From an uncultured Pedobacter sp. (GTDB taxonomy: Bacteria; Bacteroidota; Bacteroidia; Sphingobacteriales; Sphingobacteriaceae), in assembly GCF_913776295.1 (NCBI RefSeq), contig NZ_CAJYOJ010000079.1:62001-126000 (forward strand): a stretch of 64,000 nucleotides of DNA. The letters run 5' to 3'. Each line of letters begins with the position of its first letter. The stretch's first letter is position 1. Both the position numbers and the translations under genes were made by a program. The notes below the pieces were generated by a model. That model was not told the DNA's origin, made no database searches, and saw only the letters and a program-made list of their open reading frames with translations. This document shows, one piece after another, positions 1 through 64,000 of this stretch.

Positions 1-1116
1 CGTATGACCACCCTCACTTTCTTGATAATCATATTTGAAGTTCATTCCATCAAGCTTTTTTCTAAAATCACTCACATTTTTATATAAGAAATCTGTTTTA
101 CCTATCGCAATCCAGTATAAGTTGTACCCATTTTTCTTTTGCGCTTCCAGTTTCAAGTCCAGATCTTTGTAAACAGGGTTTACTGCACTTGCAGGGGGCA
201 ATATCGCCGGAGAAAACAAACCGACATAACCAAAGGTTTTAGGATAATTGGCTGAGATAAACAGGGAATGAAATCCACCCATTGATAAACCAGCAATGGC
301 ACGGTCATGCTGCGTTTTACCGGTACGATAGTTTTTCTCTGTAAAATCTATAATTTCCCGAAAATAGGATTCCATGTCACCATTAAAAACATCAGGTGTC
401 ATCATAACTGGCTTATAGAGTCCTTTTGAAGATTCTCCCGGTGCCGCCGTGTTACTGGTGTGGCCATTAGTCATCACCACGATCATCGGCCTGGCTTTGC
501 CTGCGGCGATAAGATTATCCAGGATCTGAGAAGCTCTACCGAGTTGCATCCAGGCTTCTTCATCCCCTCCAACACCATGTAACAGATATAAAACAGGATA
601 ATTCCCTTTCGATTCTTCATAACCTGGCGGCGTGTAAACAGTAATTCTGCGACTGGTTTTAAGCCCATCGGATTGATACCAGCGTTTTGCCACCGTTCCA
701 TGCGGTACATCTTTAACCATATATAAATCTGCCTTGCCATTTCCCACTAAAAATACGTTTACAACAGAGGATACATCTCTGATCAGGTAAACATTGCTTG
801 GATCCCGGATTTTCAAACCATCCACAATAAAACTGTAACTGTAAAGTTCCGAGCTTAAAACTGCCGAAGTATATGACCAAATACTATCTGTTCCCAATTT
901 CATTTCCTGCGTGGGTGGAGTATTTGGCTTCGAAACCAAAAAATCACCCTGTATCTCTACCTTCCTGGCGTTTGGAGCTTTAAGCCTGAAAGTAAAAGTA
1001 CCATCAGGATTCATTTGCGGCGAAATCACTTCTTTCTGACGGCCAAAATTTAAATTTTCCTGTGCATACATTAACTGCGCACAACCAAGTAGTATAAGTA
1101 GAATTAGTTTTTTCAT
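1..1116 (-). CDS. Secreted esterase (enterochelin esterase/feruloyl esterase-like, CE1 type), 3' end missing
   Basis: The frame is open for 372 codons from an ATG at 1116 and runs off the window start, so the C-terminus is missing. It begins with a signal peptide (MKKLILLILLGCAQLMYAQ). An N-terminal beta-sandwich resembling a CBM48/early-set domain follows (about residues 30-120, containing PNARKVEIQGDF). The rest is an alpha/beta hydrolase domain with VLYLLHGVGG (oxyanion region) and nucleophile elbow IAGLSMGGFHS near residue 278. The last visible residues, EGGHT, contain the likely catalytic histidine, so only a short tail is lost. The family hydrolyses ester bonds in xylan side chains or siderophores in the periplasm or outside the cell; the substrate cannot be told here. 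The family call is firm, the substrate is not. Confidence 0.85.
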   Translation of the reverse strand, partial: MKKLILLILLGCAQLMYAQENLNFGRQKEVISPQMNPDGTFTFRLKAPNARKVEIQGDFLVSKPNTPPTQEMKLGTDSIWSYTSAVLSSELYSYSFIVDGLKIRDPSNVYLIRDVSSVVNVFLVGNGKADLYMVKDVPHGTVAKRWYQSDGLKTSRRITVYTPPGYEESKGNYPVLYLLHGVGGDEEAWMQLGRASQILDNLIAAGKARPMIVVMTNGHTSNTAAPGESSKGLYKPVMMTPDVFNGDMESYFREIIDFTEKNYRTGKTQHDRAIAGLSMGGFHSLFISANYPKTFGYVGLFSPAILPPASAVNPVYKDLDLKLEAQKKNGYNLYWIAIGKTDFLYKNVSDFRKKLDGMNFKYDYQESEGGHT

Positions 1117-1163
1117 GGTAAGAATAGGGTAATCGTGATGATTTGATTTTATCTAATAAAACA

Positions 1164-1189
1164 ATGGCCTCTTCGTATAAAGAGGCCAT
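1164..1189 (-). terminator. Hairpin terminator after the histone-like gene
   Basis: Perfect 10-bp inverted repeat (ATGGCCTCTT at 1164-1173, AAGAGGCCAT at 1180-1189) with a 6-base loop, lying 27 bases downstream of the stop at 1216-1218. On the minus strand it is followed by GTTTTATT, a weak U-tract. It also separates this gene from the esterase that starts at 1116. Confidence 0.7.
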
Positions 1190-1215
1190 CTGGTATCATA
1201 TTTATTTAAAGTCGC

Positions 1216-1392
1216 TTAAGCTTTATTTTTGGTTTCCTGAACTTCCAGACGGATGGCCTGGGCTAAGTTTTTCAGATCCTGCATACCTTTACGTACACGG
1301 GTTCCTGCCGCACTGTTGCCTTTGTTATAAAATTTGTCTGCATCAGCTTCCAAAGCTGCCACTAAACTTTTTACTTCTTCGAATTTTTTCAT
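1216..1392 (-). CDS. Histone H1-like protein Hc1 family, 58 aa
   Basis: A complete 58-residue frame: MKKFEEVKSLVAALEADADK, then FYNKGNSAAGTRVRKGMQDL, then a C-terminal segment ending QETKNKA. It matches the short Hc1-like (histone H1-like) proteins common in Bacteroidota: a helical N-terminal half, a GxxxAGxRxRKxMQ core and a Lys-rich end. Members are thought to be small DNA-binding, nucleoid-associated proteins. The start is well supported: AGGAG sits 7 bases before the ATG, an unusually good Shine-Dalgarno for this phylum, which suggests strong expression. It stands alone, with a terminator just downstream. The family assignment is by recognition of the sequence pattern; DNA binding is not shown by the sequence. 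Confidence 0.85.
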   Translation of the reverse strand: MKKFEEVKSLVAALEADADKFYNKGNSAAGTRVRKGMQDLKNLAQAIRLEVQETKNKA

Positions 1393-1593
1393 TTTTGATT
1401 ACTCCTATGGTTCTTTAAAGTTTTAGATTTAATTATCTAATTTAAAGGGTTTAACGAAATAAAAAAATTTTGAAACAATAAAAAAACAGCCTCCTAAACC
1501 GTTTTTTTCCACACGCTTAGATTTATAAACATACAATTTAAAAAACCGACTAAACAAACAACTGATACACAGCTATTTAAAATAAAAACTTAC

Positions 1594-1628
1594 CAAAAAA
1601 AGCCCTTTAAACAGGTTTAAAGGGCTTT
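1594..1628 (-). terminator. Rho-independent terminator of the alpha-oxoamine synthase gene
   Basis: 13-bp inverted repeat (AAAGCCCTTTAAA at 1599-1611, TTTAAAGGGCTTT at 1616-1628) with a 4-base loop, followed on the minus strand by TTTTTTGG. It lies 18 bases after the stop of the gene at 1647-2888. The rest of the gap 1393-1646 is AT-rich and shows nothing else clear. Confidence 0.85.
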
Positions 1629-1646
1629 GTAAAATTTTCATTGATC

Positions 1647-2888
1647 TTAAGCCGTAGCGAAAAGATTCTCTTTATAATATCCGTTTTCTAACTTTTCCGC
1701 AACTTCGCTAAAAGCGTCTAAAGTACGTTGTACATCTTCCAGCGTGTGTACAGCCGTTGGAATTAAACGCAATTCAATCATACCTTTAGGAATGACCGGA
1801 TATACTACGATTGAGCAGAAGATACCATAATTCTCACGCAGATCGAATGTAAGTGCTGTAGCATCAGAAAGTTCGCCTTTCAGGAAAACCGGTGTAACTA
1901 CCGAATCAGTAACACCCAAATCGAAACCACGCTCACGCAATCCTTTCTGAAGCGCTGTGGCAATTTCCCAAAGTTTATCTTTTAACTCCGGACGGCTTTT
2001 CAATAGCTCTAAACGTTTCAATAATCCAATTACCATTGGCATTGGCAAAGCTTTGGCAAAAGTTTGTGAACGCATATTGTATCTCAGGAAATTCGTAATT
2101 TCTTCGGTAGATGCAACGAAAGCACCAATACCGGCCATTGATTTGGCGAAAGTACCGAAATATACATCGACTCCGTCAATACAATCCTGGGCTTCATGTG
2201 TACCCGCTCCTGTTTTACCCATGGTACCAAAACCGTGTGCATCATCAACCAGTATACGGAATTCGAATTCTTTTTTAAGATCTACAATTTCCTTTAATTT
2301 ACCCTGTGCACCGCTCATACCAAAAACACCTTCGGTAATTAACAAAATACCGCCGCCAGATTCTTGCGTTAATTTGGTAGCACGCTCTAATTGTTTACGG
2401 GCGCTCTCGATATCGTTGTGTTTGTAAACAAAACGTTTGCCCATGTGCAAGCGCAAACCATCAATAATACAGGCGTGCGATTCGGCATCATAAACGATTA
2501 CATCGTTACGATCAACCAGGGTATCAATAATCGATACCATCCCCTGGTAACCATAATTTAATAAAAATGCATCAGGCTTGCCAACAAAAGCGGCCAGCTC
2601 CTGCTCCAACTGCTCGTGAAACTTAGAATTGCCACTCATCATGCGGGCCCCCATAGGATAAGCCATACCATATTGAGCTGCAGCTTCTTCATCTGCCTTT
2701 CTTACTTCCGGGTGATTGGCTAAGCCTAAGTAGTTGTTTAAACTCCAAACCAAATGCTCTTTTCCTTTAAATTGCATATGTGGTGCAATTTCTCCCTCTA
2801 ATTTTGGAAACGAGAAATACCCATGAGACCATTTCTGGTGTTGACCGATTGGGCCCATGTGTTTCGCTATTTTATCAAATATATCCAA
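1647..2888 (-). CDS. Alpha-oxoamine synthase family PLP enzyme (KBL/serine palmitoyltransferase-like)
   Basis: 413 aa, the usual length for fold-type I PLP enzymes that condense an amino acid with an acyl thioester (2-amino-3-ketobutyrate CoA ligase, serine palmitoyltransferase, cysteate acyltransferase). Visible landmarks: SLNNYLGL (about 49-56), DAESHACIIDG (134-144, cofactor-stacking His), DDAHGFGTMG (215-224, Asp and His of the PLP site), and FGTFAKSMAGIGAF with the Schiff-base lysine at about 249. It differs clearly from the Sphingobacterium/Bacteroides serine palmitoyltransferase as I remember it (for example in the N-terminal 80 residues), so the substrate is open; a sphingolipid, sulfonolipid or threonine-breakdown role is possible. 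Monocistronic, between ftsZ and the histone-like gene, with its own terminator. Confidence 0.8.
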   Translation of the reverse strand: MDIFDKIAKHMGPIGQHQKWSHGYFSFPKLEGEIAPHMQFKGKEHLVWSLNNYLGLANHPEVRKADEEAAAQYGMAYPMGARMMSGNSKFHEQLEQELAAFVGKPDAFLLNYGYQGMVSIIDTLVDRNDVIVYDAESHACIIDGLRLHMGKRFVYKHNDIESARKQLERATKLTQESGGGILLITEGVFGMSGAQGKLKEIVDLKKEFEFRILVDDAHGFGTMGKTGAGTHEAQDCIDGVDVYFGTFAKSMAGIGAFVASTEEITNFLRYNMRSQTFAKALPMPMVIGLLKRLELLKSRPELKDKLWEIATALQKGLRERGFDLGVTDSVVTPVFLKGELSDATALTFDLRENYGIFCSIVVYPVIPKGMIELRLIPTAVHTLEDVQRTLDAFSEVAEKLENGYYKENLFATA

Positions 2889-3003
2889 TGTATTACCTGT
2901 TTTTTTATTATTAAATTTTGCGAATTTAAGCTTTATTCAGCTTAAAATCAACCTCATGATCTTTTTAAGTATCAGCTAAGCCTTCTAGTGCTCCAATTGC
3001 ATG

Positions 3004-3035
3004 CCAAAAAAGCCCCGATGTTACAACGGGGCTTT
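3004..3035 (-). terminator. Rho-independent terminator closing the dcw cluster after ftsZ
   Basis: Inverted repeat AAAGCCCCG (3009-3017) and CGGGGCTTT (3027-3035), loop of 9 bases, followed on the minus strand by a run of Ts (the + strand reads GCCAAAAAA). It lies 19 bases beyond the ftsZ stop and marks the end of the division cluster. Confidence 0.85.
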
Positions 3036-3054
3036 AAATGATATCTGGTTGGTT

Positions 3055-4686
3055 TTAATCAACGTTATCGTGCAGAAAAGAATTATTAGGTCTGATCTCT
3101 GTACCGCCGTCCTGATCGTTGCTTAAAGTAAACCTGCTTACCTGCGATTCAGAGGAATGCTGCACTTGTTGCAACTGCATTTGCTTGCGTTTATAAGCGG
3201 GTTCGTTTTCCAGCTCCTGTAAACCATTGGTGGTGCGCAATTTCATGCTCAGATCTTTTAAACGCAAAATACGTTCTTTAGATTTTTTCAATTGCTCTTC
3301 CATTGATTCGTCACTTTTATCGTCATCTAAGCCAACCACCGGCATCTCGATTTCAGGTTCAGGCTGCGGCATAGGAGCTGCCTTGGCAACTGGTGTTTCG
3401 AATACAAAATTGGTTTCAGCCAATTTAACTTCGAACTCAAATCCGGTTTCTTTAGCTTCTTCTACCTGGGGCTCCTCTTCAATTAAAGTATGGCGAACCA
3501 CATTATTTTCGGGCTCCTGAACTTTTTGAGGTTCAGATTTACTGAACATCCCACCAAAAAGATCTGCCTGCGAAACTTCTTCCTTGGTTTTTAGAACAGG
3601 CTCATAAGATGGTGCTGCTTTAGGTTGAATGAAAGAATTTACTGGTTCAACCGGACGAACGAGCGGTGCTTCTTCTGGTGTTAACAGTGATATTTTCTTT
3701 TTATTTTTTTCTTCTTTTACACGTTCTTCTGATGTTTGGAAACCTGTTGCAATAATGGTTACAGAAAGTTTATCGCCTAAAGATTCGTCTGTACAGTTAC
3801 CCCATATTAAATCGGCTGATAAACCAGCTTTCTCCTGGATATAATCGGTGATGATTGAAACCTCATCCATGGTTACTTCACGTAAACCCGAACTGATATT
3901 CAATAGAATATAACGGGCTCCTTCGATTTCATTATCTTTTAATAATGGGGAAGCCAGAGCACCTTCTACGGCCTGTAATGCACGGTCATCGCCCTCTGCG
4001 GCGAAACTACCCATAATGGCCACACCGCTATCTTTCATTACGGTACGAACATCCTTAAAATCCACGTTGATATAACCTGGAACCGTAATAATTTCTGCAA
4101 TGCCTTTTGCAGCCGTTGTTAAAATATCATCGGCCTGACCAAAGGCAGAACCCAAGGTTAAGTTTCCGAAGATTTCGCGCAGGCGGTCATTAGAGATCAC
4201 CAGGTAAGAATCCACATATTTTTTCAACTCTTCCATTCCCTCGTCGGCCTGTAGTCTACGTCTTTTTCCCTCGAAAGAAAATGGTGTAGTAATGATGGCT
4301 ACAGTTAAAATGTCAAGTTCTTTAGCTGCTTTCGCAATGATTGGTGAAGCGCCTGTTCCGGTACCGCCGCCCATTCCGGCTGTGATAAAAAGCATTTTGG
4401 TGGTATTACCCAACATGGCCTTAATATCATCTATATTTTCTATAGCGGAGTTTTTACCAACTTCAGGAATGGAACCAGCCCCCATTCCTTCAGTTAAACT
4501 AGCGCCCAATTGAACCTTGTTAGGTATAGGACTAGATTCCAAAGCCTGGGCATCGGTATTACAAATAATAAAATCTACACCAGTAATACCAGACAGGTAC
4601 ATATGGTTCACTGCGTTTCCGCCACCACCTCCAACACCAATAACCTTGATGATTGAAGATTTATCTTTTAACATTTCGAACTGCAT
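3055..4686 (-). CDS. ftsZ: Cell division GTPase FtsZ
   Basis: 543 aa. The N-terminal GTPase half has GVGGGGGNAVNHM (nucleotide-binding loop, about 17-29) and the tubulin signature AGMGGGTGTGASP (about 103-115). The T7 synergy loop region and the polymerisation domain end near residue 325. A long, low-complexity acidic and proline-rich linker (about 330-520) follows, much longer than in E. coli FtsZ (383 aa), then a short conserved tip (NNSFLHDNVD) that should bind FtsA. FtsZ polymerises at midcell and recruits the divisome. It is the last gene of the dcw cluster, 129 bases after ftsA; this gap carries a strong inverted repeat and could contain a separate promoter. Confidence 0.98.
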   Translation of the reverse strand: MQFEMLKDKSSIIKVIGVGGGGGNAVNHMYLSGITGVDFIICNTDAQALESSPIPNKVQLGASLTEGMGAGSIPEVGKNSAIENIDDIKAMLGNTTKMLFITAGMGGGTGTGASPIIAKAAKELDILTVAIITTPFSFEGKRRRLQADEGMEELKKYVDSYLVISNDRLREIFGNLTLGSAFGQADDILTTAAKGIAEIITVPGYINVDFKDVRTVMKDSGVAIMGSFAAEGDDRALQAVEGALASPLLKDNEIEGARYILLNISSGLREVTMDEVSIITDYIQEKAGLSADLIWGNCTDESLGDKLSVTIIATGFQTSEERVKEEKNKKKISLLTPEEAPLVRPVEPVNSFIQPKAAPSYEPVLKTKEEVSQADLFGGMFSKSEPQKVQEPENNVVRHTLIEEEPQVEEAKETGFEFEVKLAETNFVFETPVAKAAPMPQPEPEIEMPVVGLDDDKSDESMEEQLKKSKERILRLKDLSMKLRTTNGLQELENEPAYKRKQMQLQQVQHSSESQVSRFTLSNDQDGGTEIRPNNSFLHDNVD

Positions 4687-4763
4687 ATATTTATGAATCA
4701 GTTGTTTAAAAATTTTAAATTCTGTTCATTACTCCATGTAATATTAACATTTTTTCAACAGAC

Positions 4764-4794
4764 GTTTTCCACAAGTGTTAAGAATGTGGAAAAC
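4764..4794. promoter_or_regulatory. Perfect inverted repeat with two DnaA-box-like words, upstream of ftsZ
   Basis: GTTTTCCACA at 4764-4773 and its exact complement TGTGGAAAAC at 4785-4794, separated by 11 bases. Each arm contains TTTTCCACA, which fits the relaxed DnaA box TTWTNCACA. The repeat sits about 80 bases before the ftsZ start (4686) in the only sizeable gap between ftsA and ftsZ. The same 10-mer occurs upstream of mraZ (19962-19971). Role in ftsZ control is inferred; it could also simply form a hairpin, but there is no U-tract for a terminator. Confidence 0.55.
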
Positions 4795-4815
4795 TCTTGT
4801 TTTGTTGAAAAATAA

Positions 4816-6174
4816 TTAGCTTTTCAGGTAATCTTCATCACTTACATTCATATCATCCTGAATGAATGTTCTTGTTTTTGCCAGTAATTTATCGAACAAA
4901 CCTGGTCCACGTTTCTCTTTCTCTTTGGCCGTTTTTGGTTTTTCTACAAAAACACCAGGCTGTTTCATTTCTTCAATCAACTCTTCTGCTTTCTGAATCC
5001 CTTTAATTAGCAAACCCACACTGGTTGCATACATTGGGCTTTTCAGATCATCGTAAATGGCTTTAGGCATATCTTCGTATTTAGACAAATGCTCGTTCGG
5101 ATAACCGATACGGCAGTCTAAACCGGTTACATACTCAACCGCCTGAGATAAGTGCTTTAATAAAGCACCACCACCGGTAATCACAATACCACCGATCAGT
5201 TTTTTCTCATATCCGGAAGATTTGATCTCGTAATACACGTGTTCAATAATTTCTTCCATGCGTGCCTGAATAACATAGGCCAGATTTTTGACCGAGATTT
5301 CTTTTGGTTCGCGGCCACGTAAACCAGGAACGCAAATAATTTCGTTTTCTTTGTTCTCTTCAGCCAATGCCGAACCGAAACGCGTTTTCAACAACTCAGC
5401 CTGGTTACGCATTACAGAGCAACCCTCTCTGATATCTTCGGTAACACTATTGCCACCAAATGGGATCACAGCGGTATGACGAATAATACCTTCGTGGAAA
5501 ATAGCAATATCTGTAGTACCACCACCAATATCAACCAATGCAATACCCGCTTCTTTTTCTTCCTCGCTCAACACCGATTCAGATGAAGCCAATGGCTCAA
5601 GAATTAAATCCTGAGTTTGCAAGCCTGCATTATTTACACATTTGATGATATTTTTCACCGCCGTAACCTGACCAGAAATGATATGGAAATTCGCTTCAAG
5701 GCGAACTCCTGCCATACCGATCGGATCTTTGATTCCCGGCTCATTATCGATGGTAAATTCCTGCGGCAATACATGGATGATCTCCTCACCCGGAGGCATC
5801 ACCAGCTTGAACATATCGTCAATCAACTTATCGATATCCTTTTTACCGATTTCGTTGTTTAATTCTCTTCTTGTTAAAATACCTCTATGCTGTAAGCTCT
5901 TAATGTGCTGACCAGCGATCCCCACATTTACCACCTGTATTTCTACATTGGATTGTCCGCTTGCCACTTCAACAGCCTGAGCAATACCCTGCACTGTTTT
6001 TTGGATGTTAGAAACCACTCCGCGCGTTACCCCGGCTGATTCTGCCTTTCCTATTCCTAAGATTTCTATTTTACCGTGCTGCGTTCTACGGCCAACGATA
6101 ACACAAATTTTTGTAGTACCGATATCCAATCCTACTACGATGGGCGACTGACTGGTAAATTTTGCCTTGTCCAT
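4816..6174 (-). CDS. ftsA: Cell division protein FtsA
   Basis: 452 aa actin-fold protein that anchors FtsZ to the membrane. Landmarks: VVGLDIGTTKICVIVG (phosphate-1 loop, about 13-28), the 1C subdomain typical of FtsA (about 90-170), GIALVDIGGGTTDIAIF (phosphate-2, about 210-226), and GGIVITGGGALLKHL (adenosine motif, about 330). The C-terminal segment GLFDKLLAKTRTF can form an amphipathic helix for membrane binding, followed by a short acidic tail. It starts 5 bases after the ftsQ stop, so the two are cotranscribed. Confidence 0.97.
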   Translation of the reverse strand: MDKAKFTSQSPIVVGLDIGTTKICVIVGRRTQHGKIEILGIGKAESAGVTRGVVSNIQKTVQGIAQAVEVASGQSNVEIQVVNVGIAGQHIKSLQHRGILTRRELNNEIGKKDIDKLIDDMFKLVMPPGEEIIHVLPQEFTIDNEPGIKDPIGMAGVRLEANFHIISGQVTAVKNIIKCVNNAGLQTQDLILEPLASSESVLSEEEKEAGIALVDIGGGTTDIAIFHEGIIRHTAVIPFGGNSVTEDIREGCSVMRNQAELLKTRFGSALAEENKENEIICVPGLRGREPKEISVKNLAYVIQARMEEIIEHVYYEIKSSGYEKKLIGGIVITGGGALLKHLSQAVEYVTGLDCRIGYPNEHLSKYEDMPKAIYDDLKSPMYATSVGLLIKGIQKAEELIEEMKQPGVFVEKPKTAKEKEKRGPGLFDKLLAKTRTFIQDDMNVSDEDYLKS

Positions 6175-6179
6175 ATTTG

Positions 6180-7385
6180 TTAATTTTGCTGAGTTTTATA
6201 CTGTTTTTCCAGGGCTCTGATTTCTTTCTCTCTTGCTTCTCTTTCTTTTTTCAATTGCGCCTCAGATTTTGCCGGCTTTGGCTGTGTTGTTACCGATTGC
6301 TTCGGTTTTTCTTTTTTATCCACAGGTTTCGTTTCCTTTGGTTTTGTGGCTGACGTAACCGCCGGCTTTTTTACTTCTGTTTTAACTGATGTTATTTTTT
6401 GGGGTTCTAATTTTTTAGGCTCAGTTTTTTTAACTTCAACCTTTCGAATTTCAGTTTTTTTTGGTTCTTCTTTTTTCTGTTGACCGGACCCGGGGCGATC
6501 ATCCATTGCCGCAACAATTGTACTTCTGATTAAGGAGTCGGTTACACTTCGTTGTATCCTCAAACTATCTGCTGCAGAAATTGTTTTAGCTTTTTTTCCT
6601 AATTCTGTAGAATCTCTTCTTTCGCAAACAATTTGGTTGGTATACTTAATATTGATGGTTTTATAAGTATCCCATCCTACCTGTGGCATCGCTTTTTTGT
6701 AAAACAACAACAGGTTTTTCATTTTCTTTTCAAGCGAATCGGCATTACCTAAAATAATGCGCTGATTACCGACCCTTGGTATCAGTTCGATATCGTTTTT
6801 CTGATCAACTACCACCTGCTCAATCTGTGCCTCCCAGAGTGTATCTTTTTTAATAAACTGTGCAGTTTTATATAAATCTCTTGCGAGTTGTGTGTGTAAA
6901 GTATCTACCCTACTACTAAAAACTTCTAAAATATGCCCTGTTGCCACCAGTACATTAGCTGTGAAATTTGACGAAATAGGCATTTTCAGTCCATCATTAT
7001 CAATGTAGAAATCTTGTCCGTTTTCATTCAATATGCGAAGGATAGGCTGACGCTGTTTTACTTCAATATGCAGTACCCCGTCCATATCCACATATACTTT
7101 AGCAAAGCCGATGTAAGGGTTAGACTGCAGTTTTTTCTCGATTTTATGGATATTGATATTTTCGAGGTTACGACCCAAAAGCACACCTTGATCTTCTTTT
7201 AGAATTGCGTCGATCTCTTCGCGTTCTATAAAATTATCTGCCCCGGGAATCAGGATCTTAACATCTGTACATTTAACCGTCCGTTTCTTTACATTGATAA
7301 AACTCAAAAGCACCACCACCCCTGCCAGGCTGATGAGCCAGGCAAAGCCGGTAAAAATTGCGCTCCAGTTTATCCGTTTAAGCAT
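6180..7385 (-). CDS. ftsQ: Cell division protein FtsQ with long Lys-rich C-terminal tail
   Basis: 401 aa. A short cytoplasmic N-terminus and a single membrane helix (about 10-28, FAWLISLAGVVVLLSFI) are followed by a POTRA-like/FtsQ beta domain with conserved spacing (VKILIPGADNFIEREEID; LGRNLENINIHKIEKKL; VKQRQPILRI). The divisome region ends near residue 260. Residues about 285-401 are a low-complexity Lys/Pro/Glu-rich tail (many KK, EVKKTEPKK-type units) that E. coli FtsQ (276 aa) lacks. FtsQ bridges early and late divisome proteins in the periplasm. It overlaps the murC end by 8 bases, so translation is probably coupled. Confidence 0.93.
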   Translation of the reverse strand: MLKRINWSAIFTGFAWLISLAGVVVLLSFINVKKRTVKCTDVKILIPGADNFIEREEIDAILKEDQGVLLGRNLENINIHKIEKKLQSNPYIGFAKVYVDMDGVLHIEVKQRQPILRILNENGQDFYIDNDGLKMPISSNFTANVLVATGHILEVFSSRVDTLHTQLARDLYKTAQFIKKDTLWEAQIEQVVVDQKNDIELIPRVGNQRIILGNADSLEKKMKNLLLFYKKAMPQVGWDTYKTINIKYTNQIVCERRDSTELGKKAKTISAADSLRIQRSVTDSLIRSTIVAAMDDRPGSGQQKKEEPKKTEIRKVEVKKTEPKKLEPQKITSVKTEVKKPAVTSATKPKETKPVDKKEKPKQSVTTQPKPAKSEAQLKKEREAREKEIRALEKQYKTQQN

Positions 7386-8733
7386 TGTTCAAAGCATTTT
7401 TAAGGGGTTCGATAATCGTGTCGATATCTCCCGCGCCAACTGTTAATATTAATTCAGGCTTCGTATCTTTAACATACTGAACCACTAAATCTTTTTCCTC
7501 TATTTTTTTTTCTGTCAGCGTGATTTTATCCAACAAAAACTGAGCATTTATGCCCTCAATCGGCAGTTCTCTTGCCGGATAGATCTCCAAAAGCATGAGT
7601 TCGTCTACCGTGCTTAAAACTTTTGCAAATTCATCTGCAAAATCTCTTGTCCGTGTGAACAAGTGCGGCTGGAAAATTACTGTTAACTTTTTGCCTGGAT
7701 ATAACTGTCTTACCGCATCAAAACAAGCCCTAAGTTCTTCAGGATGATGCGCATAATCATCAATATAAATCTGATTGCCATTATTTACAATGTATTCAAA
7801 GCGACGTTTAACGCCTTTGAAATTAGCAACAGCTAGTTTTACCTTCTCAGTATCAATACCCAATTGTAAAGCAATGGCAATGGCAACCGTTGTGTTTTCT
7901 ACATTGTGCTTCCCTGGCAACAGCAGGCTGATATCTCTTATGCTATGGGTATGATCTGTATAATCGAAAACAAATTTCGACCCCTCCACTTTTAAATTTT
8001 CAGCTTTTGCCGTTGCCGTTGAACTTAAGCCGTAACTGATGCTTTTCTCCAGCGGCAATCCTTCGTGCGCATAAAGTGTACCTTCGGCTTTGAGCTGGCC
8101 AGCAAATAAATGGAAAGATTCTTCCAAATGACTTTTATCTCCGTAAATATCCAAATGATCGGCATCCATCGAAGTAACCACCGCTACATCAGGATGCAGG
8201 GTAAGAAACGATCGATCGTACTCATCAGCCTCTACCACCACCACATTATTTTTTCCGAAGAGCACATTACTGTTGTAGTTGCTGGTTATACCACCTAAAA
8301 AAGCAGTACAATCATAACCGGTATCTTTTAAAATATGGGCAACAATAGATGATGTAGTAGTTTTACCATGTGTGCCTGCAATAGCAATACAGAACATTCC
8401 TTTACTGATAATCCCTAAAACTTCCGAACGTTTTTTAAGCGCAAAACCTTTTGCTATAAAGTGGTTTAAAATGGTCGAATTTTTCGGAATTGCCGGCGTA
8501 TAAACTACAAGGGTATCATGCTGATAATCCAAAAATTCATTAGGCAATGCAGCGGTTTCATCAAGATAGGTTATCGAAATCCCTTCTTGCGTTAAAGTTT
8601 CGGTCAGTTTTGTTTTAGTTTTATCATAACCAGAAACCACCTGTCCGCGTTTAGCAAAATAACGGGCAAGCGCACTCATGCCGATACCACCGATACCTAC
8701 AAAGAAAACCCTATTTATTTTACTTAATTCCAT
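7378..8733 (-). CDS. murC: UDP-N-acetylmuramate--L-alanine ligase MurC
   Basis: 451 aa Mur ligase adding L-Ala to UDP-MurNAc in the cytoplasm. It has a Rossmann N-terminal domain with VGIGGIGMSALARYF (about 12-26), the ATP loop AGTHGKTTTSS (about 119-129), EADEYDRSF (metal/ATP site, about 168), DDYAHHPEE (about 326) and the C-terminal ligase domain. Length and motifs match MurC rather than Mpl. It follows murG after a 108-base gap filled by a heptamer-repeat element, and overlaps ftsQ by 8 bases. Confidence 0.97.
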   Translation of the reverse strand: MELSKINRVFFVGIGGIGMSALARYFAKRGQVVSGYDKTKTKLTETLTQEGISITYLDETAALPNEFLDYQHDTLVVYTPAIPKNSTILNHFIAKGFALKKRSEVLGIISKGMFCIAIAGTHGKTTTSSIVAHILKDTGYDCTAFLGGITSNYNSNVLFGKNNVVVVEADEYDRSFLTLHPDVAVVTSMDADHLDIYGDKSHLEESFHLFAGQLKAEGTLYAHEGLPLEKSISYGLSSTATAKAENLKVEGSKFVFDYTDHTHSIRDISLLLPGKHNVENTTVAIAIALQLGIDTEKVKLAVANFKGVKRRFEYIVNNGNQIYIDDYAHHPEELRACFDAVRQLYPGKKLTVIFQPHLFTRTRDFADEFAKVLSTVDELMLLEIYPARELPIEGINAQFLLDKITLTEKKIEEKDLVVQYVKDTKPELILTVGAGDIDTIIEPLKNALNNA

Positions 8734-8739
8734 GTTTTA

Positions 8740-8841
8740 AGATTTGAGATGGGAGATGGGAGATTTGAGATCTGATTACTCGGCATAACGCCTACTCTCA
8801 AATCCAAATTCTCATCTCTCACATCTAGTTTCTCATATCTC
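8740..8841. repeat. Inverted arrays of degenerate 7-bp repeats between murG and murC
   Basis: The left arm (8740-8771) reads as four heptamers on the + strand, AGATTTG AGATGGG AGATGGG AGATTTG, then AGAT. The right arm (8795-8841) contains the same kind of unit on the minus strand (AGATATG, AGATGTG, AGAGATG, GGATTTG). The arms flank a core of about 23 bases (CTGATTACTCGGCATAACG-like). It fills the whole gap and abuts the murG stop. It may form a long imperfect hairpin in the mRNA. Confidence 0.7.
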
Positions 8842-9945
8842 TTATTTAATCAATTTCAATACTTCACCGGCAATAATTTCATCCGCCTTTGGCAATGCCA
8901 TTTTAGCCAGATTCTGGGCCAGTGTTTCGCACTGTTCTTTATTTGTTAAAAGTGCTAATGCTTCTTTTACCAGCATATCTTCTGCAGCGCGATCATTAAT
9001 TAATATGGCAGCTCCGTTTTTAACCAGCGCCATCGCATTTTTTGTTTGATGGTCTTCGGCTACATTTGGCGAAGGCACCAGAATCACCGGTTTTTTAATC
9101 AAACAAAGTTCTGCAATGGTTCCTGCTCCAGCCCGGCTGATAATGATATCGGCGGCGGCATAAGCCAGATCCATTTTATTTAAAAACTCCAGAATCCGAA
9201 CGTTTGGATGATAATCCATGCCCAATCGTTCTATAATCCCTTTGTAGTAATATTTACCGGTTTGCCAGATTACCTGTACATCCTGCGCAATAATTTCAGC
9301 TAAGTGTTTTTCAATTGCCTTATTTAGTGTTCCTGCACCCAAACTTCCACCGGTAACCATAATGGTCTTTTTCAATGGATCCAGCTTTAATAATTCGGCT
9401 CCTGCATGGTGCTTGCCTTTAATATCAACTACTTCCTGACGTACAGGATTTCCTGTTTTTAAAATCCGGTCAGCTGGAAAAAACTGTTCCATACCATCAA
9501 AAGCGACACAGATTTTCGAAGCCTTTTTACCTAACCACTTATTGGTGATCCCTGCGTAAGAATTCTGTTCCTGTATGAGGTAAGGAATTCCTTTTAACGA
9601 GGATGCATACAACAGTGGTCCGGAAGCATAACCACCAACACCAACTACCGCATCAGGTTTAAAATCGCTAATAATCTGTATGGCTTTACGCACACTACCG
9701 ATTACCTTTAGCGGAAGTGCCAGATTTTTAACAATCGAGCCACGTTGCATACCGCTAATATTCAATCCTATAATTTTATATCCGGCAGCAGGAACTTTTT
9801 CCATCTCCATGCGGCCCTGGGCGCCCACAAATAAGATTTCACAGGTTGGAACCATGCGTTTTAGCGCATTGGCTATGGCTACGGCGGGAAAAATGTGCCC
9901 GCCGGTGCCACCACCTGATATGATAATTTTTGGGGAATTATTCAT
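8842..9945 (-). CDS. murG: Lipid II synthase MurG (UDP-GlcNAc transferase)
   Basis: 367 aa GT28 glycosyltransferase that adds GlcNAc to lipid I at the inner membrane face. The N-terminal ISGGGTGGHIFPAVAIANAL loop (about 6-25) binds the lipid diphosphate; VGVGGYASGPLLYA (about 100) is the second Gly-rich loop; the C-terminal half shows GGSLGAGTLN (about 194-203) and SRAGAGTIAELCLIKKP (about 270-286), the UDP-GlcNAc site, then EDHQTKNA. Length is normal. It is separated from ftsW by the inserted GxxExxY element; in most dcw clusters murG follows ftsW directly. Confidence 0.97.
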   Translation of the reverse strand: MNNSPKIIISGGGTGGHIFPAVAIANALKRMVPTCEILFVGAQGRMEMEKVPAAGYKIIGLNISGMQRGSIVKNLALPLKVIGSVRKAIQIISDFKPDAVVGVGGYASGPLLYASSLKGIPYLIQEQNSYAGITNKWLGKKASKICVAFDGMEQFFPADRILKTGNPVRQEVVDIKGKHHAGAELLKLDPLKKTIMVTGGSLGAGTLNKAIEKHLAEIIAQDVQVIWQTGKYYYKGIIERLGMDYHPNVRILEFLNKMDLAYAAADIIISRAGAGTIAELCLIKKPVILVPSPNVAEDHQTKNAMALVKNGAAILINDRAAEDMLVKEALALLTNKEQCETLAQNLAKMALPKADEIIAGEVLKLIK

Positions 9946-9972
9946 TTTAATTGTTTTAATGTTAACTATCTC

Positions 9973-10474
9973 ACTACAAAAGTCACAATAGTGAACAAAA
10001 GTTGTTGTTGTTTAATATTAATATTGCCTATTCAGGTAACAGTCTGAATAAATCGTTTACATATGTTTTTTGCCCTTCACTATATAAATTAACTGTATTG
10101 AAATTATAAATTATTCCCTTAGGAGAACCTAACAGCTTCATATAAGTAATAATTTGAGCCTCATGAATCGGCATTAATTTATCAACAGACTTTAATTCAA
10201 CCGTAAGTACATTTTCAATAAATAAATCACATCTCAAATTTGCATCTATAGCCATTCCTTTATAATTTACTGGTACAATCATCTCAGTCATGAAGGAAAT
10301 CCCTCTTAGTGCTAGTTCATACTTCATGCATTTATGATACGCGCTCTCTAACAATCCAGCTCCGAGAGCCTTATGCACTTCAATGGCAGCCCCATTGACC
10401 TGATAAGTTAAATCAGTGAGATATGCTTTACTAGGTATCATTATAACTATTGTGTTCTTTTGTGTCTTTGTGGT
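9973..10474. mobile_element. Putative GxxExxY element: gene bounded by imperfect terminal inverted repeats
   Basis: Left end 9973-10001 (+ strand ACTACAAAAGTCACAATAG, then TGAACAAAAG). Right end 10447-10474 (minus strand ACCACAAAGACACAAAAG, then AACACAATAG). The two are similar words in opposite orientation, agreeing at most positions with small gaps, and they enclose a single GxxExxY gene. Short CACAAAGA-type repeats near GxxExxY genes are something I recall from many genomes; the claim that this is a unit inserted into the dcw cluster is inference. No target duplication was identified. Confidence 0.5.
10028..10441 (-). CDS. GxxExxY family protein
   Basis: 137 aa. The name-giving motif is GAGLLESAY (about 27-35), preceded by the conserved region around EVHKALGAG. 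Other family features are a DLFIENVLTVELKSVD segment (about 93-108), whose D...E-x-K pattern resembles the PD-(D/E)XK nuclease core, and a C-terminal KGIIYNFN. Function in the family is unknown; a nuclease-like fold is a prediction. It has no relation to cell wall synthesis and interrupts the dcw cluster between ftsW (ends 10484) and murG (starts 9945), in the same orientation so transcription can pass through. Inverted repeats flank it. Confidence 0.85.
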   Translation of the reverse strand: MIPSKAYLTDLTYQVNGAAIEVHKALGAGLLESAYHKCMKYELALRGISFMTEMIVPVNYKGMAIDANLRCDLFIENVLTVELKSVDKLMPIHEAQIITYMKLLGSPKGIIYNFNTVNLYSEGQKTYVNDLFRLLPE

Positions 10475-10483
10475 TGCTTTTAT

Positions 10484-11677
10484 TTATCCAAATGCAGGTA
10501 TTTCTCCAACGATCACTTTATTTTTCACTTTATCTTTATCTTCTTTTGTTGTGACACGGGCATTTTCCTCTACATCACGGCTTACGCTCAGAATAATACC
10601 AAAAGCCACGCTGGTAAAAATCATGGAGGTACCCCCCATACTGACCAGTGGCAACGGAACTCCGGTTACCGGACCTAAACCAACGGCTACGGCCATATTT
10701 GCAAAGGCCTGAATGGTCAGACTGAAACTCAATCCGGCAGCCAGTAGTGCACCGAAAGCCTTGGGTGCCCGGGTTACGATCTTGATACATCGGTATAAAA
10801 GCACCAGGTATAGTATCATGATAACAATTCCTCCCACAGTTCCCCATTCTTCAATAATAATGGCGAAAATAAAATCGGAATACGGGTGTGGCAGGAAGTT
10901 GCGTTGTGTACTATTACCTGGTCCTTTACCAAAAACACCACCAGTAGCCAGGGCAATTTTTGCCTGATCTGCCTGGAAAGTTTTATCTGAATGCTGCATT
11001 TCAGGATGCATAAACGTATTTATACGCGACATGTAGGTTTTTCTCCTTGGTCCTAAAAAGAAAACAAACAACAACAGGACAAAACCTCCTGCACAAACAA
11101 TTGCGATCTGTTTAATGCTGATCCTACCGATAATTAACAGCAATATACTTACCCCAAACAGCATTAATGCTGTAGACAAATTGGCCAGTGCGATTAAAAC
11201 AAATACCACACAAACCGAGCCCATAATGGGTATAAATGACTCTTTAACATTCTTAATATTTTCTTGCTTTTTGGTTAACATCCGGGCTAAAAAGGTAATT
11301 AACGCCAGCTTGGCCAAATCGGAAGTTTGAAAGGTCAGTCCAATCACCGGTATTTTAACCCACCTGGAAGCATCGTTTAAGTTCGTACCAAATATTAAGG
11401 TGTAAAACAACAAAGGAATGGTTACAATCATCAACACTTTCGAGATACCGGCATAATAGCGGTAATCGAGCAGGTGGGCGATATAAATCATACCTATACC
11501 CAGCAGCACAAAAATAAGGTGCTTGGTAAGCAACAATTTTTCCACAGCTTCTCCTTTTTTATAAGCCAAAGTGCCCGTTGCGCTGTATACTGCCATAACA
11601 GATATAAGCGAAAGCAGGATGATGATCAACCAGATCCATCTATCTCCTTTTGTTTTATTAAGTAGTGCCTGCAACAT
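10484..11677 (-). CDS. ftsW: Lipid II glycan polymerase FtsW (SEDS family)
   Basis: 397 aa with about ten membrane helices. Typical SEDS motifs: an early Tyr-rich membrane segment (SVMAVYSATGTLAYKKG, about 26), a large central loop with HPYSDFIFAIIIEEWG (about 268-283), and LPLVSMGGTSMIF near residue 342, the conserved PxxSxGGxS region. FtsW polymerises glycan strands with its PBP partner FtsI during septation. It sits 15 bases after murD; the Lys/Glu-rich C-terminus (TTKEDKDKVKNK) is cytoplasmic. Confidence 0.95.
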   Translation of the reverse strand: MLQALLNKTKGDRWIWLIIILLSLISVMAVYSATGTLAYKKGEAVEKLLLTKHLIFVLLGIGMIYIAHLLDYRYYAGISKVLMIVTIPLLFYTLIFGTNLNDASRWVKIPVIGLTFQTSDLAKLALITFLARMLTKKQENIKNVKESFIPIMGSVCVVFVLIALANLSTALMLFGVSILLLIIGRISIKQIAIVCAGGFVLLLFVFFLGPRRKTYMSRINTFMHPEMQHSDKTFQADQAKIALATGGVFGKGPGNSTQRNFLPHPYSDFIFAIIIEEWGTVGGIVIMILYLVLLYRCIKIVTRAPKAFGALLAAGLSFSLTIQAFANMAVAVGLGPVTGVPLPLVSMGGTSMIFTSVAFGIILSVSRDVEENARVTTKEDKDKVKNKVIVGEIPAFG

Positions 11678-11692
11678 ATATTGAGTCTCTTT

Positions 11693-13081
11693 TTATAATT
11701 CCCTAACTGCCGCCTTAAACTGGTTACCGCGGTCTTCATAATTTTTAAACAAATCAAAACTTGCACATGCAGGTGATAGCAATACGGCATCGCCACGTTT
11801 AGCCAGGTGGAAAGCAATTTGTGTTGCTTCTTCTGCCGAAAAAGTATTTACAATTATTTCTACATCATCCTCAAAAGCATCATGAATGCGTTTATTGTCT
11901 TTTCCCAGACATACAATAGCTTTTACTTTACTTTTAACCAGATCCTTAAGCATGCCATAATCGTTACCTTTATCAACACCACCCATGATCAGCACGACAT
12001 CGCTCGTCATACTTTCTAAAGCATACCAGGTAGAGTTCACATTGGTAGCTTTACTATCGTTAATGAAATCAATCCCCGAAATTTTGGCCACATGCTCTAA
12101 CCTGTGCCCAATATTTTTGAAATTACCCATACTCTCGCGGATGGACTCATTTCTTAATTCTAAAACTTTAGCCACAATACCAGAGGCCATAGAATTGTAA
12201 ATGTTATGCTTGCCCTGTAAGGCTAAATCTAAAATAGACATGGTTAGTTGGTTATTAGGTTCTGTAAGGATATGTAGCATATTTTCCTCTAGATAAGCAC
12301 CTTTTTCCACCGGTTTAACAATCGAAAAAGGGTAAGTTTTAGCAAGAGGTTTGGTTATAGCCATGGCTTTCAGGCTTTCTTCGTCGTCTGCACAGTAGAT
12401 AAAAATATCATCTGCAGTCTGGTTTTGAATGATGCGCATTTTTGATGCTGCGTAATTCTCCAGTTTATAATCGTACCGGTCTAAATGATCGGGTGTAATA
12501 TTCAATAGAACTGCGATATCTGCCTTAAACTGAAACATATCATCAAGCATAAAACTAGAGATTTCCAGCACATAATATTCATAATCTTCTGTGGCTACCT
12601 GGGCAGCAAAACTCTGCCCGATATTACCGGCCAAACCTACATTTAAACCCGCATTTTTTAAGATATGATAGGTTAATAAGCTTGTGGTTGATTTACCATT
12701 GGAACCTGTGATGCAAATGGTTTTAGCATTGGTGTATCGTTTGGCAAATTCAATTTCAGAAATTACCGGAATACCTTGAGCAACCAGTTTTTTAACGATG
12801 GGTGCTGTCGGCGGGATACCGGGACTTTTAATCACCTCAGTTGCATTCAAAATCAATTCTTCGGTATGCTTTTCAGATTCGTAGGATACGCCAAGCTCTT
12901 CTAATGCAGCTTTGTATTGATCACTTATGACATCAAAATCTGAAACAAATACCTCGAAACCTTTGGTTTGCGCCAGCTTTGCTGCACCTACCCCACTTTC
13001 ACCGGCACCGAGAATAACCACACGGCCCTGCCCGGTCATCGCTGACTTCGTATTGCTTGATGTGATGTTATTCGTGTTCAT
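11693..13081 (-). CDS. murD: UDP-N-acetylmuramoyl-L-alanine--D-glutamate ligase MurD
   Basis: 462 aa Mur ligase. The first 15 residues are polar and not conserved, so a later start is possible. VVILGAGESGVGAAKLA (about 21-37) is the N-terminal nucleotide-like fold; TGSNGKSTTSLLTYHI (about 125-140) the ATP loop; NITPDHLDRY (about 198) and NDSKATNVNSTW (about 332) are characteristic of MurD, the latter close to the family signature DSKATN. Adds D-Glu in the cytoplasm. Lies between mraY and ftsW; preceded by a 128-base gap with heptamer repeats. Confidence 0.96.
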   Translation of the reverse strand: MNTNNITSSNTKSAMTGQGRVVILGAGESGVGAAKLAQTKGFEVFVSDFDVISDQYKAALEELGVSYESEKHTEELILNATEVIKSPGIPPTAPIVKKLVAQGIPVISEIEFAKRYTNAKTICITGSNGKSTTSLLTYHILKNAGLNVGLAGNIGQSFAAQVATEDYEYYVLEISSFMLDDMFQFKADIAVLLNITPDHLDRYDYKLENYAASKMRIIQNQTADDIFIYCADDEESLKAMAITKPLAKTYPFSIVKPVEKGAYLEENMLHILTEPNNQLTMSILDLALQGKHNIYNSMASGIVAKVLELRNESIRESMGNFKNIGHRLEHVAKISGIDFINDSKATNVNSTWYALESMTSDVVLIMGGVDKGNDYGMLKDLVKSKVKAIVCLGKDNKRIHDAFEDDVEIIVNTFSAEEATQIAFHLAKRGDAVLLSPACASFDLFKNYEDRGNQFKAAVREL

Positions 13082-13091
13082 TGTTTATATT

Positions 13092-13206
13092 TTAGTATTA
13101 GTAATTAGTATCAGGTATCAAGACACTACTATTACACTTTTATTTATTTTTTTATTTTACCGATCTACTTAAACCTTACACCCTCCACCTTTAAACCTTC
13201 CACCTT
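13092..13206. repeat. Degenerate 7-bp repeat tracts between mraY and murD
   Basis: Two blocks in the 128-base gap. Left (13092-13124): units such as TTAGTAT TAGTAAT TAGTATC AGGTATC. Right (13173-13206): ACCTTAC ACCCTCC ACCTTTAA ACCTTCC ACCTTGA. The right block ends three bases before the mraY stop. The same two kinds of unit occur in the murE-ftsI gap (15929-16012). Confidence 0.65.
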
Positions 13207-13209
13207 GAA

Positions 13210-14457
13210 TTACCTTAATTTCAATGTTACAATGGTCATAATCGCCAGCATAATTCCGATAATCCAGAAGCGGGTTACAATCTTGGCTTCGTGATATCCT
13301 TTTTTCTGGTAGTGGTGATGCAAGGGCGACATCAGGAAAATCCTACGGCCTTCTCCAAATTTCTTCTTGGTGTATTTAAAGTATGAAACCTGCATAATTA
13401 CGGATACCAGTTCTACCAGGAATATCCCGCATAAAATCGGGATCAGGAGTTCCTTGCGGATCATCAGTGCAAATGCGGCAATGATTCCTCCAATGGCCAG
13501 GCTTCCGGTATCGCCCATAAAAATCTGGGCAGGATAAGAATTATACCAAAGGAAGCCAACGCACGCACCAACAAATGCGCCTGCAAAAATCATCAGCTCT
13601 GCCGAGTTCGGGATGTACATGATGTTCAGGTAATCGGCCATGATCGTGTTTCCCGATACATAAGCCAAAATCCCGAGGGTAATCCCAATTACAGCAGAAG
13701 TACCAGTGGCAAGCCCATCAATACCATCGGTAATGTTGGCTCCATTTGAAACCGCCGTAATGATAAACACCGTAAAAATGAGGAATATGATAAACGCATA
13801 TTTCTGATAATCGCCGCCTAAAAACTTTAATACCTTGGCATAATCGAACTCATTATTCTTATAAAAAGGCATATTGGTTTTAGTCGATTTTACATCTTGC
13901 GTATAGTAAAAGGTTTCACCTTTCTGGCGCAGTACCATCGGAACCGTAGAAGTATTTTTAACATTATCCTGAACGGTTTCTCTCACCACAATATTAGGGT
14001 GGAAATACATGGTGGTGCCTACAATTAAACCCAATCCCACCTGACCAACCACTTTAAAACGACCGGCTAAACCTTCCTTATTTTTCTTGAACACCTTGAT
14101 ATAATCATCCAAAAAACCAATTGCACCCATCCAGATCGTGGTGATGACCATCAGAACGACGTAGATATTCGTAATATTCGCGAAAAGTAATGTCGGTATC
14201 AGAATACCCAGCAAAATGATGATACCCCCCATAGTTGGCGTTCCCTGTTTCTGCATCTGACCTTCTAAACCTAAATTCCGAACGGTTTCGCCTACCTGTT
14301 TTTTATGCAAAAAGTCAATTAACCTACGCCCATATACCGTAGTAATGATCAGTGACAAAATGATAGAAATGGAAGCACGGAAAGTAATGTACTGGAACAA
14401 CCTTAACCCAGGTATATCGTAATGCTTATGCAGGTATTCGAATAATAAATATAACAT
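13210..14457 (-). CDS. mraY: Phospho-N-acetylmuramoyl-pentapeptide transferase MraY
   Basis: 415 aa with about ten membrane helices; moves phospho-MurNAc-pentapeptide onto undecaprenyl phosphate, giving lipid I. Seen: [13 protein letters not shown] (about 73), [17 protein letters not shown] (about 118-134, Mg-binding DD), [12 protein letters not shown] (about 244) and [11 protein letters not shown] (about 317), and [11 protein letters not shown] near residue 377, all family motifs. A loop of about 60 residues (150-215) is longer than in E. coli MraY (360 aa), as is usual in Bacteroidota. Its start overlaps the murE stop by one base (TAATG). Confidence 0.97.
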
Positions 14458-15914
14458 TAGCTGATTGGTTTTAATTGTTCAAGTAAAATTTCTTTATCAT
14501 CAAAATGGTTCCTTACACCATTAATTTCCTGATATTTCTCATGTCCTTTACCCGCAACAAGAATAATATCTCCTGGCTGCGCTAAATGACAAGCCGTTCT
14601 TATGGCTTCCCTTCTATCTAAAATGGATAATGTTTTACGTTTATTTGATGGCGAAACCCCAGCTTCCATATCATTAATAATGGTTTGGGGATCTTCCGTA
14701 CGCGGATTATCGGAGGTGAGGATCACCTTATCGCTCCAATCGCAGGCCACCTGAGCCATTATTGGCCGTTTGGTTTTATCACGATCTCCACCACACCCAA
14801 TCACCGTAATGACCTGCTCGGTTCCTTTGCGTATATTGCCAATGGTACTCAATACATTTTGAACGGCATCCGGGGTGTGCGCATAGTCTACAATACCGAT
14901 AATTTTATCAGCAGAAGTTATATAATCAAACCGTCCTTCTGCACCTGATAAACGGCTCAACATCGTCAGCACCCTTAATTTATCCTGCTCCAACAAAACC
15001 GCAGTCCCATAAACAGCCAATAGGTTATAGGCATTAAAAGAACCCACCAATTTGAAGTAAACATCCTCGTTATCGATATCCAAATGCAAACCACTAAACT
15101 GGTTTTCAATAATTTTCGCCTTAAAATCTGCCAGTTGCTTTAACGCATAAGTCTTTTTATGTGCTTTGGTATTCTGCAGCATCACCATACCGTTTTTGTC
15201 ATCGATATTTGTCAATGCAAATGCCGTTTTAGGCAGCATATCAAAAAATGCTTTCTTGGCTTTCAGATAAGCATCAAAAGTTTTATGAAAATCTAGATGA
15301 TCATGCGTCAGATTTGAAAATACTCCTCCGGAGAAAGTTAGTCCTTCTATCCGGTGCTGGGCTACGGCATGCGAACTCACTTCCATGAAACAATAATCGC
15401 AGCCTGCGTTTACCATATCCCTTAAAAGTTGATTTAAGGCAATTGGGTTTGGCGTAGTATGCGTAGCTGGAACTACAGTATCATTGATATAATTCTCAAC
15501 GGTTGATAAAAGCCCGGTTTTATAACCCAGATCTTTAAATAATTTAAAAAGAATGGTCGCAATAGTCGTTTTTCCATTCGTTCCGGTAATGCCAATCAGT
15601 TTTAGATCTGCTGATGGATTTCCAAAATAATTACCGGCCATAATCCCTAAGGCAACCGATGTATTTTCAACCTTGATATAAGTAACTGTAAAATCGTGGA
15701 TTTCTGGCAGATTTTCACAGATAATTACACCTGCGCCCTGCTGAACGGTCTGCTCAATAAACTGGTGCCCATCAGCCAGGGTACCTACCACAGCAAAAAA
15801 GATATCGTCTTTACCTACCTTACGCGAATCGAAATTCAGCGCATTGATCTGCCTATCGGTTTTACCAACCAATTCTTTAATCGTTACGCCGTAAAGTAAA
15901 TCTTGTAATTGCAT
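14457..15914 (-). CDS. murE: UDP-MurNAc-tripeptide synthetase MurE (meso-DAP type)
   Basis: 485 aa. Motifs: [18 protein letters not shown] (ATP loop, about 109-126), [14 protein letters not shown] (about 176), and the C-terminal [13 protein letters not shown] (about 403), whose DNPR is the known signature of enzymes adding meso-diaminopimelate rather than lysine. This predicts a meso-DAP peptidoglycan. The final GKGHEKYQ motif is also present. It lies between ftsI and mraY and is coupled to mraY by a one-base overlap. Confidence 0.96.
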
Positions 15915-15928
15915 TTTTTCTATCTTTT

Positions 15929-16012
15929 TAGTATCAAGTATCCAGAACCAAGTATTAGGAACTTAAGTTATACAACCCTACACCTTAAACCTTCCACCTT
16001 AAACCTTCCACC
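15929..16012. repeat. Degenerate 7-bp repeat tracts between murE and ftsI
   Basis: Left block (15929-15960) has AGTATCA AGTATCC AGAACCA AGTATTA. The right block (about 15981-16012) is a near-perfect tandem of a 14-mer, ACCTTAAACCTTCC, two and a half copies, made of the heptamers ACCTTAA and ACCTTCC. The right block runs into the ftsI stop. It has the same architecture as 13092-13206. Confidence 0.7.
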
Positions 16013-18127
16013 TTAATTCAACTCTATCTGCACACCTAATCCTTTGCCCACTTTTGTACCGGCAGCTATAGACTGACTAACCACTTTGCCCGCCCCGAAA
16101 ACCCTTGTTTTTAAACCGGCATTTCCCAAAAGATACAAAGCATCTTTCAGCCCCATCCCTGTTACGTTTGGCATTACACCTTTACGCTCGTTGTTTTCCT
16201 GGAAAATTGTCCCTGCGCTGGTATCGATAATATTGTAATACTCTGATTTTGAAGCAAAAAGCGGTTTAAAACCGAAAGCCTTATACACTTTTTGAGTCGC
16301 TTTACTCTGCCCGGCCTTTGTGGGCGGTGTTCCGGTATTTCCCACCAGGCGTGTAGGTACATCATTGTACATCTGCATATCACTGGCATAAATACGATCA
16401 GCAATTTCCCTAAATACCGGACCCGAAACCGTAGCACCATAATAAGCACCCTTTGGATCATTGATCACGACGATCAATGAATACTTCGGCTTATCAGCCG
16501 GAAAATACCCTACAAAAGAAGCCTGATATTGCTTATTAGCTTTATATCCCTTATTCGCATCAGCCACCTGCGCAGTACCCGTTTTACCGGCAATCGGATA
16601 CAATGGATTATAAACCACCTGTTTTCCGCTACCTTCTGTTACCACCCCTTCAAGCATTTTTTTAATTTTGCTCAAGGTAACGTCCGAACAGATTTTATCA
16701 TTAATTACCCTTGCTTTGAACTGCTCGATCGGATTGCCCAACCTTCTGATTTCTTTTACAAAAATCGGTTGCACCATCTTGCCATTATTGGCCACCGCAT
16801 TATAGAGGGTCAACATTTTTAATGGGGTTAACTGCATTTCATAACCATAAGCCATCTGGGGAAGGGTCATGTTTTTGTTCCAGCTTTTGTTTGTTTTAGG
16901 ATTTTTAACCACAGGCCTGGCTTCACCAGGAATCTGCAGATCCATTTTTTGATTTAGGTGCCAATCATACAAATGATCGGTAAATTTTATCGGATCGCTA
17001 CCATAATGCATGTTGATCAGCTTTGCAATTGCAGCATTGGACGATGTTTCAAATGCTTTTTTTGCGGTAACTGTTTCAATTTTAGGGTGCGAATCTGTAA
17101 TCAGTTTTCCCGGAATCTGGTAATAACCGGTTCCGATCATCGTATTGGTATCAATTAGTTTATCTTCTAAAAGCGCCATGTAAGAAGCAAGCTTAAAAGT
17201 AGATCCCGGATCTTGATTACCGGCAATGGCATAATTAAACTTCTCTTTATATACTCCTTCTTCTACTTTAGAGAAATTGGCCACCGCCCTGATTTCGCCA
17301 GTTGCCACCTCCATTAAAATCACTGTACCGTGATCGGCCTGCGACTTAATCAGCTGCTTTTCTAATGCACTCTGAGCAAGGTCCTGCATATTCACGTCAA
17401 TAGTCGAGATAATATCAGCTCCGTCCTTTGGCGCAACCTCCGCTTCTTCATTTACCGGAATATAAACCCCTCCTGCAATGCGCTGCATCAATCTTTTTCC
17501 GGTCTCGCCATTGATATATTCTTTATACGCACCTTCTAAACCTACCCCGTTTGCCACATTTTCGTTTTTATAACCGATGGTACGGGCAGCTAGCGCCTGA
17601 AAAGGAAGAATCCGTTTATTCTGCTGCACGGCAATTAAGCCACCACTATATTTACCAATATTATAAAGCGGAAAAGTTCTGATGGTTTTGAGATCAGCAT
17701 AACCTACCTTACGGTGAATCAATAAGTAACGTGCGCTATCCTGCCTGCCTTTACGCAGGTAACGGGCATATTCCTTAGCTGTTTTATCCTGAAAAATCTG
17801 CGATAGTTTATATCCCAGCGAATCTACTTTTTCATTAAATACCTTATCATCAGCAATGCCGCCGGCAAACATATCCATACGCAGCTCGTATTCTGGTATC
17901 GAGGTAGCCAGCAAACTGCCATCGTTAGAATAAATATTCCCACGTGTGGCTTCTACATTTACATAGCGTGTAGAAAGACTATCGGCCATAGCCTTCCATT
18001 TTTTTCCCTGTACAAACTGCACCTGACCGAGGCGTAAAAACACCGCGAAAGCAAAAAGCACAATTAAGCCAAATGCCAGATATACACGAAGCAAGATGTT
18101 TGCTCTAATATTCATCGCTTTTAACAA
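16013..18127 (-). CDS. ftsI: Septal transpeptidase FtsI (PBP3-like) with PASTA domain
   Basis: 704 aa class B penicillin-binding protein. One N-terminal membrane helix (about 14-34), then a PBP dimerisation domain with EATRGNIYSNDG (about 58-69). Transpeptidase domain: nucleophile DPGSTFKLAS (SxxK, Ser about 309), SSNAAIAK (SxN, about 362) and AGKTGTAQVAD (KTG, about 513). The last 65 residues form one PASTA domain (MPNVTGMGLKDALYLLGNAG), common in Bacteroidota FtsI but absent in E. coli. Cross-links septal peptidoglycan as partner of FtsW. Its start overlaps the FtsL-like gene by 23 bases; an internal ATG at 18115 (MNIRAN) would cut this to 11. Confidence 0.95.
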   Translation of the reverse strand: MLKAMNIRANILLRVYLAFGLIVLFAFAVFLRLGQVQFVQGKKWKAMADSLSTRYVNVEATRGNIYSNDGSLLATSIPEYELRMDMFAGGIADDKVFNEKVDSLGYKLSQIFQDKTAKEYARYLRKGRQDSARYLLIHRKVGYADLKTIRTFPLYNIGKYSGGLIAVQQNKRILPFQALAARTIGYKNENVANGVGLEGAYKEYINGETGKRLMQRIAGGVYIPVNEEAEVAPKDGADIISTIDVNMQDLAQSALEKQLIKSQADHGTVILMEVATGEIRAVANFSKVEEGVYKEKFNYAIAGNQDPGSTFKLASYMALLEDKLIDTNTMIGTGYYQIPGKLITDSHPKIETVTAKKAFETSSNAAIAKLINMHYGSDPIKFTDHLYDWHLNQKMDLQIPGEARPVVKNPKTNKSWNKNMTLPQMAYGYEMQLTPLKMLTLYNAVANNGKMVQPIFVKEIRRLGNPIEQFKARVINDKICSDVTLSKIKKMLEGVVTEGSGKQVVYNPLYPIAGKTGTAQVADANKGYKANKQYQASFVGYFPADKPKYSLIVVINDPKGAYYGATVSGPVFREIADRIYASDMQMYNDVPTRLVGNTGTPPTKAGQSKATQKVYKAFGFKPLFASKSEYYNIIDTSAGTIFQENNERKGVMPNVTGMGLKDALYLLGNAGLKTRVFGAGKVVSQSIAAGTKVGKGLGVQIELN

Positions 18128-18527
18128 TTATTTTTTTTGGTGGTTCAATCAGTTCTTTTATCCCAAGGGTATCTACTTTTTTAGCAACCTCTGTTAATTT
18201 ACTTTTAAACATCAGGTCGGCTTTAAGTGATTTATACTCCCATCTTAATTCTTTTACTTCTTTATTTAATTTATCAATACGACGTACATTGTTTACCGCA
18301 AAATGGCTGTTGGCGATATAAATCATCCCCAAAAAAGCCAGAAAGCACAAATATGGCAAAGCATCGGTTGCCGCCTCTTTACTTACCAATCCATCATTAA
18401 AAAGCTTGCTGATAAAAGAATTGCTATCCATTTTCTCATCAGCAGTTTTTGGCTTCTTGGGCGCAGCTTTTAATTCCGGCTCAGGTCCAGCTTCCTCTTC
18501 TTCTATCTCCTCTCTAAACCTGTTCAT
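18105..18527 (-). CDS. FtsL-like cell division protein
   Basis: 140 aa. An acidic, Pro/Lys-rich cytoplasmic N-terminus (about 1-35) leads to a single membrane helix (about 60-75, LPYLCFLAFLGMIYIA) and then a periplasmic heptad-like stretch (VRRIDKLNKEVKELRWEYKS) able to form a coiled coil. Position between rsmH and ftsI, topology and size fit FtsL, whose sequence is poorly conserved. It would scaffold the FtsQ-FtsL-FtsB complex that activates FtsWI. The start overlaps the rsmH stop by 4 bases. The symbol is left blank because identity rests on context and topology. Confidence 0.8.
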   Translation of the reverse strand: MNRFREEIEEEEAGPEPELKAAPKKPKTADEKMDSNSFISKLFNDGLVSKEAATDALPYLCFLAFLGMIYIANSHFAVNNVRRIDKLNKEVKELRWEYKSLKADLMFKSKLTEVAKKVDTLGIKELIEPPKKIIVKSDEY

Positions 18528-19429
18528 ATTTTTTCTGCAATTCTAAGTTTCGCACTGCGGGCACGATTGTTTTGTGCAATCTCCTCATCCGTGGCTACAA
18601 TCGCTTTACGCGTAATTACATTAAAAGGCTTTTGCTGATTTCCGAAGAAATCTTTTTCTACCTCACCCTGAAATTTTCCTTTCGCCATGAAGTTTTTAAC
18701 CGGCCGGTCTTCCAATGAATGATAAGACATCACCACCAAATGGCCACCTGGCTTTAACACCTCAGCCGCTTGCTGTAAAAAATCTTCAAGCACCTGGATT
18801 TCTGCATTCACTTCTATCCTAAGCGCCTGAAAAACCTGCGCCAGGTATTTATTTTCTTTACCCTTTGGGATATAAGACGATATCGCCAATTTCAAACTAT
18901 TGATATCAGTGAAAGGCCGTTCCAAACGCGAGGTCACGATAGCACGCGCTAAAGATTTTGCATTTTTAACCTCGCCGTAAATTCCAAATATCTTGTGAAG
19001 CTTATCTTCAGAATAGGTATTCAGGATTTCAGCTGCCGTTAACTCCCGGTGCTGATCCATTCGCATATCCAAATCGGCGTTATGGCGGATGGAAAAACCA
19101 CGCTCAGGCACATCAAACTGATGGGAAGAAACCCCTAAATCAGCCAGAATACCATCAACCTGCCGGAAACCTTTCAAACGCAGATTATTCTTTAAAAAAC
19201 CAAAGTTCTGGTCGATAAAAATAAATCGATCATCTGCCGGAATATTAGCCTGCGCATCCGGATCCTGATCAAAAGCAATCAGCCTGCCTTTCGGGCCAAG
19301 ATGTTTTAAAATCTCTTTCGAATGACCGCCACCACCAAAGGTTACATCAACATAAACCCCATCAGGTTTAATATTTAAACCATCAATACAAGGCCGCAAC
19401 ATCACAGGCACATGGTAATTATTCTCCAT
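18524..19429 (-). CDS. rsmH: 16S rRNA (cytosine1402-N4)-methyltransferase RsmH (MraW)
   Basis: 301 aa SAM-dependent methyltransferase. YHVPVMLRPCIDGL at the N-terminus and DVTFGGGGHSKEIL (about 28-41, SAM site) are typical; ADLGVSSHQFDVPERGFSIR (about 96-115) is the central family signature, followed by LDMRMD. It ends with RSAKLRIAEKI, also diagnostic. Modifies C1402 in the ribosomal P site. Overlaps mraZ by 11 bases and the ftsL-like gene by 4. Confidence 0.97.
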   Translation of the reverse strand: MENNYHVPVMLRPCIDGLNIKPDGVYVDVTFGGGGHSKEILKHLGPKGRLIAFDQDPDAQANIPADDRFIFIDQNFGFLKNNLRLKGFRQVDGILADLGVSSHQFDVPERGFSIRHNADLDMRMDQHRELTAAEILNTYSEDKLHKIFGIYGEVKNAKSLARAIVTSRLERPFTDINSLKLAISSYIPKGKENKYLAQVFQALRIEVNAEIQVLEDFLQQAAEVLKPGGHLVVMSYHSLEDRPVKNFMAKGKFQGEVEKDFFGNQQKPFNVITRKAIVATDEEIAQNNRARSAKLRIAEKI

Positions 19430-19886
19430 CAGCTCCTCCTTTCTTATCGCCCATCACCTTTTGAGCAAGACTGGCGAAATTAGCCGGCACATCATCAAAA
19501 ATATCTTCGTATGATTTTTTGTCCCAAACCTCAATACGATCTAACTGACAAGCCAACACCAGATCACTACCGATACCCGCATAATCAACCAGCGATTTAG
19601 GTAAAAGCACCCGGCCGGCCGCATCAAGCGAAAGTTCGGTTGCCCCACGCGTAAAAGCCCTTACGAAAGCCCGGTTTTCCTGATCATAAATATTAAGCTT
19701 AGAAAGATCGGCCACAACAGCGTCCCAAACCTTCCTTGGATAGATAACCAGATTTTTTTCAAAACCACGGTTAATGATCAACCCTTCCTTCTCAGATTCA
19801 GGCAATTGTTTCTTAAGCGCAGCAGGCACCATAAGGCGGCCCTTTGCGTCAAGTTTACAATCGAATTCTCCTAAAAGTTGGGTCAT
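19419..19886 (-). CDS. mraZ: Transcriptional regulator MraZ
   Basis: 155 aa, two AbrB-like SpoVT/MraZ repeats: the first with GEFDCKLDAKGRLMVPAALK (about 6-25), the second with ATELSLDAAGRVLLPKSLVD (about 82-101). Each has the DAxGRxxxP core. MraZ forms rings that bind tandem boxes in front of its own operon and usually repress dcw transcription. It is the first gene of the cluster and lies 45 bases from a set of box-like direct repeats. Confidence 0.96.
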   Translation of the reverse strand: MTQLLGEFDCKLDAKGRLMVPAALKKQLPESEKEGLIINRGFEKNLVIYPRKVWDAVVADLSKLNIYDQENRAFVRAFTRGATELSLDAAGRVLLPKSLVDYAGIGSDLVLACQLDRIEVWDKKSYEDIFDDVPANFASLAQKVMGDKKGGADGE

Positions 19887-19895
19887 AGTGGTATC

Positions 19896-19971
19896 TACAC
19901 TTTTTATCTAGTGTAAAAGTAAATAGTTCTACCACTTTTTACCACTTTTTACCACAAAAAAGTTTTCCACA
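19896..19971 (-). promoter_or_regulatory. mraZ operator: dcw promoter region with three MraZ-box-like repeats and a DnaA-box-like word
   Basis: On the minus strand GTGGTAAAAA GTGGTAAAAA GTGGTAGAAC are three direct repeats with exact 10-bp spacing (CCAC cores on + at 19932, 19942, 19952). This spacing matches known MraZ boxes (TGGGN plus 5 bases in E. coli, AAAGTG-type in Mycoplasma). A -7-like TACTTTTA (19921 down to 19914) lies just downstream, and a further AAAAAGTGT lies near 19897. TTTTCCACA at 19963-19971 (+) fits the relaxed DnaA box. The geometry is seen; MraZ binding is inferred. Confidence 0.7.
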
Positions 19972-20246
19972 TCTTTTTTGTTACATTGATGGCTACCAAA
20001 TATAGTGACAAGAAGCACTCATACGCAATTAAAAACACATTAATAACTGATAATAAGCAGATTAAAAACAAACGATACAAAAGTGTCACGTTCGCCCATT
20101 TTTTACATTGAAATTTAAATAATACTAAAAATGAGCATCTTAATAACTTATTGATAACAAAAATCACCTCTATTTCAATACCAAATTTAAGTGGCGCTCC
20201 TCCTATTAATACGGCTTGTTAATACGGCTTGCATTTTCTTCATTTA
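19972..20246. other. Intergenic region between mraZ and pgk, no gene
   Basis: AT-rich and non-coding as far as I can see; the one open frame here (19949-20167, minus) has no family features. It contains an exact tandem duplication of the 13-mer TTAATACGGCTTG at 20206-20231. Confidence 0.5.
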
Positions 20247-20285
20247 AACAAAAAGGCCTTGCAGAGATCATCTGCAAGGCCCTTT
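20247..20285 (-). terminator. Rho-independent terminator after pgk
   Basis: Stem GGCCTTGCAGA (20255-20265) and TCTGCAAGGCC (20271-20281) with a 5-base loop, followed on the minus strand by TTTTTG. It starts 18 bases beyond the pgk stop. Confidence 0.88.
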
Positions 20286-20302
20286 AACATGGTTGTTATT
20301 TG

Positions 20303-21496
20303 TTATTCATTAATGGCTTTAACGCCTGGCAATTCCTTACCTTCCATATACTCAAGCAGGGCACCACCACCAGTAGAAACATAACTCACTTCATCTTCCA
20401 TACCGAATTTGGCAATCGCAGCAGCTGAATCGCCACCACCAATCAAAGAAAAAGCGCCATTATCTTTGGTTGCAGCCACTACCGCATCGGCAACGGCTTT
20501 AGTACCCACCTGGAAGCTTTCCATTTCGAAAACACCCATTGGTCCATTCCATAATAAGGTTTTAGAATTCTTGATTACATCCTGAAATAGTTCAGCCGTT
20601 TTAGGACCAATATCCAAGCCCATCCAATCGGCCGGGATATGACCTGCTGCAACATCTTGTTTAGCGGCATCGTTGGCAAATTTGTCTGCAATAACGGTAT
20701 CAATTGGTAAAATCAGGTTTACGCCTTTAGCTTTCGCTTTTTCGATCAGTTCTAAAGAAAGTTCCTGTTTATCAGCCTCTAACAACGAAGTACCAATTTC
20801 TCCACCTTGTGCTTTTGCAAATGTATAGGCCATACCGCCACCAATAATCAGGTTATCAACTTTTTCCAACAATTTCTCGATCAAAAGAATTTTATCAGAT
20901 ACTTTAGCACCACCCATAATTGCTGTGAAAGGTCTTTCGGCATGGTTCAGAATTTTCTCTGCATTTTCTACTTCCGAAGCCATCAAATAACCAAAGTATT
21001 TAGCATCTGGGAAAAACTGCGCGATAATTGAAGTTGAAGCATGTGCACGGTGTGCAGTACCGAATGCATCGTTAACATAAACATCGCCTAATTTTGATAA
21101 TTTCTCTGCAAAGGCTACATCACCTTTTTCTTCTTCTTTGTAAAAACGAAGGTTTTCTAACAATAACACTTCACCCGATTTTAAATCAGCCGCCTGTTTT
21201 ACTGCACTTTCGCCAATACAATCGTCGGCAAACTTAACGTCAACACCAATAAGAGCAGATAAATCAGATAAAATGTGTTTTAAAGAATATTTATCGGTAG
21301 GACCGTCTTTTGGGCGACCTAAATGAGACATCAAAATAACCGCGCCGCCATCTTTTAAAATTTTGCTGATGGTAGGCAATGCAGCCCTGATCCTTTTATC
21401 ATCGGTAATTTTAAATTCATCGTCTAAAGGCACGTTAAAATCAACCCTTATTAATGCTTTTTTATCTTTAAAGTCAAATTGGTCAATGGTGTTCAT
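20303..21496 (-). CDS. pgk: Phosphoglycerate kinase
   Basis: 397 aa, normal length. [15 protein letters not shown] (about 12-26, substrate-binding), [10 protein letters not shown] (about 54), [10 protein letters not shown] (about 107), GGAKVSDKI (about 194) and the C-terminal nucleotide site GGGDSAAAI (about 352) and [13 protein letters not shown] are all present. Catalyses the first ATP-yielding step of glycolysis in the cytoplasm. It is the second gene of a probable two-gene transcript with the GNAT gene, 6 bases apart, and ends at a strong terminator. Confidence 0.98.
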
Positions 21497-21502
21497 GATT
21501 AA

Positions 21503-21940
21503 TTATTTTTGATTTAAGTTTAATTTCATTTCGTAATGGAAACCGATGCCAGGAATATCAAACTCCGGCGATTCGGTAGTGAAGCCGATTTTTTTATAAA
21601 AAGCTGCTGCTGTTGAGCGGGCATTGCACCATAAATAGTCGGTTTTATATTCTTTCAGATATTCGATAGCAAAGGTAACCAATGCCGCCCCGTATCCCCT
21701 GCCTTCTGCATTTGGATGTGTGGCCATTCCCCTTAACTGATAGCCTTCACCTTCTTCCGGAAAAAAATCATTGCGCATAAATGTAGCAACAGATTTAATT
21801 TCGCCATCCTTCAAGAATCCCAGATGAAAGGTATCATAGGCCAGGTCGCCTTCAAAAACGCAAGCTTCGAGTGGTTTGCCGTTCCTTAAAACCAGGCTTC
21901 TTAAAGGTAGAACTTCTTCAGGAAGGATAAATTTGACCAT
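21503..21940 (-). CDS. GNAT family N-acetyltransferase
   Basis: 145 aa, the size of a single GNAT domain. It has the acetyl-CoA motif A around LRGMATHPNAEGRGYGAALV (about 68-87, with the R/Q-x-x-G-x-G/A pattern RGYGAA) and a C-terminal ARSTAAAFYKKIGF (about 107-120), the usual motif B. The substrate is unknown. It precedes pgk by 6 bases, so expression with a glycolytic gene is likely, although a functional link is not evident. Confidence 0.88.
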   Translation of the reverse strand: MVKFILPEEVLPLRSLVLRNGKPLEACVFEGDLAYDTFHLGFLKDGEIKSVATFMRNDFFPEEGEGYQLRGMATHPNAEGRGYGAALVTFAIEYLKEYKTDYLWCNARSTAAAFYKKIGFTTESPEFDIPGIGFHYEMKLNLNQK

Positions 21941-22006
21941 CTTTTTTAATTATCATCAGCGACACCCAACCCGGGGTATTGCCCTTACTTTCACCGGAAA
22001 CGTTTG

Positions 22007-22014
22007 CAAAGTTA
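22007..22014 (-). promoter_or_regulatory. Candidate -7 promoter element for the GNAT-pgk transcript
   Basis: TAACTTTG on the minus strand matches the Bacteroidota -7 consensus TAnnTTTG exactly, in the context TTAACTTTGCA. It lies 67 bases before the GNAT start. No convincing -33 TTG at the right distance is visible. Confidence 0.5.
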
Positions 22015-22213
22015 AGAAAGCAATTGAAACGCTCTAATAATAATGCCAGAAACTACTATAATTTTGGTATAAACCCATTTCATCAAGGATTTCGAACAAA
22101 CATCATAAATACATATTGCAGCAAACAGACGTACGATTTACTTGTTGATTAATAAAGTCGGCATTGATAAAGTAACTTCTGCCGGTTGATGCTATAACTA
22201 ATCATTTATACAA

Positions 22214-22627
22214 GTGAGAGAAGAAAATATCAAAACAGCAGCCAGGGTATTACTTGGCGCGGGTTTAATAACTGCCGGAATCGGCCATCTAACTTTTGCC
22301 CGCAAGCCTTTCCAGGCACAGGTACCAGATTGGGTACCGCTAAAAAAAGACGATACCGTTGTATATTCGGGTTTCGTCGAAATTGCGCTGGGCACCGCAC
22401 TGGTATTGGCTCCTGAAAAGCATCAGGCGTTGATTGGCAAAATTGCCGCAGGCTTATTTGTTGGCGTTTTCCCAGGGAATATAGCTCAGTACAAACATAA
22501 GCGCAGCGCATTCGGGCTTAATACAGACAGTAAGCGCCTGTTACGCTTATTTTTTCAGCCTATGCTTGTTTATTGGGCGTTAAAATCAACTCAAAGGCCA
22601 TCGATTAATTTACAGAAAGCGCACTGA
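22214..22627 (+). CDS. DoxX-like small membrane protein
   Basis: 137 aa with three to four predicted membrane segments (about 8-26, 48-66, 76-92, 111-122). The GLITAGIGHLTFARKPFQAQ stretch (about 17-36) followed by PDW resembles DoxX/DUF4267-type proteins, in which a GxxHF-like motif follows the first helix. Function unknown. It stands alone and runs convergently into the GAPDH gene, the two 3' ends overlapping by 23 bases (22605-22627). Confidence 0.6.
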   Translation: MREENIKTAARVLLGAGLITAGIGHLTFARKPFQAQVPDWVPLKKDDTVVYSGFVEIALGTALVLAPEKHQALIGKIAAGLFVGVFPGNIAQYKHKRSAFGLNTDSKRLLRLFFQPMLVYWALKSTQRPSINLQKAH

Positions 22628-23600
22628 TTTTTTTCACCACATCGATTAAACGACTGCTATAACCGTATTCATTATCATACCAACCCACCACTTTAACCAG
22701 ATCACCAACAATTGAGGTTAATAGCGAATCGAATATGCAAGAATGAGGATTATCAATAATATCGATAGAAACAATGGGATCTTCTGTGAACTGAAGAAGA
22801 CCTTTCAATTCATTTTCGGCAGCATATTTAAAAGCTGAATTAATTTCTTCGATGGTGGCTTTTTTCTTTAACAGACAGGTAAAATCGGTTAAAGATCCGT
22901 TTAAAACCGGAACCCTGATTCCTGCGCCACCCAAACGGCCATCTAATTCGGGAAAAATATGGGTGATGGCTTTTGCTGCGCCCGTTGTAGTAGGGATGAT
23001 GGAAGATGAGGCTGCCCTTGCCCTACGCAAATCTTTGTGGTTGGCATCATGCAGATTCTGATCGCCGGTCATGGAGTGGATGGTCGTAATATAACCCTCT
23101 TCTACGCCCCAGTTATCGTTCAAAATTTTAATCATCGGGGCAATATTATTGGTTGTACAGCTTGCGTTCGACAATATTGTACTGGTTAAATCAATGTGAT
23201 CGTCATTTACGCCCAATACTACCATCGGAATATCATCGGCAGCCGGGGCAGAAATCAGTACCTGTTTCGCACCTGAAGCAATATGTTTTTCGGCTGACGA
23301 TCTGGTCAGGTTTCTGCCTGTACAGTCAATAACCAGATCAACACGCAATGCCGCCCATGGCAATTCATCAGCCGATGCAATTGCAAAAACCGGAATCGAC
23401 AGGTCATCAATCGCCAGCACATCGGGCTTAGCAGAAACATGGCCTGCAAAAATACCATGAACACTATCATATTTAAACAAATGTGCCATTGTTCTGGCAT
23501 CTGCCAGATCGTTAATGGCCACTACCTCAAAACCTTCGGCCATTGCCAAGCGTAAAAATGTTCTTCCTATTCTACCAAAACCATTTATTGCCAGCCTCAT
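22605..23600 (-). CDS. gap: Type I glyceraldehyde-3-phosphate dehydrogenase
   Basis: 331 aa. Starts with the Rossmann motif INGFGRIGRTFLR (about 5-17). The catalytic cysteine is in SNASCTTNN (Cys about 148) and the catalytic base in TTIHSMTGDQ (His about 175). The C-terminal WYDNEYGYSSRL is diagnostic. AIND after the second strand suggests NAD use. Phosphorylating GAPDH of glycolysis/gluconeogenesis. It has its own likely promoter and is separated from pgk by about 2 kb. The sequence looks like a regular, not degraded, copy; whether the genome has another is unknown. Confidence 0.95.
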   Translation of the reverse strand: MRLAINGFGRIGRTFLRLAMAEGFEVVAINDLADARTMAHLFKYDSVHGIFAGHVSAKPDVLAIDDLSIPVFAIASADELPWAALRVDLVIDCTGRNLTRSSAEKHIASGAKQVLISAPAADDIPMVVLGVNDDHIDLTSTILSNASCTTNNIAPMIKILNDNWGVEEGYITTIHSMTGDQNLHDANHKDLRRARAASSSIIPTTTGAAKAITHIFPELDGRLGGAGIRVPVLNGSLTDFTCLLKKKATIEEINSAFKYAAENELKGLLQFTEDPIVSIDIIDNPHSCIFDSLLTSIVGDLVKVVGWYDNEYGYSSRLIDVVKKISALSVN

Positions 23601-23620
23601 GATTATAAAAAATTAGAGCG

Positions 23621-23628
23621 CAAAATTA
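23621..23628 (-). promoter_or_regulatory. Candidate -7 promoter element for gap
   Basis: TAATTTTG on the minus strand fits TAnnTTTG and is centred about 24 bases before the gap start, leaving a short leader. No clear -33 element is visible. Confidence 0.5.
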
Positions 23629-23720
23629 GTATTAATTTGCCATTATGAAAGTGGGTATGTCAGAAGATGGAGATGGGATGATAATAATAAGCAGCCAGGC
23701 AGCAACTACTTACATTCTGT

Positions 23721-24818
23721 TTAGGCAGAACCCGAAATTAACGACTTTTTCTTTTTTTGCAGGATTAAGGTAAGTAACGTATTAAACATTACACAAAGAC
23801 CAATGATGAGAAAAATGAGCATAAAATTCCCAAAATGCTGGAGCACAATCGTAGATGCAATAATGGCAAGGTTAAATGCAGCAGTAGAAAGTACGATCCA
23901 GCTGGGCTTAAGTCCCAATCGCTCTAAACGATGATGGATATGGTTGCGGTCTCCTTTAAAAGGCGAACGCCCCTTTAGAATACGAATGGTAAATACCCTT
24001 AAAGAGTCGAAGATCGGTACAATGAGTATAGCTACTGCTATTGCAGGTGCCGAATAAAAGGCCGGTTTACTTCCCGGCGTAAATTTATTGAACTCGATAA
24101 ACTTAATGGCCAGTGCAGCAGAAATAAGCCCGATAATAAGTGCGCCGGTATCGCCCATAAATATTTTGGCAGGAAACCAATTGTACTTTAAAAAGCCTGC
24201 AATAGCACCAGCAAGGGCAAAGGCAATAAATGCATAGGCAACCTCCCCCATCGATGAAAACAAAACGCCGAATATCAGACTTGTTAATATGCCAATTCCG
24301 CCCGCCAAACCATCTATGCCATCAATCAGATTAAAGGCATTATTTAGGAAAATAATCAACGCAATCGAAAAAAGACTTCCCCACAGCGGCACCATATCGC
24401 CTATGCCCAATACCCCGTACAAGCTTGTTAAACGAAAAGCACCAAAAAATACCAGAATAAAGGCTACTACAATTTGTAGCGTAAATTTTGTATTGGTGTT
24501 GGTGCCGTAAACATCGTCTTTTAGCCCAAGCGCCGAGAGGATGATACAGCTTGCGATTAAAAAATTGGCCTCTTTAAAATTGATTATGGCTGAAAAAAGC
24601 AGGATGCTCACCGTAAAGCTACCTACAATAGCCAGGCCACCTAAACGGGATATATTCCGTTTATGGCTTTTACGGTAAAGATCGTTTTTATCAAAAAGAC
24701 CATATTTCAGCGAAGTATAAATTATACTTGGAATACTGATAACCACAATGGAAAAGGCCAGAATAAATATGGCTGTATAGAAGTAGTGTGGGTTTGTATT
24801 CAGAATATTCTTAAGCAA
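23721..24818 (-). CDS. Undecaprenyl-phosphate sugar-1-phosphate transferase (WecA/MraY family)
   Basis: 365 aa, about ten membrane helices. Family motifs: SRLGGLAIVG (about 51), ALGLKDDVYGTN (about 96-107, Mg-binding DD), NNAFNLIDGIDGLAGGIG (about 160-177), KIFMGDTGALIIGL (about 217), and RNHIHHRLERLGL (about 290), the HIHHR motif of WecA-type enzymes. It would start glycan synthesis by moving a HexNAc-1-phosphate to the lipid carrier on the inner membrane. Most likely the initiating enzyme of the polysaccharide locus that follows, although it is transcribed away from it. Confidence 0.9.
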   Translation of the reverse strand: MLKNILNTNPHYFYTAIFILAFSIVVISIPSIIYTSLKYGLFDKNDLYRKSHKRNISRLGGLAIVGSFTVSILLFSAIINFKEANFLIASCIILSALGLKDDVYGTNTNTKFTLQIVVAFILVFFGAFRLTSLYGVLGIGDMVPLWGSLFSIALIIFLNNAFNLIDGIDGLAGGIGILTSLIFGVLFSSMGEVAYAFIAFALAGAIAGFLKYNWFPAKIFMGDTGALIIGLISAALAIKFIEFNKFTPGSKPAFYSAPAIAVAILIVPIFDSLRVFTIRILKGRSPFKGDRNHIHHRLERLGLKPSWIVLSTAAFNLAIIASTIVLQHFGNFMLIFLIIGLCVMFNTLLTLILQKKKKSLISGSA

Positions 24819-24837
24819 AACGTTATGACTTGGTAAA

Positions 24838-24845
24838 CAAATATA
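24838..24845 (-). promoter_or_regulatory. Candidate -7 promoter element for the WecA-like gene
   Basis: TATATTTG on the minus strand fits TAnnTTTG, 19 bases before the start at 24818. No good -33 element is seen. Confidence 0.4.
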
Positions 24846-24927
24846 AACAATGTACCCATAAAAATCAGTGTTGACAGATCTTTAACTTGACATAAATCAA
24901 CGATATGGAAGAGGTCCTCAATAAAGA

Positions 24928-25668
24928 TTAAAACTGGCTGATTTTGCTCAACTTTTTCCTCATCACAGCGAAAAGCGGATAAGGAATTTTATTTCTTTTA
25001 AGGGCCTTATAATCATTAACAAAGGCAGCTAACCTGCTCCTTAAAGAATGGTTACTTATACCACCTGTACGCATGTTTACCATTAAGATTGGCAAATATA
25101 CCGCCAAGATTTTATGGGTAAAAAAGTATCTTAAGATTAATTCATAATCTGCGGCGGTACCTAAATCCAGGGCATAATCTCCATTTACCCCAAACAACGA
25201 TCTTTTCAGATAAAGAGTGGGGTGAGCGGGCATCCAGCCTTTTTTAAGATCTGCATAGGTATTCTGTTTTGATTTCCACGTTCTGATAATGCTATTTGCG
25301 GTAGGATGGATGTAATTGAGGTCGCCATAAAGTCCATCTATCTCTGGCCGGTCGATAAAGGTTTTGGCTACAGCTGCCAGTACATGGGCATCAGCAAACA
25401 GATCATCGGCATTTAAAATCCCAACCACCTCTCCTGTTGCATTCCGGATTCCTTTATTTATGGCATCATATAAACCCTTATCTTTTTCTGAAACGAAGTA
25501 ATCAATGACAGATCGGTTTTCCTGGATAATCTGCAATGTCCCGTCTGTCGAGCCTCCATCAATTACAATATATTCTATATCAGTATAGGTTTGTTCCTTT
25601 ACAGAATTAAAACATTCCTGCAAATAGGTTTCTGCATTGTAAACAACTGTAATAAGGGATATTTTCAT
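24928..25668 (-). CDS. Glycosyltransferase family 2
   Basis: 246 aa GT-A enzyme. ISLITVVYNAETYLQECFNS (about 3-22) opens the nucleotide-sugar fold, IVIDGGSTDGTLQII (about 34-48) follows, and LNADDLFAD (about 84-92) supplies the metal-binding DxD. AAVAKTF.. and the C-terminal half match WcaA/RfbG-like transferases that act on an early sugar (the region IRTWKSKQ, GWMPAHPTLYLKRS is typical). It lies upstream of the WecA-like gene on the same strand and may add the second sugar. Donor and acceptor unknown. Confidence 0.88.
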   Translation of the reverse strand: MKISLITVVYNAETYLQECFNSVKEQTYTDIEYIVIDGGSTDGTLQIIQENRSVIDYFVSEKDKGLYDAINKGIRNATGEVVGILNADDLFADAHVLAAVAKTFIDRPEIDGLYGDLNYIHPTANSIIRTWKSKQNTYADLKKGWMPAHPTLYLKRSLFGVNGDYALDLGTAADYELILRYFFTHKILAVYLPILMVNMRTGGISNHSLRSRLAAFVNDYKALKRNKIPYPLFAVMRKKLSKISQF

Positions 25669-25788
25669 GATTAACCAGGATTTGCAGTGCTTTCAGGATC
25701 AAAAATCTAAACCCCGGTAAATATAAAAATTAAGGGACAATACGCAGAGATAATCTGTAGGAAAGCACTAAATAAAACAGCCTAAAGT

Positions 25789-26169
25789 TTACTCTTTTTT
25801 TCTGATCAGGAATATACCGAAAAGACTGGCAGCTGCACCAAAAAGCCAGGTTTGGTCGTCGAGGTCGCATTCCACCATCGTAAATATTCCCTCTCGTCCG
25901 TTAACAGTTGTTCCACCAACGCATAACAGCCCTACTGCATTTATAGTACCGAAACACACACTACAGGGTACAGTTGAGGCAGATGTCCAACTGCAATAAT
26001 TACTAGAAAGTGATGCTGAAGAAGAACTACTATAAAGTTTAAGTCCTGCCAATTCAGTATAGCTAGTATAAACTTTATTATCAGGCAATAAACAGCCAGA
26101 AGCTGAACCCTGAGCAAAAGCAATTAAAGAGATTAACATAGTTACCAAAAAGATGCACAGTAATTTCAT
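25789..26169 (-). CDS. Small secreted Cys-containing protein with exosortase-type C-terminal signal (paralog A)
   Basis: 126 aa. Signal peptide (about 1-19, IFLVTMLISLIAFAQG), then ASGCLLPDNKVYTSY, a Ser-rich middle and a C-x-x-C pair (PCSVC, about 69-73). The C-terminus is VECDLDDQTW, a hydrophobic helix (LFGAAASLFGIFLI) and the basic tail RKKE. That is the three-part architecture of exosortase/PEP-CTERM-like substrates: short motif, one membrane helix, basic end. Two intact relatives and a decayed one lie within 2.3 kb. Not a family I know by name. Proposed as a target of the exosortase at 55347-55928. Confidence 0.75.
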   Translation of the reverse strand: MKLLCIFLVTMLISLIAFAQGSASGCLLPDNKVYTSYTELAGLKLYSSSSSASLSSNYCSWTSASTVPCSVCFGTINAVGLLCVGGTTVNGREGIFTMVECDLDDQTWLFGAAASLFGIFLIRKKE

Positions 26170-26328
26170 GTATCAGCAATAGGATACACGAATTTACTTT
26201 ACTTACTAACTACAAACTACGTTCTTTTTGTTCAATTCTTAAAGTTGATATGGCAATAATTAGAAATTAATTTCTTAGCAGTATATCAGTTATTGCTAGA
26301 CAATACTCAATATAATGAGTTGGGATTA

Positions 26329-26778
26329 TTAAACATCCATCAGTTTAGATTTTTTTATTACGAAAAAGCCGTAAAAGCCACAAACAGCTAAAAGATAATA
26401 CAAAGAGCTATCTAATGGCAAATTTTCGGCAGCACATTTTTGTTTAATTATGGTAACAGATCCACCTGTTGAAGCAACTGAGCCATCATTATTATAGGCA
26501 ATGCAATTTTCTCTTGAGCCAGAAGTAGAGTGATCATAATAATACGTTCCACAAGCCAAACCTGAACTATCAGACCAGTTGCTCATGGAAGTTGGTGTGC
26601 CATTGAAAGACCTTACAGTATGAGAATATGGCGCATAATAAACATAACCAAGATCATTTGGATAAAATGTGGTATCACCATTAATAGCGCAACCTGTTAT
26701 GTCAGCATAAGATTTAAAGCTACAGAACGAAAGAAATAAAATAATACAAATCGAATAATAAAACTTCATAAAAAACAT
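26329..26778 (-). CDS. Small secreted protein with exosortase-type C-terminal signal (paralog B)
   Basis: 149 aa. Signal peptide (about 1-26) ending near SYADITGC; a Tyr/Ser/Asn-rich body with ACGTYYYD; and the C-terminal block CAAENLPLDSSLYYLL, a membrane helix (AVCGFYGFFVI) and the basic tail KKSK. The PLD motif, helix and basic end line up with paralogs A and D. Start: the first ATG gives MFFMKFYY; the second (MKFYY, three codons on) is equally plausible. Function unknown; likely surface-anchored or glycosylated after processing, by analogy with exosortase systems. Confidence 0.72.
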   Translation of the reverse strand: MFFMKFYYSICIILFLSFCSFKSYADITGCAINGDTTFYPNDLGYVYYAPYSHTVRSFNGTPTSMSNWSDSSGLACGTYYYDHSTSGSRENCIAYNNDGSVASTGGSVTIIKQKCAAENLPLDSSLYYLLAVCGFYGFFVIKKSKLMDV

Positions 26779-26797
26779 ATTTAGTATTTTTTATACT

Positions 26798-26818
26798 ACA
26801 ATATTTTGCAAATATTGT
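26798..26818. promoter_or_regulatory. Palindrome upstream of paralog B
   Basis: ACAATATTT TGC AAATATTGT: 9-base perfect arms with a 3-base centre, 20 bases before the gene start at 26778. It could be an operator. No U-tract follows on either strand. Confidence 0.4.
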
Positions 26819-27199
26819 AAATTAAGAAGTCATAAACGCTATCTTAAAAGGGCAGGTTTTAAAAAAAGACATTAAACAAATAAATGAATAGGATTTAAAT
26901 TAGAATAATTACACGAAAAAGATAGTTTAGATATGTTTAAAAGCATATTTTAGAAAATAAAAGGATTATAGCCTATAATTAAATTATTGACAATCATCAC
27001 GAACAAAATGAACAGATCACGGAGATGCATACAACCTATTGATACTTTTATCCAATCAATAGGTCGCATTATTTGATAATTTAATTCAGTTGATAGGGAT
27101 CAAAAAAATTGAATAAGTGAAAAAAAGATTTTTCATATCAATTTTCACTATAACTTTGAGTGCAATATAAATTAGCAATACATTTATTATAAATTTCGG
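26819..27199. other. Intergenic region with an inverted repeat and a candidate promoter, no gene
   Basis: AT-rich. Inverted repeat ACCTATTGAT (27034-27043) and ATCAATAGGT (27055-27064), 11-base loop. A shorter one (TGAAAAA/TTTTTCA) lies at 27118-27135. TAACTTTG at 27151-27158 (+) fits the -7 consensus and would serve the decayed paralog that begins at 27200. Confidence 0.5.
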
Positions 27200-27666
27200 A
27201 TGCGTTTTTCTTTTCACTTAGCTCTTACATCTTTATCTTTTTTTTGGTGCATTACTAATACTTCTGCTTCAATACTGTTTTTTCAGTGCCTCCACCTCCT
27301 AAAGGCTGTTTAGTTGGATCAAGAATGCACACCCATTATTTACGTAATGTATATGTATACGATCCGAACAACTCCAATAATGTAAATGAATACCGTTACA
27401 TCTTCGTATCTGAATATTCGGTTCCAAAATCATGTGTCAGTGGGAGATTTTTTTTTTCCGGACCTAGTCCAAATGGTTCCGGAATGGTCCAAATTGGTTG
27501 CGATTTAGATAAAACAGATTATGCTTCTAAAGTCCATAACCCATCTTAGGAAAATTTTACTGTGAATTGCCCTTTAGATGAAAGTATTTGGCTATTGTTA
27601 TTATCATCAACAACATTTGTTATTTTATATTTTAGAAAACTAATAAAGCTGTTTTCACCAATTTAA
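27200..27666 (+). pseudogene. Decayed paralog of the exosortase-type secreted proteins (paralog C)
   Basis: An ATG at 27200 begins a hydrophobic, signal-peptide-like stretch (MRFSFHLALTSLSFF) next to a run of eight Ts, then the frame shifts at least once before the body frame (PPPPKGCLVGSRM, from about 27286) is reached. The body has a KSCVSGRFF segment like the Cys motifs of the other copies. An in-frame TAG at 27547-27549 interrupts it, but the same frame goes straight on to NCPLDESIWLLLLSSTTF and VILYFRKLIK, a complete CPLD-helix-basic C-terminus, ending with TAA at 27664-27666. So two kinds of damage (frameshift plus nonsense) are visible in a recognisable family member. Sequencing error could explain one but hardly all of them. 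Confidence 0.7.
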
Positions 27667-27737
27667 CATGATTTTATCAAAAGTATTGACCTCAGATAAT
27701 TTTTATGAGATTATTATAAATTAAATAGATTATTTGC

Positions 27738-28088
27738 CTAAAACAATCTACGCCGAACGGTAAAATATCCAATCATTCCGATACTAAGCAAAAGTGCTGA
27801 AGTTTCATCATCAAGCGGACAATTAAGCGTACTGTAATCACTTTTAATACCTGGGTAATAGTCATTAGAACCTATAAAATAATAAACCTTACAAGGAATT
27901 TGTACTGCTGAAGGGCATTTTGTATCTACAGGTGTATAACCAGAATAATAGCCATAGTTATCTGCACCAGGATGAGAAAGACTTGAACCTGTATAGATAT
28001 AACCATTATATAAACAGCCTGTTTGGCCAAAAGACCTGTTTATTCCGATTAAACAAATACATAAAAATGTTAAATAAAACTTTGACAT
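27738..28088 (-). CDS. Small secreted protein with exosortase-type C-terminal signal (paralog D)
   Basis: 116 aa. Signal peptide ending near SFGQTGC, then LYNGYIYTG (compare paralog A), a Tyr/Gly-rich body and the IPCKVYYF segment. The C-terminus is STLNCPLDDETSALLLSIG, a helix (MIGYFTV) and RRRLF. It shows the best-formed CPLDD motif of the set. Upstream on the minus strand lies TAATTTTG, a promoter -7 match. It is the copy nearest the divergent wza-like gene that starts the main polysaccharide operon. Confidence 0.75.
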   Translation of the reverse strand: MSKFYLTFLCICLIGINRSFGQTGCLYNGYIYTGSSLSHPGADNYGYYSGYTPVDTKCPSAVQIPCKVYYFIGSNDYYPGIKSDYSTLNCPLDDETSALLLSIGMIGYFTVRRRLF

Positions 28089-28105
28089 ACGGAATCAATA
28101 AAAAA

Positions 28106-28113
28106 CAAAATTA
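28106..28113 (-). promoter_or_regulatory. Candidate -7 element for paralog D
   Basis: TAATTTTG on the minus strand matches TAnnTTTG, 18 bases before the start at 28088. Confidence 0.45.
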
Positions 28114-28370
28114 CCCCATATATGTAGTATAAAGAATACATAAAACATATTTATGTTGATTTTTATCAATTGAAAAAACCTAATGGATTTCAGGTTATAA
28201 ATTGCTATAGCTTGCAAAAAATCAGATCAGACTAAACCATTGCCTGTGAGACACTATAAATGCAATTTTGAATCGGCTGAACGGAAAACATAACTTCTCA
28301 CTTAAGAAAAAAAAAAGTTAATTTCTGTTGACTTCTCAATTTATTTCTTTTTTAAAACATCTTTAAGCCA
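28114..28370. other. Divergent intergenic region before the polysaccharide operon, no gene
   Basis: AT-rich, contains no coding frame with family features. It separates paralog D (minus) from the wza-like gene (plus). Confidence 0.5.
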
Positions 28371-28378
28371 TATTTTTG
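28371..28378 (+). promoter_or_regulatory. Candidate -7 element for the polysaccharide operon
   Basis: TATTTTTG fits TAnnTTTG and ends 40 bases before the wza-like start (28419). The -33 position is T-rich but has no clear TTG. As the first gene of a long co-directional run, a main promoter is expected here. Confidence 0.5.
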
Positions 28379-28418
28379 CGTACGTGTCCAATCTTTTATT
28401 TACATTCTGAGCAAAACT

Positions 28419-29234
28419 ATGACCCTAAGAAAAGCTATCTTAAAATTTCTTTGCATTCTATCTATCAGCATCACACTTGCAAGTTGTGCTGCCAGGAAAG
28501 AGCATAGTTTGTTTAACGCTCCCAGCGACATCGTTACCGACACCATTAAGCAGGTGTATGTAGTAAATGACCATGGCATTAGTGATGCCTATTATAAAAT
28601 AAAAGTGAATGACCAATTGGCTGTCAGGAACCTGCAAAACAAGGAATTTGGCGCAACTGCGGCTGCCAACGGCAGTTCAATTGGTAACCAAACAGCAAGT
28701 GGGCCTATTGGTAATACGCTATCGTATCTGGTAGATGTAGATGGGACAGTAAATCTTCCCGCTATCGGAAAAGTGGAAGTATCGGGCCTTAGCAGAAGGG
28801 AAGCTGCCATTAAAATACAAGATTTATATGCCAAAAAATTGCTCCGCGATCCTATTATAGAACTCAGTGTCGTAAACTTAAAGGTTACTTTATTGGGCGA
28901 ATTTAGCAAACAAGGAAATTTCTTACTGGAACGAGAAAACGCAACTTTAATCGATATTATTGGCGAAGCCGGCGGGATAAGCAAAACAGCAGACCCCAAA
29001 ACCCTTAAGATTATCCGTGGTGATAGAAGCCGCCCGGAAATTATTTATGTCAATTTAAACGACATTAACAGCTTAGCCAGCAAAAAACTGGTGCTTCAGA
29101 ACAATGATATTATTGTACTGCAACAAACCAAAAGTTCGGCATTAAGCGAAAAGCTAACAAGTGTGAACAATATTGTACAACCTTTGCTTGTAGTAGTTAA
29201 CCTGGCTGTCTTAATCTTTACCCTAACCCGCTAA
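28419..29234 (+). CDS. Polysaccharide export outer membrane lipoprotein (Wza-like)
   Basis: 271 aa. Lipoprotein signal with lipobox LASC (Cys about 23). A polysaccharide biosynthesis/export (PES) domain follows: DAYYKIKVNDQLAVRNL (about 57-73), VDVDGTVNLPAIGKVEVSGL (about 105-124), then an SLBB-like domain (VTLLGEFSKQGNFLLERENA, EAGGISKTADPKTLKIIRGD). It ends with a membrane-like hydrophobic stretch (VVVNLAVLIFTL). Forms the outer membrane exit for exopolysaccharide or capsule. The stop overlaps the next start (TAATG). Confidence 0.92.
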   Translation: MTLRKAILKFLCILSISITLASCAARKEHSLFNAPSDIVTDTIKQVYVVNDHGISDAYYKIKVNDQLAVRNLQNKEFGATAAANGSSIGNQTASGPIGNTLSYLVDVDGTVNLPAIGKVEVSGLSRREAAIKIQDLYAKKLLRDPIIELSVVNLKVTLLGEFSKQGNFLLERENATLIDIIGEAGGISKTADPKTLKIIRGDRSRPEIIYVNLNDINSLASKKLVLQNNDIIVLQQTKSSALSEKLTSVNNIVQPLLVVVNLAVLIFTLTR

Positions 29235-31642
29235 TGAATCAAGCTACACCAACCGAAAACAGAAAGTTAGCCAGTCAGACCATCAACTACTGGAAAATCG
29301 TATTGATTTTTTTAAGCAGGTGGTATTGGGTAGCCGGAACGGTATTGATCAGTTTTGTACTGGCTTGGTTATACGTGCGGAGCATCACTCCTATCTATAT
29401 CACTTCTGCTGCGCTAAAGTTAGATGACGACCAACAGCAACAAATAAGCTCACTTCCCGGCTCACCGGTAAATTATAATCCTTTTAATCAAAACAAGATC
29501 CAGACAGAAGGCATTATCATGCGTTCGGAAGATGTGATTTTAAACGCATTGAAGAATCTGGATTATAAAATCAGTTACTTTTTGGAAGGCAGGATACGTG
29601 AAACCGAACTTTACCCCAAACAACCTTTTCAGATTGATATTCTTAGCCAGGATTCTGTTAATTTTAGCAGGGCTACCTATTTTGTTAAACCTGTAAACCA
29701 CTCAACCTTTGAGCTATCCAGTAGCGATGATAACAAAAAAAGTGTAACAAAATACCTTTACGGGCAGGCGATAAATGCCGGTAATATGATATTTACCATT
29801 AAAACCGAAATCCCTGCCAACGCGAAGTACAGTTTCAAATTTAACGGAGTCAGAGATTTATATGGCAGGGCTGCAGGTGGATTAAATGTGTTTGAACAGG
29901 AGAAAAATACCAACATTATGGGTGTCACCCATACCGATAGCAATCCGGTTTTTTCTGCTAATATACTCAACGAGATTATTAAACAATATGTTAAGAATGA
30001 TGCTACGCTAAAAAAAAGATCGGCCAAACAAACCATAGATTATCTGGATAGCCAGATTGAATTTTTAGATGCACAGGTGCATCAGGCGGGGAATAAGCTC
30101 TCTAGTTTTCAAAGTGACAATAAACTCATCGATCCCAATACGGATAAGCAATTGGGAAGTGCTAAACTGAGCAATTTACAAAACCAGGTTGCAGAATTGC
30201 AACTGCAGGAATTGGGCATCCAGCAGTTAGAAAACCAGGTTAAAAACAATAGGGACCGGATACAACTTAACTTAAATTTAGAAGGTACAAACAATACACT
30301 GCTAACAGGTTTAATTACACAGCTCAACGGCCTCATCATCAACAGGGAAAATAAATTACAGAATTTTAATGCTGATGCCCAGCCCGTTCAGGATATTAAC
30401 CGCCAGATCAGTGAAGTAAAACAGGCCATTGCAACCAATATCCGTTTGTTACATGAGCGAAATCAAAAAACCATTAACTACCTCAAGGGGCAAATTGGAC
30501 AAGCCAGTAATGCTTTAACCAGCATTCCTGCCAAACAGAATGATTTTGCCAAGCTGCAAAGTAATTTCGACATCAACCAACGCATGTTTTCGATGCTGTT
30601 TGAAAGAAAACTGTCTGCGCAGATTAGCGCCGCAGCCGTGGTTTCAGGTGCTACCATCATCAGCGTTGCACAGCCTTCGTTTTTTCCTATTTCTCCTGTG
30701 CCAAAGAAAATTTATTCTTCCTATCTCTTTATGGGCTTATTTACCGGTCTTGGTTTAATCCTATTGGTTAGAATATTAAATCCTTACCTGTATGACATTG
30801 AAACAATAGAAGGCTTAACAACAACACCTATTATAGGGATAATTTTAAAATATCCTAAAAAAGTGCAACCAGGGGAAAGTGTTTTATCGATTGAACGCCC
30901 TAAATCTATATTTGCCGAATCGGTCAGGTCTGTAAGGACAAACTTGAGTTTTATGGCCAGCGATCAGGATACCAAGGTAATTTGCATTACTTCTGAAGTT
31001 TCAGGAGAAGGAAAATCATTTGTGAGCTTAAATCTGGCTGGTACCTTATCAATTATCGATAAAAAGGTGATTTTAATTGCAGCAGATTTGCGGAAATCGA
31101 AACTTCACCATGCCTTTGGTTCCGACAACCATATAGGTTTAAGTAATTATCTGTCCAGACAGGCTGATTTATCAGATATTATATTTAAGGATGAACGGCA
31201 CAATATTGATTATATTACTTCTGGCCCGGTACCTCCAAATCCATCAGAACTGCTCCACCATAAATCGATGACAACACTGATCGCCACACTTAGGGAAAGT
31301 TACGAGTATATTATTATTGATACTGCTCCGGTTGGTCTGGTTTCAGATTCTATACCACTCATCAGAAAGGCTGATATCAATCTTTTCATTATCCGTTCAG
31401 GCGTTTCCAAATTCAGGGCAGCCACCATTCCCGATCGCTTATCAAAAGAATACGGCCTCAGTAATATTGCCATTATCCTAAATTCATTTGGGGATGAAAA
31501 ATTACATGCCAATATTTATACCACCAACTATGCGCATAGCAATAGCGGAACATATTATTATTCCAACTATACAGGATACGGAAAAAGCGGCTATTATAAT
31601 GATGAGAAAAAATGGTGGGAATTTTGGAAGAAAAAAGAGTAG
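29234..31642 (+). CDS. Wzc-like polysaccharide co-polymerase and tyrosine autokinase
   Basis: 802 aa. Two membrane helices (about 30-50 and about 497-515) border a long periplasmic coiled-coil region (about 250-430). The cytoplasmic kinase domain has the Walker A loop EVSGEGKSF (about 589-597), Walker A' (LIAADLRKSK, about 616) and Walker B (IIIDTAPVG, about 695). The tail about 757-790 is rich in tyrosines (TYYYSNYTGYGKSGYY) for autophosphorylation. It controls chain length and export together with the Wza-like protein, with which it overlaps by one base. Confidence 0.94.
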   Translation: MNQATPTENRKLASQTINYWKIVLIFLSRWYWVAGTVLISFVLAWLYVRSITPIYITSAALKLDDDQQQQISSLPGSPVNYNPFNQNKIQTEGIIMRSEDVILNALKNLDYKISYFLEGRIRETELYPKQPFQIDILSQDSVNFSRATYFVKPVNHSTFELSSSDDNKKSVTKYLYGQAINAGNMIFTIKTEIPANAKYSFKFNGVRDLYGRAAGGLNVFEQEKNTNIMGVTHTDSNPVFSANILNEIIKQYVKNDATLKKRSAKQTIDYLDSQIEFLDAQVHQAGNKLSSFQSDNKLIDPNTDKQLGSAKLSNLQNQVAELQLQELGIQQLENQVKNNRDRIQLNLNLEGTNNTLLTGLITQLNGLIINRENKLQNFNADAQPVQDINRQISEVKQAIATNIRLLHERNQKTINYLKGQIGQASNALTSIPAKQNDFAKLQSNFDINQRMFSMLFERKLSAQISAAAVVSGATIISVAQPSFFPISPVPKKIYSSYLFMGLFTGLGLILLVRILNPYLYDIETIEGLTTTPIIGIILKYPKKVQPGESVLSIERPKSIFAESVRSVRTNLSFMASDQDTKVICITSEVSGEGKSFVSLNLAGTLSIIDKKVILIAADLRKSKLHHAFGSDNHIGLSNYLSRQADLSDIIFKDERHNIDYITSGPVPPNPSELLHHKSMTTLIATLRESYEYIIIDTAPVGLVSDSIPLIRKADINLFIIRSGVSKFRAATIPDRLSKEYGLSNIAIILNSFGDEKLHANIYTTNYAHSNSGTYYYSNYTGYGKSGYYNDEKKWWEFWKKKE

Positions 31643-31715
31643 ATAGCGAATGTTGTAGATCATTTTACAGCTACAAAAGCACAAAACAAAAAGATTCAGG
31701 ATAAGGTTAAGCCAA

Positions 31716-32219
31716 ATGATAGATCAAAATTACAGATGGTATCCGGTTTATACACATTCAAGAGCAGAAAAAAAGGCTAATGAAGAACTGAACAGAAAAG
31801 GAATCCAAACTTATTTACCACTTAAAAAGGCAGTTAAACAATGGAGCGACCGTAAAAAAATCGTTGAAGAGCCCTTGATTAAATCTTATCTATTTGCGTA
31901 TATTTCGGCTAAAGAATATGCAGAAGTTTTGATGACCAATGGTGTAGCCAGGTTTATTTATTTCTCAAACCGGATCGCTTCCATTCCCGATCAACAAATT
32001 TATGACCTTAAGCTCTTGCTCGCTACAGATGCCGATCTGGAACTTATAGATTATGATGTTAAACCAGGGGAGAGCGTATTAATTAAGGCGGGACCTTTTA
32101 AGGGAATTAAGGCAGAATTGGTGTCTGTACATAATAAGCAACGTATTATTTTACGTTTACAAGATATGGGCTATTCGATCAATATTAACACATCAATAGC
32201 TTTTATAGAGCCGATTTAG
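31716..32219 (+). CDS. NusG-like antiterminator (UpxY/RfaH type)
   Basis: 167 aa, a specialised NusG paralog. The NusG N-terminal domain opens with RWYPVYTHSRAEKKANEEL (about 6-24) and includes KSYLFAYISAKEY (about 56-68). The C-terminal KOW domain has VKPGESVLIKAGPFKGIKAE (about 114-133). Proteins of this kind (UpxY in Bacteroides, RfaH in E. coli) promote read-through of long capsule operons. It lies third in the operon, upstream of about 20 glycan genes, which fits a role in elongation through this roughly 25-kb run. The recruitment element was not located. Confidence 0.9.
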   Translation: MIDQNYRWYPVYTHSRAEKKANEELNRKGIQTYLPLKKAVKQWSDRKKIVEEPLIKSYLFAYISAKEYAEVLMTNGVARFIYFSNRIASIPDQQIYDLKLLLATDADLELIDYDVKPGESVLIKAGPFKGIKAELVSVHNKQRIILRLQDMGYSININTSIAFIEPI

Positions 32220-32401
32220 TGACGGAAAATGTAAAAGGGAAGATAACAAACAATGCCTTAGTGGCACATAAATGCTGATGCACAATGCTTCAGCTTATTG
32301 AACAATAAAAAATTGATCGGTCATTTTTAAAAAAATAATGTGACTGAGGAGGCGAAGCTGTATCCGGTGCAGAATAAAACAGCCTAAATTTCAGATAAAG
32401 A

Positions 32402-34189
32402 ATGTGTCGTATAGCAGGCATCATCAATAGTAAAAAACCGTTCGCAAAAGTTAGTCAGCAGGTAAAAGCCATGTGCGATAGCATGCAACACGGCGGACCT
32501 GATGACCAGGGCATTTATTCCATTGAAAACATGCCTTTGTGTTTAGGTAACCGCAGATTGGCTATTTTAGATCTGAGTGCTGCCGGGCATCAGCCAATGT
32601 TAAGCCATAAAGAGGACCTGGTGATTACCTACAACGGCGAAATTTATAATTATCTAGAGATTAGGACCGAATTAATCAATTTAGGTTATATATTTAAAAC
32701 ACAAACAGATACAGAAGTAATTCTTTACGCGTACCAGCACTGGGGAGAAGCAGCATTCGGAAAATTTGATGGTATTTTTGCATTTTGTATTTTCAATAAA
32801 AGAGAACAATGTGTTTACCTGGTTCGTGATCAAAATGGAATAAAGCCACTTTACTACCATTTCGATCACGAAACTTTAACTTTTGCCTCAGAAGTTAAGG
32901 CTTTCAGGCATGCTGATATCTTTCATGAAAATGATCATTGGCGGATTTATTATCTAGCCTTCGGGCATATTCCAGAACCTTACACCACCTTTAAAAAGGT
33001 ATACAGTTTAGGTAAAGGCTGTTTTCTGAAATATAATATCAGAAGCACGGAACATTTTATTCAATCGTACCATGAGTTTGAAAACAAAGTTTATATCACC
33101 AGTGAAAACCTGGCTATAGCAAGAATCCGCGAACAGCTTGGTTATTCGATCAAACAACAAATGATTGCTGATGTAGATATAGGTGTATTATTCAGTGGCG
33201 GTATTGATTCGAGTATCATTACCATAGTGGCCAATCAACATAACCGCAGCCACTTATCAAGCATTTCGGCTAATTTTAACGAAATAGATTTTTCTGAAAA
33301 AAAACAACGGAACAACCTGCTTCAGAAAATAAATATTCAAAGCATTGAACAGCTGATTACCTATCGCGATTTCGTACAAAATTTCGAAACTGTTTTAGCC
33401 AACATGGACCAACCTACAAATGACGGGATTAATACCTGGTTTGTGTGCAAAACAGCAAAAGCGCATGGAATAAAAGTAGTGCTTTCCGGTTTAGGTGCCG
33501 ATGAACTTTTCGGGGGCTATCCTTCATTTGACCGGATATATAAAATACAAAATCTGAATGGGCTGAGTAAAAGTGTTTTACGAAGTATGCGTTTCTCTAA
33601 TCATATCAAGTTGAAAAGGTTATACTACCTCAGTTTAACTTCTCCCATTGGCGAATATCTGTGTTTGAGAGGGGTTTATTCTCCCGATGTAATTGCCGAA
33701 TTACTAGATATTGATATGAGAACAGTTATCGATTGTCTGGAAGATATCCCCCTTCACCATGGTATCAAAAAAATCAGTAATGAAACCCGGGCAAGCTGGT
33801 TTGAGTTTAACATGTACATGCAAAATCAGCTATTAAAGGATACCGATTTCATGAGCATGAGCCATGGCGTTGAAGTAAGGGTTCCATTTCTGGACCGTAA
33901 TTTTGTTGACCTGGTTCTCTCCATCTCAACAGAAGTTAAATTTAATTACGAACAGAAAAAAAAACTCCTGGTAGAGGCCTATAAAGAGGATCTTCCGGTA
34001 GAAACATGGAAAAGATCTAAGATGGGATTTACCTTTCCCTTTCAGGAATGGATGAGAAAAAACCGCGAGATTGCGGATCCGTCCCGATATGCAAACAAAC
34101 GGGCGAAATCGCTCATACAACTTTTTGGAAAAAACAAATTGCACTGGAGTTCAGCCTTGGCCTTATATAGAATCTATCATGCCAATTAA
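32402..34189 (+). CDS. asnB: Asparagine synthase (glutamine-hydrolysing), AsnB-like
   Basis: 595 aa. The glutaminase domain begins with the catalytic Cys directly after Met (MCRIAGI) and shows CDSMQHGGPDDQG, LAILDLSAAGHQPM and YNGEIYNY. The synthetase domain contains the ATP pyrophosphatase loop VLFSGGIDSSII (about 263-274), and SGLGADELFGGYPSF (about 363). In polysaccharide loci such enzymes probably amidate sugar acids or act in sugar-amino acid linkage rather than free asparagine synthesis; this is inference from context. Preceded by a gap of 182 bases that shows no other gene. Confidence 0.92.
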   Translation: MCRIAGIINSKKPFAKVSQQVKAMCDSMQHGGPDDQGIYSIENMPLCLGNRRLAILDLSAAGHQPMLSHKEDLVITYNGEIYNYLEIRTELINLGYIFKTQTDTEVILYAYQHWGEAAFGKFDGIFAFCIFNKREQCVYLVRDQNGIKPLYYHFDHETLTFASEVKAFRHADIFHENDHWRIYYLAFGHIPEPYTTFKKVYSLGKGCFLKYNIRSTEHFIQSYHEFENKVYITSENLAIARIREQLGYSIKQQMIADVDIGVLFSGGIDSSIITIVANQHNRSHLSSISANFNEIDFSEKKQRNNLLQKINIQSIEQLITYRDFVQNFETVLANMDQPTNDGINTWFVCKTAKAHGIKVVLSGLGADELFGGYPSFDRIYKIQNLNGLSKSVLRSMRFSNHIKLKRLYYLSLTSPIGEYLCLRGVYSPDVIAELLDIDMRTVIDCLEDIPLHHGIKKISNETRASWFEFNMYMQNQLLKDTDFMSMSHGVEVRVPFLDRNFVDLVLSISTEVKFNYEQKKKLLVEAYKEDLPVETWKRSKMGFTFPFQEWMRKNREIADPSRYANKRAKSLIQLFGKNKLHWSSALALYRIYHAN

Positions 34190-35321
34190 GGTGTTATTTT
34201 TAACGCTTAAAACTTTTAGTCTTACCGGTGGCATCGAGAAGGTTTGCAGAAGCTTGTGCCGTGTGTTGTACGATTTGAGTGAGGAAGACCTTCTGCAGTC
34301 GACAGTCTATTCCATGTATGACAAAAATACCGACCGCGATTCCAGGTACCTGAGCAAAAAGCAATTCGAGGGTTTTAATGGCAACAGAGAACGATTTGTA
34401 ATACAATCTTTTTTAAGTGGGTTAAAAGCAGATGTAATTTTGCTAAGTCATATCCATTTGATCAATATTGTCTATTTCATCAAAAAAATACATCCTCATA
34501 AAAGAATCTATTTATTGGCCCATGGGATAGAGATTTGGAAAAAGCTTTCAGATGCCAAGCTTAAGATGTTAAATCAGTTGGATAAAATTATTTGTGTAAG
34601 CCATTTCACGGCAAATAAGATTATGGAAATGCATCACATTCCGGTATCCCAACTTGAGATATTAAATAATTGCCTCGATCCTTTTTACCATCTGCCCAGC
34701 CATTTCGATAAACCACAGATTTTATTGGACCGCTATCATTTAAATCATGATAATACCGTGTTATTCTCCCTATCCCGGTTGTCTTCTTCAGAGAAGTACA
34801 AAGGATACGACCATACCATCGAACTGCTGCCTCAACTATTGGAGAAATACCCGAACCTGGTTTACCTTTTGGGTGGCAAATGGGATACTGTAGAAAAGAA
34901 ACGTTTAGATGATTTAATTGCTGTAAACCACCTGCAGAAACACATCAGGCTGATTGGTTTTATTGATGAGGCTGAACTTACCGAACACTTTTTACTGTCT
35001 GACATTTTTATCCTCCCGAGTAAAAAAGAAGGATTTGGAATTGTATTTATCGAAGCCATGGCCAGTGGCCTTAGGGTAATTGCGGGGAATAAAGATGGCA
35101 GTGCAGATGCGCTTAAAAATGGGTCGCTTGGTTTATTAGTTGATCCTGATGATCAGGAAGGCATACTAAATGGTATATCTCGGTTGCTAAAACATGACCA
35201 GACCAATAAAGAGAAAAAAAATCTTCAGGAAGAATGTATGCAAGCATTTGGATATAAACAGTACTTAAACTCCATCCGAAACCTGCTGCTTGATGAACAA
35301 ATCAGTTCCAATCAGATTTAA
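34179..35321 (+). CDS. Glycosyltransferase, GT4-like (GT-B)
   Basis: 380 aa. I choose the ATG at 34179 (MPIKVLFLTLKTF), which overlaps the asnB stop by 11 bases, because the family N-terminus begins here; an upstream in-frame ATG at 34071 would add 36 residues encoded inside asnB. A N-terminal FSLTGGIEKVCRSL loop (about 14-27) and C-terminal LFSLSRLSSSEKYKGYDH (about 190) and KKEGFGIVFIEAMASG (donor site E-x7-E) are typical. It transfers a sugar to the lipid-linked intermediate; specificity unknown. Confidence 0.9.
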   Translation: MPIKVLFLTLKTFSLTGGIEKVCRSLCRVLYDLSEEDLLQSTVYSMYDKNTDRDSRYLSKKQFEGFNGNRERFVIQSFLSGLKADVILLSHIHLINIVYFIKKIHPHKRIYLLAHGIEIWKKLSDAKLKMLNQLDKIICVSHFTANKIMEMHHIPVSQLEILNNCLDPFYHLPSHFDKPQILLDRYHLNHDNTVLFSLSRLSSSEKYKGYDHTIELLPQLLEKYPNLVYLLGGKWDTVEKKRLDDLIAVNHLQKHIRLIGFIDEAELTEHFLLSDIFILPSKKEGFGIVFIEAMASGLRVIAGNKDGSADALKNGSLGLLVDPDDQEGILNGISRLLKHDQTNKEKKNLQEECMQAFGYKQYLNSIRNLLLDEQISSNQI

Positions 35322-35411
35322 TTTGACTAATGGTGTTGGTTAGCGTTTAGAGAACCAGGTAAAGAAACAAAGGCATGAAAACAACAAAAAAGACATCATC
35401 ACGGTGATATT

Positions 35412-36266
35412 ATGGTTAAAGAAGAGCACGAGTGGACCATTGAGGCAGATTCCTCTTTATTTGATCTAAAGCTAACTGAAGTTTGGGCCTACCGCGACCT
35501 GTTGGTGCTATTGGTCAGAAGAGATTTTGTTTCATTTTACAAACAGACCATTTTAGGCCCGCTTTGGTTTTTTATTCAACCTTTGTTTACCACCATCATT
35601 TTTACCTTTATTTTTGGCAATCTGGCGGGTATCTCAACGGATAGTTTACCGAAGCCTTTATTTTATATGGCTGGCATCACCGCCTGGAATTATTTTGCAG
35701 ATTGTTTGACCAAAACCTCATCAGTTTTTAAGGATAATGCAGCCATTTTTGGAAAGGTATATTTCCCAAGATTAATTATGCCACTTAGTATTGTGGTCAG
35801 CAATTTGGTAAGGTTTGGGGTACAGATGGCCTTATTTCTGATTTTAATGGCCTATTATTATATTTCTGGTGCTCATTTTGGAATCAGCTGGGCCATCTGT
35901 CTCTTCCCTATCATTGTCATATTAATGGCTTTACTGGGTTTAGGCGCCGGAATGATCATCTCTGCCATGACCACCAAATACAGGGATCTGGCTTTTCTGA
36001 TCACTTTTGGTGTACAGTTGTTGATGTACGCTACGACGGTGATTTACCCCCTCTCGGAAGCGATCAAAAAATATCCGGCATATGCCTGGATCATTGAATA
36101 TAACCCGATGACGCCGATTATCGAAACATTCCGCTATGGTTTTCTGGGTGAAGGAAGTTTTAGCTGGTTTAGCTTAGGCTACGCCACAATGGTAACCATA
36201 GTTTTGTTGTTGTTTGGCACTTTGGTATTTAATAAGGTAGAACGGAATTTTGTAGATACGGTATAA
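35412..36266 (+). CDS. ABC-2 type polysaccharide exporter permease (Wzm-like)
   Basis: 284 aa with six membrane helices after an amphipathic N-terminus. VWAYRDLLVLLVRRDFVSFYK (trimmed: YRDLLVLLVRRDF, about 29-41) and QTILGPLWFFIQPLFTTIIF (about 46-65) are characteristic of Wzm/TagG permeases. Pairs with the ATPase immediately downstream to flip completed glycans across the inner membrane. Gap to the next gene is 49 bases. Confidence 0.93.
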   Translation: MVKEEHEWTIEADSSLFDLKLTEVWAYRDLLVLLVRRDFVSFYKQTILGPLWFFIQPLFTTIIFTFIFGNLAGISTDSLPKPLFYMAGITAWNYFADCLTKTSSVFKDNAAIFGKVYFPRLIMPLSIVVSNLVRFGVQMALFLILMAYYYISGAHFGISWAICLFPIIVILMALLGLGAGMIISAMTTKYRDLAFLITFGVQLLMYATTVIYPLSEAIKKYPAYAWIIEYNPMTPIIETFRYGFLGEGSFSWFSLGYATMVTIVLLLFGTLVFNKVERNFVDTV

Positions 36267-36315
36267 GTTACTGCATATGTGTGTTGCCCACCCCATATAA
36301 TCTGAATATATTTAA

Positions 36316-37539
36316 ATGTCAGACATTGCCATTAAAGTAGAAAATTTAAGTAAAGCCTATCAACTTGGGCAAATCGGAACCGGCACCATCAGTCGCGATC
36401 TGGAACGATGGTATGCACGCATCAGGGGAAAAGAAGATCCTTTCTTGCGTATTGGTGAAAGCAATGATCAAAATACCAAAAGTGAAAGCGATGTAGTATG
36501 GAGCTTAAAAGATATCAATTTTGAAATCGAACAAGGAGATGCGGTTGGAATTATCGGCAGAAATGGGGCCGGCAAAAGCACTTTGCTTAAAATACTCAGT
36601 AAGGTGACCGCGCCTACTACCGGTAAGATATCTGGCCGTGGCCGCATAGCCAGTTTGTTAGAAGTAGGCACAGGCTTCCATCCCGAGTTGAGCGGCCGGG
36701 AAAACATCTTTTTAAATGGCGCCATTTTGGGCATGCGCAAAAAAGAAATCCAGCGCAAACTGGATGAAATTGTAGATTTTGCCGGGATAGAAAGATATCT
36801 GGATACGCCGGTAAAAAGATACAGCTCAGGCATGTATGTTCGTTTAGCATTTGCTGTTGCTGCACATCTGGAAAGTGAGATACTGATTGTAGATGAGGTA
36901 CTTGCCGTGGGAGATGCCGAGTTTCAGAAAAAATGTTTGGGCAAAATGGGCGAAGTGAGTAAGGGGGAAGGAAGGACTGTGCTTTTTGTGAGCCATAATA
37001 TGGATTCGATAAACAGGCTTTGTAAGAATGCACTTCTATTATCAAAAGGTGAAAATGTAGGCATTGGAAAAACCTCAGATATCATAAAAAAATATAATGA
37101 TAGTGATGCAATTAGAAACGAGTGTTATTTTAAGAATCAGTATATCAAATATTTAAAAATTGATCAGATTGAGGATAATGTTATTTTAGAATGTAAATAT
37201 GAAAATTGTGCTGAGTTTTTCTTCCCCTGCTTAGGTTTCGTTGTAAATGACGCTAATAATCATAAAATTTTTGGTACCAACCCTAAATTACAGCCACCTC
37301 AACAAGCCATCATAAAATCAGACAAAGGAATATTACGGGTATTAATTACAAACCCAAAACTGCTAAATGGGACTTATAATATTTCGATTTGGTTTGGAGA
37401 TGGAACTACGGATTATTTTTTTGAAGAAAACATACTATCTTTTGAAATCTTGAATATGGTCAGGTACGCAGAAGATACAAGCGCTTCTGATAACGGCCCA
37501 ATTGCGCCGGAAGTAAAGTGGCATCAAATACTCCATTAA
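36316..37539 (+). CDS. ABC exporter ATPase with C-terminal glycan-recognition domain (Wzt-like)
   Basis: 407 aa. Walker A GRNGAGKSTL (about 81-90), ABC signature YSSGMYVRLAFAVAAH (about 171-186), Walker B ILIVDEVLAVGDAE (about 193-206). The insertion around residues 25-60 before the Walker A strand is usual for Wzt. Residues about 255-407 form an extra beta-sandwich (FFPCLGFVVNDANNHKIFG, NGTYNISIWFGDG) like the Wzt C-terminal domain that reads the glycan end cap, so the export substrate may carry a terminal modification. Forms the exporter with the Wzm-like permease. Confidence 0.92.
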   Translation: MSDIAIKVENLSKAYQLGQIGTGTISRDLERWYARIRGKEDPFLRIGESNDQNTKSESDVVWSLKDINFEIEQGDAVGIIGRNGAGKSTLLKILSKVTAPTTGKISGRGRIASLLEVGTGFHPELSGRENIFLNGAILGMRKKEIQRKLDEIVDFAGIERYLDTPVKRYSSGMYVRLAFAVAAHLESEILIVDEVLAVGDAEFQKKCLGKMGEVSKGEGRTVLFVSHNMDSINRLCKNALLLSKGENVGIGKTSDIIKKYNDSDAIRNECYFKNQYIKYLKIDQIEDNVILECKYENCAEFFFPCLGFVVNDANNHKIFGTNPKLQPPQQAIIKSDKGILRVLITNPKLLNGTYNISIWFGDGTTDYFFEENILSFEILNMVRYAEDTSASDNGPIAPEVKWHQILH

Positions 37540-37551
37540 ATTTTAATAATC

Positions 37552-38442
37552 ATGTATTTTTCTTGTATAGTTACTTGTTACAACCGTGAAAAGGAAATAG
37601 CCAGGTCTATACAAAGTATTCTTGATCAAACCTTCCAAAATTTTGAAATCTTACTTATCGATGATTGTTCTACTGATCATAGTGTAAAAATTGTAGAAAG
37701 TTTTAATAGTTCGAAAATTAGGATAATCCATCACGAGTTTAATAAAGGTCAAAACGCGGCACTAAATACCGGAGTGAATAACGCTAGCTATGATTTTCTG
37801 GCTTTTTTGGACAGTGATGATACTTGGTTGCCAAATTATTTGCAGGAAATGCAACAAACATATCTTAAACATCCAGATGCTGCGTTTGCTTATTGTAGCC
37901 TTGTAAATGGACCTATTTGGACTTTGGAGGGGGCAGATAAATATCCAGATATATTAAATCAAGGCTTCTTATCCTCAATGATCAGTATTACAGCCAGGAA
38001 AAGTGTTGTTAAGGGTATAAATGGATTTGATTTGAGATACAAAATTTGCCAGGATGATGATTTTTGCTTTCGACTGGCCAAGAATCATTCATTTAAAGTC
38101 ATCAAAAAACAACTGGCGCATGTACATGGAGCAACAAACTCAATGACCAAAAATCAAACTGAAGTTGCAAAAGGATGGGATTTCTTATTTGATGATTATA
38201 AAAAAGATATTTTAGTTTTTTGTGGCGCAAGAACTTATGCCCGCCATATGCTGAATGTTTCTATGCAATATTTTAATTGCAATGAAATGATAGCGGGGTT
38301 TAAATGTTACGTTAAAGGTGTCTATTTTTTTTTAAGGCCGTCAAATAATTTATTTCCTTTTACAGTCAAGGAGTTTTTCGTTATTAACAAGAAATTGTTC
38401 TCAATATTTTTAAGAAAAATTAAACGCATATTTATAAAGTAA
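37552..38442 (+). CDS. Glycosyltransferase family 2
   Basis: 296 aa GT-A enzyme. FSCIVTCYNREKEIARSIQS (about 3-22), ILLIDDCSTDHSVKIV (about 34-49), FLDSDDTWLPNY (about 82-93, metal-binding DSDD) and GFDLRYKICQDDDFCFRLAK (about 158-177, catalytic ED-like region) are seen. Begins 12 bases after the ABC ATPase gene. Sugar specificity unknown. Confidence 0.88.
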   Translation: MYFSCIVTCYNREKEIARSIQSILDQTFQNFEILLIDDCSTDHSVKIVESFNSSKIRIIHHEFNKGQNAALNTGVNNASYDFLAFLDSDDTWLPNYLQEMQQTYLKHPDAAFAYCSLVNGPIWTLEGADKYPDILNQGFLSSMISITARKSVVKGINGFDLRYKICQDDDFCFRLAKNHSFKVIKKQLAHVHGATNSMTKNQTEVAKGWDFLFDDYKKDILVFCGARTYARHMLNVSMQYFNCNEMIAGFKCYVKGVYFFLRPSNNLFPFTVKEFFVINKKLFSIFLRKIKRIFIK

Positions 38443-38443
38443 A

Positions 38444-38893
38444 ATGATTGAAAAAGTATTTTTTCAAGAAATTCAACTCGCTATTATTATAAGAGCCAAC
38501 TACAAAAAGCAAGGCATCTCCTTTTTTACACCAGGTGATTTTTCTCAACAATTAGGCTATATGAACAGGCCGGAGGGATATATTATTGATCCACATGTTC
38601 ACAATTTGGTCGAAAGAAAAGTTACCTTAACTCAAGAGGTTCTATACATTAAATCAGGAAAAGTTAGAGTAGATTTTTATAATGATGAGCAAGATTATTT
38701 AGAAAGCCGGATTGTAGAAACCGGCGATGTAATCTTATTAGCCTCAGGGGGACATGGTTTCGAAATGCTGGAGAATACCGAAATGATCGAAATTAAACAA
38801 GGCCCCTATTGTGGTGATGAGGATAAAGTTAGATTTGATCATCCACCTGAAAAAATAAACCTTACTTCAAATAAAAATGAACCAGAATTTTAA
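38444..38893 (+). CDS. Cupin-like protein (WxcM/sugar-modification type)
   Basis: 149 aa with a single beta-barrel. IDPHVHNLVERKVTLTQEVL (about 46-65) fits the first cupin metal motif (H-x-H ... E) and VETGDVILLASGGHGFEML (about 91-109) the second. Small cupins in polysaccharide loci are commonly sugar isomerases or binding domains; here the role is open. It is followed by a methyltransferase gene that overlaps it by 17 bases, so the two may act on the same sugar. Confidence 0.65.
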   Translation: MIEKVFFQEIQLAIIIRANYKKQGISFFTPGDFSQQLGYMNRPEGYIIDPHVHNLVERKVTLTQEVLYIKSGKVRVDFYNDEQDYLESRIVETGDVILLASGGHGFEMLENTEMIEIKQGPYCGDEDKVRFDHPPEKINLTSNKNEPEF

Positions 38894-39632
38894 CCTATAT
38901 AGTCAATATTATGATCTTTTATACCAGGATAAAGATTATGGGGCAGAAGCTGATTATCTTCATCAATTAATCAATCGATATCGTCCTAAAAGTACAAGTA
39001 TTTTAGAATTAGGATCTGGAACAGGCAAACATGCTAATTTGCTGGCTGAGAAAAACTATAATATACTTGGTCTAGAGCGGAGTGCTGAAATGGTTGAAAT
39101 TGCTAATAGGACAAAGACTAAAAATGTTGATTTTAAAATAGCAGATATTACTGAATTTCAGACAAATCAATCTTTTGATGTAGCTGTATCACTTTTCCAT
39201 GTGATCAGCTATCTTACCGATAACCAAAGTTTAATTAATACATTTAAGAATGTTCATCGGCATTTAAATGAAAACGGGCTTTTTATTTTTGATGTCTGGC
39301 ACAGTTCAGCAGTAAATTTTCAGGTACCAGAAAAACGCACCAAAACGCTTCAGAACGAAGTGATTCAGGTTACCAGGCATGCAAATCCTATTATTGATAC
39401 CGAACAGAATATAGTAGAGGTAAATTATACCATAAAGGTGAAGGACTTAGAAGATGGCACAACGTTTCATATTGAAGAATCGCATCCTATGCGCCATTTT
39501 TCTAAACCAGAAATCGAATTATTGGCTTATGCCACCGGATTTGAAGTAATTCATAAAGAGGAGTTTTTGACCAAAGCCATTCCTTCTGCAGAAACCTGGG
39601 GCGTATGTTACATTTTAAAAAAATTATCATGA
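38877..39632 (+). CDS. SAM-dependent methyltransferase
   Basis: 251 aa class I methyltransferase. ILELGSGTGKHANLLAEKNY (about 42-61) is the SAM loop, LGLERSAEMVEIAN (about 63-76) and FDVAVSLFHVISYLTDN (about 100-116) the following motifs. ISYLT and the HFSKPEIELLAYATGFEVI region match small-molecule/sugar methyltransferases. Starts inside the cupin gene and its last codon overlaps the next start (ATGA). May methylate a nucleotide sugar or glycan end, which would match the Wzt C-terminal domain; that link is speculative. Confidence 0.85.
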   Translation: MNQNFNLYSQYYDLLYQDKDYGAEADYLHQLINRYRPKSTSILELGSGTGKHANLLAEKNYNILGLERSAEMVEIANRTKTKNVDFKIADITEFQTNQSFDVAVSLFHVISYLTDNQSLINTFKNVHRHLNENGLFIFDVWHSSAVNFQVPEKRTKTLQNEVIQVTRHANPIIDTEQNIVEVNYTIKVKDLEDGTTFHIEESHPMRHFSKPEIELLAYATGFEVIHKEEFLTKAIPSAETWGVCYILKKLS

Positions 39633-40747
39633 ATCCAATCCCTGTTAATACGCCCCTACTTAACGGCAATGAGTTAAAATATCTAACCGAATGTATTGAA
39701 ACCGGCTGGATTAGTAGTGAAGGACCTTTTATCAGTAAATTCGAAGATAAACTTAGCGCTTACATCGGCCGTGATTATGGCGTGGCCGTGAGCAATGGTT
39801 CTGCCGCACTGGATATTGCGATTAAAGCTTTAAACATTGGTCCTGGCGACGAGGTTATAATGCCCACTTTCACAATTATCTCTCCAGCGCAATCTGTTGT
39901 TACTGCCGGTGCGCTACCTATATTGGTAGATAGTGACCCCTTAACCTGGAATATGGATGTTACACAGATTGAGGCTAAAATAACTTCCAGAACCAAAGCC
40001 ATTTTAGTGGTCCATATTTATGGACTACCAGTAGATATGGATCCGGTAATTGAAATAGCTAAAAAACATAAACTTAAAATAATCGAAGATGCAGCAGAAA
40101 TGCATGGCCAAACCTACAAGGGTAAAATGTGCGGCAGTTTCGGCGACATCAGCATTTTTAGTTTTTACCCGAATAAACACATTACTACGGGAGAAGGTGG
40201 CATGCTGCTATGTAACGATAAAGAACTAGCCGAAAGGTGCAAAAGACTTCGCAACCTTTGCTTTGAGCCAAACGGCCCTCGTTTCGTACATCATGAAATT
40301 GGCTGGAACTACCGGATGACCAACCTACAAGCAGCATTAGGTTTGGCCCAACTCGAACAGATAGACAGTTTTATCGAAAAGAAAAGAGGAATAGGCATAA
40401 CTTATCAGAAAGGCCTTTCAGTTTTAAAAGATAAAGGTTACCAGTTACCTACGGAAAAAACTGACTTTAGCGGGAATATTTATTGGGTTTTTGGCCTGGT
40501 GGCACCAAGCGAAACTGAAAAGAAAAACATGGTTGCATATTTAGCCCAACACCAAATTGGTACAAGACCATTTTTCTGGTGTATGCATGAGCAACCCGTG
40601 TTTCAGAAAATGGGGTTATTTAAAGATGAGAGATATCCAGTGGCGGAGAAATTGGCTAGAAATGGTTTCTATTTGCCTAGTGGATTAGGATTAACCCAAA
40701 ATGAGCTAGATTGTATTGTAAATATCATCAATGAAAAAACCATTTAA
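39629..40747 (+). CDS. DegT/DnrJ/EryC1-family sugar aminotransferase (perosamine synthetase-like)
   Basis: 372 aa from the ATG at 39629 (MNPIPVNTPLLNG), which overlaps the methyltransferase stop as ATGA; the longer frame from 39605 is less likely. PLP enzyme that aminates a keto nucleotide sugar. Conserved: SEGPFISKFED, VSNGSAALDIAIKAL (about 55-69), HIYGLPVDMDPV, EDAAEMHG (about 153-160), and SFYPNKHITTGEGGM with the PLP lysine at about 183. Sequence layout is close to GDP-perosamine synthase (RfbE/Per) as I remember it, so an amino-deoxyhexose in the glycan is likely. Confidence 0.9.
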   Translation: MNPIPVNTPLLNGNELKYLTECIETGWISSEGPFISKFEDKLSAYIGRDYGVAVSNGSAALDIAIKALNIGPGDEVIMPTFTIISPAQSVVTAGALPILVDSDPLTWNMDVTQIEAKITSRTKAILVVHIYGLPVDMDPVIEIAKKHKLKIIEDAAEMHGQTYKGKMCGSFGDISIFSFYPNKHITTGEGGMLLCNDKELAERCKRLRNLCFEPNGPRFVHHEIGWNYRMTNLQAALGLAQLEQIDSFIEKKRGIGITYQKGLSVLKDKGYQLPTEKTDFSGNIYWVFGLVAPSETEKKNMVAYLAQHQIGTRPFFWCMHEQPVFQKMGLFKDERYPVAEKLARNGFYLPSGLGLTQNELDCIVNIINEKTI

Positions 40748-41918
40748 AATAGGCATTTGGATTAATGAAGACGATTTACCCGAAATTGGTGGAGGCTTCT
40801 CCTATACAGACCGACTTATAAAGGGCATTAATCTTAAAGAATTCGATGAAAGGCTTAAGATAGTTTTTATTGGCTTCAATTTAAAAGGAAAATTTAATAA
40901 AGAGGCAATAAGCATTCCTTTCAACGAAAGCTATTTTCAGAAAAAAAAAGTCAACTTTTATCACAAGTTCTTTTCCTTGAATTTGGAGCGAAAAGACATC
41001 AGTAAGAATTATCTAAATGCCATATCACTCTTAAAAAGCAATGATATTCAATTGATTTTTTATACCAATCCATATATTGCACTCAACAATTTCCCTTATA
41101 TATGTATCAATTGGGACTTAGGTCATAAAAGCACATTTTCTTTTCCTGAACTTACAATGAATGGCGAATTTATAAAGAGAGATACTTACTTTAATAAAGT
41201 ATTGAACGAAGCGTTAATTGTTTGTTGTGAATCTGATAAGGGCAAAGAAGAGCTTACTACGTACTTCAACATCAACCCCGATAGGATCAGAATACTTCCA
41301 ATGTTTCCAGGCAGAATTGTGGATCCCGAAATAGAAATGCTAAAGCCAGAATGGATAACTTCAGATACTTTATTTTTTCTCTATCCAGCACAATTCTGGT
41401 CACATAAAAATCATTACAACCTTATAAATGGATTTAAGTTGTTTTGCGCAATATCTAAATATACAAAATACAAGTTAGTGCTTACAGGCAGTGATAAAGG
41501 GAACTTGAATTACATTAAAAATTTTATAACCGAAAGTGGTCTAGAGCACAATATTATTATCCCCGGCTTTATCAAAAATGAAGAGCTAAAATGGCTATAT
41601 AAAAATGCTGAAGGATTGGTTTTTCCTTCATTTTTAGGACCAACAAATATGCCTCTTTTAGAAGCTCTAAGTTTAGGTTGTCCGATTGCTTGTTCAAACT
41701 TAACAGGCCATGCAGAGCTTTTGGGATCGACTGCTTTATATTTCGACCCAACGAATGAATTTGAAATCTTCAATGCCATGCTTTCTATGACTAAAGGAAA
41801 AAAGAAACCTAGCCCAGGGAAATCCAACATTGATCAAGAATTACAAATTCTTGAATCGATATTTATTGACAGTATCCCTATTAGAAAAACTTGGGGACAA
41901 TTTGATAAAATAAAATAA
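40731..41918 (+). CDS. Glycosyltransferase, GT4-like
   Basis: 395 aa. Starts with FKIGIWINEDDLPEIGGGFS (about 5-24), a glycine-rich acceptor loop, and ends with the GT-B donor region: LFFLYPAQFWSHKNHYNLIN (about 218-237), KYKLVLTGSDKG, HNIIIPGFIKNEELKWLY, and GPTNMPLLEALSLGCPIACS (about 302-321). Overlaps the aminotransferase by 17 bases and the next gene by 1 base. Specificity unknown. Confidence 0.87.
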   Translation: MKKPFKIGIWINEDDLPEIGGGFSYTDRLIKGINLKEFDERLKIVFIGFNLKGKFNKEAISIPFNESYFQKKKVNFYHKFFSLNLERKDISKNYLNAISLLKSNDIQLIFYTNPYIALNNFPYICINWDLGHKSTFSFPELTMNGEFIKRDTYFNKVLNEALIVCCESDKGKEELTTYFNINPDRIRILPMFPGRIVDPEIEMLKPEWITSDTLFFLYPAQFWSHKNHYNLINGFKLFCAISKYTKYKLVLTGSDKGNLNYIKNFITESGLEHNIIIPGFIKNEELKWLYKNAEGLVFPSFLGPTNMPLLEALSLGCPIACSNLTGHAELLGSTALYFDPTNEFEIFNAMLSMTKGKKKPSPGKSNIDQELQILESIFIDSIPIRKTWGQFDKIK

Positions 41919-42784
41919 TGGTTATGAATGAACATAAGATATACTGTTCTATCATCATTCCTACACTAAATTCACAATTAACCTTAAGGGATTGCCTTAA
42001 AAGCGTTTTTGATCAAAGCTTTAAAGATTTCGAAGTTATCATTGTTGATGGAAATTCTTCAGATCAAACGATAAGTATAATAAACTCGTATCGAAATAAA
42101 AAAATAATAATCCATAAAGCAAAAAGCACCGGAATTTATAACGCTATGAACGAAGGTATAGCCATAGCAAATGGCAAATGGTTATATTTTCTTGGGAGCG
42201 ACGACAAATTATGCAATAATAATGTTCTACAGATTATTTATAATGTTACATCTGAAACCAATATAAAGATGGTCTATGGAAATGTTATTGGATCTGCATC
42301 AAAGAAGACTATAAAATCTCCCAATAAGCTATCATTAATTCGTACTGGATTTCATCATCAGGCTTTTTTTTATAAAGGAGAATTATTTTCTAAAAAACAT
42401 GGGTATCGTAGTATTTTTAAAGTTTCGGCTGATTATTATTTCACATTAACTGAACTATTAAAGAGAAAAACGAGCTACATTTATGTTGATGCTATGATTT
42501 GTGAATATGGAGAAAAAGGATTTAGTGCAACAAATGTTGATTATTTCTTTTTCTCAAAACATTATTCTATTATTAAAGATGCGACAAAAGAATTTCCAAA
42601 CGTGGATTTTAATCCTGAAATAATGACATCAATAAATTGTTGCTTATATCTAGCAAAAAAAAAAGAGCATACTTTTAGTGCGTGGAGGGAGTTTATTATA
42701 TGTTTAAATGCTGCAAAAATCTCCTTTAAAGAAAAACAAAGTCTAACATTGAGGATGGCAAAAAATACGATTAAATTTTGGTGA
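41918..42784 (+). CDS. Glycosyltransferase family 2
   Basis: 288 aa. IYCSIIIPTLNSQLTLRDCL (about 6-25), FEVIIVDGNSSDQTISII (about 38-55) and YFLGSDDKL (about 88-96, metal site). The start at 41918 makes a TAATG junction with the previous gene; an ATG two codons on (41924) is an alternative. Its stop overlaps the next GTG start as GTGA. Resembles WcaE/PgaC-like enzymes acting in colanic acid-type glycans. AT content is somewhat higher than in the first part of the operon. Confidence 0.85.
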   Translation: MVMNEHKIYCSIIIPTLNSQLTLRDCLKSVFDQSFKDFEVIIVDGNSSDQTISIINSYRNKKIIIHKAKSTGIYNAMNEGIAIANGKWLYFLGSDDKLCNNNVLQIIYNVTSETNIKMVYGNVIGSASKKTIKSPNKLSLIRTGFHHQAFFYKGELFSKKHGYRSIFKVSADYYFTLTELLKRKTSYIYVDAMICEYGEKGFSATNVDYFFFSKHYSIIKDATKEFPNVDFNPEIMTSINCCLYLAKKKEHTFSAWREFIICLNAAKISFKEKQSLTLRMAKNTIKFW

Positions 42785-43776
42785 CATCTTTAGGGGTTTC
42801 AGTTATTATATGTTGCTATAATAGTAGTTCGCGAATTGGCCCTACATTAAAACACTTAGCTTTGCAGGAATTTGATAGGGTCATAGACTGGGAAATTATA
42901 CTTGTCGATAATACTTCTGCTGATGGTACTGCTGAGAAAGCCCGGTTATTCTGGAAAAGCTTTAATAATAATTATATTAATAAGCTAAAGGTAGTTTACG
43001 AATCAACTCAGGGACTCAGCTACGCCCGGGAAAAGGGTATTTTAGAAGCCAATTATGATTTCCTGCTATTCTGCGATGATGATAATTGGCTATGTCCAAC
43101 CTATATACAAACAGTTTTCGACTTAATGTCAACCCATGATTCCATAGCTGCATTAGGAGGTTGTGGGACAGCCTTTTTTGAAATAGTTCCTCCAGAGTTT
43201 GTGCGATTAAACCCAGGACCATATGCCGTAGGTCCACAATCAGAAAATGACGGTTATTTATCTCCTCTGCATACGCTTTATGGAGCAGGAACATCTTATA
43301 GAAAATCGGCATTAGCCAAACTAAGATCGAACGGATTTAATTTTTATCTGTCTGGTCGCTTGGGAAACAAATTGCTAAATGGAGAAGACCGGGAATTGAA
43401 TTTCGCGCTCACGCTGCTCGGTTTTAAATCGTATTATTGCTCAAAGCTAACTTTTACTCATTTTATCAATGCCGAGAGAAGCACTACCAAATATTATTTT
43501 GAAAACTTAAAAGGGAATTCTTATAGCTTTTATATTTTGCATGCTTATTATCTAACAGTTTTGCAAAAGTTTCAGGGCAGAGGCAGAATTAAAATCAGCT
43601 TTATTTGGAATTTCCTTTCCTATAATATCATCAGTTTGAAAAATCTGTTCTCTCAGAATTACTTGCCAACGAGCAAAAAGATACAATTTTGGTTTTTAAC
43701 AAATAAGCATTGGATAAAAAACCTGCGTACCTATCTTTCTGTCAGAGAAACTCTATCAAATCAAATCAAGTCTTAG
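42781..43776 (+). CDS. Glycosyltransferase family 2
   Basis: 331 aa from the GTG at 42781, chosen because it gives GTGA coupling to the previous stop; the preceding TTG is less likely. LGVSVIICCYNSSSRIGPTL (about 4-23), WEIILVDNTSADGTAEKA (about 38-55), FLLFCDDDNWLCPTYIQ (about 94-110, triple-Asp metal site) and GAGTSYRKSALAKL (about 163) followed by GEDRELNFAL (about 200-209, catalytic ED). GT2 subfamily with N-terminal like hyaluronan-type/chondroitin enzymes. Specificity unknown. Confidence 0.87.
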   Translation: MTSLGVSVIICCYNSSSRIGPTLKHLALQEFDRVIDWEIILVDNTSADGTAEKARLFWKSFNNNYINKLKVVYESTQGLSYAREKGILEANYDFLLFCDDDNWLCPTYIQTVFDLMSTHDSIAALGGCGTAFFEIVPPEFVRLNPGPYAVGPQSENDGYLSPLHTLYGAGTSYRKSALAKLRSNGFNFYLSGRLGNKLLNGEDRELNFALTLLGFKSYYCSKLTFTHFINAERSTTKYYFENLKGNSYSFYILHAYYLTVLQKFQGRGRIKISFIWNFLSYNIISLKNLFSQNYLPTSKKIQFWFLTNKHWIKNLRTYLSVRETLSNQIKS

Positions 43777-44894
43777 TGAAAATTTACTTTCTTATACCTG
43801 AACATCCTGATCTGTATGATGACGGCAGCATTACGCTTGCAGAAGGATTAAGGGAAATGGGTATAGAATTTTATGCCAACCGGAATTACTGGAAAATAAA
43901 TAACTACGGCGAATACTTATTTAATTTTCATCATGCATTAGATAAAAATGAATTCGATGTGATCATCTTATCAGATGCCTGGACCCAATATATACATTAT
44001 AAAACATTTAAACACTATAGAATAGAATTACCCAAGTGGTTATTTTGTTCGACAAGAAGCTACAAGACCGTTTATATTGACAAAATGGACGGTTATAAAA
44101 CATTTGGTTATTCTGATGAGGCTAGAAAATTTGATTATATTTTGCGATGCCAAAAAAACAACAAGACATTTAATCATAGCAATATACATCCCTGGGCCTT
44201 AGGCTATCAAAAAAGAATTATTCAAGAAAGGTTGGGTATACCTATTCAAGAAAAAAAATTAGAAATTGCGGTGAACTTTTATTTTAGTCACCAGTTTTCC
44301 CATCAAATAAGAGCATTTGCGGAGAAAAACATCCTAAAAAAATTCAAGTCAATCCCACTAAATAGATTTCAAAACAAAAAAGAAGAGCCACAAAATGGCT
44401 TTAGTAGTATGATGTGGCATCAAACACTAGAAAAACACAATCCTGAATATTATCACCATATCGAAAGAACCTTAATCAATGCGGCATTTTGTGGAGAAAT
44501 GATTGCTGGTTTGCCAGATGATCCTTCAGTATATCTTATTGGGGGCAATAAGGCAAAATTGAAAAAAATACTATATGAAACGTTATCCTTTTTACTGGCT
44601 AAAAAGAAAAGAATAATCCAGTGGGATAGCTGGAGATTTTGGGAAACCTTAGTCTTAGGATCTGTTCCTATGCACGTAGATCTAGAAAAATATGGCGTAG
44701 AACTACCGGTAATGCCAAATAATTGGGAGCATTACATCGGCATTGATCTCGACCATATTAAAAGGGATGTGGAAAGGATATTAGATGACCAGGAAATTAT
44801 TTATAGAATAGCTGCTAATGGGAAGCCATGGGCCGAAGAAAATTATTCTCCTTTAGCATCTGCGAGAAGGTTTATTAACTTATTATCAACTTAA
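43776..44894 (+). CDS. Probable glycosyltransferase of unassigned family (exostosin/GT47-like C-terminus)
   Basis: 372 aa from a GTG at 43776 that shares one base with the previous TAG stop; the alternative ATG at 43710 would overlap by 67 bases and lacks conserved sequence. KIYFLIPEHPDLYDDGSITL (about 2-21) resembles an N-terminal GT-B acceptor loop. The C-terminal WDSWRFWETLVLGSVPMHVD (about 289-308) and PVMPNNWEHYIGIDL resemble the exostosin-type donor motif (W-E-x3-G-x-V-P). I do not recognise a defined family, so the call rests on this motif and on being surrounded by glycosyltransferases. Confidence 0.6.
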   Translation: MKIYFLIPEHPDLYDDGSITLAEGLREMGIEFYANRNYWKINNYGEYLFNFHHALDKNEFDVIILSDAWTQYIHYKTFKHYRIELPKWLFCSTRSYKTVYIDKMDGYKTFGYSDEARKFDYILRCQKNNKTFNHSNIHPWALGYQKRIIQERLGIPIQEKKLEIAVNFYFSHQFSHQIRAFAEKNILKKFKSIPLNRFQNKKEEPQNGFSSMMWHQTLEKHNPEYYHHIERTLINAAFCGEMIAGLPDDPSVYLIGGNKAKLKKILYETLSFLLAKKKRIIQWDSWRFWETLVLGSVPMHVDLEKYGVELPVMPNNWEHYIGIDLDHIKRDVERILDDQEIIYRIAANGKPWAEENYSPLASARRFINLLST

Positions 44895-45700
44895 TGTACC
44901 CACTTAAAAACTACCTAGCATTTGCCAATAACTTTTGGTCGTATCATAGCTTTTTTGTTTTACGTTATGCACGCACCAGACCTTTAAACGGCAAAGGATT
45001 AATAACAAGATTTTTGAGAAAAATGTTTCCCCTGCTCATTCTTAAATCAAATAAATTTTATGGTTTAAAACTAGTTATCAATCCTGCCAATTTTTCTCAT
45101 GTTAGGATTACTGATGAATTCTTTTTTGAAAATGTTTATAATTTGGAACTATTACCATTTAGACCCGACTGCATAGTAGATTGTGGCGCACATATTGGAA
45201 TGTTTACACTCTTAAGCAAAGGTAAATATTCGGATATTCCTATTTACATATTTGAGCCGAACGCTGAAAATATTTCGTATATTAAAAAACAAATCAGCCT
45301 AAACAATCTTTCATTAACAACTCTTGAAGAATCTGCTGTATCTAACTATTCCGGAACTGCACTATTTGAAGCTTCTGAACTGTCGTTTGGCGGCCATTTA
45401 TCTAATGATGCAAATAGCCATACTAAAACAGAGGTAAACGTAATTAATTTAAAAAAATACCTACAAAAAATTAATGCTCAAAAACTATTAATTAAAATCG
45501 ACATTGAAGGAGAAGAAGAAAATGTCATCCCTCACATTATAACCAGTTTACCTCAACAAACCGCCATATATTTTGAGTATCATTATGGTTTAGAAAAATT
45601 CAATAAAATCAAATCAATTTTTGAGGAAAACGGCTTTGTAGTTAAGGTTAATAGAGTTGTAGACCATAAATATGTAGACGCTTTATCCATTCGTAATTAA
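44894..45700 (+). CDS. FkbM family methyltransferase
   Basis: 268 aa. CIVDCGAHIGMFTLLSKG (about 94-111) is the SAM loop with the DxGA pattern, YIFEPNAENISYIKKQI (about 118-134) is the FkbM signature (FEPxPxN), and LIKIDIEGEEENVIPHI (about 199-215) is the diagnostic K-x-D-x-E-G. Likely methylates a sugar hydroxyl on the glycan. Starts with TAATG overlap with the previous gene. Confidence 0.85.
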   Translation: MYPLKNYLAFANNFWSYHSFFVLRYARTRPLNGKGLITRFLRKMFPLLILKSNKFYGLKLVINPANFSHVRITDEFFFENVYNLELLPFRPDCIVDCGAHIGMFTLLSKGKYSDIPIYIFEPNAENISYIKKQISLNNLSLTTLEESAVSNYSGTALFEASELSFGGHLSNDANSHTKTEVNVINLKKYLQKINAQKLLIKIDIEGEEENVIPHIITSLPQQTAIYFEYHYGLEKFNKIKSIFEENGFVVKVNRVVDHKYVDALSIRN

Positions 45701-46861
45701 TTGAAAAACTACCCCAAAATATTATTTATTGCAGACGAGATTCCACAATCGATCAACGCTAGCTCTATTCAATTTTATAGGCTATTTAAAAATTACCCTT
45801 CAGACAGATTGATTGTTTTCGGCAAGAAACCGGATCCCAAGGCCAAAACGTTAAACTGCCCATATTATGAACTAAAATATGTATTTCTAGAGCGTTTACG
45901 TTTGTCAAGGTTTACATCCTTATTATCAGACCTGCAAGCCATGGAATTTCTGGCGCCTATGTTGCCCCAAAGTTTGGTAGAAGTGGCCAATGCCTTCAAG
46001 CCAGACTTAGTAGTAAGTCTAATGCAACACCTAACCTATTACTATCCAGCCTATCGATTTGCAAAAAAGGAAAAACTCCCTTTCATCTTATTTTGCCACG
46101 ATGACGTAGAAGAGTTTTCAAGGATACATGGAGGATTTAAAAGAAAGTTGTTACAACTTAATGGTCAAATCTATAGATCGGCATCCAAACGGATTTGCAT
46201 TAGTCCGGAAATGGCTATCCAATGGAAGGCCAAATACGGTGCCGATGGTGATTTCCTATATCCTGTCGCGTCTAGCACGTTGACGGCCAAAGAGATCGAT
46301 CTTGATAGCCTGATGCCCAAAAAAGAGCTCAAAATAGGCTATGCAGGTTCATTGGCTTACGGATATAAAGAGGGCATTGATGAAATAAAACCGATACTTC
46401 AGAAAACGGGTACCGTGCTAAAAATATATAGGGATGAAAATAATTTGCTACCGGCGTCAGAAAATTTGGAATATGCCGGTTTCTCTAGAACCGCAGAAGA
46501 AACTTTTGAAAGAATAAAAAATGAATGTGATGCAGTTATCCTTCCCTACTCTTCAGAGCAACGTTTCAAAGCACTTTACAGCACGCACTTTCCGAGCAAA
46601 ATTGCAGAGTATGTTTTGTTAGGGATGCCCGTTATCATAACAGGTCCTGATTATGCCAATGGTCTAAAATGGGCGAAAACAAAAAAAGGTATTTTTTTTG
46701 GCAACTCGTCTTCTTTACCTGATATTTTAACAGATCTAAAGCAGAATGTATCCAAGCTAAAAAAAACACTGGTAGCTTTGAGAGACATCAAAGATTTTAA
46801 CCATAATCAGATCAAAAGCAAATTTCTGAAGCTCATTGATGAAGCCAGAAAAACGGATTAG
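45701..46861 (+). CDS. Glycosyltransferase, GT4-like
   Basis: 386 aa. Begins with TTG immediately after the previous stop (TAA TTG), a start that fits the alternative-start habit of this operon. KILFIADEIPQSINASSIQF (about 6-25) and the C-terminal KIGYAGSLAYGYKEGIDEIK (about 210), NLEYAGFSRTAEETFERI and FPSKIAEYVLLGMPVI (about 313-328) are GT-B features. Ends the first half of the locus, followed by a 179-base AT-rich gap without a gene. Confidence 0.83.
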   Translation: MKNYPKILFIADEIPQSINASSIQFYRLFKNYPSDRLIVFGKKPDPKAKTLNCPYYELKYVFLERLRLSRFTSLLSDLQAMEFLAPMLPQSLVEVANAFKPDLVVSLMQHLTYYYPAYRFAKKEKLPFILFCHDDVEEFSRIHGGFKRKLLQLNGQIYRSASKRICISPEMAIQWKAKYGADGDFLYPVASSTLTAKEIDLDSLMPKKELKIGYAGSLAYGYKEGIDEIKPILQKTGTVLKIYRDENNLLPASENLEYAGFSRTAEETFERIKNECDAVILPYSSEQRFKALYSTHFPSKIAEYVLLGMPVIITGPDYANGLKWAKTKKGIFFGNSSSLPDILTDLKQNVSKLKKTLVALRDIKDFNHNQIKSKFLKLIDEARKTD

Positions 46862-47040
46862 CATGATGACTGCTCAAGGGATTTCATCATATTATCGTTA
46901 ACAGCTAGCTATTTTATTTTAAATTAACAACTTCATTTTAGCTATCTACACTTTATTGATTAGGTAGATATTCTACTCTATCTACTTACTTTGTAGAGGT
47001 ATAAAGATAATTTTATCAAAAAATCGCTCACAAAAACCAG

Positions 47041-47949
47041 ATGGTCGTTGCTATTTCCTTAATTATTCCAACCCTCAATAGAAGGCAAGCGTTACATCGA
47101 ACGATAGAGAGCATCTCGGTTCAAGAATACCAACCAGATGAGATTTTGATTATAGATGCCTCGACTCATTTTGTGAATGAAAGTTATACTTTTAAACAGC
47201 TTTTCCCTAATTTAAAAAGCAACATCTTGCACCTACCCGCCCGGCAAAAAGGGTCTGCCAAGCAACGCAATTACGGAGTGGAAATAGCAAAAAACGAGAT
47301 CATCGGATTTGCTGATGACGATATCCTTCTAGAGAAAAAATGTATTGAAAATTTATATCGAGGTTTAACGGAAAATGAAAGTTGTGGAGGGATAAATGCC
47401 ATTATTAGCAACCAGTCGTTCAGTCCATTGGGAATGATCAGTAAAATGGTATATTGGACAATGGGGATCAATACCAACGAAACTTTATACGGAAAATGCG
47501 TAGGTCCGGTGATTACGTTTTTGCCAGCATATCTACAGGAGGTTGATGTGATAAAGGTCGATTGGCTAAATACCACCTGCACATTATATCGCAAAGAGGC
47601 ATTGCCAAATCCGGTGTTCGACGAGCATTTTACAGGCTATTCATTAATGGAAGATTTAGCGCTTTCGCTAAGGGTTGGCCAAAACTGGACCTTGCTTAAT
47701 TCGCCACGCGCAGTAATTTATCATGATAGTCAACCTGGTGAAGAAAAAAATAACCTCCTTATTATGGGAGAAATGGATTTAGTAAATAGATACTACATTA
47801 TGAAATACATTTTGCATCATAGTTCGTTTAAACATAAATTACAGTTGTTATTGCAGCAAGTTTTCAGTGGGATAGCCACAAAGCAGATTTTTAAGCTGAC
47901 ATATTGGAAAGCAAAAATGAATGCACTCCAAAAAATACGATCGCTTTAA
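47041..47949 (+). CDS. Glycosyltransferase family 2
   Basis: 302 aa. ISLIIPTLNRRQALHRTIES (about 5-24), EILIIDASTH (about 33-42), RNYGVEIAKNEIIGFADDDI (about 77-96, metal-binding DDD) and FTGYSLMEDLALSLRVG (about 199-215, catalytic ED). Starts a new block after a 179-base gap (46862-47040) that may hold a promoter; I see no clean TAnnTTTG there. Overlaps the next gene by up to 29 bases. Confidence 0.87.
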   Translation: MVVAISLIIPTLNRRQALHRTIESISVQEYQPDEILIIDASTHFVNESYTFKQLFPNLKSNILHLPARQKGSAKQRNYGVEIAKNEIIGFADDDILLEKKCIENLYRGLTENESCGGINAIISNQSFSPLGMISKMVYWTMGINTNETLYGKCVGPVITFLPAYLQEVDVIKVDWLNTTCTLYRKEALPNPVFDEHFTGYSLMEDLALSLRVGQNWTLLNSPRAVIYHDSQPGEEKNNLLIMGEMDLVNRYYIMKYILHHSSFKHKLQLLLQQVFSGIATKQIFKLTYWKAKMNALQKIRSL

Positions 47950-48838
47950 CTTGAAAGTACTCATTGGTATTACCACAAAAAACAGAGCACAAATCTTGCA
48001 AAAGGCAATCGATTCTGCACTGTCACAAGACTATCAAAACAAGGAGGTATGGGTTTTTAACGATGCGTCGACAGATGATACCTGTTTGCTGCAAAGCCAA
48101 TATCCACAGGTTAATTGGGTTACCTCCGCAGAATCAAAAGGCTTGATGTATGCCAGGAACCTATTTATGAATCAAACAGGGTTCGAACTTTTTTGTAGCC
48201 TAGACGATGACGCCTGGTTTCTCAAACCGGATTCCTTGTCGAGAGCCGTCCAATTTTTTGAAAATGATATCCGGATCGCAGCAATTGGTTTTGATATGCT
48301 TGACCAGCAAAGCAGCTTACTATCAGTTGCCGAAAAAAACATTTCGATAACGAATAGCTATATAGGCTGCGGTCATGTAATACGCTGCAGCGTTGCGCGC
48401 CAGGTGGGCTTGTATACCTTGGCCCCCGGCTACTATGGAAGCGAAGAAAAGGATCTTTGCTTAAGGCTCATTGACAGCAATTATCTCGTTTTAAAATATA
48501 ATGGTGAATATGTATGGCATGACAAGACCAATATTGAACGCGACTTGCAACTGCAGCACAGGTCGGGTGTATGCAACGACCTAGTTTTTGCGTACAGAAG
48601 AACACCGTTACTTTATCTTATGCCGGCCATTTTTTCAAAAATCATCAAACAGTTCCTATTTGCTTTTAATTATAAGAAAACCAGTCTTGGTTCCAGTACA
48701 GCAAAAGGAATATTTGACTTTCTTGTTTGGCTCATGACTCAAAAAACGCTTAGAAAGGCTGTATCAGTCAAGGGATTCAAAAAATACCAAGCTTATAAAA
48801 ATCATGGAAAGATATATTTGGGAAGCACTTTTATTTAA
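47921..48838 (+). CDS. Glycosyltransferase family 2
   Basis: 305 aa from the ATG at 47921, which overlaps the previous gene by 29 bases. A TTG at 47951, just after the previous stop, would give the more usual GT2 N-terminus (MKVLIGITTKNR) and may be the true start. KNRAQILQKAIDSALSQDYQ (about 20-39), VWVFNDASTDDTCLL (about 43-57), FCSLDDDAWFL (about 90-100, metal site) and YYGSEEKDLCLRLI (about 167-180). Specificity unknown. Confidence 0.85.
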   Translation: MHSKKYDRFNLKVLIGITTKNRAQILQKAIDSALSQDYQNKEVWVFNDASTDDTCLLQSQYPQVNWVTSAESKGLMYARNLFMNQTGFELFCSLDDDAWFLKPDSLSRAVQFFENDIRIAAIGFDMLDQQSSLLSVAEKNISITNSYIGCGHVIRCSVARQVGLYTLAPGYYGSEEKDLCLRLIDSNYLVLKYNGEYVWHDKTNIERDLQLQHRSGVCNDLVFAYRRTPLLYLMPAIFSKIIKQFLFAFNYKKTSLGSSTAKGIFDFLVWLMTQKTLRKAVSVKGFKKYQAYKNHGKIYLGSTFI

Positions 48839-49361
48839 AAAAAGCATCGGATTGAAAAGCAGAGTTAAAATACTACTTTACAAAGCATTAGGACTTAAAT
48901 TAGGTAAAAGAAACCGATTTGAAAATGGTAGAATTCGAAGAGCCACGCAAATTGAATTAGGAGCACATAATGCCTTTACTTCAGGTTACATGCTTTGGCC
49001 CGAAGATGCACCTTTCAAAGGCAAAAGAATCAAGATTGGCAATTACAATTATTTCAACAGGAACGTGATGATCGATGCCTGCGGTAGCATTGAAATTGGA
49101 GACAATAATATGTTTGGTCCAGATATTTACATTACCGATTCAAACCATAGCTACAACGGCCAAGTATCTCCAAAGGAACTGCCGATGCAAAAAGGCAAAG
49201 TAATAATTGGAAACAATTGTTGGCTTGGCGCCAAAGTGGTTATATTAAAAAATGTGACACTTGGCGATAACTGCGTTGTGGGTGCAGGTGCCATAGTGAC
49301 TAAAAGCTTTCCATCAGGCAGTGTGATTGCTGGCGTTCCGGCCAAGATTATAAAAGGATAA
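48804..49361 (+). CDS. Left-handed beta-helix O-acetyltransferase
   Basis: 185 aa. Hexapeptide repeats run from about residue 50 to 175 (IKIGNYNYFNRNVMID, IEIGDNNMFGPDIYI, VIIGNNCWLGAKVVILKNV, LGDNCVVGAGAIVTKSF), with the acetyl-CoA site TDSNHSYNG (His about 114). It ends in AGVPAKIIKG, the standard tail of the maltose/galactoside/sugar acetyltransferase group. Overlaps the previous gene by 35 bases; a later start is possible. Probably O-acetylates a sugar of the glycan. Confidence 0.9.
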   Translation: MERYIWEALLFKKSIGLKSRVKILLYKALGLKLGKRNRFENGRIRRATQIELGAHNAFTSGYMLWPEDAPFKGKRIKIGNYNYFNRNVMIDACGSIEIGDNNMFGPDIYITDSNHSYNGQVSPKELPMQKGKVIIGNNCWLGAKVVILKNVTLGDNCVVGAGAIVTKSFPSGSVIAGVPAKIIKG

Positions 49362-50593
49362 TGCCAATTAAAGTAAGCGTAATTCATCCCGGAACACAAC
49401 ATGCGCCTAATTTGGCCAAAGTACTTGGCAAATTAAACCTCTTGCTGTATTTTGTCACAGCCGTAGGTTGGACATCCGAAAGTCTTTTCATACGCCTGTT
49501 AAAGAAATGCAATACACCTTTATATAAAAAACTGCTTAACAGAACCTTCAAAATAGAAAAGCGCAAACTGGTAACCTATCCTTTTGCCGAGCTACGCTTA
49601 CATTTGATGCCCAAGCAAAAGGATATTCGTGAAGCGGAACAATATATTTATAAAAGGAATGCGTTCTTTCAAAATGCAGTTAACAAAGCCATTATTAAAC
49701 GATCTGACGTATTAATCGGTTTTGACACTTCTTCGTGGATTATTGCCAAAAGGGCTAAAGAGAAAAATAAAAAATTTATACTAGATCAAACTATCGGACA
49801 TCCATCATCCAAACACAATATCTTTACAGAACTAAACAATAAATATCCGAAATGGGGTTTAAATAACGACCTTTCTCCTAAGTCTGAAGATTTGCTCCAA
49901 CTGGAAGCTGCCGAACATGCCATAGCTGATGCAATTGTTGTACCTAGTCACTTCGTTAAAGACACACTCGTATTAAATGGCGTTTCACCAGATAAAATAT
50001 ACCTCAATCCTTTTGGTGTCGATCATGATTTATTTGCTGACTTCAATCAAAGAGATTACAAAGCTCAAACTTTAAAATTTTTATTTGTTGGTTCCATCAA
50101 TGTCCGTAAAGGTATACCTGATTTATTGCAGGCATGGGAGGAGTTGAAGCTAAAAAATGCCGAGTTGATCCTAGTAGGAACTAATCAAATACCTGCCCTT
50201 GCAGAGGCTGAATTTATAGACCCAACCATTAGGTTTCTGGGCCGGATAGAGAAAAATAAACTTCCAGAAATTTATAATGATGCCCATGTATTTGTTTTTC
50301 CAAGCTATTTTGAAGGCTTGGCACAGGTTCAACTCGAGGCGTTAAGTTGTGGCCTACCGGTTATCGGCTCCACAAATTCAGGGGCGAAAGATTTTATTAT
50401 TGATGGTAAGAATGGTTTCGTGATCGAGCCAGGAGACCTAAATGCTTTAAAAAAAGCAATCGATTTCTTTATACAGAACCGTGATAAATTAGCAGAAATG
50501 TCGAAAAATGCAACAGAAAGTGCAAAAGAATTTAGCTGGGAGAATTATGGAAAACAATGGAAAACGATTATCGAAAAAGTAATGCTACTTTAA
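49361..50593 (+). CDS. Glycosyltransferase, GT4
   Basis: 410 aa. The N-terminal half has VSVIHPGTQHAPNLAKVLGK (about 5-24); the C-terminal half has LKFLFVGSINVRKGIPDLLQ (about 240-259), IRFLGRIEKNKLPEIYND, and FEGLAQVQLEALSCGLPVIG (about 318-337), the donor-binding E-x7-E. Start overlaps the acetyltransferase stop by one base (TAATG). Specificity unknown. Confidence 0.9.
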   Translation: MPIKVSVIHPGTQHAPNLAKVLGKLNLLLYFVTAVGWTSESLFIRLLKKCNTPLYKKLLNRTFKIEKRKLVTYPFAELRLHLMPKQKDIREAEQYIYKRNAFFQNAVNKAIIKRSDVLIGFDTSSWIIAKRAKEKNKKFILDQTIGHPSSKHNIFTELNNKYPKWGLNNDLSPKSEDLLQLEAAEHAIADAIVVPSHFVKDTLVLNGVSPDKIYLNPFGVDHDLFADFNQRDYKAQTLKFLFVGSINVRKGIPDLLQAWEELKLKNAELILVGTNQIPALAEAEFIDPTIRFLGRIEKNKLPEIYNDAHVFVFPSYFEGLAQVQLEALSCGLPVIGSTNSGAKDFIIDGKNGFVIEPGDLNALKKAIDFFIQNRDKLAEMSKNATESAKEFSWENYGKQWKTIIEKVMLL

Positions 50594-50594
50594 T

Positions 50595-51761
50595 TTGAAC
50601 ACAATAATCTTAAATTCGCACCCGATACAATATCTCGCGCCACTCTATAAATATTGGTCTGAAAATGCAGGTAATCTCGAGGTCTGGTATTGTTCCGACG
50701 AAAGTCTATCAAGCAACCATGATCCAGGATTTAACAAAAAAATCAAATGGGATATTAATCTCTTAGAAGGATATTCGTATAGGTTTTTTAGAAACTATTC
50801 GCCAATAGCTTCTATCCATAAAGGCTTTTTTGGATTAATAAACTTTGGTGTAATAAAGGCTCTTTCCAAAGAACCCAAAAGTTTAATCGTGGTCCATGGA
50901 TGGGGCTACCTCACTCATGTACTTACCCTATTTTTCGCCTGGTTTTATGGTCATAAAGTTGCCTTAAGAGGGGAAACACCCAATATACAGGAGGATTTGA
51001 AGCCCAGGTTTCCAACCCTACTTAAACACGCCTACCTGCGTTTTCTGTTTTTCTTTGTCGGAACATTTCTATATATAGGCAAAGAGAACAAAAAGTTTTA
51101 TATACGACTGGGTCAAAAACAAAAAAAATTTGTTTTTGCACCTTATTGCGTCGATAATGCCAGATTTCAGCGTGAAGCAGGTTTGCTGCTTAAAGATGAA
51201 GCCAAAACATTATTCGGCATTGCTCCTGAGAATTTTACTATACTTTTTTGCGGAAAATACATTTATAAAAAGAGACCGCTTGATTTGCTTAAAGCTTTCA
51301 AATTGGCCAATATTGCGAACGCTACTTTAGTTATGGTCGGCGAGGGAGAATTAAGGTTAGAAATGGAGGCTTACATCCGCGCCAATCATTTGCAAGAACA
51401 AGTAATATTAACTGGTTTCATCAATCAATCAGACCTCTATAAATATTACCGTGCCGCAGACGTATTTGTGATGTGTTCAGGCCTGGGAGAAACTTGGGGG
51501 CTTTCGGTAAATGAAGCTATGAATTTCGGATTGCCGTTAATCATATCTGATATTACAGGCTGTTCATCAGATCTTGTTAAATCAAATGGATATGTGTACC
51601 CGTGTGGTGATGTCAGTAAGCTTGCTTCCTTAATTTTGAGGATAGCAAATAATAACATCGAAAAAAACACAAAAATGTCTAAAGAATCTTTAAAAATTAT
51701 AAAAAACTATAGTTTTGAAGTCGTTGTTGCTAATAATAAAACAATGACTAGTCAATGCTGA
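50595..51761 (+). CDS. Glycosyltransferase, GT4
   Basis: 388 aa, TTG start two bases after the previous stop. IILNSHPIQYLAPLYKYWSE (about 4-23), KTLFGIAPENFTILFCGKYIYKK region (about 200-222), LVMVGEGELRLEMEAYI (about 236-252) and GETWGLSVNEAMNFGLPLII (about 294-313). A close resemblance to other Bacteroidota enzymes with the SHPIQYLAPLY opening. Followed by 72 bases to the polymerase gene. Confidence 0.88.
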   Translation: MNTIILNSHPIQYLAPLYKYWSENAGNLEVWYCSDESLSSNHDPGFNKKIKWDINLLEGYSYRFFRNYSPIASIHKGFFGLINFGVIKALSKEPKSLIVVHGWGYLTHVLTLFFAWFYGHKVALRGETPNIQEDLKPRFPTLLKHAYLRFLFFFVGTFLYIGKENKKFYIRLGQKQKKFVFAPYCVDNARFQREAGLLLKDEAKTLFGIAPENFTILFCGKYIYKKRPLDLLKAFKLANIANATLVMVGEGELRLEMEAYIRANHLQEQVILTGFINQSDLYKYYRAADVFVMCSGLGETWGLSVNEAMNFGLPLIISDITGCSSDLVKSNGYVYPCGDVSKLASLILRIANNNIEKNTKMSKESLKIIKNYSFEVVVANNKTMTSQC

Positions 51762-51833
51762 AAATTTGTGATAAGATTTTTAACAATACAAATATCTTAA
51801 TCACTCTAATAAATCCATTATTAAAGATTATTG

Positions 51834-53261
51834 ATGCATAATAATCCAACTAAACTCATCCTCCTACTGCATTTCCCTGTACTGGTTTCTTATATATTGA
51901 TTAATAGCCCGATCATATCGTATTTTATTGCCTGGTTTGGTTCGCTTTTTATTTTTTATACTACCATATTATCTCCGGCAGCCATTATTAAAACCGATCT
52001 GCCTATCCATAAACAGATTATGCGGCCCATATTCCTGCTGCAACTCATTTTTGCTGGATTTATGTGTGTCACGTCTGTATTTTATTTTATGGATCATTTG
52101 GGCTATAGGTATTTAACCGCCATCAATTATGGCGCACAATTTAAAGAAAACGAACAAACCATGTTGATTGCCAGCTGCCAGCGCATGAGTTTATTGGCAC
52201 ATGCTGCATTGGTTACGGGTATGCTGTTGGTTCAAAAACACAACATCAAGCTTAAAAGTGCTAAGTCTTTTGAAAGTGACGAATTTCTCATCTGGTTAGG
52301 CATCATTGTATTTAGCATTGGCTCACTAACACAACGTTTCCCTGGCCTCAACCAAATTGCCATCCCACTCACTATCGTTGGTATATCATGCGCAGCAGTA
52401 TTATTTGTTAAAGGCGTTAACTCCAAAAATATAAGATACCTGGGCATTGGTGCCAGCATATTCGTTATCAACTTTTTACACGCTTCTTTATCCGGCTATA
52501 AAGAACCCATTATCATCAACGTGATTGTGATAGCCTGCGTTTTTTTCCCTTATTATAAAAAACTGATACTTTATGTAACTATTCCAGTTGCATATGTTCT
52601 CGTTTATTTTTTACCAACATACAACAATACGGTTCGGCAGAGCTGGAGCGGTGAGGTAAGTGCAGAAGAAGCACAGCATCAAGCATTTGAAAATTTGAAT
52701 GCAAAAAATGAGGAACAGATTGAAGAAACAAACTGGAGCTTTATGACGAAGCGCTTAAGCGAAATAGAAATGTTTACCCAATTTGTAGATTATGTGCCTG
52801 AGCACCATCCATATTATGACTGGGAAATAATTGAAAATTCTTTGGAGGGATTAATTCCCAGAGTTTTCTGGGCTGGAAAACCCAATATGGAAACGGTTTC
52901 CATGCAGAGGGTTTATGATGCAGGAGTGGCAAATCAAATGTCATCCGTCTCCGCGAAAACACGTCCCGTTGTAGATGCCTATTTAAGCTTCGGCATACCT
53001 GGAGTCTTCTTTTTTATGCTGCTTTATGGCATGCTGGTGCAACACTTATCAGACAAAGCCGAGGAAATATTCGGTGGTTACGAACTGGGATGTGTCATTA
53101 TGTTTAACAGCATTTTCCAGGGGCTATGGCGTGGAAATAATTTCGAATTTATGTTCAATAACATCTTTTGGGGTTATGTAATCATGTGGTTTCTTTTTGC
53201 TTTGCTGAGAACAATAAAAGTATTAAAGCCGGTATTTGATCAGCTGGATGAATTAGTTTAG
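51834..53261 (+). CDS. Wzy-like polysaccharide polymerase (exosortase-associated type)
   Basis: 475 aa with about ten to twelve membrane helices. I choose the ATG at 51834 over the TTG at 51831. Long central loop (about 235-350) with NTVRQSWSGEVSAEEAQHQA, and GLIPRVFWAGKPNMETVSM (about 341-359), followed by VVDAYLSFGIPGVFFFMLLY (about 378-397). The charge pattern and loop layout fit polysaccharide polymerases rather than flippases. From memory, a Wzy-like protein is part of the conserved set beside the XrtY exosortase in Pedobacter-like genomes. Its coexistence with a Wzm/Wzt exporter is noted in the findings. Confidence 0.75.
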   Translation: MHNNPTKLILLLHFPVLVSYILINSPIISYFIAWFGSLFIFYTTILSPAAIIKTDLPIHKQIMRPIFLLQLIFAGFMCVTSVFYFMDHLGYRYLTAINYGAQFKENEQTMLIASCQRMSLLAHAALVTGMLLVQKHNIKLKSAKSFESDEFLIWLGIIVFSIGSLTQRFPGLNQIAIPLTIVGISCAAVLFVKGVNSKNIRYLGIGASIFVINFLHASLSGYKEPIIINVIVIACVFFPYYKKLILYVTIPVAYVLVYFLPTYNNTVRQSWSGEVSAEEAQHQAFENLNAKNEEQIEETNWSFMTKRLSEIEMFTQFVDYVPEHHPYYDWEIIENSLEGLIPRVFWAGKPNMETVSMQRVYDAGVANQMSSVSAKTRPVVDAYLSFGIPGVFFFMLLYGMLVQHLSDKAEEIFGGYELGCVIMFNSIFQGLWRGNNFEFMFNNIFWGYVIMWFLFALLRTIKVLKPVFDQLDELV

Positions 53262-53302
53262 CGATAAGGATTAGATGGTTGCCAGATCAAAGAGTTAGAA
53301 AA

Positions 53303-54487
53303 TTGAAAGTGATACACATTACAGCTTCCTATAAACCGGCCTATATTTATGGTGGACCAATACAGAGTGTGGCAAAGTTGGTTGAGGCATTGGTGAGTTT
53401 ACGGTTTAGAGAAAATGGGTTATGCATTGATGATGTGCAGGTATTAACGACTACAGCCAATGGGAAAAAGGAGCTGGCTGTAAAAATCGGCACCCCTGTT
53501 TTGGTCGATGGGGTAAGCGTTACCTATTTTAAGCGCCAAACAAAAGATCACAGCCATTTTTCGCTTGGGTTGTTGTGGGCATTAATAAATACTCTTCGAC
53601 AGGCTCAGGATGACAAAATAGTGATACACATCCATGCCTGGTGGAACCTGGTGTCAATACTGAGTTGCTGTGTTGCAAAATGGTATCGTATTCCTGTCGT
53701 GCTTTCGCCCCGCGGCATGCTTACCTCCTACACATTAGGCAACCGCAATTCCTTATCAAAAAAAATTATCCACGACTTACTCGGGAAACGGCTATTAAGA
53801 TATTGCCATATTCATTCCACCAGTGAACAGGAAAAGAAAGATATCATTAAAATAATTAAGCCAAAAAGCATCACCATAATTCCTAATCTGGTGAGTCTTC
53901 CATTTCCGGTTTCCGGTATTCATAAGTCCAATAACGATAAATTTCGCCTGCTGTTCCTCTCCCGTATTGAACAGAAAAAAGGGCTTGAAATCCTTTTTAA
54001 AGCATTGGCGATTGTAAATATCCCTTGGCTATTAACCATTGCAGGTGCAGGAACAGAAGAATATGTACAAAGTCTGAAGCTTAAAGCAGAAGAACTAAAA
54101 ATTCATCAACAAATCAACTGGATCGGACACGTGACTAATGAGGATAAATTTGATTTATTGGCCAGGCACGATTTAACAGCCTTAACCTCCTATAATGAGA
54201 ATTTTGCCAATGTGATAGTAGAAAGTTTAAGTGTAGGTACACCGGTACTCATCAGTAAATTTGTTGGTCTGGCTGATTATGTTGCAGCTAAAAACCTGGG
54301 CTGGATTACCGGACTAAAAGTGGAAGAAATTAAAACCGGGATCCTTTCGGCATATGAGGATATCAAACAAAGAAAAGAAATCAGAACCCTGGCTCCTTTA
54401 GTGGTAAATGCTGATTTTAAAGATGATGCATTGGCTAAACAATACGTAGCATGCTATAAAAAAGTTTTGGCTACCCAATTGCTTTAA
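53303..54487 (+). CDS. Glycosyltransferase, GT4 (exosortase-associated, XYAG1-like)
   Basis: 394 aa. I choose the TTG at 53303 (MKVIHITASYKPAYIYGGPI) because the conserved N-terminus begins there; the TTG at 53279 adds eight residues. GT-B with VVLSPRGMLTSYTLGNRNSL (about 133-152), KFRLLFLSRIEQKKGLEIL (about 213-231), LLTIAGAGTEEYV and ENFANVIVESLSVGTPVLI (about 299-317). The AYIYGGP motif recalls the glycosyltransferase that NCBI lists as accompanying XrtY. Codons 97-104 contain a known intergenic-type repeat (53592-53615). Starts 42 bases after the polymerase gene. Confidence 0.85.
   Translation: MKVIHITASYKPAYIYGGPIQSVAKLVEALVSLRFRENGLCIDDVQVLTTTANGKKELAVKIGTPVLVDGVSVTYFKRQTKDHSHFSLGLLWALINTLRQAQDDKIVIHIHAWWNLVSILSCCVAKWYRIPVVLSPRGMLTSYTLGNRNSLSKKIIHDLLGKRLLRYCHIHSTSEQEKKDIIKIIKPKSITIIPNLVSLPFPVSGIHKSNNDKFRLLFLSRIEQKKGLEILFKALAIVNIPWLLTIAGAGTEEYVQSLKLKAEELKIHQQINWIGHVTNEDKFDLLARHDLTALTSYNENFANVIVESLSVGTPVLISKFVGLADYVAAKNLGWITGLKVEEIKTGILSAYEDIKQRKEIRTLAPLVVNADFKDDALAKQYVACYKKVLATQLL
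53592..53615. repeat. Copy of the CTTCGACAGGCTCAGGATGACA dispersed repeat inside a coding region
   Basis: The bases CTCTTCGACAGGCTCAGGAT and GACA (53592-53615) match a short palindromic-type repeat that I know as widespread between genes in many bacterial genomes, including Bacteroidota (usual form CTTCGACARGCTCAGGRTGACA). Here it is in frame in a glycosyltransferase gene, where it encodes LRQAQDD between NT and KIVIH. It lies in the variable linker before the conserved HIHAWW segment. Confidence 0.65.
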
Positions 54488-54492
54488 CTTAA

Positions 54493-55350
54493 ATGAATCC
54501 TAATTTTAGTTTTATTGTTCTAACTTTTAATGAGCAGATGCATCTGCCCAGATTGTTAGCATCTATTAGAGCCCTACATGCCCCCATATTTATTCTGGAT
54601 AGCGGAAGTACTGACGAAACCTTGAAAATTGCAGGTAGTTATGGCGCTGAAGTAAAACAGAACCCGTTTATAAACCACCCGAAACAATGGGATTTCGCTT
54701 TAAAAAACTTTAAGGTAGAAACACCCTGGACGATTGGCCTGGATGCCGATCAGATGGTTACCCCTGAACTTTTCGAAATGCTCGCTAATTTCGATGAAAA
54801 TAAACATCATGATATCAATGGGATTTACTTTAACCGCAAAAACTTTTTTCAGGGAAGCTGGATCAGGTTTGGCACTTATTATCCTTTTTATATTTTAAAA
54901 ATGTTCAGAACAGGAATCGGTTTCTCTGATCTGAACGAGAACATGGACCACCGTTTTATTGTTCCGGGTAAAACCGAAATCTGGAAAAAAGGATGGATTT
55001 TGGAAGAAAACCTTAAAGAAAACGATATTGCTTTTTGGAAGGCCAAACATGAACGCTATAGCGACCTGGTAGCCCAGGAAGAGGTAGAAAGAATGTTAAA
55101 GCTGCGTACGCAAAGTTTTAGGCCTAACTTGTCAGGCAGTCCTGATGAAAAGCGGGCATGGTTGAAACAATTATGGTGGAAACTTCCACTCGGATTGCGT
55201 CCTTATCTTTACTTTGGCTACCGGATGTTTTTTAAACTCGGTATATTTGAAGGCCGTACCGGAATTAAATTCCACTATCTCCAGGGTTTTTGGTTTAGAA
55301 AACTGGTAGATCGAAAAATTATGGCAATAAAAAAGCAAAATAATATATGA
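54493..55350 (+). CDS. Glycosyltransferase family 2 (WaaE/KdtX-like)
   Basis: 285 aa. FSFIVLTFNEQMHLPRLLAS (about 5-24), IFILDSGSTDETLKIA (about 32-47), TPWTIGLDADQMVTPELFEM (about 76-95, metal-binding LDAD) and the C-terminal WDSFxF-like segment FGTYYPFYILKMFRTGIGFS. The layout (short GT-A domain followed by basic amphipathic C-terminus) is that of lipid-carrier glycosyltransferases such as WaaE. Overlaps the exosortase start (ATGA), which ties the two together. Confidence 0.85.
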   Translation: MNPNFSFIVLTFNEQMHLPRLLASIRALHAPIFILDSGSTDETLKIAGSYGAEVKQNPFINHPKQWDFALKNFKVETPWTIGLDADQMVTPELFEMLANFDENKHHDINGIYFNRKNFFQGSWIRFGTYYPFYILKMFRTGIGFSDLNENMDHRFIVPGKTEIWKKGWILEENLKENDIAFWKAKHERYSDLVAQEEVERMLKLRTQSFRPNLSGSPDEKRAWLKQLWWKLPLGLRPYLYFGYRMFFKLGIFEGRTGIKFHYLQGFWFRKLVDRKIMAIKKQNNI

Positions 55351-55928
55351 CTCCTGAAGAAGCAAAAAAAGATGCGAATAAAAAGGCCATTAAATTTCTG
55401 ATTGTGCTTTTTATCTTATACATCCTGTTTACCCAGGGCAATCTGTTTATGAACAGCGTAATGACACCTGGCTCAAGATTTTATAATGCCTATATTGCCG
55501 ATCACTTCGATTATATCCAGGGCTTGAAAACGGCACTGATTGTACCCGCGGTATGGATGATTAAAGCATTTGGTCTTTATGCCATCTATAACAAAATGGA
55601 CGTGATGGTTGTTGCCGGGCCTTACCTCAGGATCAACTATTCTTGCCTGGGTCTTGGCGTAATGAGTTTTCTGGCTGCATTTGTACTGGCATTTCCTGCC
55701 TCGTGGAAGTCCAGGATCAAAATGCTTTGTATTGGTATTTTAACCATTTATATACTCAATATATTTCGCATTGCAGGATTAGGTATTTTATTGGGACTTT
55801 TTAAATCTCAACGGAAAAATTTCACTTATCACCATGAAGTTTTTAACATCATTGTGTATATCTGTGTGTTTACCATGCTTTATTTCTGGATTAAAAGAAA
55901 CAACAGACCGAAAATAACCAAGCCATAA
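55347..55928 (+). CDS. Exosortase family protein (XrtY-like)
   Basis: 193 aa with five or six membrane helices. The three residues that define exosortases/archaeosortases are all present: Cys in INYSCLGLGVM (about 100), Arg in LNIFRIAGLGI (about 141) and His in YHHEVFN (about 162-163). The family cleaves C-terminal sorting signals (motif, membrane helix, basic tail) and attaches the protein to an envelope glycolipid; it typically sits at the end of an EPS locus, as here. No substrate gene is adjacent, but three paralogous candidates lie at the other end of the locus (25789-28088). Start overlaps the previous stop by four bases (ATGA). XrtY is named from memory. Confidence 0.9.
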   Translation: MTPEEAKKDANKKAIKFLIVLFILYILFTQGNLFMNSVMTPGSRFYNAYIADHFDYIQGLKTALIVPAVWMIKAFGLYAIYNKMDVMVVAGPYLRINYSCLGLGVMSFLAAFVLAFPASWKSRIKMLCIGILTIYILNIFRIAGLGILLGLFKSQRKNFTYHHEVFNIIVYICVFTMLYFWIKRNNRPKITKP

Positions 55929-55949
55929 TTGCACTTCTAAAAGATTATT

Positions 55950-56504
55950 TTGCTAAAAACACAACTTCATAAAAATTTTGATACGGGCAATTTTAAGATT
56001 GGCGCCAGCAAACTAAAGCAATTGCTCTGGTATTTTACCAATGTTTTTTTCTTTAAAAGCGGGATAATGCCAATCAGTTCGATACTGGTTGTATTGCTAC
56101 GGTTGTTCGGCGCAAAAGTAGGTAAAGAGGTTCGCATCAAGCCAGGCATTTACATTAAGTACCCATGGAAACTGGAAATTGATGACTTCAGCTGGTTGGC
56201 AGATTGTTACCTGGATAACCTGGATGAGATTAAAATAGGGAAAAATTGCTGCATTTCACAACAGGCGGTTCTCATTACAGGAAATCACAATTATACCAAT
56301 ACCAAGTTTAGCCTCATTACCGGACCGATTGTGCTTGAAGATGGTGCATGGATTGGTGCCAGGGCTACCGTTGGCCCCGGCGTAACGATACACAGCCATG
56401 CAGTTTTAACCATGGGCAGTGTTGCGACAAAAAACCTGATGCCTTATGCCATTTACCACGGCACCCCAGCTATCCAGGTTAAAGACCGTGTGATAAAAGC
56501 TTAA
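55950..56504 (+). CDS. WcaF-like acyltransferase (left-handed beta-helix)
   Basis: 184 aa, TTG start, 21 bases after the exosortase stop. Amphipathic N-terminal region (FFFKSGIMPISSILVVLLRL), then hexapeptide repeats (VGKEVRIKPGIYIKYP, LDNLDEIKIGKNCCISQQAV, LEDGAWIGARATVGPGVTI) with a HNYTNTKF catalytic region. Closest to the colanic acid biosynthesis acetyltransferase WcaF. It is the last gene before the terminator at 56532. Probably O-acetylates the glycan or its carrier-linked precursor. Confidence 0.88.
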   Translation: MLKTQLHKNFDTGNFKIGASKLKQLLWYFTNVFFFKSGIMPISSILVVLLRLFGAKVGKEVRIKPGIYIKYPWKLEIDDFSWLADCYLDNLDEIKIGKNCCISQQAVLITGNHNYTNTKFSLITGPIVLEDGAWIGARATVGPGVTIHSHAVLTMGSVATKNLMPYAIYHGTPAIQVKDRVIKA

Positions 56505-56531
56505 TATCAAATTCAAAATAGAAACATCATG

Positions 56532-56560
56532 CGGATTGCTAAACAGCAATCCGTTTTTTA
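56532..56560 (+). terminator. Rho-independent terminator closing the polysaccharide operon
   Basis: CGGATTGCT (56532-56540), loop AAAC, AGCAATCCG (56545-56553), then six Ts. It lies 28 bases after the WcaF-like stop. Confidence 0.92.
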
Positions 56561-56697
56561 TTGTGACTGCCATTCACTTGATAAATATCAATTAGTAAAA
56601 GATGGTTTTAACCATCAAAAATGCACCAGTTAAAAAAATTATCAGGACATTTGCATATTAGTCGCTTCAATCTGTTCAAGTTGGTAAATTTCAAATT

Positions 56698-57093
56698 ATG
56701 AAGAATAAGTATTTCTTATCCTCTAATCTAATTTTAATTACATTTTTAATTGGGATCGTAAATCTGTTTTTCTATGACTATGAAAGTACGCAAGAATTTG
56801 TGGTACTCATCTTTATCCTGATTTTAAGATACATCCTCTTTGTCCTGATTAAACGGCGCTTTGAATGGAGCAAATACCTTTTAATATTTATTATTGCAAG
56901 AAGTGTCTATCGTTTATGTGTGGTGTTTGCAGATGTGGATGCCATCCCGGTAACCAAAATAAATCTGGTATTGCAATTGGTAATGTCGGTAATCGCTTTT
57001 GGAGTTCTGTTTGTTTTTCCAAAACTGAAAGAGTGGATGCATGACAGAAAAAAGTATTTTTCTCCTACTGCAGTAACCAATCCGCAGCATTAG
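56698..57093 (+). CDS. Hypothetical membrane protein
   Basis: 131 aa with four predicted membrane helices (about 6-25, 32-50, 61-75, 89-108) and a Lys/Pro-rich C-terminal tail. I recognise no family. Starts after a 193-base gap behind the operon terminator, so it is transcribed separately. Confidence 0.55.
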   Translation: MKNKYFLSSNLILITFLIGIVNLFFYDYESTQEFVVLIFILILRYILFVLIKRRFEWSKYLLIFIIARSVYRLCVVFADVDAIPVTKINLVLQLVMSVIAFGVLFVFPKLKEWMHDRKKYFSPTAVTNPQH

Positions 57094-57300
57094 TTTGTTA
57101 TTTTCTTAGCCCAATCTTTCGAACAAAAAACATCCGATCAGTTGTTGTCAATTGATCTTTGATCGACTCTATAATTTTTTAGGAACCCATTTCCATTCCC
57201 CCATTCCAAATTTCATCATTTAAGACAATAATTCTATTTTATTAAGCCTAAAGGCAATTTTTTCATTCGAAAAGCCTATAATTGCCTGCAAAGTAAAAAA

Positions 57301-57996
57301 ATGAACGTTATCCTAGCTTCTACCTCTACCCTATACGGAGGCAATTACCTGGAATACCTCAAAGATGAGCTCATTATGCTCTTTGACGGATTAGATGAAA
57401 TTATATTTATCCCGTTTGCGAGGCCGGGAGGCATTTCGCATGAAGCGTATACAAAAAAGGCCGAGGATTTTTTCTCGACTTTAAACATCAATATTAAAGG
57501 ACTGCATGAATTTAAAGACCCCATTAGTGCTATAAGTACTGCCAAAGGTTTTTTTACAGGCGGCGGAAATACCTTTTTGCTGGTAAAAACCCTCCATGAG
57601 TTGGGGCTAATGACGCATCTTCGCGAAAACATCAAATCGGGCAAGCCTTATTTAGGCTGTAGTGCTGGCAGCAACATTGCTGGCCTGAATATGAAAACCA
57701 CCAACGACATGCCCATCGTATATCCTTCTTCTTTTGAATGTATGGGACTGGTACCTTTTAACATCAATCCACATTACCTTGACCCTATTCCGGAATTAAA
57801 ACATAACGGCGAAACCAGGGAAACAAGGATTATGGAGTTTTTGACACAAAACAACACGAAAGTAATAGGCCTGCGGGAAGGAAACTGGATCAGGATATCA
57901 GGCGACAGCATCACTACTGAAGGCGGTGAAAACACCAGGATTTTTGAAACAGGAAAAGCTCCTTATGAATGCCCGCCCGGTAGTTCGTTATTATAA
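57301..57996 (+). CDS. pepE: Dipeptidase E (alpha-aspartyl dipeptidase, S51)
   Basis: 231 aa, usual size 229. FFTGGGNTFLLVKTLHELGL (about 84-103), catalytic Ser in LGCSAGSNIAG (about 121), and NINPHYLDP with the catalytic His (about 158), all as in E. coli PepE. Hydrolyses dipeptides with N-terminal aspartate in the cytoplasm. Preceded by a 207-base gap with no clear -7 element; followed by a 16-bp inverted repeat. Confidence 0.95.
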   Translation: MNVILASTSTLYGGNYLEYLKDELIMLFDGLDEIIFIPFARPGGISHEAYTKKAEDFFSTLNINIKGLHEFKDPISAISTAKGFFTGGGNTFLLVKTLHELGLMTHLRENIKSGKPYLGCSAGSNIAGLNMKTTNDMPIVYPSSFECMGLVPFNINPHYLDPIPELKHNGETRETRIMEFLTQNNTKVIGLREGNWIRISGDSITTEGGENTRIFETGKAPYECPPGSSLL

Positions 57997-58040
57997 TTTA
58001 TCAAGTAGCGTTATGGCTATTCTAAAATTAAACTCGAATA

Positions 58041-58081
58041 GCTACAAGTTTATGATCTGCCCAGCATCATAAACTTGTAGC
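58041..58081. terminator. Perfect 16-bp inverted repeat between convergent pepE and MFS genes
   Basis: GCTACAAGTTTATGAT (58041-58056) and its exact complement ATCATAAACTTGTAGC (58066-58081), loop of 9 bases. It lies between the 3' ends of pepE (+) and the MFS gene (-), which is where a bidirectional terminator would be. The stem is AT-rich and neither side has a strong U-tract, so the role is uncertain. Confidence 0.5.
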
Positions 58082-58122
58082 CTGTATATCTACTAAAAAT
58101 CATTCTGTAAGGCGGCACTTCG

Positions 58123-59394
58123 CTACGCCACCACAGCACTGGTCTTTTTTCGTGAACGGAGGTAGATCACCAATCCGCCAAAAGCAACAATTAATATAAT
58201 AGGTATAATCAAAGTTGCCCGTAGAATCTCCGGACCTGCGAGGTTTTTGGCATTGGCCAGCGCAAGTGCATATTCAGAATTTTCCGGTGCTTTCAGATAA
58301 GCATCAAATGAAGCACCTGCGGGCAGATGTTTAACAATCAGGCTATCGTAGAAACTCCCCATAAACATGGTATAAACAGAAACCGCAAACATCCCCGCCC
58401 CTCCCATTAAGTTTAAACCAAGGGCGCCTGATTTCGGAACATTTTCGGCAACAAAACCGATCATGGTTGGCCAGAAATAACAAACACCTATACCGAAAAC
58501 GATTGCCGCAAAGAATACCGAACTTCCGGTAAAAGTACTTAACATGTAGAGCCCTGCAGCGGCAAATATGGCTGATAAAAGCAGTACCCCCTGTGGTGCC
58601 AGTCGGTGCACAACAGGTTCAGCAAAACCCCTGCCAATTACCATGATTCCAGTGGTTAGCGTAAGCAATAAGATGGCATTGTCTGTAACGTTCTTTAACA
58701 GTAAACCTATCCATTGTCCGGTAAATAATTCGGTGATGGCAGTACCAAACATGCAGATGAACATAAAGATAAACAACGGAGAAAGCACTGCTTTATACAT
58801 ATCTGAACTGGAATAACCAGACGATACCCTTTCGGTAACCGGAAAATCCAACTTTGAAAATAAATATCCATAAATTAAGGTCGGAATAATCATCATGGCT
58901 ACCTGCACTTTCCAGCCTAGCCCAAGCTGAACAAATAGGGTAACCAATAAGGTACCAATTACAATTCCGCCCGGAAACCATAGGTGGAAGTGGTTTAATT
59001 TAGTTGTTTTATTTGCGGGGTATAAAGCGGCAACTAATGGGTTACAGGCAGCTTCTACAGTACCATTGGCAATACCTATGAGCAAGGTGGATAAAAAAAG
59101 GCTCCAATAGCCCTGGGCAAAAATCGTAAGGATGATACCCGCCAGATGAAAAATAAAGGCCATCACCAGCAAACGTTTCATGCCGATAAGATCTACTACA
59201 AATCCTCCAACTACAATGGCCAGCGGAAACCCCCAGAAGGCAGCGGCCGTAATGGTACCCAATTGGGAGGTACTGAGTTGAAAATCAATACCCAACTGAT
59301 TCATGATCCCGGCACGGATTCCAAAGGAAAGCGACGTGACGAGTAATGCAAGGCAACTTGCCCAGAATAATTTTGTGGTTTTAATGTTAAGCAT
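58123..59394 (-). CDS. MFS transporter (FucP/glucose-galactose-like sugar permease)
   Basis: 423 aa with twelve predicted membrane helices. WGFPLAIVVGGFVVDLIGMK (about 54-73) is the A-type MFS loop (G-x3-D-x2-G-x-K/R), ANGTVEAACNPLVAALYPAN (about 109-128) is a well-known FucP-family segment, and NHFHLWFPGG follows. A second copy of the loop occurs around VENVPKSGALGLNLMGG. Most likely sugar uptake driven by protons. Alone on the minus strand, convergent with pepE. Confidence 0.85.
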   Translation of the reverse strand: MLNIKTTKLFWASCLALLVTSLSFGIRAGIMNQLGIDFQLSTSQLGTITAAAFWGFPLAIVVGGFVVDLIGMKRLLVMAFIFHLAGIILTIFAQGYWSLFLSTLLIGIANGTVEAACNPLVAALYPANKTTKLNHFHLWFPGGIVIGTLLVTLFVQLGLGWKVQVAMMIIPTLIYGYLFSKLDFPVTERVSSGYSSSDMYKAVLSPLFIFMFICMFGTAITELFTGQWIGLLLKNVTDNAILLLTLTTGIMVIGRGFAEPVVHRLAPQGVLLLSAIFAAAGLYMLSTFTGSSVFFAAIVFGIGVCYFWPTMIGFVAENVPKSGALGLNLMGGAGMFAVSVYTMFMGSFYDSLIVKHLPAGASFDAYLKAPENSEYALALANAKNLAGPEILRATLIIPIILIVAFGGLVIYLRSRKKTSAVVA

Positions 59395-59841
59395 AAGCTC
59401 AGATTTAGTTTATAATTGGTTTTTAATTTCAGAAGAAGATTTTAAGTATCAGGAAAGTCTACGCTACCACCAAAAAAATTTATTGTAATTTTTACTTGAA
59501 CCCAGCGGGACGAATAGCCCAAACCTTTTACTAAGACCCTTAGGCAAGAAATATGCTGATTTTTAAACCAGCTTGCTAATTTAGTGAGTTGGCGCTCCTC
59601 CATTTTCATTGGAATATTTGGTTTTATAACACGCAAAATCAGTGTTAAGGGTAGATGATGATCGTTAATCGCCATAATAATAAACAATTGGATCGATTAA
59701 TGCAACGACTAATGACAAACTTTATTCGTTTTCAGCTAATCTCTGGTAGTCGAGTAATGGTGTATCTCAAATTGCTAAATTTGATTTTATCCCTGTTAAT
59801 CTATAAATTGAGGCAAAATATTATCCAGGTACCATTACCCT
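59395..59841. other. Intergenic region, no supported gene
   Basis: AT-rich. The open frames here (59442-59687 minus, 59655-59903 plus) have no family features. TAAATTTG at 59776-59783 (+) fits the -7 consensus for the secreted protein gene at 59842, 58 bases downstream. No -33 TTG is visible. Confidence 0.45.
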
Positions 59842-60591
59842 ATGAAAAGCTATCTTTCTATTATCCTTTTGGCCATTTCGTTGTCTGTTCAGGCACAATC
59901 TAACACGGCAAATTATAAATATATCATTGTTCCAGAGAAATTCAGTTTTCTAAAGCAAATTAACCAGTATGGCTTAAATACCCTAACCAAGGCTTTATTT
60001 GAGGACAAGGGCTTTACAGTATATTTTGATAATACCGAAATTCCACAGGAAATAGCGGCTGACAGATGTAAAGCCCTTACTGTTGATCTGCAGGAAAAAA
60101 ACAGCATGTTCGTAACTAATCTTAGCCTCATACTTAAAGATTGTAAGGGCGCTGTAGTTATAAAAAGTAAAGAAGGTAAAAGCCGGGAGAAAGAATATAA
60201 TACATCCTATAATATGGCATTACGAGATGCTTTTACCTCTTTTAATGATTTCAATTATATAGCTGATCAACCTACTACCGCAACCAACGCAACACCGTTA
60301 CCAGCCAATACAAACGCGCGGACCGAGCCTGTACCTATTAATCAAGCTACAGCTGCCAAAACAGAACAAAAAGAAGCCTTATTATATGCACAGCCTGTAA
60401 ATAATGGTTATCAACTCATAGATGCAACACCGAAAATTGTAATGACTTTACTGAAAACTTCTATGGAGGATTGTTATATTTCGAACAAGGGCAATGCAAA
60501 CGGCATCGTTATTAAAAAGAATGGCCGTTGGTTTTTTGAGTACTATAAAAACAACACCCTTGTTTCCGAAGAATTATCGATTAAGTTCTAG
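59842..60591 (+). CDS. Secreted protein of unknown function, conserved-looking
   Basis: 249 aa. Signal peptide MKSYLSIILLAISLSVQAQS (about 1-20). The N-terminal half reads NYKYIIVPEKFSFLKQINQY (about 25-44) and resembles hypothetical proteins commonly seen in Bacteroidota; the second half is a Thr/Ala/Asn-rich linker (about 140-180) and a short C-terminal domain (QLIDATPKIVMTLLKTS, GIVIKKNGRWFFEYYKNN). No enzymatic motif is visible. The linker suggests two folded domains in the periplasm. Confidence 0.7.
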   Translation: MKSYLSIILLAISLSVQAQSNTANYKYIIVPEKFSFLKQINQYGLNTLTKALFEDKGFTVYFDNTEIPQEIAADRCKALTVDLQEKNSMFVTNLSLILKDCKGAVVIKSKEGKSREKEYNTSYNMALRDAFTSFNDFNYIADQPTTATNATPLPANTNARTEPVPINQATAAKTEQKEALLYAQPVNNGYQLIDATPKIVMTLLKTSMEDCYISNKGNANGIVIKKNGRWFFEYYKNNTLVSEELSIKF

Positions 60592-61076
60592 TAGTTACAG
60601 CAATAGGTATTTACAAAATTTATGGTATGAATAGCAGCATGTTCATACAACCAGACAAATTTGTCAGTTGTAGCATGACCGTGATAACAGTTGATAAAAA
60701 CAATCTTCAATATCGTAATGCGAGTGCTCAAAGATTAGTTCAACTGAGCGCTCTGCGGTTCGCCCCTGCCAGATAATAACCGGAACATCACGACAGGCAG
60801 AACCTGTTACACGGCAGTCCCTTCCTTTAAATTTAGTCTTCAGATTAGCCTGTTGGTATTGCTCCGGATGTTTAGGGCGATAAATCTGATCAATTAAATC
60901 TGATATCTAAACCCGTTAAAAAGTATAGACACTTTTTACCCGATTTTTAAGCCCGTTCGTCGAGGATTAAGCTGCGTTGGTATAATTGACGATTTTCTGC
61001 TGCAACGTTTTGTAGATCGCAACGTCTTATCTACAAAACAACAACAAATATTAATAAAAATATAAACAACAGCATT
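60592..61076. other. 485-base region with inverted repeats and a possible decayed fragment
   Basis: Near-palindrome around GACAAATTTGTC (60654-60665), flanked by ACAAC/GTTGT (60647-60671). A minus-strand frame at 60664-60906 is open for 81 codons without any start codon and is more GC-rich than its surroundings, which suggests a gene remnant. A short inverted repeat (TAAAAAGT/ACTTTTTA) lies at 60917-60938. A larger one at 61007-61039 is listed separately. Confidence 0.4.
61007..61039. promoter_or_regulatory. 11-bp inverted repeat in the leader of the DUF2807 gene
   Basis: GTTTTGTAGAT (61007-61017) and ATCTACAAAAC (61029-61039), 11-base spacer; GCAACGT is also repeated at 61002 and 61019. It ends 37 bases before the start at 61077. 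Could be an operator or a leader hairpin. Confidence 0.45.
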
Positions 61077-61673
61077 ATGAAAACCTCTATCAAAACCCTA
61101 ACAAAATCAGTATTAGCAGCTATCGTTTTAAGTTCTGCAATTTTCTCCACAAGTGTAATGGCTGGCGAGAAGCAGCCAATCAAAATTTCAATGCCTAAAA
61201 ATGTGCAACAAGTTAGTGTAAGCGGAAAGGTAGAAGTTACGCTGGTACAAGGAGACAAAGAGGGTGTAAGCTATAATGAAGATAACGCTGGTAGAGTAAA
61301 AGTGATCCAAGATGGACATGCCTTAAAAATCAGTTCGGCTGATGGAAATCTGGCTAAGATTACCGTTCATGTAAAAAACATTTTTAGGGTACAGGCTTCC
61401 GGGAATGCGGTGGTTAAAACTGCCGGTAAATTAAATTCAAAATATCTTCAATTATTCCTAAGCGGAGAGGCTGTTGCAGCAATAGACTCCAATACCGAAG
61501 GTTTATATACCGTAATTGAAGATCTGGCCGATTTAAAATTAAGCGGCGCTACACAAGAACATATCCTGGTGATGGGCAGCACACCAAAACTTAATTTAGA
61601 CAGATTTGCCGCGTTGAAAACACAAATGAGTACTCCGGTGAGTGCAACGCAAACGGCATCCCTTGCAAAATAA
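61077..61673 (+). CDS. Putative autotransporter adhesin head GIN domain protein (DUF2807)
   Basis: 198 aa. Signal peptide (about 1-29, cleavage near SVMAGEKQ). The rest has beta-strand repeats typical of the GIN/DUF2807 domain: VQQVSVSGKVEVTLVQGDKE (about 42-61), VKVIQDGHALKISSADG, FRVQASGNAVVKTAGKL and DLADLKLSGATQEHILV (about 149-165). The family is common in Bacteroidota, and proposed roles in adhesion or regulation are not established. Its own terminator follows. Confidence 0.8.
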   Translation: MKTSIKTLTKSVLAAIVLSSAIFSTSVMAGEKQPIKISMPKNVQQVSVSGKVEVTLVQGDKEGVSYNEDNAGRVKVIQDGHALKISSADGNLAKITVHVKNIFRVQASGNAVVKTAGKLNSKYLQLFLSGEAVAAIDSNTEGLYTVIEDLADLKLSGATQEHILVMGSTPKLNLDRFAALKTQMSTPVSATQTASLAK

Positions 61674-61697
61674 CACGATAAAATTTAAATGGTATAG

Positions 61698-61728
61698 GAG
61701 CGATGAAATTTATTCATCGCTCTTTTTT
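61698..61728 (+). terminator. Rho-independent terminator after the DUF2807 gene
   Basis: GAGCGATGAA (61698-61707), loop of 5 bases, TTCATCGCTC (61713-61722), then six Ts. 25 bases after the stop. The rest of the gap up to 61971 shows no gene. Confidence 0.9.
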
Positions 61729-61971
61729 GTTTATATAGCTGCCAGAACCATTAGCGTATTAACTGTCCAGACTGTACCTGCCGAAACAGGAGCCAGCTTG
61801 CTATGTATTTTTTTTGATAAACTAACCCTTTACATTATTTTTGATAAATCGTTTTACTAATTTGGCGTATTAAAAAGATTTACATGATTAATGATACAGA
61901 TGACCCCACATCAATGGCTGTTACCTCTTTTTTAAAAAATCCTTTTGCTCCATCCAATTAAAAGTCCAAAC

Positions 61972-64000
61972 ATGAAGAAATATACATATACTGTATTAAG
62001 CTCAATATTTTTATTAATAGCCTGTATCCATCCTGCGCATTCGCAACCTAAAAAACAGCCTGTCGATTATGTTAATCCTTACATTGGCAACATCAGCCAC
62101 TTACTTGTACCCACATACCCCACCGTTCATTTACCTAACAGCTTATTAAGGGTTTATCCGGAGCGTGATAACTTTACCAGTAATACCATACACGGTTTGC
62201 CCGTTGTGGTTACCAGTCACCGCGGCAGCTCGGCCTTTAATTTAAGTCCTTTTCAGGGCGATCTTAATAATGCGGGTAAAGTCATTTCCTATGGTTACGA
62301 TAATGAAGTGATTAAACCTTACTACTACCAGGTCGATCTTGATGATTATGGAATCCATGTACAATTTGCACCATCTCACCAGTCAGGGATATATTCGCTC
62401 CATTTCTCGCAAACCAACGTTCCGGCCTATCTGATTTTAAATACGAGAAACGGCGAATTAAGGGTAAGCCAAAATGTGGTAAGCGGTTTTCAAAAGCTAG
62501 ATAACAACACTAAGGTTTATCTTTATTTAGAAACAGATCTGAAACCTGTTGAATCAGGTACGCACCGTGGCAATAATATCAATTCGGCACAACAATCAAC
62601 TTCCGGCCGGGATGCTCATCTTATTTTAAAATTTCCTGCTCAAACGCGTGAGATCAGGACACGCTACGGTATATCATTTATCAGTGTAGAACAGGCGAAG
62701 AACAATCTCCGTCGCGAAATAAAGGATTATAACCTGAACCAGGTGGCACAAACGGGAAAAAATATCTGGAATGCCACGCTTGGAAAAATTCTGGTAACGG
62801 GTACGGATGAAACTGCCAAAACCATATTTTATACCTCCCTTTACCGCACCTATGAGCGGATGATCAACCTATCTGAAGATGGAAAATATTTTAGCGCTTT
62901 TGATGGAAAGGTACATAATGATAATGGTTTGCCGTTTTTTACCGACGACTGGATTTGGGATACCTATCGGGCAACACATCCGCTCCGCGTAATTATTGAG
63001 CCCAAAATGGAAAGTAATATGATTAATTCCTACCTGCGAATGGCTGAACAGATGACCGACCATTGGATGCCAACTTTTCCGGAGGTAACCGGCGATAGCC
63101 GGAGGATGAACAGCAATCATGGTGTGGCTACTATCATTGATGCCTACAATAAAGGCTTGAGAGGTTTTAATCTTGAAGAAGCCTACCAGTATTGTAAAGC
63201 GGCCATTACCGAAAAAACCCTTGCCCCATGGTCGTCAAAAAAAGCAGGTGTTTTAGATCAGTTTTTTAAAGACAAGGGCTATTTTCCTGCTCTACCTGAA
63301 GGCGAAAAAGAAACCGCAGCAGAAGTTCACGGTTTTGAAAAACGCCAACCCATTGCCGTAACCCTGGGCACTGTTTATGATGAATGGTGCCTAGGCAATA
63401 TTGCACAGCAATTAGGTAAAACCGAAGAGGCAAAACATTTTTTAGATAAAAGTACGAGCTACCACACCGTTTTTAATCCGGAAACCAGGTTTTTTCATCC
63501 CAAGGATGCCGAAGGTAATTTTATTAAACCGCTGGATTACCGTTTTTCAGGCGGACTTGGTGCCAGAGAAACCTACGATGAAAATAACGGCTGGCTCTAC
63601 CGTTGGGATGTACTGCACAACATCGGCGATCTGGTGAATATGATGGGCGGCAAACAGGCCTTCGTTGATGAACTGGAGAAAATGTATAATACCCCGCTGG
63701 GAAAAAGCAGGTTTGATTTTTATTCACAGCTGCCCGACCATACCGGCAACGTTGGTCAGTTCTCTATGGGAAATGAGCCAGCCATGCATATTCCGTACCT
63801 GTATAATTATGCCGGACAGCCATGGAGAACACAAAAACGGGTAAGAAACTTACTCACCCAGTGGTTCCGTAATGACCTGATGGGAATTCCCGGAGATGAA
63901 GATGGCGGCGGACTTACTTCTTTTGTGGTATTTTCGCAGATGGGTTTTTACCCGATAACCCCGGGCTTACCCATGTACGTAATTGGTAGCCCCACCTTTG
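61972..64000 (+). CDS. GH92 family alpha-1,2-mannosidase, 3' end missing
   Basis: The ATG at 61972 opens a frame of 676 codons that runs off the window end. Signal peptide MKKYTYTVLSSIFLLIACIH (with cleavage near AHSQ) followed by VDYVNPYIGN, the standard GH92 start. The N-terminal beta-sandwich contains SPFQGDL and YYYQVDLDDYGIHVQF; the (alpha/alpha)6 domain contains TDDWIWDTYRATHPL (about 325), GNEPAMHIPYLYNYAGQPW (about 600) and GDEDGGGLTSFVVFSQMGFY (about 641-660), with the catalytic acidic residues. GH92 enzymes remove alpha-mannose from host or yeast N-glycans and mannans in the periplasm or on the surface. The family call is firm; linkage preference is not. Confidence 0.95.
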   Translation, partial: MKKYTYTVLSSIFLLIACIHPAHSQPKKQPVDYVNPYIGNISHLLVPTYPTVHLPNSLLRVYPERDNFTSNTIHGLPVVVTSHRGSSAFNLSPFQGDLNNAGKVISYGYDNEVIKPYYYQVDLDDYGIHVQFAPSHQSGIYSLHFSQTNVPAYLILNTRNGELRVSQNVVSGFQKLDNNTKVYLYLETDLKPVESGTHRGNNINSAQQSTSGRDAHLILKFPAQTREIRTRYGISFISVEQAKNNLRREIKDYNLNQVAQTGKNIWNATLGKILVTGTDETAKTIFYTSLYRTYERMINLSEDGKYFSAFDGKVHNDNGLPFFTDDWIWDTYRATHPLRVIIEPKMESNMINSYLRMAEQMTDHWMPTFPEVTGDSRRMNSNHGVATIIDAYNKGLRGFNLEEAYQYCKAAITEKTLAPWSSKKAGVLDQFFKDKGYFPALPEGEKETAAEVHGFEKRQPIAVTLGTVYDEWCLGNIAQQLGKTEEAKHFLDKSTSYHTVFNPETRFFHPKDAEGNFIKPLDYRFSGGLGARETYDENNGWLYRWDVLHNIGDLVNMMGGKQAFVDELEKMYNTPLGKSRFDFYSQLPDHTGNVGQFSMGNEPAMHIPYLYNYAGQPWRTQKRVRNLLTQWFRNDLMGIPGDEDGGGLTSFVVFSQMGFYPITPGLPMYVIGSPTF

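Follow-up and report, generated by a model that had tools for sequence, protein, structure and literature searches.

PLD-type C-terminal tags on small secreted proteins of Pedobacter and its relatives are probable sorting signals for exosortase Y

PEP-CTERM proteins and the enzyme EpsH (exosortase A type) were proposed as partners from the same kind of co-occurrence argument as is used here (PMC1569441). The proteins described below resemble them in having a signal peptide, a C-terminal tag, a membrane enzyme and polysaccharide genes; motif and enzyme class are different, and in our case a Cys usually stands before the motif and the tag type varies with the clade of exosortase Y (XrtY). The MYXO-CTERM tag is likewise tripartite with a conserved Cys (PMC11980579), for which lipidation has been proposed. 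Myxosortase is a CPBP-type protease, whereas here an exosortase co-occurs with the tag; the conserved Cys before our motif could also be lipidated. XrtF of Flavobacterium johnsoniae, like XrtY a Bacteroidota exosortase, was found in a surface-colonization screen, and the authors of that 2024 study defer the question of its substrates to later work (PMC10936215). XrtF is of another class: TIGR04128 gives the XrtY of our locus 50.6 bits where the cut-off is 90. Nearest of all is the catalogued PID-CTERM (NF046080), in which small secreted proteins end in a short P-I-D tag, a helix and a basic tail; it is found beside exosortase genes in two relatives (L029 and L030). In the openly licensed literature searched we found no paper on XrtY, PID-CTERM or a PLD-type tag; mentions of 'exosortase x' in two papers turned out to concern XrtA and XrtF.

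The window, the whole stretch of DNA analysed here, comprises 64,000 nucleotides from an uncultured Pedobacter sp., and coordinates refer to it. Four gene places form the tag array (intact frames from the list of open reading frames; Cys of the mature part counted by eye):

25789..26169, minus strand: small secreted protein, intact, 126 aa; ASGC; tail ECDLDDQ-helix-RKKE; 6 Cys; tag-profile match G000:C79:87795, E 2.7e-11
26329..26778, minus strand: small secreted protein, intact, 149 aa; ITGC; tail NLPLDSS-helix-KKSK; 4 Cys; tag-profile match G000:C79:88350, E 5.8e-8
~27200..27666, plus strand: small secreted protein, decayed copy, read in three frames; tail NCPLDES-helix-RK; tag-profile match G000:C79:89559, E 5.2e-7
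27738..28088, minus strand: small secreted protein, intact, 116 aa; QTGC; tail NCPLDDE-helix-RRR; 4 Cys; tag-profile match G000:C79:89747, E 2.7e-9

The preliminary description had recognized three intact and one decayed paralog with a signal peptide, Gly-Cys close to the start of the mature protein and a C-terminal tag, and the reading frames and profile matches bear this out; the layout of exosortase substrates that it saw in them (signal peptide; motif, helix, basic tail) is also found by hydropathy rules. In the decayed copy the signal-peptide stretch lies in a different frame and an in-frame TAG (27547-27549) stands upstream of NCPLDES; its two pieces match an intact gene of a relative (L072:6586-7077) at 80% identity over 82 aa and 58% over 31 aa. 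The mature region of the 126-residue protein belongs to a cluster of 20, and those of the other two intact proteins are unclustered. A tag-profile search of the window's genome gave no places beyond these four at E ≤ 0.1, and a search of the plasmid collection gave no match to the array region. Pfam gave no match at E ≤ 5 for two of the intact proteins or for a read-through translation of the decayed copy. A weak match of the third intact protein to zf-CGNR (Pfam, E 0.13) was treated as noise, as was a match of one window protein to Prp (NCBIfam, E 0.06), which is far under the cut-off. The AlphaFold2 model from four aligned sequences (three from the window, one from L032) was too poor for a fold search (mean pLDDT 45.8, pTM 0.28). 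Judged by eye, GC often stands a few residues after an A-x-A-like site, and ITGC of the 149-residue protein would fit a lipobox.

The array is bordered by two genes of the polysaccharide locus, both assigned from matches under the cut-offs:

24928..25668, minus strand: GT2-type glycosyltransferase, one border of the array
28419..29234, plus strand: Wza-like polysaccharide export protein, the other border

One to seven tagged genes adjoin the Wza-like gene in all 14 stretches that have it (the window and 13 from relatives); the array is therefore more than a chance assembly, and it occupies a fixed gene slot. In 12 of these 14 stretches the GT2-type gene is placed as in the window. The earlier statement that the array flanks the start of a polysaccharide locus encoding an exosortase was correct, and XrtY, the presumed processing enzyme, is encoded in the same locus:

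51831..53261, plus strand: XrtY-associated Wzy-like protein (NF046084, 641.7 bits, cut-off 420)
53279..54487, plus strand: XrtY-associated glycosyltransferase XYAG1 (NF046085, 593.5 bits, cut-off 400)
54493..55350, plus strand: glycosyltransferase; 4-base overlap with the XrtY ORF (ORF list)
55347..55928, plus strand: exosortase Y (NF046083, 236 bits, cut-off 160)

The glycosyltransferase overlapping XrtY is fused to it in some relatives, and across 283 residues it shares 52% identity with the N-terminal portion of one fused XrtY frame. A Cys and an Arg (each 90/90) and a His (88/90) are conserved among the aligned XrtY relatives; we take them to be the catalytic residues. In PLDDY-type genomes (see below) the XrtY locus has the array at one of its ends, and some PLDDY genes are on other contigs or far from XrtY, as in G016. 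XrtK, the second exosortase of the window's genome, was set aside as the processing enzyme because an exosortase-family search of the tag-bearing genomes G003, G005 and G016 found only the XrtY place.

Relatives carry in the same slot one to seven divergent proteins, whose tags have the consensus CP(L/I)DDY-helix-RK (PLDDY type); genus g26 has CPLDTW instead (PLDTW type). The tripartite anatomy recurs in the family. Among 78 distinct members examined, GC lies at residues 16-50 in 67, and a Cys stands five residues or fewer before the motif Asp in 70. One tag is found on dissimilar proteins, since the 68 mature regions of at least 25 residues form 28 clusters (E < 1e-3), the largest with 20 members. 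Of 66 PLDDY members, 58 carry 4, 6 or 8 Cys in the mature part; 11 of 12 PLDTW members carry 2 there, and the predicted mature parts of these 12 PLDTW proteins are 17-36 residues long. Signal peptides and helices were called by hydropathy rules, and the PLDDY mature lengths are rough because the cleavage rule gave a length of 0 for one member.

Two profiles were used. A1 (PLDDY) was built from 47 of 49 segments, two near-copies having been dropped and a motif-less hit omitted earlier; the first seed set held one PID sequence (L030), which was dropped before A1. A2 (PLDTW) has 12 segments after repeats were dropped. In a sample of 300 genomes of the order, 138 have XrtY at 120 bits or more and 162 do not. 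The preliminary description had proposed asking whether hits to a profile of the C-termini are confined to genomes with an XrtY-like exosortase, and this is very nearly so: PLDDY and/or PLDTW is matched in 105/138 genomes with XrtY and 2/162 without. The many tagged genomes lacking the enzyme that would have spoken against this did not appear (PLDDY profile 2/162, PLDTW profile 0/162). With PID-CTERM included, the figures become 133/138 and 8/162, and four of the eight (G105, G138, G160 and G199) match the XrtY model more weakly. G030 and G025 keep a PLDDY member without XrtY and gave no exosortase-family match in a family-wide enzyme search; both lie within the XrtY-bearing clade, and their tagged proteins look like relics. 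G021 (78% complete, no XrtY) has weak PLDDY matches (E 1.3e-4 and 0.003). Five XrtY genomes (G033, G090, G129, G163 and G253) match none of the PLDDY, PLDTW and PID profiles.

The type of tag follows the type of XrtY. In the window's genus, genomes with XrtY above 205 bits, together with G134 and its broken XrtY, have PLDDY in 54/54 and PID in 1/54; those with a lower-scoring XrtY have PLDDY in 0/22, PLDTW in 1/22 and PID-CTERM in 21/22. In genus g26, 45/48 genomes with XrtY have PLDTW. Leaving out the genomes that supplied the profiles (12 of 54 and 10 of 48) gives 42/42 for PLDDY and 35/38 for PLDTW, as counted from the lists. The counts by tag type are not fully separate because the PLDDY, PLDTW and PID profiles overlap: in the window's genus, 13 genomes have weak PLDTW matches as well, mostly at PLDDY genes where the places were compared, and some PL members also match the PID model, those of G076 and G087 above its cut-off. 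A tree of XrtY with 90 rows largely separates by tag and needs five changes between PL-type and PID-only (the count excludes tagless rows and nine rows for which only some of the tags had been searched; rows with PL and PID were counted as PL). Two g26 genomes, G187 and G263, have an XrtY inside the PLDDY clade (starred branch, quick tree), and they match PLDDY but neither PLDTW nor PID. A tree of FtsI and MurE from 60 genomes contains seven independent starred-branch pairs differing in high-type XrtY; in five of them the tag differs in the same way, in none the opposite way and in two not at all (p 0.0625, the least possible with five). For 'any tag' (n = 11 pairs, same tree), a mean of 6.6 agree, 0.8 are opposite and 3.6 show no difference; in these pairs only, genomes unsearched for PID-CTERM (G012, G015, G028, several PLDDY and others) were counted as lacking it.

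At the level of sequence, the PLDDY/PLDTW tag grades into PID-CTERM. The claim that the motif is unlike known types stands in so far as the PID-CTERM model has no match in the three window proteins (E ≤ 1), in seven relatives (E ≤ 10) or in the window's genome (G000); it fails in that the tag is closest to PID-CTERM and a few relatives match both. Likewise, the pairing with XrtY holds for PLDDY and PLDTW, but one XrtY group has PID-CTERM itself. The PID motif continues with GG in the six tails read from the window's genus, compared with DY or TW here, and PID-CTERM matches are single in 38/41 genomes, whereas PLDDY arrays reach seven. In three low-XrtY genomes no tagged gene was recognized within ~20 kb either side of XrtY (two hydropathy filters or A1), and their PID genes lie elsewhere, outside these flanks. 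Other NCBIfam matches of the seven relatives are weak and below cut-off (e.g. LPXTG anchor, E 2; PExPT-CTERM, E 0.14, on the signal peptide).

We conclude from these sequence comparisons that PLDDY and PLDTW are the probable recognition signal of XrtY and a new variant of exosortase sorting. Because the tag is nearly confined to XrtY genomes in the sample searched, the tagged proteins are very probably the missing XrtY substrates, and we are confident that the four genes of the array, which lie across the locus from XrtY, code for substrates of this enzyme or, like the decayed copy, once did so. Each array protein would be exported by Sec and be kept in the inner membrane by its C-terminal helix and basic tail. 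XrtY would then recognize C-P-(L/I)-D-D-Y (C-P-L-D-T-W in g26), cut near the Asp and probably attach the newly formed C-terminus to an acceptor; the product would be a small disulphide-rich protein on the cell surface or within the exopolysaccharide. The three-part anatomy, the gene slot, the near-restriction to XrtY genomes and the agreement of tag type with XrtY clade are observed; cleavage and its site, the acceptor and any part played in retaining or shaping the polysaccharide are what we infer.

It is very unlikely that some other membrane protease cuts the tag after lipidation of the conserved Cys and that XrtY merely belongs to the same polysaccharide programme. The frequent Cys just before the motif Asp and the precedent of MYXO-CTERM, with its invariant Cys, helix and basic tail (PMC11980579), would suit such a protease. 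Tag type, however, tracks the XrtY clade, the Cys numbers of PLDDY and PLDTW members fit disulphides better than one lipidated Cys, and the MYXO-CTERM model is absent from the NCBIfam matches of the three window proteins (E ≤ 1) and seven relatives (E ≤ 10). We give slightly less credence to the view that the C-terminus simply anchors a family of surface paralogs in the membrane, is never processed and resembles a sorting tag through shared descent. The common layout of the members (GC start, Cys before the motif) and the 20 of 68 mature regions in one cluster are in keeping with common descent, but an ordinary anchor should neither be confined to XrtY genomes nor switch type with the XrtY clade, and the 12 PLDTW proteins keep the tag despite their very short mature parts.

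Linkage alone, with tagged proteins and XrtY as passengers of one mobile polysaccharide locus, is the least probable of the three. The PLDDY-type array does stand at an end of the XrtY locus, but PLDDY genes such as those of G016 are found apart from it, and G019 has the associated Wzy (699 bits) with neither an exosortase nor a tag match. Nor does linkage explain g26, because 40 of the 58 PLDTW genes in 45 genomes are on contigs other than that of XrtY and the remaining 18, on the same contig, are at least 131 kb away (none within 130 kb). In five PLDTW-type g26 genomes and in G187 and G263, no tagged gene was recognized ~20 kb either side of XrtY (two hydropathy filters or A1); their tagged genes are elsewhere in the genome.

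The surroundings of the PLDTW genes were unexpected. Directly before 27 of 30 lies the gene for a large protein of the type IX secretion cargo kind, one that carries a type IX sorting domain, and the gap is 31 bases or less in 23 of the 27 (start taken as the first ATG of the frame). It is conceivable, though we hold it rather doubtful, that exosortase Y works with type IX secretion: the processed g26 mini-protein would be an anchor, plug or partner of the neighbouring large cargo, and in the window's genus fast-changing small proteins would serve the polysaccharide coat.

In this bacterial class, exosortase-type matches are common (the XrtY model has a match, if only a weak one, in 17/23 genomes of other families) and substrates are poorly known. 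A defined XrtY tag would provide substrates to follow in soil bacteria and a readout for the chemistry of the enzyme. Nature also appears to offer enzyme-tag pairs with changed specificity, PLDDY versus PID within one genus and PLDDY versus PLDTW between two; in G187 and G263 enzyme and tag are both unlike the rest of their genus. The pairing of PLDTW with type IX cargo genes suggests a link between two surface-display systems; if the type IX reading is true, one machine would finish the other's product.

Re-reading of the window (G000:C79:62001-126000) bore out the positions given in the preliminary description for the three open reading frames and the one decayed copy. They lie between a glycosyltransferase gene and a Wza-like gene.

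24928–25668, GT2-type glycosyltransferase, one border of the array
25789–28088, array of three intact tagged open reading frames and one decayed copy
28419–29234, Wza-like gene, opposite border of the array
55347–55928, XrtY (exosortase Y, the presumed processing enzyme), ∼ 27 kb beyond the array and near the XrtY-associated Wzy and XYAG1

The window's XrtY led to nine loci in named genomes, eight from Pedobacter and one from a Sphingobacteriaceae MAG, which makes Pedobacter the probable identity of the window's genus (g1). Elsewhere in this genus, the equivalent slot around XrtY is occupied by small secreted proteins with a like tail. One to seven tagged genes adjoin the Wza-like gene in all 14 stretches that hold one (the window and 13 others), and a GT2 gene bounds the far side of the array in 12 of these. 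Most of the tagged array genes point away from Wza. The decayed copy of the window runs in the opposite direction, as do its counterparts in two other loci (L070, L072). The window's genome encodes a second exosortase, XrtK (G000:C4:56338-56628, L192:5339-5629; 84 bits, cut-off 55), whose gene clusters with one for a 940-residue protein.

Pfam and NCBIfam scans of the three intact window proteins gave nothing above noise. NCBIfam holds models for XrtY, its Wzy, XYAG1 and the PID-CTERM tag (NF046080); no sorting-tag model reached its cut-off on the three proteins and seven relatives scanned, and a search of openly licensed papers found nothing on a PLDDY or PLDTW tag. Profile A1, built from 47 C-termini, has the consensus C-P-(L/I)-D-D-Y followed by a helix and R/K, with an invariant Asp.

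A1 was run against 36 genomes of the window's genus (16 with XrtY above 225 bits, 8 with a lower-scoring XrtY, 12 without). All 16 of the first group matched, with a best E of 9.4e-10 or better, and the 8 lower-XrtY genomes gave no match at E ≤ 0.001. The 20 remaining genomes contained one clear member, in G030 (7.2e-8), and weak profile matches in G021 (1.3e-4) and G025 (2.7e-4), the member in G025 also being read in sequence. Three more genomes matched at E 0.005–0.06 only; on reading, the tail in G032 is PID-like, and the matches in G033 and G002 are not member-like.

In 300 genomes of the order, divided by an XrtY match of 120 bits or more (138 with, 162 without), the link between this C-terminus and XrtY raised in the preliminary description held up, A1 matching 60 of 138 versus 2 of 162. 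XrtY is common in a second genus (g26) and A1 matches there are rare; the weak ones proved on reading to be real small secreted proteins with a CPLDTW tail. A second profile (A2) built from 12 such sequences matched 61 of 138 versus 0 of 162, and PID-CTERM (E ≤ 0.001) matched 35 versus 6, with its curated cut-off exceeded in 34 of the 41 matching genomes. At least one of the three profiles matched 133 of 138 genomes with XrtY versus 8 of 162 without, a table whose Fisher values ignore kinship and are not to be read as probabilities. With the genomes that gave training sequences left out, the counts (taken from lists) were 42 of 42 for the PLDDY type and 35 of 38 for g26.

Kinship was controlled with an FtsI + MurE tree of 60 genomes, taking independent pairs on starred branches. 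Seven such pairs differ in the high-type XrtY (the higher-scoring group of the window's genus): PLDDY follows it in five, opposes it in none and does not differ in two (sign test p = 0.0625, the limit with five informative pairs). As for linkage, 40 of the 58 PLDTW genes in 45 g26 genomes are on contigs other than that of XrtY, and the other 18 share its contig at distances of 131 kb to 5.1 Mb.

The type of tag follows the type of enzyme. In the window's genus, genomes with XrtY above 205 bits, together with the broken XrtY of G134, have PLDDY in 54 of 54 cases and PID in 1 of 54; those with the lower XrtY have PLDDY in 0, PLDTW in 1 and PID in 21 of 22. The 48 g26 genomes with XrtY have PLDTW in 45, PLDDY in 5 and PID in 4. 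A quick-method tree of 90 XrtY-type sequences, in which several rows are long, shows PLDDY on all 24 rows of one clade (99, starred), PLDTW in two groups of 14 (98, starred) and 9 rows (85), and PID in a group of 24 (88), with the PID-bearing G072 apart; it requires five switches between PL and PID-only. G187 and G263 belong to g26, yet their XrtY falls in the PLDDY clade and they carry PLDDY tags with no PLDTW match, so that enzyme and tag alike set them apart from other g26 genomes. All three profiles match in G087 and G189, and these two branch near the base of the larger group that contains the PID bearers (support 81). Among high-XrtY genomes of the window's genus, G189 alone has PID as well as PLDDY matches; a PID-CTERM match lies ∼ 5 kb from its XrtY (G189:C2:1020751-1025938).

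The three profiles are not fully separate. A2 also gives weak matches (E 3.5e-6 to 6e-4) in 13 genomes of the window's genus, mostly at PLDDY genes in those whose positions allow comparison (e.g. G202, G060, G010), and the PID model matches some PL genes, above its cut-off in G076 and G087. This overlap argues that PLDDY, PLDTW and PID are neighbouring forms of a single tag theme, not three signals without relation.

The tag is conserved far above the rest of the protein. Among 78 distinct members, Gly-Cys occurs at residues 16–50 in 67, and in 70 a Cys precedes the motif Asp by no more than five residues. Mature lengths, estimated with a rough cleavage rule, have a median of 87 residues for PLDDY and 19 (range 17–36) for PLDTW; the 68 mature regions of at least 25 residues sort into 28 clusters (E < 1e-3; 20 and 10 members in the two biggest), and two of the three window proteins remain unclustered. 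Of 66 PLDDY members, 58 have 4, 6 or 8 Cys in the mature part, and 11 of 12 PLDTW members have 2; such even numbers suggest disulfides.

PLDTW neighbours were surveyed in 30 loci (L211–L240, best matches, one per genome). In 27 the tagged gene lies directly downstream of a large open frame on the same strand, and these frames form one cluster (e.g. L213:2-1366, large frame, and 1327-1608, PLDTW mini-protein). Many of the 27 pairings repeat a single gene order conserved within a genus, so they do not amount to 27 independent events. The gap is at most 31 bases in 23 of the 27; the neighbours differ in the three remaining loci (L220, L231, L237). NCBIfam scans covered four of these frames and one same-strand frame beside a PID match in G271, and all five match TIGR04183, a type IX sorting domain, above cut-off; a Pfam scan of two of them gave PF18962. 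A PID gene of G014 overlaps the end of a similar frame, recognized by our own profile only. That profile found no such gene in stretches holding PLDDY genes of the window's type. Each of eight PID-CTERM loci of the window's genus (L152–L159) has two constant neighbours, one TolC-like and one weakly matching N-acetylglucosamine kinase; these labels come from a single scanned gene of each kind, both below cut-off.

Some genomes have the tag and lack the enzyme. The G030 member is complete, close to a contig end, and adjoins the same GT2 gene as in window-type arrays. Neither G030 nor G025 gave a match to XrtY, its associated Wzy or the exosortase family. Since both fall within the XrtY-bearing clade of the species tree, the simplest reading is that their tags are relics after XrtY loss; G144 and G148, in the same clade, have neither XrtY nor tag. 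Stops or a frameshift interrupt the XrtY reading frame in G134 (C29:155509-156025) and G173 (C30:19591-20076), and both genomes still have tagged genes, the pattern expected soon after loss. Four of the eight tag-matching genomes without XrtY (G105, G138, G160, G199) have weaker XrtY-model matches. G196 and G286, of the window's genus, have a PID-CTERM match and no XrtY match. Conversely, five XrtY genomes (G033, G090, G129, G163, G253) match none of the three profiles. G019 has the XrtY-associated Wzy with neither an exosortase match nor a tag.

XrtY is fused to a glycosyltransferase in some relatives. Its open frame spans 464–514 residues in 30 of the 138 XrtY genomes (counted from the match list), and all four long frames read, three of which (G014, G032, G035) belong to the 30, start with a glycosyltransferase; loci with the fusion include L020, L021, L023 and L024. 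In the window the glycosyltransferase is separate, with 52% identity over 283 residues to one fused frame, and overlaps the downstream XrtY by 4 bases (54493–55928). Glycosyltransferase and XrtY probably work in a single step or as one complex.

Exosortases, archaeosortases and rhombosortases are presumed to cleave tags of this kind, after which the protein stays surface-bound through a new anchor (PMC11980579). XrtY would treat the PLDDY or PLDTW tag likewise. When a PEP-CTERM protein was overexpressed in a regulator mutant of Aquincola, soluble exopolysaccharide fell and bound exopolysaccharide rose (PMC9850573). Because the array lies inside a polysaccharide locus, a like role in exopolysaccharide is plausible for its proteins.
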